A stretch of 43,605 nt of DNA from assembly GCA_003584895.1 (NCBI GenBank), contig QVQF01000099.1:1-43605 (forward strand). Reading direction: 5' to 3'. The notes below the pieces were generated by a model that saw nothing but the letters and a program-made list of their open reading frames with translations, was not told where the DNA came from and searched no databases. Numbering within the stretch: position 1 is the stretch's first letter; every line of letters starts with the position of its first letter. The position numbers and the translations under genes were made by a program. Source of the DNA: Methylococcales bacterium. GTDB lineage: Bacteria > Pseudomonadota > Gammaproteobacteria > Methylococcales > Methylomonadaceae. Below are positions 1-43,605 of this stretch, one piece after another.

Positions 1-393
1 CTGACTCACAGACAAAACCTAGCCACTTTGCCACTAAATAAGGCGCTGCCCACCCAAAGCGACTGAAGTAAAACAGCTTCAGCTGTTTTAAGTGCAACAG
101 CTAAAGCTGTTGCACTCCTGAAACATCAAATAACTGACTCACAGACAAAACCTAGCCACTTTGCCACTAAATAAGGCGCTGCCCACCCAAAGCGACTGGA
201 GTAAAACAGCTTCAGCTGTTTTAAGTGCAACAGCTAAAGCTGTTGCACTCCTAAACCATCAGATAACTGACTCACAGACAAAACCTAGCCACTTTGCCAC
301 TAAATAAGGCGCTGCCCACCCAAAGCGACTGGAGTAAAACAGCTTCAGCTGTTTTAAGTGCAACAGCTAAAGCTGTTGCACTCCTAATCCATT
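1..393. repeat. Three tandem 133-bp repeats, each with a double hairpin
   Basis: Near-identical units begin at 1, 134 and 267 (period 133 bp). The third decays after about 393, and the first may continue outside the window. Units differ by a few substitutions, for example GAAGT against GGAGT at 65, 198 and 331. Each unit holds a 54-bp double hairpin (65-118, 198-251, 331-384): one stem AAAACAGCT/AGCTGTTTT and one stem AGTGCAACAGCT/AGCTGTTGCACT, framed by GGAGT and ACTCC. The same 54-55 bp module occurs singly at 6943 and 19536. No open reading frame of note lies here. Confidence 0.95.
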
Positions 394-468
394 AGCGCCT
401 AATCATGTCAATAATGTGTGTATTCATAGCTTAGCATCACTTACATTTACATTCTTTAATGAAATATC

Positions 469-497
469 TCGAAACATAAGGCAATATCGCTGATAAT
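469..497 (+). promoter_or_regulatory. Possible smc promoter
   Basis: TCGAAA (469-474) is followed after 17 bp by GATAAT (492-497), about 35 bp before the smc start codon. The -10 box matches the sigma70 consensus at five of six positions and the -35 at four. This is pattern matching only. The rest of 394-531 shows nothing else recognisable except an AGGTG at 515-519 that could act as a distant ribosome binding site. Confidence 0.3.
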
Positions 498-531
498 GTG
501 CATGTTTTAACTATTAGGTGCCTACCTTGCA

Positions 532-3500
532 ATGAAGCTGGAAAAAATAAAACTGTCGGGCTTTAAATCTTTTGTGGATACGACAGTCATCCCTATTACC
601 GGAAACCTGACTGCGATTGTCGGTCCTAATGGTTGCGGTAAATCTAATATTATCGATGCTGTGCGTTGGGTCATGGGCGAAAGCTCTGCCAAGCATTTAC
701 GCGGCGCTAATATGGCGGATGTTATTTTTAATGGTTCCTCTGGTAGAAAACCAGTCAGTACCGCGTCTGTGGAGTTGGTCTTTAATAATTCCGACAACAA
801 ATTAGGCGGCGAATACGCACAATACGACACCATCGCTATTAAGCGCCAAGTCAGTCGTGACGGCCAATCTTTGTTTATGTTGAATGGCTCGCGTTGCCGT
901 CGTAAAGATATCACCGACTTGTTTTTAGGCACGGGCTTAGGTTCACGTAGTTACGCGATTATCGAACAAGGTACGATCTCTCGCATGGTTGAAGCTAAGC
1001 CTGATGAGCTTAGGGTGCATATCGAAGAAGCGGCCGGTATTTCAAAATACAAAGAGCGTCGCACTGAAACCCAAACCCGTATGAAACACACGCGCGAGAA
1101 TTTGGAGCGTCTGGAGGATTTGCGTGAAGAAGTCGAAAAGCAACTTAAGCATCTACAAAAGCAAGCCGAAAAAGCTGAGAAATATACTGAGCTAAAAGGC
1201 CATGAGCGCCAATTTAGATTAGAGATGTTGGCGATGCGTTGGCGCGCTTATCATCAGGCCGCAAGCCAGTTAGAAACTAAACTGCACGAGATCGCCGCCG
1301 AACATAATCGCTTATTTATAGAGCTGCGTGAGCTAGATGCTGGCATAGTCGAAAAGCGCTTAGACCATAAAGCCCAACAACAGGGCTTAGACCATACTCA
1401 GGGCGACTATTATAGGCTGGTCGGTGTAGTCAGCGGATTGGAGCAAGCCATTAAGCATCATGCTGCAAGCCATGAAGAAACGCTAGTGGAGATCAATCGT
1501 GCGCAACTGCAAGCCGAACAATCGTTAAGCCAACTGCAAGCCGATAGCTTGGCTTTAGAAGATATTAAACAAAACTTGGTAGAAGCTGAAGACGAGATCA
1601 TGACCACTGAGGCTAGAGCTGAAGAGCTTAGCTTTAACCAACAAGACAATTTGCAACAGCGTGCGGCATGGCAAGCGCAGTGGGAAGTGTATCGTTCGAC
1701 TAGTTCACAGTATAAAGAACAAGCCGAAGTCAACCGTGTGACTATTCAACAGTTAGACAATCAAAGTCGTCAATTGCAAGCGCGACTCGATAAATTGCAG
1801 ACCGAGCGTGATGAGCTCTCGGCTAGCGAATTACAAACCGATATAGAAACCCTAGATGCTGATATAGAAATTATTGGCTATCAACGCGATAACCATCAAG
1901 CGCAGTTAGAGCAGTTACATCATCAGATTAGCGAACAGCGGCAACAGGTTAAACAGTTTCACGATTATTTACATAGCCGTCGCTCTGAAAGCCATAGCAT
2001 CAAGGGCAAGATCACTTCGCTGGAGTTATTACAACAACATGCGATGGGTAAAGATAATAAAAATCTTAATGCCTGGTTGGAGACCATGAATTTAGCCGAT
2101 AAGCTGCGCTTAGCTGAGTATATCGACGTAGAAGCCGGCTGGGATACCGCCGCTGAAACGGTGCTCAGCCATTATCTGGAAGCGATTTGTGTGGCGGATA
2201 TTAAGCCCTTACTGTCCGGTTTGTCTGAGCTTTCTAAAGAATCGATTACCCTATTTACTACCCGCGAAGCTTCTACTGCTAGCCTTACGCTAGCAAAGCC
2301 TGCTTTAGTCGATAAAGTACGCGCGCCTTGGGATTTGTCTGCCCTGTTAAGCGGTATTTATTGCGCCGACGATAATGAAACTGCACAGCGTTTAGCTGAG
2401 CAATGTTTAGCGCATGAATCGGTGATCACACCCGATGGCACTTGGTTTGGCCCGGGTTGGTTAAAAGTCACCCATACTAAAGATGCTAAAGTCGGCGTGT
2501 TACAGCGTGAAAAAGAGCTACGTCAGTTAAAGCAACGACAAGATGAATTGCTGGCTGAAATCGGCGATTTTGAAGAGCAATTAACGGTCACCGAAGAGCA
2601 GCTTAAAGAAGCTGAACACAATCGTGAGCTGATACAACAACAAGATAATAAGTTGGGCGCGGAGTTATCATCTAAAAGTGCTGAATTTAGTGCTTATTCC
2701 ACGCGCTGGGAACATCAGCAACGTCGCTTATTACAAATTGCTAATGAGTTAGAAGACATTAACCGCGCCTTAACTGAAAATAACGAAGTCATTGCTGAGT
2801 CTAGTCTGTTACAAGATGAGGCTGAACTCGTCTTAGAAGAACAAGATCTACAAAAACAGCAGTTAGAAAGCGCAGACCTGCTGTTGCAAGCTAGCCTAGC
2901 TCAGTGTGAACTCGCCGTTAATGAAGCAAGACAAGCGTTATATAGTATTAAGGCGAAAATAGAATCCTTACGCACTGCCGATATGGCAACGACTAAGCAA
3001 ATCGAACGCTTACACATGCAGCATCAACTCTCGGTTGAGCGCATAGAAGAACTTAATACTAAATTAGAACTTAGCCTAAGTCCTCTTGATGAGGAAAAGC
3101 AGCAATTAGCAGCTAGCATCATTAATAAAGACCAGTTAGAGGCGACCTTAAAAAGCCAACGCCTAGCACAAGAAGCGATAGAACTTGAGATCAACCAAAG
3201 CTCTGAACAACATAGTCGAGTGCAGCAAGCACTAGACAAACAAAAAGAAGCCCTAGATACTATACGTTTCGAACTGCAAGAAAGTAAGGTTAGGCAGCAA
3301 ACCGTCAATGAACAGCTTAAAGAAATCGATGCCGATGCTGAGCAGGTCTTAACTACGCTACCTGAGTTCGCTGAAGAGTCACGCTGGAAGAGCAAAGTCG
3401 ATGACTTATGCCAGCAAATAGAGCGCCTAGGCACGATTAACCTGACGGCCATCGAAGAATATAAGTCACAAGCTGAGCGCATGAATTTTCTTAATGAGCA

Positions 3501-4041
3501 ACAAGCTGACTTACTCGAGGCGCTTACCTTACTCGATCAAGCCATTAGTAAGATAGATAAAGAAAGTAGACTGCGTTTTAAGGAAACTTTCGATAAAATA
3601 AACACCGGCTTACAGGAGAAGTTTCCTAAACTGTTTGGCGGTGGCAGGGCCTATTTAGAATTAACAGAACAAGACTTGCTGGAAGCGGGGGTTAATATTA
3701 TTGCCCAACCGCCCGGCAAGCGTAATAGCTCTATACATTTATTATCGGGTGGTGAGAAAGCATTAACGGCAGTCGCCTTGGTGTTTTCTATCTTTGAGCT
3801 AAACCCAGCGCCTTTTTGTTTGTTAGATGAAGTAGACGCGCCGTTAGATGATGCTAACGTAGGGCGATTTTCGAAAATGGTAGAAGAGATGTCGGCATCT
3901 GTGCAGTTTTTGTATATTTCTCATAATAAGGTGACTATGGAAATTGCAAAGCAGTTGGCAGGTGTTACGATGAAAGAACCGGGAGTATCTCGGATGGTCG
4001 CAGTTGATATTGAAGAAGCAGTGAGTTTGGCGGAAATATAA
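532..4041 (+). CDS. smc: Chromosome segregation protein SMC
   Basis: Structural maintenance of chromosomes ATPase, which compacts and helps segregate the nucleoid with ScpA/ScpB. The product has 1169 residues, the usual length for bacterial SMC. The N-terminal head carries the Walker A motif GPNGCGKS (residues 31-38). Two long Gln/Glu/Leu-rich coiled coils flank a hinge at about 505-655. The C-terminal head has the signature LSGGE (1071-1075) and Walker B LLDEVDAPLDD with D1099/E1100. The ATG at 532 gives the canonical MKLEKIKLSGFKSF start. It overlaps zipA by one base (TAATG), suggesting translational coupling. Many gammaproteobacteria related to E. coli use MukB instead, so SMC places this genome outside that group. 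The order smc-zipA-ligA is conserved in many gammaproteobacteria. Confidence 0.98.
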   Translation: MKLEKIKLSGFKSFVDTTVIPITGNLTAIVGPNGCGKSNIIDAVRWVMGESSAKHLRGANMADVIFNGSSGRKPVSTASVELVFNNSDNKLGGEYAQYDTIAIKRQVSRDGQSLFMLNGSRCRRKDITDLFLGTGLGSRSYAIIEQGTISRMVEAKPDELRVHIEEAAGISKYKERRTETQTRMKHTRENLERLEDLREEVEKQLKHLQKQAEKAEKYTELKGHERQFRLEMLAMRWRAYHQAASQLETKLHEIAAEHNRLFIELRELDAGIVEKRLDHKAQQQGLDHTQGDYYRLVGVVSGLEQAIKHHAASHEETLVEINRAQLQAEQSLSQLQADSLALEDIKQNLVEAEDEIMTTEARAEELSFNQQDNLQQRAAWQAQWEVYRSTSSQYKEQAEVNRVTIQQLDNQSRQLQARLDKLQTERDELSASELQTDIETLDADIEIIGYQRDNHQAQLEQLHHQISEQRQQVKQFHDYLHSRRSESHSIKGKITSLELLQQHAMGKDNKNLNAWLETMNLADKLRLAEYIDVEAGWDTAAETVLSHYLEAICVADIKPLLSGLSELSKESITLFTTREASTASLTLAKPALVDKVRAPWDLSALLSGIYCADDNETAQRLAEQCLAHESVITPDGTWFGPGWLKVTHTKDAKVGVLQREKELRQLKQRQDELLAEIGDFEEQLTVTEEQLKEAEHNRELIQQQDNKLGAELSSKSAEFSAYSTRWEHQQRRLLQIANELEDINRALTENNEVIAESSLLQDEAELVLEEQDLQKQQLESADLLLQASLAQCELAVNEARQALYSIKAKIESLRTADMATTKQIERLHMQHQLSVERIEELNTKLELSLSPLDEEKQQLAASIINKDQLEATLKSQRLAQEAIELEINQSSEQHSRVQQALDKQKEALDTIRFELQESKVRQQTVNEQLKEIDADAEQVLTTLPEFAEESRWKSKVDDLCQQIERLGTINLTAIEEYKSQAERMNFLNEQQADLLEALTLLDQAISKIDKESRLRFKETFDKINTGLQEKFPKLFGGGRAYLELTEQDLLEAGVNIIAQPPGKRNSSIHLLSGGEKALTAVALVFSIFELNPAPFCLLDEVDAPLDDANVGRFSKMVEEMSASVQFLYISHNKVTMEIAKQLAGVTMKEPGVSRMVAVDIEEAVSLAEI

Positions 4042-4712
4042 TGGATAAAGAAATACTAAGAATTGTAATCATTGCAACAGGTCTGTTAATCGTCGTGGGC
4101 ATGTTAACCTGGGCTTACTTTAAGAACCAACGCTTACAAGAGCAATGGGACGCTGAAGATGAGCTTGCCTTTAACGAAGACTTTGAGCCCTCTTTAGATA
4201 AAGATGAGCTTTACGATGATGAAAAGGACGTAGAGCCTGAAACCTTTGATCCGCATTATTATGATAGGGATGATGCTGCCTTTGAACCCGATGAGCATGA
4301 CATTGAGCCTGCCCCTAGATTTTCGGTGCCAGATGTTATCCAATTTAGTTTGATTGCCAAAGCAAAGGAAGGTTTTAATGGCGCGGATTTAGCCAATGCC
4401 TTTGCCATAGTCGGCTTAGAGTACGGTAGCTTAAGAATATATGAGCGTCTTGATGCTAATCGCCTAGTTGATTTTGGTGTCGCCTGTATGCATGAATCAG
4501 GTACCTTTCCTTACGAAAACCTAGATGAGTTCTATTGCCGTGGCCTAGTATTTTTTATGCAACCTGGTGTCTTGGATCACGCTAGACAGGTGTTTGAGGA
4601 GTTTATCGAAACCATCGAACTATTAGCCATTGAATTAGACGGCACTATTTTGGATCAGCATCGTGAACCTTTGACTGACGAAACCATTGAATTATTTCAT
4701 CAGAGTTTGTAA
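4041..4712 (+). CDS. zipA: Cell division protein ZipA
   Basis: Inner-membrane division protein that tethers FtsZ to the membrane. The 223-residue product starts with a short periplasmic tip and one transmembrane helix (about residues 6-27, IVIIATGLLIVVGMLTWAYF), typical of ZipA N-out topology. A very acidic linker (about 35-95, rich in Asp/Glu/Tyr) leads to a C-terminal FtsZ-binding domain (about 95-220), where segments such as FNGADLANAF and YGSLRIYER fit the family. It is shorter than E. coli ZipA because the linker is short. The position between smc and ligA is the conserved one and strengthens the call. The start codon overlaps the smc stop by one base. Confidence 0.93.
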   Translation: MDKEILRIVIIATGLLIVVGMLTWAYFKNQRLQEQWDAEDELAFNEDFEPSLDKDELYDDEKDVEPETFDPHYYDRDDAAFEPDEHDIEPAPRFSVPDVIQFSLIAKAKEGFNGADLANAFAIVGLEYGSLRIYERLDANRLVDFGVACMHESGTFPYENLDEFYCRGLVFFMQPGVLDHARQVFEEFIETIELLAIELDGTILDQHREPLTDETIELFHQSL

Positions 4713-4728
4713 ATTGTAAGCTGTTAAC

Positions 4729-4806
4729 GTAGGTCGGGTTAGCGATAGCGTAACCCGACATAATCGCGTTAATGTGTCGGGTTACGCTATCGCTAACCCG
4801 ACCTAC
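4729..4806. repeat. Perfect 32-bp inverted repeat (REPIN-like, GTAG-ended)
   Basis: Left arm 4729-4760 and right arm 4775-4806 are perfect inverted copies around a 14-base centre. Each arm starts, reading inward, with GTAG and is itself a hairpin (GTCGGGTTA ... TAACCCGAC around a 9-nt centre). Two inverted REP units with GTAG feet are the defining form of a REPIN or REP doublet. It fills nearly the whole zipA-ligA gap, so transcripts running into ligA would carry a very stable hairpin about 45 bases ahead of its start. Confidence 0.9.
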
Positions 4807-4846
4807 AATCTTTATCGTTAACCCAACACAACCCAAACCAAACTAA

Positions 4847-6853
<2,007 letters not shown>

Positions 6854-6908
6854 AATTCACTTAGTGTTATAGGATCTGCTGAGGAACGAAGCGCATCCAG
6901 CACAATTA

Positions 6909-6935
6909 GTGGATACGCGCGGCTTATCCACCCTA
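6909..6935. repeat. GTAG-footed REP-like hairpin
   Basis: GTGGATA (6909-6915) pairs with TATCCAC (6925-6931), followed by CCTAC, which is GTAGG on the other strand. Read on the minus strand it is GTAGGGTGGATAAGCC, the general form of a REP unit with a GTAG foot. It lies in the ligA-cstA gap directly before another double hairpin at 6943. The flank 6878-6901 looks like a degraded second arm. Confidence 0.6.
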
Positions 6936-6942
6936 CATAACT

Positions 6943-6997
6943 GGAGTGCAATAGCTTCAGCTATTGCCTTTTAAAACAGCTGAAGCTGTTTTACTCC
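6943..6997. repeat. GGAGT/ACTCC double-hairpin element (REPIN-like)
   Basis: This 55-bp module is GGAGT, hairpin GCAATAGCT-TC-AGCTATTGC, a 5-nt spacer, hairpin AAAACAGCT-GA-AGCTGTTTT, then ACTCC. It is the same family as the tandem copies at 65, 198 and 331 and the copy at 19536, but in opposite hairpin order. The first stem carries a C-to-T change matched by G-to-A in the other arm relative to the other copies, so base pairing is kept. It ends about 29 bp before the cstA start. Confidence 0.88.
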
Positions 6998-7025
6998 AAG
7001 CAACCGTAAACCATACAAAAAGCTT

Positions 7026-9095
7026 ATGACTCAATTATTAAAAATCATCCCTTGGCTGCTGATCGCTCTATTAGGCGCATTTGCTCTTAGCGCTATCGCT
7101 GTAAATCGTGGTGAAAACATCAGCGCTCTCTGGTTTATTACCGCTGCGCTTTGTGTTTATGCCCTAGCCTATCGATTTTATGCGGCTTGGCTGGCTGCCA
7201 CTGTGTTAGTGATTGATGAAACTAGAGCTACACCTGCCGAACGACTCGATAATGGCCGTGATTTTATCCCTACCCATAAATGGATAGTCTTTGGTCATCA
7301 TTTTGCAGCGATTGCAGGCCCCGGGCCTTTAGTGGGCCCAACCTTGGCTGCGCAATTTGGTTATCTACCCGGAACCTTGTGGATCATCTTAGGTGCCGTC
7401 ATCGGCGGTTGTGTGCAAGATATGGTGATCTTGTTTTTATCGACTCGCCGTAACGCCAGAAGTTTGGGTCAAATGGCGCGTGATGAACTGGGGCCTTTAG
7501 GCGGCACGGCGGCGCTGATCGGTACCTTTACTATTATGATTATTCTGATTGCTGTCTTAGGTTTGGTGGTCGTGAATGCCATGAAGCATAGTCCTTGGGC
7601 AACCTTTACGGTCTCGGCTACGATTCCTATCGCCATAATCGTTGGTGTGTATATGCGTTATCTACGCCCCGGTCAGGTAATGGAAGGTTCTTTAATTGGC
7701 GTGGTTTTATTGTTATTATCGGTCGTTGCCGGTAGATTCATAGACGCTAATGAAACCTTGCGCCTAGTCTTTGACCGTGAAGGTTTGACTCTCGCTTGGT
7801 GGGTTATGGCTTACGGCTTTGCTGCGGCTATTTTACCCGTGTGGTTACTCTTAGCGCCGCGTGATTATTTATCCACGTACATGAAGGCCGGTACCATTAC
7901 GCTTTTAGCCGTTGCTATTATTACCCTGCAACCAACTATTAAAATGCCGGCTATCACGCCTTTTATAGATGGCACTGGCCCCATATTTGGCGGCAAGTTA
8001 TTTCCCTTTGTTTTTATTACCATCGCTTGTGGCGCTATTTCTGGCTTTCACGCACTCATCGCTTCAGGCACCACGCCTAAGTTACTCAGCAATGAGCGTG
8101 ATATCCGCATGATAGGTTATGGCGGTATGTTATTAGAGTCGTTCGTGGCCATCATGGCGATGATAGCCGCCACCGTGCTCGAACCTGGGGTGTTTTTCGC
8201 CATCAATAGTGGCGTAGGTGTGGTAGGTGCAGATGCGGCCACGGCTGTCGCTAAAATATCTTCATGGGGTTATCCCGTTACCGTCGAACACATGCAACTA
8301 CTGGCTAAGCAAATGGGCGAAGAAAGCTTGTTTGCACGCACCGGTGGCGCACCGTCTCTGGCCGTTGGTATGGCCAGTATTTTTGGCAGCGCCTTTGGTG
8401 AAAGTCTACTGGCCTTGTGGTATCACTTTGCCATTATGTTTGAGGCGATTTTTATACTGACTACCTTAGATGCTGGGACGCGTGTCGGCCGCTTCATGCT
8501 GCAAGATATACTGGGCAATATTTGGCCTAAAATGGGCGAAACCTCTTGGACACCTTCGGTGATACTCACCAGCGCTTTAGTGGTCTCTGGTTGGGGCTAT
8601 TTCCTTTATATCGGTGTCATTGATCCAAATGGCGGCGTTAATATTTTGTGGCCATTATTTGGCATTGCCAATCAAATGCTGGCCGCTATTGCGCTGTGCG
8701 TAGCGACAGGTATTTTAATTAAATCGGGCAAACAAAAGTACGCATGGGTTACAGGCTTACCCCTCACTTGGTTAATAATCATTACTAGCACAGCGGCATA
8801 CCAAAAGATCACCAGCACGGATATTCGCATAGGTTTCTTTGCGGCGGCTAATGATCTAAGCGATAAACTAGCCGCGGGTAGCTTATCAGTAGAAAAAGCG
8901 CATATTGCTCCGCAATTGATATTTAACTTACAGTTTGATGCTTGGCTGACCGTGTTCTTTATTAGTCTATTATGGCTCATCGTTTTTGATATGCTGCGCG
9001 TTGCTGTTCGCACTCTCAACGGACAGCCGGTTTTACCACTGACCGAATCTCCGCATAGCCCTAGTCGCCTCGTTGAAGATTGGGTGAGAGATTAA
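7026..9095 (+). CDS. cstA: CstA-family carbon starvation transporter
   Basis: Polytopic inner-membrane transporter of the CstA/BtsT family. Characterised members take up pyruvate or peptides during carbon limitation. The 689-residue product is nearly all hydrophobic helices and starts with a membrane segment (LLKIIPWLLIALLGAFALSA). The CstA core is clear: HHFAAIAGPGPLVGP near residue 90, GAVIGGCVQDMVILFLS, and the conserved GFHALIASGTTPKL around 340-355. It overlaps the following small gene by one base (TAATG), the cstA-ybdD pairing seen in many proteobacteria. The substrate cannot be decided from sequence. No good ribosome binding site precedes the ATG, which follows closely on a REP-like hairpin. 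Confidence 0.95.
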   Translation: MTQLLKIIPWLLIALLGAFALSAIAVNRGENISALWFITAALCVYALAYRFYAAWLAATVLVIDETRATPAERLDNGRDFIPTHKWIVFGHHFAAIAGPGPLVGPTLAAQFGYLPGTLWIILGAVIGGCVQDMVILFLSTRRNARSLGQMARDELGPLGGTAALIGTFTIMIILIAVLGLVVVNAMKHSPWATFTVSATIPIAIIVGVYMRYLRPGQVMEGSLIGVVLLLLSVVAGRFIDANETLRLVFDREGLTLAWWVMAYGFAAAILPVWLLLAPRDYLSTYMKAGTITLLAVAIITLQPTIKMPAITPFIDGTGPIFGGKLFPFVFITIACGAISGFHALIASGTTPKLLSNERDIRMIGYGGMLLESFVAIMAMIAATVLEPGVFFAINSGVGVVGADAATAVAKISSWGYPVTVEHMQLLAKQMGEESLFARTGGAPSLAVGMASIFGSAFGESLLALWYHFAIMFEAIFILTTLDAGTRVGRFMLQDILGNIWPKMGETSWTPSVILTSALVVSGWGYFLYIGVIDPNGGVNILWPLFGIANQMLAAIALCVATGILIKSGKQKYAWVTGLPLTWLIIITSTAAYQKITSTDIRIGFFAAANDLSDKLAAGSLSVEKAHIAPQLIFNLQFDAWLTVFFISLLWLIVFDMLRVAVRTLNGQPVLPLTESPHSPSRLVEDWVRD

Positions 9096-9283
9096 TGCCT
9101 AATTGTTTTAAAAAGGCTTGGCGCTTACTGCGCCGTCTATCTGGTGATGATGCATATGAGCAATACTTATCTCATTATGCCTTAAAGCATTCAGGTAATG
9201 ACGAGCATCCGCTATTAAGTAAGGCCGAGTTTTTCAAGCAATGGCAAGATGAAAAGTGGAATGGTATTAAGCGCTGTTGTTAA
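9095..9283 (+). CDS. YbdD/YjiX-like small protein partnered with CstA
   Basis: Small soluble protein (62 residues from the ATG at 9095) of the YbdD/YjiX family (DUF466), which is usually encoded directly after cstA or btsT and thought to assist the transporter. Visible signature: a basic N-terminal helix (FKKAWRLLRRLSGDDAYEQYLSHY), then HPLLSKAEFFKQWQDEKW and a C-terminal CC. An in-frame TTG at 9080 would give 67 residues. The ATG is preferred because it makes the same TAATG one-base overlap used elsewhere here. The exact function is unknown. Confidence 0.85.
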   Translation: MPNCFKKAWRLLRRLSGDDAYEQYLSHYALKHSGNDEHPLLSKAEFFKQWQDEKWNGIKRCC

Positions 9284-9289
9284 TGCCTT

Positions 9290-10336
9290 ATGACTAAGCC
9301 AAACACACATGATTACTTAATCATAGGCCAGGGCTTGGCTGGTAGCTTACTCGCTTGGGAGTTACTACAACGTGGCTGTAACGTCATGGTGATTGATAAT
9401 GGCCTAGAGAACGCTACCCAAGTGGCGGCAGGGCTGATTAATCCAGTGACGGGTATGCGCTTGGTAAAGTCTGCAGATGTCGAGCATTTATTGCCTAGCG
9501 CTATGCGCTGTTATGAGCAATTAAGTCAGTTCTTTAAGCAGGACTTTTATATAAAAAAGCCTATGCTTAGGCTGCTTAATAACGAGCTGTTATTAGCTAA
9601 TGCGCATAACCGCTTGGCTGATCCAGCTTATAGCGGCTATGTAAAGACCATCATAAATACCCCCGCTCACAGTTATTTAGAGCAACAACAAACCGGTTAT
9701 TTGCAGACGCGCTTATTATTAAGCTGCTTAAAGCAATACTTTATTGAGCGCGGTTGTTACCACCAAACCGCCGTGAATAATCAAGACATACAACTACTCC
9801 CTACTTTAAGCTGGCAGGATATGTCTTTTAAGAAAATACTCTTTTGTGAAGGTCATCACGCCACTTATAATCCTTGGTTTTCTTGGCTGCCCTTCCAACC
9901 CGTCAAAGGTGAAATCTTAACCTTGCAACTTCAAAGCCCGTTGCCTGATGTTATCTATAATTTCGGTGACTGGTTAATCCCTTTAGATAAGCAACGTATA
10001 CGACTGGGTGCTAGCTTTGACCGAGTGCATCTTAATACTGAACCTACTTCACAAGCTAAAACGGCTTTATTGCAGTCACTTAAACACAGTAGCCTTGATT
10101 TACCTGAACTATCTATCATTGATCATCAAGCTAACATTCGCCCTTGCACCTTAGATAAACAACCCTTTGTCGGTGAGCATCCCACGCTGCCTCAGCTTGC
10201 TATTTTTAACGGCTTTGGTGCTAAAGGTAGCTTACAAATACCTAAGCTTACCCAGCTTTTTGCTGATGCTTTACAGAACAACTGCCCCTATCCTTCTTCT
10301 ATAGATCGCTATTATGCAACGCATTTCCCTCATTAA
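9290..10336 (+). CDS. FAD-dependent oxidoreductase, DAO/MnmC-C-like
   Basis: Flavoprotein of the glycine/D-amino-acid oxidase (DAO) superfamily, 348 residues. The N-terminal Rossmann motif is IIGQGLAGSLLAWELLQRG, followed by VMVIDNG and an INPVTGMRLVKS segment, the family's equivalent of the Gly-rich FAD contact. A C-terminal GFGAKGS resembles the second FAD-binding motif of DAO enzymes. There is no signal peptide, so it is cytoplasmic. It overlaps the next gene, a YtqB/MnmM-type methyltransferase, by 23 bp, a strong sign of joint function. The MnmC C-terminal domain, which oxidises the carboxymethylaminomethyl group of tRNA uridine-34, belongs to the same superfamily. That substrate is an inference; amino-acid oxidation is the alternative. 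Confidence 0.85.
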   Translation: MTKPNTHDYLIIGQGLAGSLLAWELLQRGCNVMVIDNGLENATQVAAGLINPVTGMRLVKSADVEHLLPSAMRCYEQLSQFFKQDFYIKKPMLRLLNNELLLANAHNRLADPAYSGYVKTIINTPAHSYLEQQQTGYLQTRLLLSCLKQYFIERGCYHQTAVNNQDIQLLPTLSWQDMSFKKILFCEGHHATYNPWFSWLPFQPVKGEILTLQLQSPLPDVIYNFGDWLIPLDKQRIRLGASFDRVHLNTEPTSQAKTALLQSLKHSSLDLPELSIIDHQANIRPCTLDKQPFVGEHPTLPQLAIFNGFGAKGSLQIPKLTQLFADALQNNCPYPSSIDRYYATHFPH

Positions 10337-10880
10337 TATTGCCCATCAACATATCAGCGAAAGTCTTAAATCAGGTGACATTGCCATAGATGCTACCTTG
10401 GGCAATGGTCATGACGCCTTGTATCTAAAGAGTCTAGTGGGGGCTACAGGACTAGTCTTTGGTTTTGATATACAGTTAGCCGCAATTGCAGCAACACAAA
10501 GCAACAATGAGGATGCAACTGAACTTACCTTAATCCATGCCAGTCATGCGCTCATGGCTGAGAACATCCCTGTACAGCATCATGGCCACATTAATGCCAT
10601 TATGTTTAATCTGGGTTATTTACCGGGCGGTGATAAAAGTATTATTACGCAAACAGATACTACCTTATGCGCTTTAAACGCTGCCACAGCATTGCTGGCG
10701 GCTGATGGCATCATGACTATCATGGCTTATCCAGGCCATGCGGGTGGAGATTTAGAAACTGCACAGATAGAGCACTGGTGTGAGCATCTGAATAATTCAC
10801 ATTTTAGTTATCAGATAATCTACAGCACTGTAACTAGCGCTACTGCACCCAGGCTTTTCATCCTACGCAAGACACTTTGA
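10314..10880 (+). CDS. YtqB/MnmM-family class I SAM-dependent methyltransferase
   Basis: SAM-dependent methyltransferase of 188 residues, family rRNA_methylase/YtqB. The SAM-binding motif I is DATLGNGHDALYL (about residues 25-37), with an acidic motif II in FGFDIQ. The family's diagnostic FNLGYLPGGDKSI (about 101-113) is present, followed by TDTTLCAL. In Bacillus subtilis YtqB (MnmM) methylates 5-aminomethyl-2-thiouridine at tRNA position 34, a step done in E. coli by the MnmC N-terminal domain. Its start lies inside the preceding FAD oxidoreductase gene (23-bp overlap), so the two are co-translated. Family assignment is firm; the tRNA substrate here is inferred. Confidence 0.9.
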   Translation: MQRISLINIAHQHISESLKSGDIAIDATLGNGHDALYLKSLVGATGLVFGFDIQLAAIAATQSNNEDATELTLIHASHALMAENIPVQHHGHINAIMFNLGYLPGGDKSIITQTDTTLCALNAATALLAADGIMTIMAYPGHAGGDLETAQIEHWCEHLNNSHFSYQIIYSTVTSATAPRLFILRKTL

Positions 10881-10890
10881 GCTAACAATC

Positions 10891-10899
10891 TGTTATCAT
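10891..10899 (+). promoter_or_regulatory. Possible extended -10 promoter for ppnP
   Basis: TGTTATCAT (TG-n-TATCAT) fits an extended -10 element 42 bases before the ppnP start, with a good AAGGA ribosome binding site at about 10930. No clear -35 hexamer lies 17 bp upstream. A near-identical string, AACAATCTGTTAT, precedes dbpA at about 26374, hinting at a shared promoter type. Confidence 0.3.
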
Positions 10900-10940
10900 G
10901 CGCCCCTAATAATCTCTTATTCACTACCTAAGGATCTACC

Positions 10941-11255
10941 ATGTCAGAATTTACGAATGTATCAGTCATCAAAAAAGCTAATGTCTATTTCGACGGTAAC
11001 GTGAGTAGCCGTACCATTCGTTTTGCTGATGGCTCTGTTAAAACCTTAGGTTTTATGTTGCCCGGTGAATATACTTTCAACACCGCTGATAAAGAACTGA
11101 TGGAAATATTAGCTGGTGAGCTTGAAGTTTTATTACCCGGTAACGATGAATGGCAAGCTATTAGCGGCGGTGAAGCTTTTGATGTACCTGCTAATGCGGC
11201 TTTCACTGTAAAAGTTAGTACTGCAACTGATTACTGCTGCTCTTTTATTAAATAG
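10941..11255 (+). CDS. ppnP: Pyrimidine/purine nucleoside phosphorylase PpnP
   Basis: Small cupin-fold enzyme (DUF1255, E. coli YaiE) that phosphorolyses several nucleosides to base and ribose-1-phosphate. The 104-residue length matches the family. Diagnostic strings are [19 protein letters not shown], a VLLPG turn followed by EWQ, and [13 protein letters not shown]. An AAGGA ribosome binding site stands just upstream of the ATG. It is followed after 3 bp by the NYN-domain gene, so the two probably form an operon. Confidence 0.96.
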
Positions 11256-11258
11256 TTC

Positions 11259-11732
11259 ATGGAAAAGGTCGCTATTTTTGTCGATGTACAAAATATTTAT
11301 TACACCACTAGACAAAGCTATAGCCGGCATTTTAATTACAGCGCCTTCTGGTCACTAGCGACAGCCAATAGAACCGTAGTTGCTGCTTTTGCCTACGCTA
11401 TTGATAAAGGCGATAGTCAGCAGTTAGGGTTTCAACAAATCCTTAGGCAAATAGGTTTTGAGGTCAAACTTAAACCTTATATTCAGCGCAGTGATGGCTC
11501 TGCAAAAGGCGATTGGGATGTCGGCATTACGCTCGATGCTATCGAATATGCAGAGCGAGCTGATGTCATTATTTTATTGTCAGGCGATGGTGACTTCGAT
11601 TTATTACTGAATAAAATACGTGATAAATATTCAGTGGATAGCGAAGTCTATGGTGTACAAGCTTTAACAGCGCCCTCGCTAATTAAAGCCGCTAACCGCT
11701 TTATTCCCATAGATGAAAACTTACTATTGTAA
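11259..11732 (+). CDS. NYN-domain (LabA/DUF88-like) putative ribonuclease
   Basis: PIN-like NYN-domain protein, 157 residues. The acidic residues expected to bind metal are visible: D9 in AIFVDVQNIYY, Asp in KGDWDVGITLDAIEYA, and the double Asp of LLSGDGDFDLLL. The C-terminus VQALTAPSLIKAANRFIPID is typical of LabA/YaiI-type NYN proteins. Proteins of this kind cleave RNA or act in regulation; the target here is unknown. It starts 3 bp after ppnP. It converges with the efflux operon, with only 9 bp between stop codons and no visible terminator, so antisense read-through is possible. Confidence 0.88.
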   Translation: MEKVAIFVDVQNIYYTTRQSYSRHFNYSAFWSLATANRTVVAAFAYAIDKGDSQQLGFQQILRQIGFEVKLKPYIQRSDGSAKGDWDVGITLDAIEYAERADVIILLSGDGDFDLLLNKIRDKYSVDSEVYGVQALTAPSLIKAANRFIPIDENLLL

Positions 11733-11741
11733 GTGACCCAC

Positions 11742-13247
11742 CTAATCAACGATGGGCACAGGCAAGAATTGTGACCACTTAACTTCTCCACCGGCCTGAT
11801 CTCTAGTCGGTAAAGCTTTACTATTCCAACCACCGCCCAAGGCTTTGGCTAATGACACCGCTGCTACCAAGCGTTGGCTTTGTAAATTAACGGCCGTAAT
11901 GTCATTAGAAAGCGCTGTGGTTTGATTAACAATAACGTTTAAATAACTGACCGTACCGGCTTGATATTGGTTAGTGGTGAGTTCTACGGCTTTATGCGCT
12001 GAGGCAACAGCTTTATCTTGCACTTGTACTTCTTCTTCTAAAATCCGTAGTGCCGCTAGATTATCTTCTACTTGCTGAAAACTCACCAACACCGCCTGCC
12101 TGTAACCTGCAACACTGGCATCATAAACATCTATCGCTTGTTGTAATTGTGCGCTACGGGCCCCTCCATCAAATAAAGGTATCGCTAATGCCGCTGGTCC
12201 TAAGGCCCAATAACGTGCGCCAGTATTCATTAAGTTAGATAAAATGTTTGTCTGTTGGCCATTAGACACGGCAAGATTTAAATTAGGGAAATAGGCCGCT
12301 TTAGCGACACCAATTTGTGCATTGGCTGCAGCTGCAGTACGCTCAGCCGCAGCGACATCGGGTCTACGTTCTAATAGTTCTGAAGGAAGACTGATCGGGA
12401 TTACAGGTATAATTGTATCAAAGGCGGCGATTTCAATCGTGAGTTCAGCCGGCGCTTTACCGATCAACACCGCAATCGCATGTTCGAGTTGTGCCCTTAG
12501 CACCCTAAGATTAATCATTTGCGCGCGGGTAGATTCTAGCTGGGTTTCAGCTAACACCACATCCGATTTAGCGGCTACACCCGCTATATAACGATTTTTA
12601 GTGATTAGTAAGGATTTATCATAAGCGGCTATCGTATCGCTCATCAGCTTTATTTGTGCATCTAAAGCCCGCAATTGAAAATAACTTTGCGCCAAGGATG
12701 CTTGAGAGCTTAAGCGTAAGGCTTGCAAAGTTGCAGCACTGCCTTGAGCACTATCTTCACTAGATTCAACTTGCCTACGCACGCCACCCCATAAATCAGG
12801 TGCCCATGCTGCACTAATTACCGCGCCAAATATGTAATTGACGCCTGGAACTGCTTTACTTTGGCCGCTCGCTGCTCTAAAACGGTTAACCGTGGCTGAT
12901 GCTTGTGCGGTAGGAAAATAAGCGGCAGCTGCACCTTGCACCATAGTCTGTGCTTGTTTATATTGCGCCTCGGCCTGAATGATCGATTGATTAGCCTTGT
13001 TGACCTGAACTTCTAAAGCACTAAGCTTTGCATCATGAAAAATTTCCCACCAATGATCGGGCAAAGCCTCGTCTTGGGGTTGGGCTTGCTTCCAACCTTT
13101 AACTTCTTTGAAAGTATCAGGAATACTAGTCGTGGGTAGCACATAATTAGGGCCTACCGTACAGGCGGCTAGCAATAAAAAAAAGCTAGTGATCAATAAC
13201 CGAATTAAAAATAGAGCCATAGGGTGTTTAACGAAGTTTAAATTCAT
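11742..13247 (-). CDS. NodT-family outer membrane efflux lipoprotein
   Basis: Outer-membrane channel of a tripartite RND pump. The 501-residue product has a lipoprotein signal with lipobox LAAC (Cys at about 29) and continues TVGPNY, the hallmark of NodT/OprM-type factors. Two OEP repeats follow, with conserved segments such as LPDHWWEIFHD, RRPDVAAAERTAAAANAQIGVAKAAYFPNL and VNQTTALSNDI. It is the last gene of the operon and starts 9 bp after the second permease. As the dedicated exit duct it should complete the MdtA/B/C-like assembly without needing TolC. Confidence 0.95.
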   Translation of the reverse strand: MNLNFVKHPMALFLIRLLITSFFLLLAACTVGPNYVLPTTSIPDTFKEVKGWKQAQPQDEALPDHWWEIFHDAKLSALEVQVNKANQSIIQAEAQYKQAQTMVQGAAAAYFPTAQASATVNRFRAASGQSKAVPGVNYIFGAVISAAWAPDLWGGVRRQVESSEDSAQGSAATLQALRLSSQASLAQSYFQLRALDAQIKLMSDTIAAYDKSLLITKNRYIAGVAAKSDVVLAETQLESTRAQMINLRVLRAQLEHAIAVLIGKAPAELTIEIAAFDTIIPVIPISLPSELLERRPDVAAAERTAAAANAQIGVAKAAYFPNLNLAVSNGQQTNILSNLMNTGARYWALGPAALAIPLFDGGARSAQLQQAIDVYDASVAGYRQAVLVSFQQVEDNLAALRILEEEVQVQDKAVASAHKAVELTTNQYQAGTVSYLNVIVNQTTALSNDITAVNLQSQRLVAAVSLAKALGGGWNSKALPTRDQAGGEVKWSQFLPVPIVD

Positions 13248-13256
13248 AGTGGGTAT

Positions 13257-16200
13257 TTAAAGACTGTCTATAGCGCTAGATAGCGGCTTAAGGTTATGAC
13301 GATTAAAGTGCTGCCTACACCAAGTTTGTAAGCGATCTAAATATAAATACACGATAGGCGTGGTATAAAGCGTTAACAACTGACTCAGTAGCAAGCCACC
13401 GACAATGGCAATGCCCAAAGGTTTCCGTAGCTCTGCGCCATAACCGGTACCTAAAGCCAAAGGCAAGGCCGCGAGTAAAGCGGCAAAGGTCGTCATCATA
13501 ATAGGTCGAAATCGCATAGAACAAGCGGTAAATATGGCCGTTTCAGGATTCATGCCCAAGGTACGCTCTGCATGTAAGGCAAAATCGATCATCATGATGG
13601 CATTCTTTTTAACAATACCAATCAGTAAAATAACACCTATCATGGCGATAATACTGAAATCAGTATCGCAAAGTAATAACGCTAAAATAGCACCTACACC
13701 AGCAGAAGGTAAGGTGGACAGGATGGTCAAGGGATGCACATAACTCTCGTATAAAATACCTAATACTATATAGATAGAAATCAAGGCCGCCAGAATCAGC
13801 CAAGGTTGATTCTTTAAAGATTGTTGAAAAGCTTTGGCTGTACCCTGAAAACTCCCGTGCATAGAAGCAGGCACACCTAAACTAGACATAGTATCGGTAA
13901 TAATCTGCGTTGCCTGTGATAAAGAAATGTCAGGCTTGAGATTAAAAGATAGTGTACCGGTAGGAAACTGACCTTGATGATTGACTGACAAAGGCGTATT
14001 GGTCACTCCGTAATGCGTAAAGGCTGATAAGGGCACCTGCCCTCCAGTTACAGCAGGTGCAATGGGCGCTACGCTGACATAAATATTCTTTAAAGCTTCA
14101 GAGCTTTGTGAATATTCAGGAGCAACCTCCATAATCACATGATATTGATTAAGCGGATTATAAATAACCGACACTTGCCTCTGACCAAAAGCGTTGTTAA
14201 GCGTCGCATCGATAAGCGCAGGGCTAACACCCAGTTGCGCAGCCGTTTGACGATCTATTTGTAACTCAATTTGTTGGCCTTTATCTTGTTGATTTGTATT
14301 AACGTCCACCAGCTCAGGATGCTGAGATAAAGCAGTGATAATCTTGGGCATCCAAGTGCGTAAATCAGATAGATGATCGGCTTGCAGCGCATATTCAAAC
14401 AAGGCAGAAGAGCCTCGGGCACCAATACGTAAATCTTGTGGGGGCTGTAAAATCAGTCTAGCACCAGGTTCATCGGATAATTTATGGCGTAAGCGCGCCA
14501 TGAGCTGATTAACAGTCAACTTACGTTCTTCCAAGGGTTTAAGAATGGCAAACATTTGTCCACTATTAGTATCGCGTTGTCCGCCAGTAAAACCAATAAC
14601 GGTTGCGACCTCTGGATCTTGACCTAGAACATCCACAAAATCGCCCAACTTTTTGCGCATAGCTTGCGAAGAAATACTTTGATCAGCCTGAATGGTGCCT
14701 GACAATCTACCGGTATCCTGAATAGGAAAAAAACCTTTAGGAACGATAGAATAGAGATAAACATTAAAGCCTATGGTCGCTAAGAGTAGCAACATCATTA
14801 TAGGACGATGGCGCAAAGCCCAATGTAAACTTCGTTCATAAGCGGATTGCCAGCTCTTAAGCCATTGCTCTATAGTCTGATAAAAGCTGTTGTGAGTATC
14901 TTTCTGTATCGGCTTTAGCCATAAGGCGCATAACATGGGTGTAGTGGTTAAAGATATCACCAACGACACTAAGACCGCCGCCGAAAGTGTCACTGCGAAT
15001 TCTTGAAACAAACGCCCAACAATACCCCCCATGAGTAAAATAGGGATAAACACCGCTATTAAAGACAAGCTCATGGTTAATACCGTAAAGCTGACTTCAC
15101 TAGCGCCTTTAATGGCCGCTTCATGAGGTGGCATACCTTGCTCTATATGGCGCTCAGTATTTTCTAACACCACAATGGCATCATCAACCACAAAGCCCGT
15201 AGCAATGGTCAGCGCCATTAACGATAGATTGTCCAAACTGTAATGACACAAATACATCACACCGAACGTACCAATTAAAGATACCGGCACGGTAATAATA
15301 GGAATCAGAGCCGAACGTAAATTACCTAAAAATAACAACACCACGCCGATAACTAGAACTACAGATATCAATAGGCTTAGCTCTACTTCATGTAAAGACT
15401 CTCGAATGGTGATAGATCTATCTAGCACCACTGATAAATTAATCGCATTGGGAATAGAGGCTTGTAGTTGCGGCAATAAAGCTTTCACCTTATCAACGGT
15501 TTCGATAATATTAGCGCCCGCTTGTTTGTTCAATATTAATAAGACTGAAGTTTTGCCATCTTTAAGCCCCGCAGCACGAATATCTTCCACCGAATCAACA
15601 ATAGAAGCTAAATCCGACAGATGTACTGGACTACCATTGCGATAAGCGACTATTAAAGGCAGATAATCCGCTGCCGTTTTCGCTTGGTCATTGGCATAAA
15701 TCAACCAATTATGCTGAGCATCTTCTAGGGCGCCTTTAGGCTGATTAACATTAGTCGCTGCAACAGCCAGACGTATCGCTTCAAAGCCAATACTATATTT
15801 AGTTAAGGCATTAGGATTAAGCTCTATCCTAACCGCAGGTAAGGAACTACCACCAACATTGACCTGCCCCATACCCTGCACTTGTGAAATCCTCTGCGCG
15901 AGAATAGTCGATGCGGCATCGTAAAGTTGGCCTCGAGTCATGGTGTCAGAGGTCAATGCCAAAATCATAATCGGCGAATCGGCTGGATTCACTTTCTTGT
16001 AACTTGGCCTGCTGGGCATGTTAGTGGGCAATAAGCGCAACGCAACATTAATGGCTGCTTGAACGTCTCTTGCTGCGCCATCAATATCGCGATCCAAATC
16101 AAACTGCAAGGTAATACTGGTACTGCCCACTGAACTAGACGAGGTCATTTCTGTGATGCCAGCAATATGACCCAAAGCCCGCTCTAAGGGCGTTGCTACT

Positions 16201-16385
16201 GATGTACCCATCGTTTCTGGGCTCGCACCGGGCATAGAGGCTTGCACTGAAATAGTGGGGAAATCAACTTGCGGCAGCGGAGCTACTGGTAATTGAAAAA
16301 AAGCAATCAGACCTGCCAACGTAACCGCCAATGTCAGCAGTGTGGTCGCAACTGGACGCGCAATAAAATAAGCCGACAGGCTCAC
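13257..16385 (-). CDS. mdtC: RND efflux permease, MdtC-like
   Basis: Proton-driven inner-membrane multidrug pump of the HAE-1 RND family, 1042 residues with 12 predicted membrane helices and two large periplasmic loops. It starts [20 protein letters not shown]. The transmembrane-4 proton-relay aspartates are D401/D402 in [13 protein letters not shown], and the lysine partner is in [35 protein letters not shown] and the [11 protein letters not shown] turn match MdtB/MdtC. Its ATG overlaps the stop of the preceding permease by four bases (ATGA), so the two are probably coupled and form a heterotrimer as in E. coli MdtBC. Confidence 0.93.
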
Positions 16386-19300
16386 GAGATATCCTTGTCT
16401 ATAAGGACAGCCTCTGGCACACTTTTACCTGACCATTGTCGACTTAAGCGGTCAAAAGCAAGGTAAATAACCGGCGTAGTAAATAAGGTCAACAACTGAC
16501 TGACGATTAAGCCACCCACCATGGTAATACCTAAAGGATGGCGCAGTTCTGAGCCCACGCCCGTGCCTAACATCAACGGCAGAGCACTGAGTAAAGCTGC
16601 CATCGTGGTCATCATAATCGGCCTAAAGCGTAATAAACAGGCCTGATAGATAGCGTCTCGCGGCGATTTACCTTGATTACGCTCAGCATCTAAGGCGAAA
16701 TCAATCATCATGATGGCATTTTTCTTAACAATGCCGATTAATAAGATAATGCCAATAATCCCGATGATACCTAAATCATTATTCGACAACATCAAGGCCA
16801 ATAAAGCACCTACACCGGCTGACGGCAAGGTCGAAAGGATAGTCACAGGATGTATATAACTTTCATACAACACACCTAAGACGATATAAACCGTGACAAT
16901 GGCGGCGAGTATCAGCCATAAGGTGCTCATCAACGAAGCGCTGAATGCCAAAGTGGTGCCTTGGTAATCAGCCTGCACACTTAAAGGTAATCCAATTTGC
17001 TGCTTGGTCTTTTCAATAGCGGCTATCGCATCACCCAAAGAAGCACCGGGGGCTAAATTAAAAGACAGCGTGGTGGCGGGAAATTGATCTAAATGCTGGG
17101 TCACTAAAGGCGTGCTTTGTTCCGTTACCGTCACTAAAGCCGATAACGGCACTTGTATGCCCGTTGACGTAGGAATACGTAAGGCTTTTAAATCATCCAA
17201 ACTTTGACGATATTCCGGCTTAACTTCAAGCACGACTCTATATTGATTCGATTGCGTGAAAATAGTCGAGACCAAGCGCTGACCATAAGCATCGTATAAG
17301 GCATTATCAATCGCAGCAATGCTGATGCCATAACGACTGGCGGTGCTACGATCTATAGCAACGTAAGCTTGCAAACCATGATCTTGAAGATCAGAGGCTA
17401 CATTGGCAAATTCAGCTTGTTTGGACAGTTCAGTGACCATGATAGAGGCCCAGTGACTTAAGGTCACTCTATCAGCAGACTGCAAAGTCATTTGATATTG
17501 ATTCCTACTAACCCGATTTTCTATAGTTAAATCCTGCATCGGCTGTAGATATAAAGAGATGCCCTCTATATCTGCTAATTTAGGCTGCAGTCTTCGGATA
17601 ATATCCATGACTTTAATGCCACGCTCGGCCAGCGGCTTTAAGGTAATAGTGACCCGTCCGGCATTTAAGGTAGGATTAGCGCCATCCACACCAATAAACG
17701 ACGACACACTCTCCACAGCGGAATCTTCCAATAATACCTTGGTTAAGGCTTGCTGACGCTCAGACATGGCAGCAAAGGAAATGCTTTGCGGGGCTTCCGA
17801 AATACCTTGGATAACGCCCGTATCTTGGATAGGGAAAAAGCCTTTAGGCACTAGCATATACAGCAATACCGTCAGGACCATCGTAGTCGCAGCAACTACC
17901 AAGGTGGCACGCTGATGTTCTAATACCCAATCTAATAGCTTGGCGTAATAGGCCGTTACACGATCTAAAAATTGTCCGCTAACGATATAAAAACGATCTT
18001 TTTGTTGCTTATGATGCGGGCGCAGCATTTTTGCGCACATCATCGGTGTTAAGGTCAGAGAAATTAACGCTGAAATTAAGATGGCTACCGCTAGCGTGAT
18101 AGCAAATTCACGAAATAAGCGGCCAACGACATCGCCCATAAACAATAGCGGAATCAGCACGGCAATCAGCGAGAAGGTCAGGGAAATAATAGTAAAGGCA
18201 ATTTGTTCAGAACCTTTAAGCGCAGCGTTTAAAGGTGTTTCACCTTTTTCTATGTAACGGGTAATGTTTTCGATCACCACAATAGCATCATCAACTACAA
18301 AACCAGCAGCAATAGTCAGCGCCATCAAGGTTAAATTGTTAATACTAAAGCCAGCTAAATACATAACCGCGAAAGTGCCAATTAATGATAAGGGCACGAC
18401 GATGCCCGGTATGGCGGTAGCATAAGCATTACGCAAAAATAGAAATATCACCAGCACCACTAAGACTAAGGCCAGCAGTAGTTCAATTTGTACATCGTCT
18501 ACGGAAGCACGAATAGTGGTGGTGCGATCCGTTAATATGGCGACATCCAAACCCGTAGGCAAGGATTCTTGCAATTTAGGCAACAGTTCTTTGATTCTAT
18601 CGACCACTTCAATAACATTAGTGCCTGGTTGTCGCTGAATATTGACAATCACTGCTGCCGTGCCATTGGCCCAAGCCGCTAATCTGACATTTTCAGCATC
18701 GTTACTGGCTTCTGCCACATCTGATAACAACACGGGCCTGCCACTGCGATAAGCAATAACTAAAGCACTATAATCTGAAGCCGATCGGATCTGATCATTA
18801 GCATCAATAATAGCCGAACGCGTGGCCCCATCAAACATACCCTTAGGTTGATTGACATTAGCATTAGAAATAGCGGTACGTAAATCTTCCAGACTTAATC
18901 CGTAAGCCGCTAATGCTGAGGGTATCGCTTGAATACGCACGGCAGGTCTTTGACCACCGCTGATAGTCACCAGCCCTACCCCCGATAATTGCGATAACTT
19001 TTGTGCTAAACGGGTATCAACTAAATCTTCGACTTTGGTCAGCGGCAGTATTTTCGAACTCACCGCTAAGGTGAGTATAGGCGCATCAGCTGGATTTATT
19101 TTGCTGTACACGGGCGGCATGGGCAGATCGCTAGGCAAATAATTAGTGGCGGCATTAATCGCCGCCTGTACTTCTTGTTCTGCAATATCTAAGCTTAAAT
19201 TCAAATTAAACTGCAGGGTAATTACCGAAGCGCCACCTGAACTAGACGATGACATCTGATTCAAGCCCGGCAATTGACCTAGCTGACGTTCCAACGGTGA

Positions 19301-19492
19301 AGTCACCAATGACGTCATCACTTCTTGACTGGCACCCGGATATAAAGTTACCACCTGTATAGTCGGATAATCAACCTGAGGTAACGCTGAAATCGGCAAC
19401 TCGCGGTAAGCCAATAAGCCTACCAGCAACAAGGCCAGCATTAATAAAGATGTGGCAACTGGACGCAGAATAAAGAGCTTAGAAGGATTCAT
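16382..19492 (-). CDS. mdtB: RND efflux permease, MdtB-like
   Basis: First of two RND permeases, 1036 residues. The N-terminus [20 protein letters not shown] and the periplasmic [18 protein letters not shown] are characteristic of MdtB. The proton-relay pair D401/D402 lies in [13 protein letters not shown], and [20 protein letters not shown] carries the conserved lysine. E. coli MdtB and MdtC form a mixed trimer exporting bile salts and novobiocin; a similar mixed pump is inferred from the tandem genes. The 127-bp gap to the upstream adaptor holds a double-hairpin repeat, which may reduce or segment expression of the permeases relative to the adaptor. Confidence 0.93.
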
Positions 19493-19535
19493 AAATAAAC
19501 CAGCCTAGCGCTGCGCAGAGAATTAAGCAGCAACT

Positions 19536-19589
19536 GGAGTAAAACAGCTTTAGCTGTTTTATTTGCAACAGCTGAAGCTGTTGCACTCC
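19536..19589. repeat. GGAGT/ACTCC double-hairpin element inside the efflux operon
   Basis: GGAGT, hairpin AAAACAGCT-TT-AGCTGTTTT, spacer ATTT, hairpin GCAACAGCT-GA-AGCTGTTGC, ACTCC: 54 bp, the same family as 65, 198, 331 and 6943. It sits in the only sizeable gap of the tetR-mdtA-mdtB-mdtC-nodT transcript, between the adaptor stop and the first permease start. Confidence 0.9.
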
Positions 19590-19619
19590 ACTCCGTTAAA
19601 AGGCTTAGACTTAACAGCA

Positions 19620-20921
19620 TCACTCGCTGCTACCCTTTTTTCTATTGTTACCTTTGCCAGTCAATTTGCTAGGTGCAGGAGTCGCTATGTCGTTAGACGC
19701 TTTGCTTTCTTGGGTGATGAGTTTGACTCTCATACCTTCACGTAATTTATCAGCACCATCAATAACCACCTGTTCACCCGGTTTTAAGCCCGCCTCAACG
19801 GCTACTTTTTCACCTTCAACAGGACCTAAAGTGATAGGTCGTACCGTTACGGTCTGGTCTTCTTGCACGACATACACAAAGGTGCCCATAATGCCGCGTT
19901 GTATCGCTGACGTGGGCATAACGGTCACGCCACGCAAAGTATCCATGTGCATTTTAATATTAACGAACTGATTAGAAAATAGCGCATTATCATCATTGGC
20001 AAACTGACCTTTCAGTTTAACCGTACCGGTGGTGGTATCAATTTGATTATCCACCGCCCACAATTGCCCTAGCGCCAACAAACTTTGGCCTCTGCGATCA
20101 AAAGCTTCTACCGGCATCACTTCACCCGCTCGATACTTTTTCATCACCGAACGAATTCTATCCTCAGGTAAAGTAAATATCACCGAGATAGGCTGAATTT
20201 GAGTAATAACTACCAAGCCATTAGCATCACTGGCATGAACTATATTACCCTGATCAACTAAACGTAAACCTAAGCGTCCGGTAATGGGTGAAGTAATGCG
20301 CGTATATAATAACTGGAGTCTAGCATTGGCAACCAGACCACGGTCTATTTCTATAATGCCTTTGTCTTGATTGATTAAGGCTTCTTGAGTGACCATTTGT
20401 TGCGCAGCAATAGAATCTTGCTCTAATAAGGTCTTATAACGGACTAGATCGATCTGAGCATTCTTTAGCAAGGCTTCATCACGTTGTAACTGACCTTCTG
20501 CCTGCATCAACAAGGCCTGATAAGGACGTGGATCAATTTCTGCTAATAAGTCGCCCTCCTTGACCATCTGGCCTTCAGTAAACGCCACTTTCATGAGTTG
20601 ACCATCGACTCTGGCTTTGACCGTCACGGTTCGTAAGGGTATGACCGTGCCTAGACCATTTAGATAAACGGGAAAATCAGCTTGCGTGGTAGTGTCTATG
20701 GCTACGGCAATAGGCGTATCAGCACCCTCTTTACCTCGCTGACCTTCACCGTTGCCTCGTTTGCCCTCATGCTTAGTACTTTGATTTTCAACATTCTCAG
20801 ACGGTAGCTTATAGTGATAAACAGCCGCGATAACGGCGACTAACATCAAGACAGCGATGACTATCAATGTTTTACGTTTAGACGTGATGGGCGTTAATTC
20901 AGCTTGTTTATCTGGGCTCAT
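19620..20921 (-). CDS. mdtA: RND periplasmic adaptor, MdtA-like
   Basis: Membrane fusion protein that links the RND pump to the outer-membrane channel. The 433-residue product has an N-terminal membrane anchor (LIVIAVLMLVAVIAAVYHY, about residues 18-36) and then a low-complexity Gly/Lys/Glu linker. A barrel-sandwich lipoyl half-motif follows (VKARVDGQLMKVAFTEGQMV, LLAEIDPRPYQALL), then an alpha-hairpin with DSIAAQQMVTQEALINQDKG and a beta-barrel with TRITSPITGRLGLRLVDQGN. The C-terminus is Lys/Gly/Ser rich. It starts 9 bp after the regulator gene and is the first structural gene of the pump operon. Confidence 0.94.
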   Translation of the reverse strand: MSPDKQAELTPITSKRKTLIVIAVLMLVAVIAAVYHYKLPSENVENQSTKHEGKRGNGEGQRGKEGADTPIAVAIDTTTQADFPVYLNGLGTVIPLRTVTVKARVDGQLMKVAFTEGQMVKEGDLLAEIDPRPYQALLMQAEGQLQRDEALLKNAQIDLVRYKTLLEQDSIAAQQMVTQEALINQDKGIIEIDRGLVANARLQLLYTRITSPITGRLGLRLVDQGNIVHASDANGLVVITQIQPISVIFTLPEDRIRSVMKKYRAGEVMPVEAFDRRGQSLLALGQLWAVDNQIDTTTGTVKLKGQFANDDNALFSNQFVNIKMHMDTLRGVTVMPTSAIQRGIMGTFVYVVQEDQTVTVRPITLGPVEGEKVAVEAGLKPGEQVVIDGADKLREGMRVKLITQESKASNDIATPAPSKLTGKGNNRKKGSSE

Positions 20922-20930
20922 AAGGATGAT

Positions 20931-21566
20931 TTAAATTAGATGTTGAGAGCGGATCGCCTGTATACCGGCTAAAGAAAATTGTACAACATGCTCAGCAAAG
21001 GCTTTGCTGTCACTTAAATCACCGGGGTAATGTGGAAAGTTTCTGGCACTTTGCATATGTTTTAAACGCAATAACTGAAAACACTGCCCCATAATACTGG
21101 TGTGGCAATATTGTATGCGCTGCTCGGTAGCAGCCTGCCCCAGGCATTCTTTTAATAAGGCCAACATTTGCAGCCGTTGTGGATTAATTTCTTTTTCCAA
21201 GATATCGGCTAGTAAACGCGTGGGCTGTGCCATTTCTTTGTTGATAATGGCAAAGGAATAGGAATTGTCATCAGCAACGCGGGCAATTAATGAGCGGATT
21301 CTGCCTGCCAAACGCTGTTCAGCTGGTGCAGCTTCAGGGATACCACCATCAGAAGGATGGTTATCAAGCTCCTGATTAAAAGCATAACGCCAAGCTTCCA
21401 GATACAGGCTTTCTTTATCACCGAAATGATAATTAACCGAAGCGATATTGGTTTCTGCTCGTTCGCAAATGTCTGCAATGGTTGACTCTTGAAAGCCCTG
21501 CTCGGCAAAAATACGACTGGCTGCGGTTAATAAGCGCTCTCGGGTTTTACCCGACTTTGTTTTCAT
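20931..21566 (-). CDS. TetR-family regulator, CerR/DUF1956-type C-terminus
   Basis: Probable local repressor of the efflux operon, 211 residues from the ATG at 21566. An in-frame GTG at 21581 would add five residues; neither start has a strong ribosome binding site. The N-terminal TetR helix-turn-helix is clear: LLTAASRIFAEQGFQESTI, then ADICERAETNIASVNYHFGDKESLY. The C-terminal ligand domain has IINKEMAQPTRLLADI and SIMGQCFQLLRLKH, as in the CerR/YbiH (CecR) group, whose E. coli member controls a drug exporter. It is the first gene of the operon, so it should control itself together with mdtABC-nodT. The start lies about 35 bp from a palindrome covering the predicted -10 box. Confidence 0.93.
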   Translation of the reverse strand: MKTKSGKTRERLLTAASRIFAEQGFQESTIADICERAETNIASVNYHFGDKESLYLEAWRYAFNQELDNHPSDGGIPEAAPAEQRLAGRIRSLIARVADDNSYSFAIINKEMAQPTRLLADILEKEINPQRLQMLALLKECLGQAATEQRIQYCHTSIMGQCFQLLRLKHMQSARNFPHYPGDLSDSKAFAEHVVQFSLAGIQAIRSQHLI

Positions 21567-21600
21567 AACTTTCACGCCCACTAAAATTCAAGCTTTATAG

Positions 21601-21645
21601 TAACTTATAAGTTAATTAAAACGAACAATTCAAATGCGCATTTGA
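21601..21645 (-). promoter_or_regulatory. tetR-efflux operon promoter overlaid by two palindromes
   Basis: On the minus strand TTGAAT (21633-21628) and TTATAA (21610-21605) are separated by exactly 17 bp, a sigma70-like promoter pointing into tetR. The -10 box is the centre of a perfect 14-bp palindrome TAACTTATAAGTTA (21601-21614). A second perfect palindrome TCAAATGCGCATTTGA (21630-21645) overlaps the -35 box. The centres are 30 bp apart, about three helical turns. TetR-family dimers bind such palindromes, so this is the likely autoregulatory operator. Which palindrome is bound, and whether by this TetR protein, is unknown. Confidence 0.7.
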
Positions 21646-22295
21646 TAAATATCTTTGATAGACAACAATAAGTCATTATTCCATCTAAACAATTAAACAG
21701 GGACTGATGAGAATTATTTTTTTAAGGCTTACGCTTATTGTCAGTAATGGTGTACTTAATTGACTAAATCAGCTGTTTATATTAACAAAACCAGTGTTTT
21801 TTTAGACGCTATAGGTATTCTTACGGATTGACCGCTTAAATATAAAACTTATAAACTATCGCGCAATGACTGAGTAAAGGTTTTTTAGGCTTAATGCATG
21901 AGCAATGTCGTTAGATAAAACATATCTTTTGTTTAACCATTGATCTCCACCGACCCTAAAGCGTCAACGACCGGTCAGCAATTGATATCAATCGAAAATC
22001 TAATAAGAACACTAGCGTCACTAGTTATTTCACTGAACCACCTAATGGTGTCACTGGGTAATAAAAACAAACGACTAAACGACCTAGTCACGTCACTAGA
22101 TGCTTTAAAGCTATCAATATAGCATTCAGCGATAGCTATTTTTAGCTCAGAGCTATCTATACATACAGTATCTAGCTATAGCAACACAAGATTGGAGTCG
22201 CAAAATAATTTAATGGGTTGACACAAAGGTTGAGAGGCCTACTCAACAGAGACATAAAGCTCATTAGTTCTTTAATTAAACCCTTAGGAACCACT
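21646..22295. other. Gene-free 650-bp stretch between tetR and an unknown gene
   Basis: AT-rich sequence with no convincing gene. It holds short dyads such as GATAGCT (22131-22137) against AGCTATC (22151-22157) and several AGCTAT and CACTAG repeats. An open frame at 21940-22122 begins with TTG, lacks a ribosome binding site and matches no family I know. The last part carries an AGGA just before the ATG at 22296. The promoter for the rightward accessory genes presumably lies here but could not be pinned down. Confidence 0.5.
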
Positions 22296-22907
22296 ATGTT
22301 AAAAGCAAATTATATACCTGCCGCAGATCAAGACTTTCATGCTTGGTTCGAACATTTGGCTAACAGCTTAACGACTGCAGCCGGCGTCACTAGCGCTGAT
22401 ATTACGGCATTGCAAGCTGCACAAACTGACTTTAGTTCACATATGACTAATACGACTAGCACGGCCGCATTAGCTAAACAAGCAACTAATAATAAAATAG
22501 ATAGTCGTCATCAAGCCGAAGACTTAATCCGTACCCTAGTTAGACGCATTAAAGCACACAGTGATTACACCTCAGGAATGGGCGCGCAACTAGGCATTAT
22601 TGGTACTGGCAAGCAGCACGATTTGGCTAATACTCATCCTGTACTCAAAGCTAAGGATTTAACCGGCGGCAAGGTGAATCTTAGTTATACCAAATATCAT
22701 AGCGATGGCATTAATATTTACTGTCAACGTGAGGGTGATGCGGACTGGGTATTGCTTGCTAGGGCCACCGTATCTCCGTATGTGGATACGCGTCCTGTAC
22801 TTCAAGTCGGCAAACCTGACCTGCGTCGTTATCGCGCTAAATATATGTTAAAAGACCAAGAAATCGGTCATTACAGCGATGATGTCATTATTAGTTGTGC
22901 ACCTTAA
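22296..22907 (+). CDS. Conserved hypothetical protein, fibronectin-III-like C-terminal half
   Basis: 203 residues from the ATG at 22296, chosen because AGGA lies 6 bp upstream; the frame stays open further back but without a start signal. I cannot name the gene. The N-terminal half is helical and Ala/Thr rich (YIPAADQDFHAWFEHLANSL, GVTSADITALQAAQTDF), then RRIKAHSDYTSGMGAQLGI. The C-terminal half looks like a beta-sandwich with the run GGKVNLSYTKYHSDGINIY, CQREGDADWVLLARAT and RRYRAKYMLKDQEIGHYSD, as in small fibronectin-III-like modules. No signal peptide is seen. It leads the accessory block with the cell-wall hydrolase and lipase genes. Confidence 0.7.
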   Translation: MLKANYIPAADQDFHAWFEHLANSLTTAAGVTSADITALQAAQTDFSSHMTNTTSTAALAKQATNNKIDSRHQAEDLIRTLVRRIKAHSDYTSGMGAQLGIIGTGKQHDLANTHPVLKAKDLTGGKVNLSYTKYHSDGINIYCQREGDADWVLLARATVSPYVDTRPVLQVGKPDLRRYRAKYMLKDQEIGHYSDDVIISCAP

Positions 22908-22915
22908 TACTCACA

Positions 22916-22931
22916 ACAGCGGTCCCGCTGT
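22916..22931. repeat. Short inverted repeat after the hypothetical gene
   Basis: ACAGCGG-TC-CCGCTGT, a perfect 7-bp stem with a 2-nt centre just after the stop at 22907. There is no T-run, so it is not a classical terminator. It may be half of a REP-like element. Confidence 0.5.
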
Positions 22932-22988
22932 AGATTCTAATAGCCAACTAACCTAACTATACACAACTTAGTCTTAATAACACGCCCT

Positions 22989-23819
22989 ATGACTACTATA
23001 CAAACTCCTTTAGGCCCGGTAGAGCCTTTACCTTATCCGGGACGATTATTAAAACTCGGTGATTTCGATGTTATAACGGTAACCAGAGTCCAGCAACGTT
23101 TAAATGCAGTCGGTTGCGGGCACATTACTGAGAATGGTTTCTTTGATGATGACACCAAAAATGCCATTAAACTTTTTCAAATTCGTTATCCCGATGTAAA
23201 CGGTCATTCTCTAGTGGTCGATGGTGTTTTGGGGACGCTGACTTGGGGCGCACTGTTTGGTGCTCAAACGGTCTCGTCTTATACCATCCCACCTTCGGAA
23301 CTCACACTAGAAGTAATTAAGGTCGCAAGCACCCAAATTGGGGTACTAGAAGAGCCCTTGGGCTCCAATCGTGGCCCTATGGTTGATGAATATCAGCAAG
23401 CCGTCGGCCTCAATTTAAAACCTGGAAAACCTGGCTATTATTGGTGTGTGGCTTTTACCTATTATTGTTATCAGCAGGCAACCCTTGAACTAGGCTTAAC
23501 TAAGAACCCACATATAAAAACCGCGGGCGCCCTGGATCATTGGAATAAATCAAAAACAAAACCCGGTATCACACGTATCACTCGCATTCAGGCTATCACT
23601 GATCCTAGCCTCATTAAGCCCGGCGCCTTATTTATTATTGATTATGGCAGTGGCTTAGGTCATACCGGCATCGTCACAGAGATCAATCAGGGCCGACTCG
23701 TAACTATAGAAGGCAATACGAATGCAGGTGGCTCTAGCAATGGCATTGGTGTCTTTAAACGTAATTCTCGAAAAATTTCAGAGATTAGCCGTGGCTTTAT
23801 TGATTACAGCTCATTTTAA
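22989..23819 (+). CDS. Peptidoglycan-binding and CHAP-like hydrolase
   Basis: 276-residue putative cell-wall amidase or peptidase. Residues 15-95 form a PG_binding_1 module (VQQRLNAVGCGHITENGFFD, DDTKNAIKLFQ, DGVLGTLTWGALFG). A CHAP/NlpC-like papain-fold domain follows at about 115-276, with the likely nucleophile C153 in YYWCVAFTYYCY, H225 in GLGHTGIVTEI and the polar third residue in IEGNTN (E241/N243). There is no signal peptide, so export would need lysis or a dedicated secretion system, as for phage endolysins or type VI effectors. It starts 81 bp after the previous gene and ends 15 bp before the lipase gene. No immunity protein is recognisable beside it. Confidence 0.85.
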   Translation: MTTIQTPLGPVEPLPYPGRLLKLGDFDVITVTRVQQRLNAVGCGHITENGFFDDDTKNAIKLFQIRYPDVNGHSLVVDGVLGTLTWGALFGAQTVSSYTIPPSELTLEVIKVASTQIGVLEEPLGSNRGPMVDEYQQAVGLNLKPGKPGYYWCVAFTYYCYQQATLELGLTKNPHIKTAGALDHWNKSKTKPGITRITRIQAITDPSLIKPGALFIIDYGSGLGHTGIVTEINQGRLVTIEGNTNAGGSSNGIGVFKRNSRKISEISRGFIDYSSF

Positions 23820-23834
23820 TTAGGAGCCACTCAC

Positions 23835-25157
23835 ATGCACAAACTTATACTCGCTTTATCGCTACTACTAATAGGATGCGCCACTATGAATAATGATGCT
23901 ACGTTAAGCCAACACTTAGAACAAAGAGATCTCTTAGGAATGCCGCAGGCTAAATTTGATTCAGCAGTAGCACAGCAATTACTAGAATTTTGTATCGAAC
24001 TTAATAATCAAGATGATCGTAATGATCCACTAAAAAAAACCGATCTAATTTATCAAGCTAAAGTAACGGATTGGACTATTGTCTTTGACAGTCGGCACCC
24101 TGGAAATCATGACTGGAACAAAATCTGGCCCTATAATAAAACCGATGAACATCTAAAGGACCCTAACAACCCTGAAAGCAATGGTTTTGGCCCCTTAAAT
24201 AATGCCTGGTTATTAGTTCAATCACTCAAAGACCCCAGTGTCTTTGCTATAGCTATTCGTGGCACTGTCGGTGAATGGCGTAGTATTTTAGCTGATGCTT
24301 ATGCGACATCGATGCCTGCCTATGCAGGCATCGAATATCCCCAAAACACACCCCTACCCCTAGTTTTTGCCGCAACGCCCAACGCTGAATTACACCTAGG
24401 CTTTTCTTATGCCAGTCTATCGTTATTATTCGATGATGATCTAGGCATTTTGACGCAATTACAGCGCATCACTCAGCAGCACAAAATATCCAAACTATAT
24501 ATCACTGGACATAGCCAAGGCGCTGCTATTGCTACCTTGATACATTCTTTTCTGTATTATGCGCTCACCGATCCTAATGACCGTTATGGAATGAAAAACA
24601 CCCTCAATCCTGCTCAACTAAAATCTTATGTCTTTGCTCAACCCAAACCTGGCAACTTGCAATACGCCCAAGATTTTGCCCGTATCACAAAAGATAACGC
24701 CTATGTGATCAATAACGACAGAGACCCTGTACCACAAGTGCCACTGAGTTTGGAAACCATTTCCGAAGTCGCTAACTATATAGAAGAAGAAAATGAAGAC
24801 ATTACTGTTGGTGGCTGGTTCAATCATGTAGCCGAAAGCATTAGTTTTACGAGCAATACCCTTAGAGATAAGTTGGCGGATATGTTTACCGACAAAATGG
24901 CCGATAAGTTTAAATACGCCAATATTGACCGATCTATCACTCGTTACTTCCCCGCTAGCGATGAACAACCCTATGTGGCCTTAGCCGACTCGCTTAATTA
25001 CACACTAGCCGGCCAACTTGTGCCTGTGTTTGGATTAAAAAAAGGCGGTGACTTATATCCTATCGGTAACGCTGCTGATACTTTATTGCAGCATCATGCC
25101 ACAAGTTATCGATTGTTAATCAAGCAGCAATTAGTTAAGCCTTACTCAGTAAACTAG
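23835..25157 (+). CDS. Lipase class 3 family lipoprotein
   Basis: 440-residue alpha/beta hydrolase of the lipase_3 family. An N-terminal lipoprotein signal with lipobox LIGC (C15) predicts anchoring in the envelope. The nucleophile elbow is GHSQG with S227, preceded by FAIAIRGTVGEW, the oxyanion strand of this family. The acid is likely Asp in NDRDPVPQVPL, and the base His420/421 in LLQHHATSYRLL. An AGGAG ribosome binding site precedes the ATG. The gene contains a perfect 26-nt hairpin (24309-24334) encoding SMPAYAGIE, which looks like a repeat inserted in frame. A phospholipase or lipid-remodelling role is inferred. Confidence 0.88.
   Translation: MHKLILALSLLLIGCATMNNDATLSQHLEQRDLLGMPQAKFDSAVAQQLLEFCIELNNQDDRNDPLKKTDLIYQAKVTDWTIVFDSRHPGNHDWNKIWPYNKTDEHLKDPNNPESNGFGPLNNAWLLVQSLKDPSVFAIAIRGTVGEWRSILADAYATSMPAYAGIEYPQNTPLPLVFAATPNAELHLGFSYASLSLLFDDDLGILTQLQRITQQHKISKLYITGHSQGAAIATLIHSFLYYALTDPNDRYGMKNTLNPAQLKSYVFAQPKPGNLQYAQDFARITKDNAYVINNDRDPVPQVPLSLETISEVANYIEEENEDITVGGWFNHVAESISFTSNTLRDKLADMFTDKMADKFKYANIDRSITRYFPASDEQPYVALADSLNYTLAGQLVPVFGLKKGGDLYPIGNAADTLLQHHATSYRLLIKQQLVKPYSVN
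24309..24334. repeat. REP-like hairpin inside the lipase coding region
   Basis: TCGATGCCTGC (24309-24319) and GCAGGCATCGA (24324-24334) pair perfectly over 11 bp around a 4-nt loop. The encoded PAYAGI is the familiar translation of GATGCC-type intergenic palindromes in many proteobacteria. This suggests a repeat captured within the gene, in the loop after the oxyanion strand and before the catalytic serine. Confidence 0.75.
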
Positions 25158-25181
25158 CCATTAATTTTTCTAAAGGAGTTG

Positions 25182-26334
25182 ATGACTATGCAAAAACGAT
25201 CCTACTGTGCTCTGATGGCACAGTCAACAGTGATATTAAAGGTCGAGGTACTAATGTCTGCAAGCTCTACGAAGCCATCGATATTCAAGGGCATAAATGC
25301 AATCTTGATTTACCGCAACAGATTGCCTTCTATGATGATGGCGTAGGTACTTCTGACAATCCTATTAAAAAACTATTGGGCGAAGCATTTGGTTGGGGCT
25401 TTTCAATCAATGTACAGCAACTTTATATACAATTAGTTCGAGCTTATCAGTCTAGTGATGATCGTTTATTTATGTTTGATTTCAGTCGTGGCGCCTACAC
25501 AGCCATAGAGCTTTGTTGACAGGCATTTTATCGCCATGCTTTAAATCATAAAGATCTGAATATAGAGTACTTAGAGAATTTGGTTTTTTTCAATGCGATA
25601 GAAATTCATTTTATAGGTGTATGGGATACCTTAGGGGCAGTAGGTACAACCTTTGAAGAACTGACCTTAGTCTTTAACCGATTATATCCTAGTCGCTTTG
25701 TTAGTTTGAAACCCGGCAGAGTTATTCGTGCTTGCCAAGCGATGTTCATTGATGATGAGCGCATGACTTGTCGCCCTGAACTTTGGGATGAGGCAGGGGC
25801 TAATCCCGGACAAATTGAACAAGTTTGGTTTGCAGGAGTACATTCTAATATGGGCGGTGCTTATCCTAAACAGGGTATGTCCTTAGTGTCTTTAGACTGG
25901 ATGATGGAGCAAGCCGAACAATCTGGGTTGCGCTTTATAGAAGCAGCACGCACTTATGTCAGCACCGAACTAGATATGTACAGGGCGAACTCTATAATCA
26001 CCGCACTGGACTAGGCATCTATTACCGCTGGCAGCCACGAGAAATACATGCGCTATGCCAAGCACCAAATATTCATCAGGCTAAAATACATGTGAGTGTT
26101 TATGATCGTATTGCCCAATCTACCGAAAATTATGCGCTCGGTAATATTCCATTCGATAGCTTCATCGTCAGCCATGGACGCTGTTACCACCCAACAATAT
26201 TGGGTATAGCCATCTGGTATTGGTATACTTTAATTAGCCGGTCTTTTAAATCAGTTTACTCAAGTTTTTGGTCAGGTCGAAGGTTAAAATACACTCTCTC
26301 ATTACGCAAAAATTTGCGTGCCCTGGGCTTATAA
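25182..26334 (+). pseudogene. Broken DUF2235 (Tle1-like) phospholipase-type hydrolase
   Basis: Pieces of one DUF2235 protein are readable in order. ILLCSDGTVNSD with TNVCKLYEA starts at about 25190. YDDGVGT and FDFSRGAYTA follow, the latter with Asp for the usual Gly of GFSRGA. Then come FIGVWDTLGAVG and the FAGVHSNMGGAYP motif, and a tail from about 25987 (LYNHRTGLGIYYRWQPRE, IPFDSFIVSHG). At least three lesions are seen. The ATG at 25182 is out of frame with the body unless one base is restored in the A-run at 25192-25196. A TGA stands at 25517-25519. A frameshift occurs near 25985. The region between SRGAYT and GVWDT is also shorter than usual. A good AGGAG precedes the ATG, 24 bp after the lipase stop. 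DUF2235 proteins include type VI lipase effectors; this copy looks dead. Confidence 0.85.
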
Positions 26335-26380
26335 TTAATTATAGTAGCGGCAAGCTCTTACGTATTAATACCTAACAATC

Positions 26381-26389
26381 TGTTATTAT
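26381..26389 (+). promoter_or_regulatory. Possible extended -10 promoter for dbpA
   Basis: TGTTATTAT (TG-n-TATTAT) lies 52 bp before the dbpA GTG start and resembles the element before ppnP (CTAACAATCTGTTAT shared upstream). No convincing -35 is seen. Confidence 0.3.
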
Positions 26390-26441
26390 AAGCGCTAGTA
26401 TGGCAGCAGTTCGCTGTCCATCGCGCTTATAAGAGTTACCT

Positions 26442-27830
26442 GTGAATACTGCTGCCTTTTCGTCATTACCCTTAAAACCTGCTTTACTTGAAAACATTGA
26501 ATCTTTGGGTTATACCCATTTAACACCGATACAAGCTGAAAGTTTACCTCATATACTCGAAGGTAGAGATGTTATTGCCCAAGCAAAAACGGGTAGCGGT
26601 AAAACAGCGGCCTTTGGTATAGGTTTATTATCACGATTAGATTTGAGCAGTTTTAGAGTACAAGCCTTGGTGATTTGTCCAACACGAGAATTAGCCGATC
26701 AAGTCTGTAAAGAGATCCGTAGACTAGCACGCTTCACCCAGAATATTAAAGTACTGTCTTTATGTGGTGGCGTGCCCTTTGGCCCACAGATTGGTTCTTT
26801 AGAGCATGGCGTACATATCGTAGTGGGTACACCGGGACGGTTACAGGAGCATTTACGAAAACGCAGCTTACGTTTAAGTAATCTTAAAGTTTTGGTATTA
26901 GACGAAGCCGATCGCATGTTGGACATGGGCTTTGAAGAAGTCATCACGGATGTTATCTCTTATGCACCGACGCATCGACAAACCTTGTTATTCTCAGCGA
27001 CGTATTCTGATCCTATAAGAGAAATCAGTCAGAACTTTCAATTTAAGCCAGTTTCCGTTAGCATCGACAGTAATCATCAAGAAGGTACAATTGAACAACA
27101 CTTTTATCAAATAGAAAAAGCACAGCGCCTCAATGCCTTAGGCTATTTATTGTCTTACCACCGTCCTGAATCAACCGTGGTCTTTTGTAATACTAAAAGA
27201 GAGTGCCAAGAAATAAAAAATGCTCTAGATAATTGTGGATTCTCTGTACAAGCGTTACATGGCGATTTGGAACAAAAACATCGCGATCAAGTTTTGGTAA
27301 GATTTGCCAATAAAAGCTGTTCTATTTTAGTGGCCACTGACGTTGCCGCTCGCGGATTAGATATTAAAGAATTACAAGCCGTGATCAATTATGATCTACC
27401 TTGGGATCCTGAAATTTATGTGCATCGCATAGGTCGAACGGGACGGGCAGGTAAAAAAGGCTTGGCCCTAAGCTTATGTACTGAAGCTGAATTAAATCGT
27501 GTCACCGCGATTGAAGACTATCAAGAGACTAAAGTCCGTTGGGATGAAGTAGCGCCCTTTCAAATGAGCTATCAAACTCGATTTGAACCACCTATGGTCA
27601 CCTTGTGGATTAATGGTGGTCGCAAAGATAAAGTGCGTCCTGGTGATATATTAGGTGCCCTAACCGGCGAATCCGGCATTACTGGCAGTGAAGTCGGACA
27701 AATTGATATTTTTGACGGTCACGCCTATGTCGCCATTAAACAAGATAGTGCTGATAAAGCCCTTGCTTGCCTAACCAAAGGCAAAATTAAAGGTCGTAAC
27801 TTTATGGTACGAAAATCCCAGTGGGATTAA
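26442..27830 (+). CDS. dbpA: ATP-dependent RNA helicase DbpA
   Basis: DEAD-box helicase acting in 50S ribosome assembly, 462 residues. Q motif region YTHLTPIQAESLP, Walker A AKTGSGKT (48-55), PTRELA, DEAD at 154-157 (DEADRMLDMGF), SAT in LFSATYSD, then HRIGRTGRAG of the second RecA domain. The C-terminal about 75 residues (VTLWINGGRKDKVRPGDILG ... GRNFMVRKSQWD) form the DbpA RNA-binding domain that recognises hairpin 92 of 23S rRNA. This separates it from RhlE/SrmB. The start is GTG at 26442, giving MNTAAFSSLPL, in line with E. coli DbpA. The gene stands alone after the decayed hydrolase gene. Confidence 0.96.
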   Translation: MNTAAFSSLPLKPALLENIESLGYTHLTPIQAESLPHILEGRDVIAQAKTGSGKTAAFGIGLLSRLDLSSFRVQALVICPTRELADQVCKEIRRLARFTQNIKVLSLCGGVPFGPQIGSLEHGVHIVVGTPGRLQEHLRKRSLRLSNLKVLVLDEADRMLDMGFEEVITDVISYAPTHRQTLLFSATYSDPIREISQNFQFKPVSVSIDSNHQEGTIEQHFYQIEKAQRLNALGYLLSYHRPESTVVFCNTKRECQEIKNALDNCGFSVQALHGDLEQKHRDQVLVRFANKSCSILVATDVAARGLDIKELQAVINYDLPWDPEIYVHRIGRTGRAGKKGLALSLCTEAELNRVTAIEDYQETKVRWDEVAPFQMSYQTRFEPPMVTLWINGGRKDKVRPGDILGALTGESGITGSEVGQIDIFDGHAYVAIKQDSADKALACLTKGKIKGRNFMVRKSQWD

Positions 27831-27870
27831 ACAAAGACCAACCTATCCTAAACTTAAGAGAGAACACTCT

Positions 27871-28065
27871 ATGAAAAGCAATATGGGAACTACAGACCGC
27901 ATTATACGCCTGATATTGGCAGTTCTGCTCTTGATTTATGCCTATAATCAAACCAGTTGGTTAGCGTTTGTCTGCTCGTTATTTACTTTTTATGAAGCCG
28001 GCGCAAGTTGGTGCGTGCTTTATCAGCTTATGGGTAAAAACACTTGCCCCTTACAAAAAAAATAA
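27871..28065 (+). CDS. DUF2892 small membrane protein
   Basis: 64-residue inner-membrane protein of the DUF2892 (YgaP transmembrane) family. NMGTTDRIIRLILAVLLLIY is the typical N-terminus (MGxxDRxxR), followed by two short hydrophobic segments and a C-terminal CP in KNTCPLQKK. AAGAGAG lies just upstream of the ATG. Biochemical role unknown. It follows dbpA by 40 bp and may be cotranscribed with it. Confidence 0.9.
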   Translation: MKSNMGTTDRIIRLILAVLLLIYAYNQTSWLAFVCSLFTFYEAGASWCVLYQLMGKNTCPLQKK

Positions 28066-28126
28066 CAACATTAAAATATATGTGCGTCAATTTGTCGCAC
28101 TTTTTATAGACAAGCATAATTTATTA

Positions 28127-28332
28127 CTATATTATCTACACACCGTTAGAAGAGCACTTAGATGGCAATGTATCTAGACTATTTTTAATGGGAATGAGGG
28201 GGAAAGTGGTCGGCTAGACTGAATAAAAACAATAATAATCGCCACAAATTGAAGCTGCATTTTTTACTAAGCAGTCGTCCAATATAATAATAAAAGAAAA
28301 TACGGACGAAGCCCACTTTTGTGGGCTTTTTT
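28127..28332 (+). ncRNA. Candidate small RNA with intrinsic terminator
   Basis: No open frame fits, yet the segment ends in a textbook terminator (28309-28332). TTGTCG (28092-28097) and CATAAT (28115-28120), spaced 17 bp, could start a transcript of about 205 nt near 28127. TCGTCC at about 28275 could pair with GGACGA ahead of the terminator stem. I recognise no known RNA family. The alternative is that the terminator simply ends the dbpA-DUF2892 transcript about 245 bp downstream. Confidence 0.35.
28309..28332 (+). terminator. Rho-independent terminator
   Basis: AAGCCCAC (28309-28316), loop TTTT, GTGGGCTT (28321-28328), then continued T-run to 28332. The 8-bp GC-rich stem with U-tract is on the plus strand. 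Confidence 0.9.
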
Positions 28333-28653
28333 ATTGCCTAAATTTTAGTAACAACACTAAAACTCATTTCGTTGATTTAACTCCCACTATACTCTGGCAA
28401 TGAGTGCGTGATCTATAATGCCTAATGTAATGTATTTTGCATAAATAATCTCTTTTAGCCTGTTGCTTTTATACAAATTAATCTTTTAAGTTCAATAATC
28501 GCTATAACAGCCATTACAAATGGCTTGTTGTAAACTTACAACTATCAATTTATGACCGTTTACCACTCTTTTTTTATGTCAAAATTTTCTTGAAATACTA
28601 GCTCAACCAGAGGATTATTCAATCAGACCTTAAATAATTACTTGGTATCCATC
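28333..28653. other. Gene-free stretch with two adjacent hairpins
   Basis: AT-rich and without a gene. Two perfect hairpins stand side by side: AGCCATT-ACA-AATGGCT (28509-28525) and GTTGTAA-AC-TTACAAC (28527-28542), about 110 bp before the micro-ORF at 28654. Their role is unknown; a regulator site or RNA leader is possible. Confidence 0.55.
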
Positions 28654-28788
28654 ATGAAAACACTAACATTCCTTATCGTAACTGCTTCTTTTTTTGTAAT
28701 TGTTGGAGCAGCTATTTTGCAATTACTAGAAATTATTTCCAACAACATTTTTACTACGAAAAACGATAATCACTTACCTATAGAATAA
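28654..28788 (+). CDS. Possible 44-residue single-pass membrane micro-protein
   Basis: The ATG at 28654 opens a 44-codon frame: basic start MKTLTFLIV, one hydrophobic helix (about residues 4-25), then a polar tail ending in KNDNHLPIE. The layout (lysine, membrane helix, charged tail) is that of small bacterial membrane proteins. There is no clear ribosome binding site and no family I recognise. AT-rich DNA can yield such frames by chance. Nothing is seen in the following 242 bp before malQ. Confidence 0.3.
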   Translation: MKTLTFLIVTASFFVIVGAAILQLLEIISNNIFTTKNDNHLPIE

Positions 28789-29030
28789 CCTGCTAGATAT
28801 TTATTTGGTTCATTTAAAACCGCATCCTATTTAATAGGGCCCTTTTTATATAGGGCATATAAACACATAACAAAAAATAATTTAGCCATACATAATCCCA
28901 TATAATTGTTTATGTATTATTTGTTTTGGGTTACCCTTACTGGGCATAAGCTTTATTCAAAACTCGTAAATCTGCAGATGGATAACATCGAATAGATAAG
29001 CAATTGAACATTAACCTGAGACAGTAATGT

Positions 29031-30506
29031 GTGAATAATCTTTTAAATAAACGCCGCGCGGGTATCCTCCTGCACATTACTTCCTTGCCAGGTCCCAACA
29101 AACAAGGCGACTTAGGCCAAGACGCCTATAATTTCATTAACTTCCTTCATGATTCTAGCGTTACTGTATGGCAAACATTACCTTTAGGTATAACCCATGC
29201 CGATGGCTCGCCCTACCAATGCTTATCTGCTCATGCCGGTAATCCTGCCTTAATTGATATTGAGAATTTAGTAAAATTAGGCTGGTTACAACCCTCAGAA
29301 CACTGTGAAACTTGCCAAGGAACCCTTGCATTTAATAAAACCTGCTTAATAGAAAAAGCTTTAAAAGGATTCTTAGAGCATGCTAGCCAATCTGACAGCA
29401 ATGACTATGCAAAGTTTTGCCAAGAAAAGTCTTTTTGGCTGGATGATTTTGCCTTATTTATGGCGCTTAGAAATGTTTTTAATCAACAATCTTGGCGCTT
29501 ATGGCCCGAACCATTTAAAGAAAGAAATATTACAGCGCTAAGTGAGGCTAGTGAGCGTTTAGCTGCCGATATTGAGCAATATAAATTTGAACAATATGTT
29601 TTCTTTCGGCAATGGATGGCATTAAAAGCCTATGCCAATAGTCATGATGTGCTCTTATTTGGGGACATTCCTATTTTTGTATCTTATGATAGTGCTGATG
29701 TCTGGGCGAATCGCAAGGTTTTCAAACTGAATAAATCTGGCGAAATGTCTGTAGTTGCGGGCGTTCCTCCTGATTATTTTTCAGAAACAGGTCAGCGTTG
29801 GGGCAACCCTCATTACGATTGGGGTCACCTTAATAAGACTGGCTTTACTTGGTGGGTTGAACGTATGCAAACACAGTTAGAACAATTTGACATTCTCCGT
29901 ATCGACCACTTTCGCGGCTTAGAAGCTGCATGGGAAATACCTGACAATGAAGCTACGGCCCAAAATGGAACTTGGGTTAAAGCTCCAGGCAAAGCACTTC
30001 TAAATGCCATTAAAGCCAAATTAGGATCAATTCCCCTAGTTGCAGAAGATCTGGGCATTATTACCAACGAAGTTGAAGCCTTAAGAGATGAGTTTAACTT
30101 ACCGGGCATGAAGATTTTACAATTTGCTTTTGGCAGCGGTGCAAATAATCCTTACTTACCAATTCATTATGAACAAAATTGCGTGGTTTATACTGGCACC
30201 CATGATAATGACACTACGGTAGGTTGGACTCACTCTATCAATGAGCATGAAAAAAACCACGTTTACGATTACTTAGGTCATCCGTCCATTCCCCTCCACC
30301 GCGCATTAATACAAGCGGCTTTGGGATCCGTCGCTAATTTAGCAATTATTCCTATGCAAGATATCCTTGAACTAGATTCTGAAGCTCGCATGAACACTCC
30401 TGGGACTATGGTGAACAACTGGAAATGGCGCTTTCAATGGGATCAACTAAGCCATGACAAAGCCTCACACTTTGCACACTTAGTCAGCTTATTCGATAGA
30501 CATTAA
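29031..30506 (+). CDS. malQ: 4-alpha-glucanotransferase (amylomaltase)
   Basis: GH77 enzyme that transfers alpha-1,4-glucan segments in maltodextrin and glycogen metabolism. The 491-residue product is of the short amylomaltase type. Substrate-site strings SPYQCLSAHAGNPALI and GDIPIFVSYDSADVW are present, as is the 250s-loop-like PPDYFSETGQRWGNPHYDW. The nucleophile is D292 in LRIDHFRG, the acid/base E339 in VAEDLG, and the stabilising pair H391/D392 in YTGTHDNDTT. The start is GTG at 29031; an ATG four bases upstream is in another frame. It stands alone after a gene-poor stretch. With the phosphoglucomutase at 39495 it suggests that the cell stores and uses glycogen. Confidence 0.95.
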   Translation: MNNLLNKRRAGILLHITSLPGPNKQGDLGQDAYNFINFLHDSSVTVWQTLPLGITHADGSPYQCLSAHAGNPALIDIENLVKLGWLQPSEHCETCQGTLAFNKTCLIEKALKGFLEHASQSDSNDYAKFCQEKSFWLDDFALFMALRNVFNQQSWRLWPEPFKERNITALSEASERLAADIEQYKFEQYVFFRQWMALKAYANSHDVLLFGDIPIFVSYDSADVWANRKVFKLNKSGEMSVVAGVPPDYFSETGQRWGNPHYDWGHLNKTGFTWWVERMQTQLEQFDILRIDHFRGLEAAWEIPDNEATAQNGTWVKAPGKALLNAIKAKLGSIPLVAEDLGIITNEVEALRDEFNLPGMKILQFAFGSGANNPYLPIHYEQNCVVYTGTHDNDTTVGWTHSINEHEKNHVYDYLGHPSIPLHRALIQAALGSVANLAIIPMQDILELDSEARMNTPGTMVNNWKWRFQWDQLSHDKASHFAHLVSLFDRH

Positions 30507-30535
30507 AACTCAGACTGAAGGCGCCCCCCTAAGCT

Positions 30536-31372
30536 TTAATTTTTAGTGAGCGGTAACAATGGGATATTATATGACGCAATAATCGCCTGTATTTTATCAA
30601 ACTGACTTTCAATCAACTTATCTAACTGCGCTTTTCTGGTTTTATCACCCTTACGCACTCCCATCGCCATAGCAAAATCAAACCTTAGCGCTGGCGTTGA
30701 TTTCATTGGAATCAGAGCATAACTGTTCTTCGGACTTTGTGCCAATACATAGGCGGCCATTGGCCCCCATAAAATCACCATATCTATCTTTTTAGCTTTA
30801 AAATCTCTAGCCATTTCCATTGCGGTATTATTTTCACCATCACCCGACATAGATTGATAAGGAATACCTTGATCTAACAAACCATTTTGTTGCAACCAGG
30901 TTGTACCAGGGCCACGATCAAACATAGCTATCTTTAAGGATTCTTGTCGTTCCAAAGATAATTTAGTTAATTGATCGGCCTCTTTAATATCATCCCAACC
31001 ACGGCCTTTAGCAATCAATAATACATAACTGGACTTATAATAAGGCGCACTAGTTAGCGCTAAATCAAAGCCTTCTGGCACGCCCATCACGATGTCACAC
31101 TTAAATTGATCACTATCTGCGTCCCTGTCATTTACTGGTGCTGTTAGGGTATTACGAATAAAACCAATGCGCTGTGCAAACCAAGTATATTCAACTTTTT
31201 GTCCTAACTCTTTGGCAAACAATTCAGCAATTTTATTTTCAAAGCCGTCTTTATTTTTAGTTGAATACGGAGGATTTAAAGGATCAGCACATACTTTAAA
31301 CGTATCTTCTGCAAAAGTTGATGTGAAGAAAGTTGCCAAATATAATCCAACCAACATTTTTTTAACGTACAT
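30536..31372 (-). CDS. MxaJ/XoxJ-like periplasmic binding protein (quinoprotein dehydrogenase-associated)
   Basis: 278-residue secreted solute-binding-fold protein. The signal peptide ends near TSTFA-EDTF. The mature start FKVCADPLNPPYS, then EYTWFAQRIGFIRNTL, CDIVMGVPEGFDLALTSAPYYKSSYVL and FDRGPGTTWL are the pattern of the MxaJ/XoxJ family. Those proteins are encoded with PQQ methanol dehydrogenases and thought to help mature or activate them. Here no dehydrogenase or cytochrome gene is adjacent, so it is an orphan paralog; malQ converges 29 bp away. AGGAA lies 7 bp before the ATG. Amino-acid-type ligand binding cannot be excluded. It is the strongest hint of a methylotroph. Confidence 0.85.
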   Translation of the reverse strand: MYVKKMLVGLYLATFFTSTFAEDTFKVCADPLNPPYSTKNKDGFENKIAELFAKELGQKVEYTWFAQRIGFIRNTLTAPVNDRDADSDQFKCDIVMGVPEGFDLALTSAPYYKSSYVLLIAKGRGWDDIKEADQLTKLSLERQESLKIAMFDRGPGTTWLQQNGLLDQGIPYQSMSGDGENNTAMEMARDFKAKKIDMVILWGPMAAYVLAQSPKNSYALIPMKSTPALRFDFAMAMGVRKGDKTRKAQLDKLIESQFDKIQAIIASYNIPLLPLTKN

Positions 31373-31525
31373 ATTATTTCCTAATAAATAGAATCAAAAT
31401 CTAGCATTCATCTCTTAGATTTTTCAGATAGCCGCATTATACCTAGTCTTAATCATTCATGGGATTTGTCATAATGAATCCGTTCATTAAGTAACCCGTA
31501 AATAAAGCCTAAGAATACGCTAACC

Positions 31526-31756
31526 CTAAATAAATATCTTTCGAGTTAAGGCTTGCATAGCGACAGATTCAATTGTTACATCACTTAATAAAAGCCCCAA
31601 TAACACATCATCCTCTAGTGCTAATAATTCTATAAAACAGGATTGCTCCTCTTTATCAGCCAGAAGATACTTAATATCTAGGTAACGTAGCAACAGAAAA
31701 TCTAATTCTTTTGTACCACGGCGACATTGCCAATGCAGCTTTGCGTACTCGATCAT
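31526..31756 (-). CDS. sdhE: Succinate dehydrogenase flavinylation factor SdhE
   Basis: Small assembly factor (76 residues) that promotes covalent FAD attachment to SdhA. The family motif RRGTKELD (RGxxE) is near the N-terminus, followed by LRYLDIKY and a Leu-rich helix bundle; the length fits. It is the last gene of the sdhCDAB operon and overlaps the sdhB stop by one base (TAATG), directly supporting the role over the older CptB antitoxin label. Confidence 0.93.
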   Translation of the reverse strand: MIEYAKLHWQCRRGTKELDFLLLRYLDIKYLLADKEEQSCFIELLALEDDVLLGLLLSDVTIESVAMQALTRKIFI

Positions 31757-32541
31757 TAACCCAATTTTCTCTGGACTAATAATTTTTTGGTTTCAGCGAT
31801 AGCTTTGGCAGGGTTTAAACCTTTTGGACAAGTGTCGGTGCAGTTCATAATGGTATGGCAACGATAAAGCTTGAAAGGATCTTCTAATTCATCGAGACGA
31901 GCACCCGTATTTTCATCACGACTATCGACCAACCAGCGATAAGCTTGCAATAATACTGCAGGGCCTAAATAACGCTCACTGTTCCACCAGTAACTAGGAC
32001 AACTGGTAGAACAACAGGCGCAGAGTACACATTCATACAAGCCATCCAGCTTTTCTCGATCTTCTTTACTTTGCAAGCGCTCCCTATCGGCGGGCGCAGG
32101 TGTTTGAGTGGCTATCCAAGGCTGAATAGAGGCATATTGCGCATAAAAATGGGTCATGTCAGCAACTAGGTCTTTAACAACCTGCATGTGAGGCAGAGGA
32201 AAAATTTTAATAGTGCCCGAATATGAATCTATAGCTTTAGTACAAGCCAAGGTATTTTTACCATTGACCATCATTGCACAAGAGCCACATACGCCTTCAC
32301 GACAAGAACGTCTGAACGTTAAGGTACTATCAATGTCATTTTTAATTTTAAGAATAGCATCCAGCACCATAGGCCCACAACTATCCATATCTAATTCGTA
32401 ACTATCAATACGCGGATTTTGTCCTGAAACCGGATCCCAGCGATAGACCTCAAATTGTCGGCTATTACTTGTTCCTAGAGGGGCTTTATAATTTTTTCCT
32501 ACAATGAGTTGGGAATTTTTAGGTAAGGCAAACTCAGCCAT
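31756..32541 (-). CDS. sdhB: Succinate dehydrogenase iron-sulfur subunit
   Basis: 261-residue subunit that carries electrons from FADH2 to quinone. The [2Fe-2S] cysteines are in [21 protein letters not shown]-type spacing, the [4Fe-4S] ligands in [12 protein letters not shown], and the remaining ligands for [3Fe-4S]/[4Fe-4S] in [17 protein letters not shown]. The N-terminus is about 20 residues longer than E. coli SdhB. It overlaps sdhA and sdhE by one base each, so the three are translationally coupled. Confidence 0.97.
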
Positions 32542-34325
32542 TAGTAAACTCTCTCTTTAGGCGGAATAAAGTCAACCTCGTCGGTTAAGGTATATAAATG
32601 CACTGGGCGATAATCAATACTGATCTTGTCATCAATTAGCCAAGTCAACGTATGTTTAAGCCAATTCGCGTCATCTCTCGCAGGATAATCTTCTCTGGCA
32701 TGGCCACCCCTACTTTCCAAGCGATTACCGGCAGCATTAATAGCTACACTGGCTTGGCTGAGTAAATTATCCAGCTCTAATGTTTCTACTAAATCAGTAT
32801 TCCAAATTAAAGACTTATCTTTAACACCTACTTCGGCAAATGAGTGTTTAATATCTGCCATGGCGGCGATACCTTCATCTAACGTAGTTTGAGTTCTAAA
32901 TACAGCTGCTTTATTTTGCATGGTTTTTTGCATTGCCAAACGTATATCTGAGGTACTGCGCTCCCCATTAGCATAACGAATTTTATCAAAACGGGCCAAG
33001 GCCTTAACACAAGCGTTTTTAGCCAGTGGCTTTTGTGCCGTTCCAGGCCTAATCAATTCAGCACAGCGAATGGCGGCAGAACGACCAAATACCACTAAAT
33101 CTAACAACGAGTTGGACCCCAAACGATTGGCACCATGCACCGATACACAGGCAGCCTCACCTACAGCCATTAAGCCAGGCACTACTTTATCGGGATTATC
33201 GCCCTCTAAAGTCACTACCTCAGCTTTGTAATTGGTAGGAATACCGCCCATATTGTAATGTACGGTTGGTAACACAGGAATGGGGTCTTTGGTAACATCT
33301 ATTCCGGCGAATATTTTCGAGGTTTCCGCAATCCCCGGTAAGCGCTCACTGATAAGCTTTGGATCTAGATGTTCAATATGTAAATACAAATGATCTTTGA
33401 GCTTACCAACACCGCGCCCTTCTTGTATTTCAATAGTCATCGCGCGACTTACTACATCACGCGAAGCTAGATCTTTGGCAGAAGGTGCATATCTATCCAT
33501 AAAACGCTCACCTTCCGAATTAGTGAGATAACCACCCTCACCTCTAACGCCCTCAGTAATTAAACAACCCGAGCCATAAATACCTGTAGGATGAAACTGA
33601 ATAAACTCCATATCTTGTAAGGGTAAGCCCGCTCGTAACACCATAGCATTACCATCACCAGTTACAGTATGAGCTGACGTGCAAGAAAAATAACTACGAC
33701 CATAACCACCGGTAGCCAGTATCGTTATGTGAGCTTTAAATAAATGCATGGAACCATCGTCCAGACACCAAGCCAAAACACCACGGCATTGGCCATCTTC
33801 CATAATTAAATCAAGTACAATATATTCAACAAAAAATTCAGCATTATGTTTTAACGCTTGCTGGTATAGCGTTTGTAAAATTGCATGTCCAGTTTTGTCA
33901 GCTGCCGCACAAGTTCGCTGTGCTTGACCTTTGCCATAATGCGTAGTCATGCCACCAAATGCGCGTTGATATATTTTTCCATCCTCAGTTCTAGAAAAAG
34001 GCACACCATAATGTTCTAACTCGATAACTGCTGCCATTGCTTCACGACACATGTATTCGATAGCATCTTGATCCCCCAACCAATCAGAACCTTTAACTGT
34101 GTCATACATGTGAAAACGCCAATCATCTTCACCCATATTACCTAGCGCGGCACTAATGCCGCCTTGAGCTGCTACTGTATGGCTACGCGTAGGAAACACT
34201 TTAGACAGACAAGCGGTTTTTAATCCTCTTTCTGCCAAACCTAAAGTTGCACGTAAACCCGCGCCACCCGCTCCTACTACGATGACATCATAAGTATGCT
34301 CAATAATTTTATAATCAGTCGACAT
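32541..34325 (-). CDS. sdhA: Succinate dehydrogenase flavoprotein subunit
   Basis: Catalytic subunit of complex II, oxidising succinate to fumarate; 594 residues. FAD-binding [19 protein letters not shown] at the N-terminus, covalent-FAD histidine H49 in [27 protein letters not shown], and the substrate-site RGEGGYL and [19 protein letters not shown]. It follows sdhD by 3 bp and overlaps sdhB by one base. SdhE, needed for its flavinylation, is encoded at the operon end. Confidence 0.98.
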
Positions 34326-34328
34326 AAA

Positions 34329-34715
34329 CTAGCCTATCAATAGGATACGAAACACCGCCACCAATGCTACCAGCACCAGCATGAAGAAACTTATGTTGAC
34401 TGTCCAGACAGCAATGATTTTGACACCTTCATCTGCAACATAATCTTCAATAACGACTTGTAAGCCCAAGGCTGCATGATAAAAAGCGGCAAGCATCCAA
34501 GCAATTATACAAACGGTATTAAGCGGAACAATTAACCAAGCTATGATATGTTGATAAGGAGCATGAAAACTTAAACTTAAGAAAGTGATTAACCAATAAG
34601 ATAATGGGATTAGCACTACCGCAGTTACACGTTGCATCCACCAATGTGACGTTCCTGACTTTGCGGAACCCAAGCCACGAACTTTGGCTAATGGTGATCG
34701 ATAATCCATAAACAC
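34329..34715 (-). CDS. sdhD: Succinate dehydrogenase membrane anchor SdhD
   Basis: 128-residue membrane anchor with three helices. SGTSHWWMQRVTAVVLIPL marks the first helix, AWMLAAFYHAALGLQVVIED the second, with IEDYV carrying the Asp-Tyr pair that corresponds to the quinone-site residues of E. coli SdhD. It lies 7 bp after sdhC and 3 bp before sdhA. Confidence 0.94.
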   Translation of the reverse strand: MFMDYRSPLAKVRGLGSAKSGTSHWWMQRVTAVVLIPLSYWLITFLSLSFHAPYQHIIAWLIVPLNTVCIIAWMLAAFYHAALGLQVVIEDYVADEGVKIIAVWTVNISFFMLVLVALVAVFRILLIG

Positions 34716-34722
34716 TCCAGGC

Positions 34723-35100
34723 CTAGATAAACAATAATATATTTATGGTAATAGCTAAGGAGATACCCATTTCAATCAGAGCATATCGATCCATAGTCTC
34801 ACGATCAAAACCCTTCCCTGCATCCCAAATCAAATGACGTACACCGTGACATAGATGAAAAACTAAAGCGTAACAAAAGCCCGAATAAATCAACTTTATT
34901 GGCCAAAAAGTCGCCAGCGCTTGTATGTTGTCATAAGATTTCTGGCCTCCTGCAATGGCTGACATAATAACCACAAAAAAAACTAAGCCAATAGATAATA
35001 GTACGCCAGTCATACGGTGAGTAATTGAAATAATACCTGTTAAAGGCAGCTTATAGGCTTGTAGATGTGGCGATGTAGGTCTATTACTTGGTACGGCCAT
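34723..35100 (-). CDS. sdhC: Succinate dehydrogenase cytochrome b556 subunit
   Basis: 125-residue membrane subunit binding haem b. The N-terminal signature RPTSPHLQAYKLPLTGIIS and THRMTG (Ser/Arg of the quinone site) are present. The haem ligand should be H82 in FHLCHGVRHLIWDAGKGF. Three membrane helices are visible. First gene of sdhCDAB-sdhE, with a plausible promoter about 40-67 bp upstream. Confidence 0.95.
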   Translation of the reverse strand: MAVPSNRPTSPHLQAYKLPLTGIISITHRMTGVLLSIGLVFFVVIMSAIAGGQKSYDNIQALATFWPIKLIYSGFCYALVFHLCHGVRHLIWDAGKGFDRETMDRYALIEMGISLAITINILLFI

Positions 35101-35138
35101 GACTTATCCAGTAAGTGGTTTGATCAATCAACAATCTA

Positions 35139-35167
35139 TTCATAACTGCGCACAAAGACTTTGTAAA
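35139..35167 (-). promoter_or_regulatory. Possible sdh operon promoter
   Basis: Read on the minus strand: TTTACA (35167-35162, five of six to consensus), 17-bp spacer, TATGAA (35144-35139, four of six), about 39 bp from the sdhC ATG. Confidence 0.4.
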
Positions 35168-35218
35168 CATCAAGTATCTGGTGTTATTGAAAAGACTAGC
35201 TTCTAACACTTGTACTTT

Positions 35219-35242
35219 TCAACCTGCTTTAATGCAGGTTGA
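35219..35242. repeat. Perfect 9-bp stem-loop upstream of sdhC
   Basis: TCAACCTGC-TTTAAT-GCAGGTTGA lies between the stop of the secreted PepSY-like gene and the sdh promoter. The minus-strand product is not followed by a U-run, so it is an imperfect terminator candidate for the upstream gene. A regulatory dyad is the alternative. Confidence 0.5.
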
Positions 35243-35294
35243 ATTATTCGATTTTAAGATATAACGCTAAATAATGTACCTTAAACATAAACGT

Positions 35295-35768
35295 TTAATT
35301 ACGTTCTTTTTGACTGATAGCACCACTACGATCAACAACAACATTCCAATCAATGCCACCGGCATTAACAACCAAGTCATATTCTTCGCCAACACCATTT
35401 GGGTTAACTATCAATACAGAATCTTTAACAGTATAAGTATCAAATATAGTTTTTAAATTATCTAAAGCAATCGCAGGCATCATATTTGCACCTTGAACAT
35501 TATTAGCGTTCACAAAAAAACGTCCATTGGGTCTATACAGCTCAATTAATTTTTCCTTATCTTTTTCTTCTTTAAACATAATCTCAAATACAGTTTGTTT
35601 AAAATGCATTTTCTTTGCCGCACTAATTTCTACCGCATTAGGATGTTTCTTATAAAATTGTTCCATTATAGGCGCAGGAATAGCTTCTTTAGATATCACC
35701 TCTGCTTGGGCTGATATTGAAGTCAGAGCCAAGGCTAATAAACTCATATTTAATAAATAGTTACGCAT
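35295..35768 (-). CDS. Secreted PepSY-like protein
   Basis: 157-residue exported protein with signal peptide MRNYLLNMSLLALALTSISA, cut after AQA. The mature part starts EVISKEAIPAPIMEQFYKKHPNA, a phrase typical of PepSY-like/DUF2874 (BLIP-fold) proteins (a helix ending in xPNA). Beta segments follow (YEV-type FEIMFKEEK, GRFFVN, YDLVVNAGGIDWNVVVDRSG). Two such repeats seem present, one per half. AGGAAC precedes the ATG. Function unknown; inhibitor or ligand-binding roles are known for the fold. Confidence 0.65.
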   Translation of the reverse strand: MRNYLLNMSLLALALTSISAQAEVISKEAIPAPIMEQFYKKHPNAVEISAAKKMHFKQTVFEIMFKEEKDKEKLIELYRPNGRFFVNANNVQGANMMPAIALDNLKTIFDTYTVKDSVLIVNPNGVGEEYDLVVNAGGIDWNVVVDRSGAISQKERN

Positions 35769-35918
35769 GTTTTTTTTGTTCCTGTAATCGATAGTTTAAT
35801 GGCATATTCTAGTGAGAACTATTATATTAGTTTTCAGACTGTTTTCCTCAACAATTATTACGCCATTTTTCAGATAAATAAGAGTTGTCTATATACAAAT
35901 TAGACATAACGAAAATAA

Positions 35919-36767
35919 TTATTTCTCTAGCCCAATAAAATCCCAAATTTTATGAGAGATAGTTGATGTATTATGCTCTGGTATAGGAGGGCCTTTAGGG
36001 TAATTAAGTTCATAGACTCGCAGCGTATCATTAGCTAATTCGTTCATTCCCAATTTAGTATAGGATTCTTGTAAAGCTAACAAAGCATAAGGAATAGCAG
36101 CAGTGCCCTGATATTTATCAATCACTCCAGAAGCTCTGTCCACTGCCGCCACATAAGCCTTACGTTTAATATAATACCTTGCCACATGCACTTCATACAT
36201 CGCCATGTTACTTTTAAGTGCAATCATTCGTAATCTTGAGTCTGGAACATACTTACTTTGTGGGAAACGGCGCACTAATTCTTCAAAATTAAGTAAGGCA
36301 TCATTAGCTGCACCAGGATCTCGTTGCGAAGTATCTGTCGGCAAAAATCGATCTATAAAACCAATATCTCGATTGTAATTCACTAACCCTTTTAAATAAT
36401 GAGCATAATCCACCCCAGGACTACGAGGATTTGTTTTTATAAAACGATCAGCGGCAGCGATTGCCGAATCTGCATCGCCATTTTTATAATATGCATAGGA
36501 AACATCTAGCTGTGTTTGAGCAGCATCTGCACCAAAAGGATTTCGAGATTCTATAGCCTCATAAATTTTTGTGGCTTTCTCATAACTACCGCTATCCATT
36601 GCAGCTTTAGCTTCTGTACGAAATTTATCCGCACTCCAATCGACATATTCATCTTTATCCTTTGATGAACCAGACTCTCCTGAGAAGAGATCTTTAAGCG
36701 ATGAACAGCCTTGAAGAGACAGTCCCAAACAGACAATAAATAAATATTTTAGTAAAATTAATCGCAT
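35919..36767 (-). CDS. bamD: Outer membrane protein assembly factor BamD
   Basis: Essential lipoprotein of the BAM complex that folds outer-membrane proteins. The 282-residue product has lipobox LQGC (C21) and TPR-like repeats (AKAAMDSGSYEKATKIYEAI, SYAYYKNGDADSAIAAADRF, ALLNFEELVRRFPQSKY, VARYYIKRKAYVAAVDRAS). The NPFG in ESRNPFGADA is conserved in BamD. It is longer than E. coli BamD through a Ser/Lys/Asp-rich insert after the Cys and a C-terminal tail. It is divergent from rluD, the classic gammaproteobacterial arrangement. Confidence 0.96.
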   Translation of the reverse strand: MRLILLKYLFIVCLGLSLQGCSSLKDLFSGESGSSKDKDEYVDWSADKFRTEAKAAMDSGSYEKATKIYEAIESRNPFGADAAQTQLDVSYAYYKNGDADSAIAAADRFIKTNPRSPGVDYAHYLKGLVNYNRDIGFIDRFLPTDTSQRDPGAANDALLNFEELVRRFPQSKYVPDSRLRMIALKSNMAMYEVHVARYYIKRKAYVAAVDRASGVIDKYQGTAAIPYALLALQESYTKLGMNELANDTLRVYELNYPKGPPIPEHNTSTISHKIWDFIGLEK

Positions 36768-36823
36768 AGTACCAACGACACGTTGTAAAATTAGAGGTTT
36801 TCTCGCAGAATGAACGGCGATAC

Positions 36824-36860
36824 TTAAGATTTAGGTATCAAGCGAGTATAACTTAACAAT
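36824..36860. promoter_or_regulatory. Overlapping divergent promoter region of bamD and rluD
   Basis: TATAAC on the plus strand (36846-36851) has TTAAGA 17 bp upstream, pointing to rluD. On the minus strand TATACT overlaps the same spot and points to bamD, with a poor -35. If both are used, the two polymerases would compete for one site. This is consensus matching only. Confidence 0.3.
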
Positions 36861-36882
36861 ACGTTATTCAGAAGAACTTGTT

Positions 36883-37827
36883 ATGACACGATTAACGGCA
36901 GAAGTGCCTTACGAAATGGCAGGTATGCGCTTAGATCAAGTGCTAGCCGAACTATTTGCAGACTATTCACGCAGTAAACTACAAATCTGGGTTAAATCTG
37001 GACGCGTGCATGTCAATGATTTAATTCTTAAACCTAAAGATAAGCTCGAAGGTGGTGAAACAATTACTTTAGATGCTGAAGCAGAAATAGTAATAACCTC
37101 TAAAGCAGAACCTATTACTTTAGATATTATATTTGAAGATGAAAGTTTACTCATAGTCAACAAACCTGCCGGTATGGTTGTACATCCCGCCGTTGGGAAT
37201 TGGCATGGTACCTTGTTAAATGCCTTACTAAACCATGAATCATCTTTAGAAACATTACCAAGGGCAGGTATTGTTCATAGAATAGATAAAGAAACTAGTG
37301 GTCTATTAATGATCGCTAAAACCTTGCAGGCTCATAATAGTTTAACTCAGCAACTCCAAGACAGATCTATTGTTCGTGAATACTTGGCTATTAGCCGTGG
37401 TCGCATGACAGCCGGAGGAACAGTTGATGAACCTATTGCTAGACATCCTACAGATCGAAAACGTTATGCTGTAAAAGAATCCGGTAAATTTGCTGTAACG
37501 CATTATCGTGTAGTGAAGCGTTTTACTCGACATACACTTATTCAAGTTAAGCTTGAAACCGGACGCACTCATCAAATTCGTGTGCATATGGCGCATATTC
37601 GCTATCCATTATTGGGTGATCAAGTTTATGGTGGTCGATTTCAAATGCCAGCTGATTGCAGCGAGCAATTAGAAAAAGAATTACGTAGTTTTAAACGTCA
37701 AGCATTACACGCAGCCAAATTAGGGCTACTTCACCCTGTAACTAATGAATATTGTGAATGGGAACAACCTATGCCCGATGATATGGTTCGCCTACTAGAT
37801 GCTTTAACGGATAATGAACAAGAATAA
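36883..37827 (+). CDS. rluD: 23S rRNA pseudouridine synthase RluD
   Basis: Makes pseudouridines 1911, 1915 and 1917 in helix 69 of 23S rRNA. 314 residues: N-terminal S4 domain (MRLDQVLAELFADYSRSKLQ, SGRVHVN), then the RsuA/RluA-type catalytic core with D135 in GIVHRIDKETSG, and LETGRTHQIRVHMAHIRYPLLGDQVYGG. The divergent bamD and overlapping pgeF support RluD over RluC. It overlaps pgeF by 14 bp. Confidence 0.96.
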   Translation: MTRLTAEVPYEMAGMRLDQVLAELFADYSRSKLQIWVKSGRVHVNDLILKPKDKLEGGETITLDAEAEIVITSKAEPITLDIIFEDESLLIVNKPAGMVVHPAVGNWHGTLLNALLNHESSLETLPRAGIVHRIDKETSGLLMIAKTLQAHNSLTQQLQDRSIVREYLAISRGRMTAGGTVDEPIARHPTDRKRYAVKESGKFAVTHYRVVKRFTRHTLIQVKLETGRTHQIRVHMAHIRYPLLGDQVYGGRFQMPADCSEQLEKELRSFKRQALHAAKLGLLHPVTNEYCEWEQPMPDDMVRLLDALTDNEQE

Positions 37828-38569
37828 ACACTGGCTGGTTCCTGACTGGCCAGCCCCTGCTAATGTTCATGCGGCAACTACTTTACGTACAGGTGGCATC
37901 AGTAAAGAGCCCTACTTGAGCCTAAATACCGCGACTCATGTTAACGATACAATGGAACTAGTATTACAAAATAGAAAAGTAATCAGCGACATGCTAAACC
38001 TTCCAACTGAACCTGTATGGCTAGATCAAATACATAGCAATCGCATTGTTAAAGCAGAAAAAACAGCCGTACCTCAACAAGCCGATGCCAGCTATTCAAG
38101 CGACTCTGGCGTAGTTTGTACCGTCATGACCGCTGATTGCTTACCTTTATTGATTTGCTCAAAAGACGGAGAAAAAATAGCAGCCATTCATGCAGGTTGG
38201 CGTGGATTATTAGCAGGCGTGATAACCAACTGTATTTCCGAACTAACCTCACTAGCGCCGATTACTCTAGCTGCTGAACTATTAATCTGGTTAGGTCCAG
38301 CCATTGGCCCCAACTGCTTTGAAATAGGTTCAGAGGTGCGCGAGGCATTCATAGAAAAATCTAAGCATTATGAAAAAGCCTTTAAGGTGCAAAATAACGG
38401 TAAATACCTAGCTGATATTTACCAATTAGCTAGAATTGAGCTAAACGCAATTGGCATCACTAACATTTATGGCGGTACTTACTGCACAATGACAGAAAAA
38501 GAACGTTTTTTTTCTTATCGCAGAGACAACCAAACAGGACGCATGGCAACTTTAATATGGAAAGATTAG
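37814..38569 (+). CDS. pgeF: Peptidoglycan editing factor PgeF (YfiH, multi-copper-type laccase domain)
   Basis: Purine nucleoside phosphorylase/laccase-fold protein that removes mis-incorporated amino acids from UDP-MurNAc precursors; 251 residues. Metal-site signature: DQIHSNRI, TADCLPLLI, AIHAGWRGLLAGVI and GPAIGPNCFEIG; the C-terminus carries FFSYRRD. Its ATG lies inside rluD (14-bp overlap), the common rluD-pgeF coupling. In many genomes clpB comes next, but here a ZIP transporter does. Confidence 0.95.
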   Translation: MNKNKHWLVPDWPAPANVHAATTLRTGGISKEPYLSLNTATHVNDTMELVLQNRKVISDMLNLPTEPVWLDQIHSNRIVKAEKTAVPQQADASYSSDSGVVCTVMTADCLPLLICSKDGEKIAAIHAGWRGLLAGVITNCISELTSLAPITLAAELLIWLGPAIGPNCFEIGSEVREAFIEKSKHYEKAFKVQNNGKYLADIYQLARIELNAIGITNIYGGTYCTMTEKERFFSYRRDNQTGRMATLIWKD

Positions 38570-38573
38570 CATA

Positions 38574-39395
38574 ATGAATTTATTAGTATTAATCATCATT
38601 TTTACCGCGGTTGGTGGGGTATTGAGCGTAATGGCAGCAGCCGTTTTTTTATTGCTACCCGAGCAATACAGAAAGGCTGTATTACCTCATGGTATTAGTT
38701 TTGCAATAGGCGCACTTTTAGCAGTTGCCTTTTGGGGGCTTATTCCAGAAGCTTTTGAGAAAGTTAAACCCGATGAGTTTCAAATGCTATCAGGCACCAT
38801 CTTAGCGGGAATACTCGGATTTTTTACACTTGAAAAATTATTAATATGGAGACATTGTCATTCTGGTAGTTGTGAAGCGCACGGCGATGATCATGACCAT
38901 GGGCACAGCCATGACCATAGCGCTGCCAAATCGGCTGGCTCTTTAATCATTCTAGGCGACAGCATTCATAACTTTGTTGACGGTATTTTAATAGCTGCAG
39001 CATTCTTAACGGACGTACAATTAGGCATAGTCACTAGCTTAGCGGTTGCCGCACACGAAATCCCCCAAGAAGTAGGTGACTTTGCTATTTTATTAGACAG
39101 TGGTTATTCCAGAGGAAAAGCACTTTTTTATAATATGCTAGCGAGCTTAACAACAGTATTAGGAGGTATTTTAGCTTACTTTAGCTTAGAAAATTTGCAC
39201 AGCAGCCTACCTTTTTTCTTAGCTTTAGCGGCGTCTAGCTTTATTTATATTGCCGTCGCTGACTTGATACCGACATTACACAAAAAAACTGATATAAAAA
39301 CATCAATGCAACAAATAGTTTTAATTGCTGCTGGAGTATTTTTAATCTGTTACCTGCATGATATCGCTCATAGCCTAGGTGGAATGGCTACCTAA
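38574..39395 (+). CDS. ZIP-family metal transporter
   Basis: Divalent-metal (zinc or iron) importer-type protein, 273 residues with about eight membrane helices. The metal-path motifs are HNFVDGILI (H132, D136) in helix IV and HEIPQEVGDFAIL (H161, E162, E166) in helix V. Between helices III and IV lies a cytosolic His/Asp-rich loop (about residues 94-117, HDHGHSHDH) that likely binds metal. It starts 4 bp after pgeF, so it is in the rluD-pgeF operon. Direction and metal cannot be settled from sequence. Confidence 0.92.
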   Translation: MNLLVLIIIFTAVGGVLSVMAAAVFLLLPEQYRKAVLPHGISFAIGALLAVAFWGLIPEAFEKVKPDEFQMLSGTILAGILGFFTLEKLLIWRHCHSGSCEAHGDDHDHGHSHDHSAAKSAGSLIILGDSIHNFVDGILIAAAFLTDVQLGIVTSLAVAAHEIPQEVGDFAILLDSGYSRGKALFYNMLASLTTVLGGILAYFSLENLHSSLPFFLALAASSFIYIAVADLIPTLHKKTDIKTSMQQIVLIAAGVFLICYLHDIAHSLGGMAT

Positions 39396-39445
39396 ATTTA
39401 AAAAAGGCTTGATATGAAACCCATGCCTATTATTCTTAAATAAAT

Positions 39446-39477
39446 AGGCGAAAGACTATCAATTAAGCCTTTCGCCT
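39446..39477. terminator. Shared terminator between convergent genes
   Basis: AGGCGAAAG (39446-39454) pairs with CTTTCGCCT (39469-39477) around a 14-nt loop, with T/A-rich flanks on both sides (TTTATTTAA right, TTAAATAAAT left). It could stop both the ZIP transporter transcript and the phosphoglucomutase transcript. Confidence 0.8.
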
Positions 39478-39494
39478 TTATTTAATATTTACTT

Positions 39495-41138
<1,644 letters not shown>

Positions 41139-41198
41139 CTATTTCATCAATTAATGTTATTCATAAAATACACCAAAATCATTTTCTATTGTAAAAAT

Positions 41199-41741
41199 AT
41201 GTTACGAATCTATCTATTGATGTATTGCTGCTTAATTTCATTTTCAGCTCATGCCGAAAGTGATGTTTGGCTTTTAGTTGACACTACCGCTAGAAAAATT
41301 GAAATAAAAAAAGGTGAAAAAACCCTAGAAGTAATAAATAAAATTGCTATAGGTCGAGGTGGTGCAGGCTTAAAGAACCATCGCGGCGATAATATTACAC
41401 CCTTTGGTGACTATAAAATTGGTTGGGTTGGTGAAAAGAGTAATTTCAGACGCTTCTTTGGCCTAACCTACCCTTCTATTGGTGATGCAGAACAAGCTTT
41501 AAAAAAAGGAGTTATTGATCATCTAACTTATGATAAAATTCTAATCGCTCATCAGCTTCATCAAACACCACCACAAAATACGCCATTAGGTGGTCAAATT
41601 GGCATACATGGACTAGGAAATGCTGACGAAAGAATTCACCAAGTTTTCGACTGGACGCATGGTTGTATCGCTTTAACTAATCCTCAAATTGATCAATTAA
41701 GCCAATGGGTGGATACTGGAACTGTTGTAAAAATAAAATAA
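41199..41741 (+). CDS. Periplasmic L,D-transpeptidase-fold protein (YkuD, COG3034-like)
   Basis: 180 residues from the ATG at 41199, which gives a normal signal peptide (MLRIYLLMYCCLISFSAHA). An ATG at 41154 would add 15 residues. The YkuD domain has PFGDYKIGWV, NTPLGGQIGIHGLG and the catalytic FDWTHGCIALTN with the nucleophilic Cys. The NTPLGGQIGIHG form resembles YafK/DpaA-type members, whose E. coli protein cleaves Lpp from peptidoglycan, rather than ErfK-type ligating enzymes. Directly downstream is an Lpp/OprI-like lipoprotein with a C-terminal lysine, so one of these two reactions on that lipoprotein is a reasonable inference. Confidence 0.88.
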   Translation: MLRIYLLMYCCLISFSAHAESDVWLLVDTTARKIEIKKGEKTLEVINKIAIGRGGAGLKNHRGDNITPFGDYKIGWVGEKSNFRRFFGLTYPSIGDAEQALKKGVIDHLTYDKILIAHQLHQTPPQNTPLGGQIGIHGLGNADERIHQVFDWTHGCIALTNPQIDQLSQWVDTGTVVKIK

Positions 41742-41783
41742 AGTTGGAAAAAACACATTTTTAATGTTAAAATTTTTTCTAGC

Positions 41784-41789
41784 TATAAT
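41784..41789 (+). promoter_or_regulatory. -10 box for the Lpp-like lipoprotein gene
   Basis: A perfect TATAAT preceded by AGC and set in T-rich DNA, 36 bp before the ATG at 41825. The -35 (TTAATG at 41761-41766) is weak. AAGGAAA at about 41814 is a strong ribosome binding site, fitting an abundant lipoprotein. Confidence 0.55.
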
Positions 41790-41824
41790 TTTTTGTAGTA
41801 ATAACTTTGACTAAGGAAAATAAT

Positions 41825-42103
41825 ATGAAAAAAGTAATTAAATTATCTATGATCGCCATGGTTGCAACTTTGGTTGTTGGTTGTGCTTCTACTTCAGATA
41901 TTGAAAACCTACAATCACAAGTTGATGGTTTGAAAACTTCTGTTGCTCAAGCTTCTTCTGATGCACAAAGCGCTTTAAGTGCTGCAAATGACGCTGCTGC
42001 TAAAGCTGCTGCTGCTGAAGCTGCTGCTAACCGTGCTGCTCAATATGCTCAAGACACTAACAGCAAATTGGACAACTTGTTCAAAAAATCAATGTTGAAA
42101 TAA
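41825..42103 (+). CDS. Lpp/OprI-like murein lipoprotein
   Basis: 92 residues from the ATG at 41825, six codons inside the longest open frame, chosen for the AAGGAAA ribosome binding site. The lipoprotein signal has lipobox VVGC (C20). The mature protein is one Ala-rich coiled coil with heptads (IENLQSQVDGLKTSVAQ, then AAAKAAAAEAAANRAAQYA), closer to Pseudomonas OprI than to E. coli Lpp. It ends in KKSMLK; a C-terminal lysine is the residue Lpp uses to join peptidoglycan. A strong terminator follows. Neighbour of an L,D-transpeptidase-fold gene. Confidence 0.9.
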   Translation: MKKVIKLSMIAMVATLVVGCASTSDIENLQSQVDGLKTSVAQASSDAQSALSAANDAAAKAAAAEAAANRAAQYAQDTNSKLDNLFKKSMLK

Positions 42104-42124
42104 TTCAACTTTGCTTTAGAACAC

Positions 42125-42161
42125 AAAAAAGCCCGGCGGCTATAAACCGCCGGGCTTTTTT
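42125..42161. terminator. Strong bidirectional intrinsic terminator
   Basis: AAAAAAGCCCGGCGG (42125-42139) and CCGCCGGGCTTTTTT (42147-42161) pair perfectly over 15 bp around a 7-nt loop. It ends the lipoprotein transcript and, in reverse, rdgC, whose stop codon begins in its T-run. Confidence 0.97.
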
Positions 42162-43069
42162 TATGCCTTAATTTCCCCACCAAATAACTCTATGAGTCGA
42201 GGTAAAAAAGTTGCCAACTCCGCAGTCATGATAGAAAAATCCACATCAAACTGCGCAGCCTCATCATCAGTCTCAATATCAGCGACTTGATCCTGAATTA
42301 AATCTAAAAATCGCAAACGCTTTATCGACAAATTTTCGTCTATGATAAAAGAAATACGTTCAGCCCAATTAACCGCCAACTTAATAACTTCTTTACCTGT
42401 ATCTAAATGATTGGTAATTTCAGGCAAAGCCAAATCATGGCGCTTACAACGGACAATACCACCCGCCTCCTCAGGAGAGCGTAACTCACATTCATCTTCA
42501 ATAGTGACATCGTCAGCTATCTTATTATTAAGCAACCATTGCGTCATAGTTGCTATCGGCTTTTCCACAGTACTTAATGGAATAGCAGGCAATGAACCTA
42601 ATGCTTTCCGTAATAAGCTAACTAACTCTTCAGCACTTTTTGCAGAGGCCGCATTAACAATCAACCAACCACCTTGCGGATCTATATAAGCGTATATTTT
42701 GCGTGAAAATGTAAAGGCTCTAGGTAATAAATCAAAAATAAGCTCATCTTTAAGCTCAGTTCGTTCCTTCTTAGATAGCTTTCTAGCTTGCTGTTCTTCC
42801 TTCTCTGCTATTTTTTCTTGCAGCAATTCATTTAACACAGATGCCGGCAACACTCTCTCTTCTTTCTTAACACATAGCATCATATAGCCATTAGTTTTAT
42901 GAACTAAAGACTGAGAAGTCTTACCTAATGGCGGTGTCCAGCCAAGAGTAAATTCTTCATGAGAGCCACAAGGACGAAAAGCCAAGGCTTCCAGCTTTTG
43001 ATCCAACTCTTCGGAGGTTAAAGTGAAAGCTTCGGTAAGACGGAAAATACTAAGGTTTTTAAACCACAT
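42161..43069 (-). CDS. rdgC: Recombination-associated protein RdgC
   Basis: Ring-shaped DNA-binding protein that limits RecA filament action. The 302-residue product starts at the ATG at 43069 (MWFKNLSIFRLTEAF), matching the MLWFKNL start of E. coli RdgC and its 303-residue length. The open frame runs 15 codons further up without support. Other landmarks: LAFRPCGSHEEFTLGWTPPLG, EERVLPASVLNELL, KKERTELKDELIFDLLPRAF. It ends inside the shared terminator. Confidence 0.96.
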   Translation of the reverse strand: MWFKNLSIFRLTEAFTLTSEELDQKLEALAFRPCGSHEEFTLGWTPPLGKTSQSLVHKTNGYMMLCVKKEERVLPASVLNELLQEKIAEKEEQQARKLSKKERTELKDELIFDLLPRAFTFSRKIYAYIDPQGGWLIVNAASAKSAEELVSLLRKALGSLPAIPLSTVEKPIATMTQWLLNNKIADDVTIEDECELRSPEEAGGIVRCKRHDLALPEITNHLDTGKEVIKLAVNWAERISFIIDENLSIKRLRFLDLIQDQVADIETDDEAAQFDVDFSIMTAELATFLPRLIELFGGEIKA

Positions 43070-43236
43070 GGGTAACTGATATCCTATAAAATAATGATTA
43101 AAACGAAATAACACAAAAACAGCCGCACATCAGTTGATACAACCAGCATGACCTATCTATTCTTTAATAGACATCGACTGAGCATTATCGCAAATTTAAC
43201 GATATAAAAATAAAGTAATTTTTTAATACACAAACT

Positions 43237-43587
43237 ATGAAACCCTTCTTAGTAGGATTTGAGCCCATTATTGCACTTGATGCCAAAATATTAATACTGG
43301 GATCAATGCCAAGCACCATCTCTATTAATCTCCAACAATATTATGGACACCCAAGAAATGCTTTCTGGCCAATCATGAACGCATTATTAAATGATAATCC
43401 TGACCAAAGCTACTCAGGTCGAAAAAATTGGCTAATGCGCAATAACATTGCCGTATGGGACGTATTACAACATTGCCAACGTACAGGTAGCTTAGACGCG
43501 AATATAAATTTCACCACCGCCAAAACCAATGACTTTACTCGCTTATATAGCCCCCTGCGTCAGAATAGTTGTCGCCTCAAATTTTAA
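43237..43587 (+). pseudogene. Truncated DNA-deoxyinosine glycosylase (UDG/Mug superfamily)
   Basis: The first about 108 residues fit the hypoxanthine-DNA glycosylase branch of the uracil-DNA glycosylase superfamily, which excises deaminated adenine: ILILGSMPSTISINLQQYY, GHPRNAFWPIMNAL, NNIAVWDVLQHCQRTGSLDA, ending TTAKTNDFTRLYS. The family continues for about 50 more residues with a second FFNG-type motif. Here the frame runs instead into CPLRQNSCRLKF-like sequence (from about 43545) and stops at 43587 beside an AT-rich inverted repeat. It is probably interrupted by inserted DNA at the contig edge; a misassembly is the alternative. Confidence 0.75.
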
Positions 43588-43604
43588 AAAAAATAAAATT
43601 TGAG
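43576..43604. repeat. 11-bp inverted repeat at the window edge
   Basis: CTCAAATTTTA (43576-43586) and TAAAATTTGAG (43594-43604) are perfect inverted arms around seven A. It lies where the glycosylase gene loses similarity to its family, as expected for the end of a mobile element or a collapsed repeat. Confidence 0.75.
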
Positions 43605-43605
43605 A

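Follow-up and report, generated by a model that had tools for sequence, protein, structure and literature searches.

An FAD-dependent oxidase gene overlapping the gene for MnmM in a Methylococcales genome: a probable two-gene counterpart of E. coli MnmC

Can a bacterium finish the tRNA modification mnm5(s2)U34 with two separate proteins in place of the bifunctional MnmC of E. coli? The question is raised by two overlapping genes in the window, which is the whole stretch of 43,605 nucleotides of DNA that was analysed, from a methane-oxidising bacterium of the Methylococcales. The first gene (9290–10336, forward strand) encodes an FAD-dependent oxidase of the DAO fold with 348 amino acids, a candidate cmnm5(s2)U34-tRNA deglycylating oxidase. 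The second (10314–10880, forward strand) encodes an MnmM of the YtqB family with 188 amino acids, the putative nm5(s2)U34-tRNA methyltransferase. The start of the MnmM gene lies within the 3’ end of the oxidase gene, and the two share 23 bp (10314–10336, forward strand). The initial annotation had read the locus as a DAO-superfamily oxidoreductase overlapping a YtqB/MnmM-type methyltransferase by this distance, and the ORF coordinates and profile scores agree with that reading. No clear ribosome-binding site was seen by eye in the bases ahead of the MnmM ATG, and translation of the two genes may be coupled.

The MnmM protein of the window scores 186.2 bits against the equivalog model NF053511 (cut-off 135), which at E<=1e-15 matched only B. 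subtilis and Lactococcus among 14 control genomes. It also aligns to the solved YtqB/MnmM structures (8h0s, E=1.3e-34). The B. subtilis enzyme is reported to methylate nm5(s2)U34, and changes at D34, N101, Y104, K110, Y141 and H144 are reported to abolish its activity or nearly so (PMC9976899). The window protein has the identical residues at all six of these positions (D34, N99, Y102, K108, Y139 and H142), out of seven mutation-tested positions that were examined. Asn99, the equivalent of the proposed general base N101, is encoded at 10608–10610 (forward strand). Within an alignment of 26 MnmM rows, the equivalents of D34, N101 and Y141 are present in every row, that of H144 in 25, that of Y104 in 23 and that of K110 in 16. 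A search of a plasmid collection matched 8 records with MnmM and none with the oxidase at E<=1e-20.

The assembly that contains the window (as contig 9) is 2.62 Mb in 235 contigs and is 96.41% complete. It encodes MnmG (926 bits), with rsmG as the next gene after mnmG; the stretch ahead of mnmG on the same contig lacks a long open reading frame in any of the three forward frames. The methylase domain of MnmC, PF05430 (MnmC2), has zero matches across this 96.4% complete genome, while the same profile matches 8 of the 14 control genomes, including E. coli and not B. subtilis. The initial annotation had proposed a search for mnmG, which is there, and had held that a complete bifunctional mnmC elsewhere in the genome would speak against the pair; such a gene was looked for and not found in the assembly.

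PF05430 was also searched in 276 genomes of the class, each at least 90% complete. Matches of at least 45 bits were found in 63 of them and in none of the 22 that have MnmM (Fisher p=0.003). Weak matches in two MnmM genomes, G001 (23.6 bits) and G226 (24.7 bits), were spermidine-synthase-like on checking, and there is no credible MnmC2 in the 22 genomes. Nor was MnmC2 found at E<=1e-8 in any of the 121 genomes sampled from the order.

The oxidase gene lies directly upstream of the MnmM gene in 20 of the 22 class genomes in which MnmM is above its cut-off, representing 13 of 14 families. (A further piece of MnmM at a contig end in G240, with 89.7 bits, is under the cut-off and was left out of the 22.) All 20 pairs overlap if each ORF is taken to begin at its first possible start codon. 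The oxidase profile, which was built in part from the same pair-family proteins that it finds, gave at least 344 bits in 21 of the 276 class genomes, with a next best score of 119.6 bits, and 20 of these 21 genomes also have MnmM. The exceptions run in both directions. Two genomes of one genus (G138 and G236) have MnmM with no oxidase of the family anywhere in the genome (best score about 62 bits), and one genome (G031) has the oxidase with no detected MnmM.

In the sample of 121 genomes from the order, MnmM is found in 60 and the oxidase in 66; the latter count leaves out one of the 67 matches that passed E<=1e-25, which was a ThiO (G348). Every one of the 60 MnmM genomes has the oxidase. The two genes are on the same strand and within 172 bp of each other in 55 of these genomes. 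They are unlinked in the other five, four of which are from one genus (G387, G293, G342 and G371), and other genes sit upstream of MnmM in all five. The remaining six genomes have an oxidase with no detected MnmM: G381, G286, G299, G332 and G319, the last two with the oxidase at a contig end, and G323, with only a fragment. The genes upstream at the G381 locus include a weakly RecF/AAA-like one.

Co-occurrence of the oxidase and MnmM gave Fisher p values of 4e-27 among the 276 class genomes and 5e-28 in the order, values that ignore shared ancestry and linkage; since related genomes are not independent, they show merely that the association is not one of chance. The adjacency of the oxidase and MnmM genes is not due to chance.

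A wider sample of 397 genomes from the phylum had MnmM in 24, of which 21 belong to a single family outside the class. The arrangement within this family is varied: 4 genomes have the oxidase and MnmM fused in a single ORF, 13 have adjacent genes, in 3 a single gene separates the two, and one (G477) shows no oxidase within the 7 kb examined. The three genomes with an intervening gene (G397, G515 and G500) are of one genus. The fusion ORFs are 551, 563, 580 and 570 amino acids long, and only 6–8 residues separate the two profile envelopes. In all four, the N-terminal part is above the cut-off of Pfam DAO and the C-terminal part above that of MnmM. On a quick tree, in which one fused row is a long, weakly placed branch, the fused state needs two changes, which suggests that the oxidase and MnmM were fused twice.

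The other three MnmM genomes of the phylum sample are that of the window itself and two class members (G742 and G487), neither of which has such an oxidase near MnmM. MnmM was also seen in a Neisseria record. Its presence in G742, G487, G138, G236 and the Neisseria record possibly reflects separate transfers. Since MnmM occurs without the oxidase alongside in G138, G236, G742, G487 and G477, it does not need this partner.

The family of the oxidase is less simple to assign. It passes the Pfam DAO model (PF01266) with 81.6 bits (cut-off 27.9). Its best NCBIfam match is the ThiO model TIGR02352, which it fails with 96.4 bits against a cut-off of 250.8, and it also fails the MnmC(o) model TIGR03197 (MnmC_Cterm), with 66.9 bits against a cut-off of 174.2. 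That it falls below both cut-offs and scores higher on ThiO speaks against an MnmC-like reading. Known members of the two families score far higher: all 8 MnmC proteins compared pass TIGR03197 (275–470 bits), and 10 of 11 ThiO proteins pass TIGR02352 (270–299 bits), the remaining one scoring 244.2. A profile search of solved structures with the oxidase put glycine oxidases at the top and MnmC (3awi) sixth of 12. A structure prediction from 7 sequences had a mean pLDDT of 58, too low for use.

The oxidase was compared with these families in 48 rows, made up of 29 pair-family oxidases, 8 MnmC(o) (from 8 genomes picked among the 63 of the class that have an MnmC2 match) and 11 ThiO (chosen from a longer list of weaker DAO matches). 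The three sets form three groups in a tree, each with 100% of 200 bootstraps; the tree is unrooted, and the sister relation among the groups is undefined in it. The active-site arginines of ThiO are Arg302 and Arg329, and their positions agree with the alignment to 3if9. The equivalent of Arg302 is an arginine in all 29 pair-family, 8 MnmC(o) and 11 ThiO rows; in the window oxidase it is Arg284 (codon at 10139–10141, forward strand). The Arg329 region differs. ThiO has RNG in 10 of 11 rows and QNG in one, MnmC(o) has [SA]RG in 7 of 8 rows and SRA in one, and the pair family has [SAG][KR]G in 29 of 29. The window oxidase is without RNG and reads A-K-G here (Gly310-Ala311-Lys312-Gly313, codons at 10217–10228, forward strand), and it matches the MnmC(o) motif [SA]-R-G, which comes from this comparison and not from a published definition, only if K is counted as R.

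The oxidase thus shares with ThiO the fold, the FAD-site motifs, the Arg302 equivalent and the top solved-structure matches, but it differs in falling below the ThiO cut-off, in having A or S and then K or R at the Arg329 position, and in its separate tree group. The median pI is 8.5 in the pair family (n=29) and 8.4 in MnmC(o) (n=8), and 6.0 in ThiO (n=11); the window oxidase itself, with a pI of 7.2, is not basic. Named relatives of the oxidase were found at 6 loci, in two Methylococcaceae MAGs, Crenothrix polyspora, a Methylococcales MAG, a Bathymodiolus symbiont and Methyloprofundus. In the last two the oxidase gene is without MnmM alongside.

We consider it very probable that the overlapping pair is a divided equivalent of E. 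coli MnmC, assembled independently of it, which finishes mnm5(s2)U34. MnmE–MnmG would make cmnm5(s2)U34 on tRNAs. The flavoenzyme would then oxidise the glycine C-alpha–N bond of the carboxymethylaminomethyl group to an imine, and hydrolysis of the imine would release glyoxylate and leave nm5(s2)U34. MnmM, with SAM, would methylate the amine of nm5(s2)U34 to give mnm5(s2)U34. MnmC1 is described as having a glycine-oxidase-like structure and an analogous reaction, with an imine route proposed (PMC3648344). The natural fusions, and the fact that unlinked genomes keep both genes, argue that the two proteins act in consecutive steps; the substrate of the oxidase, its reaction, the sequence of the steps and the end product in the organism of the window are inferred. 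Counting against this reading, besides the profile scores, are the rank of glycine oxidases ahead of MnmC among solved structures, the genomes in which either gene occurs without the other, the pI of 7.2 of the window oxidase, the H at the K11 position of its MnmM, and the TIGR01212 matches in 5 of the 22 MnmM genomes of the class. The idea of a two-gene stand-in for MnmC, put forward in the initial annotation, is supported by the presence of mnmG, the lack of an MnmC2 match, the conserved pairing, the unlinked retention and the fusions.

The strongest of the alternatives, though an unlikely one, is that MnmM works alone on nm5(s2)U34 made by MnmE–MnmG with ammonium, and that the oxidase is a small-molecule enzyme of the glycine/sarcosine type, perhaps one that supplies the ammonium, with the two genes linked for supply or regulation. 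B. subtilis ytqB by itself is reported to restore mnm5s2U in an E. coli delta-mnmC strain (PMC9976899), and the five genomes in which MnmM has no oxidase alongside fit this. So do the ThiO model as best NCBIfam match of the oxidase (far under the cut-off) and the glycine oxidases as its best solved relatives. However, the fusions and the unlinked retention argue for consecutive steps, all 29 pair-family rows carry a motif like that of MnmC(o) where ThiO has R-N-G, and a separate fragment resembling ThiO (103.9 bits, ~100 residues) is found in the genome of the window, at the edge of contig 47.

Less likely still is a shift of substrate, in which the target of the oxidase is a different tRNA nucleoside or a different substrate near U34, and the MnmM of the window is a relative with a changed target. 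This reading is favoured by K11, the seventh mutation-tested position. In B. subtilis MnmM, K11 is reported to contact U33, and K11E to be nearly inactive (PMC9976899). The position is H in the window MnmM and in 21 of the 26 rows, a mapping that assumes no gap, as the alignment begins at residue 17. The oxidase family, too, has invariant residues of its own, such as C186 and N307. Against this, the equivalents of the other six tested residues are present in all or most of the 26 rows, the NF053511 equivalog cut-off is passed, and no credible MnmC2 is found in the 22 MnmM genomes of the class. That the oxidase is simply the ThiO of the cell, serving thiamin synthesis and beside MnmM by chance, is hardly credible: TIGR02352 is its best NCBIfam match, but the score is far under the cut-off, the motif differs, the 11 ThiO proteins of related genomes form a separate group, a separate ThiO-like fragment lies on contig 47, and pairing with MnmM extends over 13 families and to fusions.

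If the overlapping genes are a counterpart of MnmC, how do they relate to the route of Gram-positive bacteria, the group from which MnmM is best known? In the one Bacillota region that was examined, from Anoxybacillus, a radical-SAM gene of the TIGR01212 family is directly upstream of MnmM with a 4-bp overlap, and a Listeria record in the plasmid collection has the TIGR01212 family listed beneath its MnmM match. Jaroch et al. (J Bacteriol, 2024) are said to have identified MnmL as YtqA, a radical-SAM protein. A table in a review refers to this work (PMC12548931). The earlier view that MnmL is the DAO-type YurR was not borne out, the partner of MnmM in Anoxybacillus being the TIGR01212 protein. 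The window locus resembles the Gram-positive pair of YtqA and YtqB in having MnmM with a partner gene directly upstream and overlapping it, and differs in that a flavoenzyme takes the same place in the operon as the radical-SAM partner of Anoxybacillus.

Matches to TIGR01212 in the genome of the window are weak, at 26.4 and 20.9 bits, both under the cut-off of 180. At E<=1e-20 the family is found in 5 of the 22 MnmM genomes of the class (in G059 as a partial match at a contig end) and in 43 of the 254 others, with no association; the other 17 MnmM genomes lack it at this threshold. A match to TIGR01212 is not proof of MnmL in any case, since the family is also matched in E. coli. Of the Gram-positive-like route proposed in the initial annotation, the methylase, MnmM, holds and the oxidase does not, as it is a DAO flavoenzyme in a genome where TIGR01212 stays below its cut-off. 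The use of MnmM with an MnmC(o)/ThiO-like flavoenzyme instead of a radical-SAM partner makes this a hybrid route.

Relative to E. coli MnmC, the same two steps are proposed for the window pair, and the FAD oxidases share the DAO/ThiO fold and an [SA]-[RK]-G motif. The methylase is MnmC2 there and MnmM here, the two activities are in one bifunctional protein there and in separate overlapping genes here, and the pair-family oxidase forms its own group in the tree. The order of the domains is also reversed. E. coli MnmC is described as having the methylase first and the oxidase second (PMC3648344), and the methylase is first in all 8 MnmC proteins compared, whereas the oxidase is N-terminal in the oxidase–MnmM fusions. 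It is likely that a second MnmC evolved independently in these bacteria, from a distinct family of FAD oxidases and MnmM, as an overlapping pair and then, apparently, as two fusions of reverse order.

If true, this would supply, in the bacteria concerned, the missing MnmC(o)-like activity that Cho et al. 2023 left open for organisms with MnmM. Deglycylation would then be carried out by three or more enzymes that are dissimilar or were recruited separately: MnmC(o), the radical-SAM protein and the pair-family oxidase. The latter is a candidate oxidase for the Pseudomonadota that have MnmM, for which the natural fusions give the strongest hint from genomes, and the system would clearly illustrate how one methylase can exchange its partners. 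A literature search covering titles and abstract openings turned up no mention of a flavoenzyme partner of MnmM. The abstract of Jaroch et al. (2024) reportedly mentions fusion proteins and alternate arrangements, and that paper may already describe the oxidase–MnmM arrangement.

In the window, a CstA-family gene is upstream of the pair. Downstream of MnmM and on its strand (10941–11732) are a gene of the Ppnp (pyrimidine/purine nucleoside phosphorylase) family and one with an NYN domain. There are no known tRNA-modification genes among these neighbours. Beyond them, a tandem pair of AcrB-family (RND) pump genes occupies 11742–19492, with a gene for an outer-membrane efflux protein downstream on the same strand.
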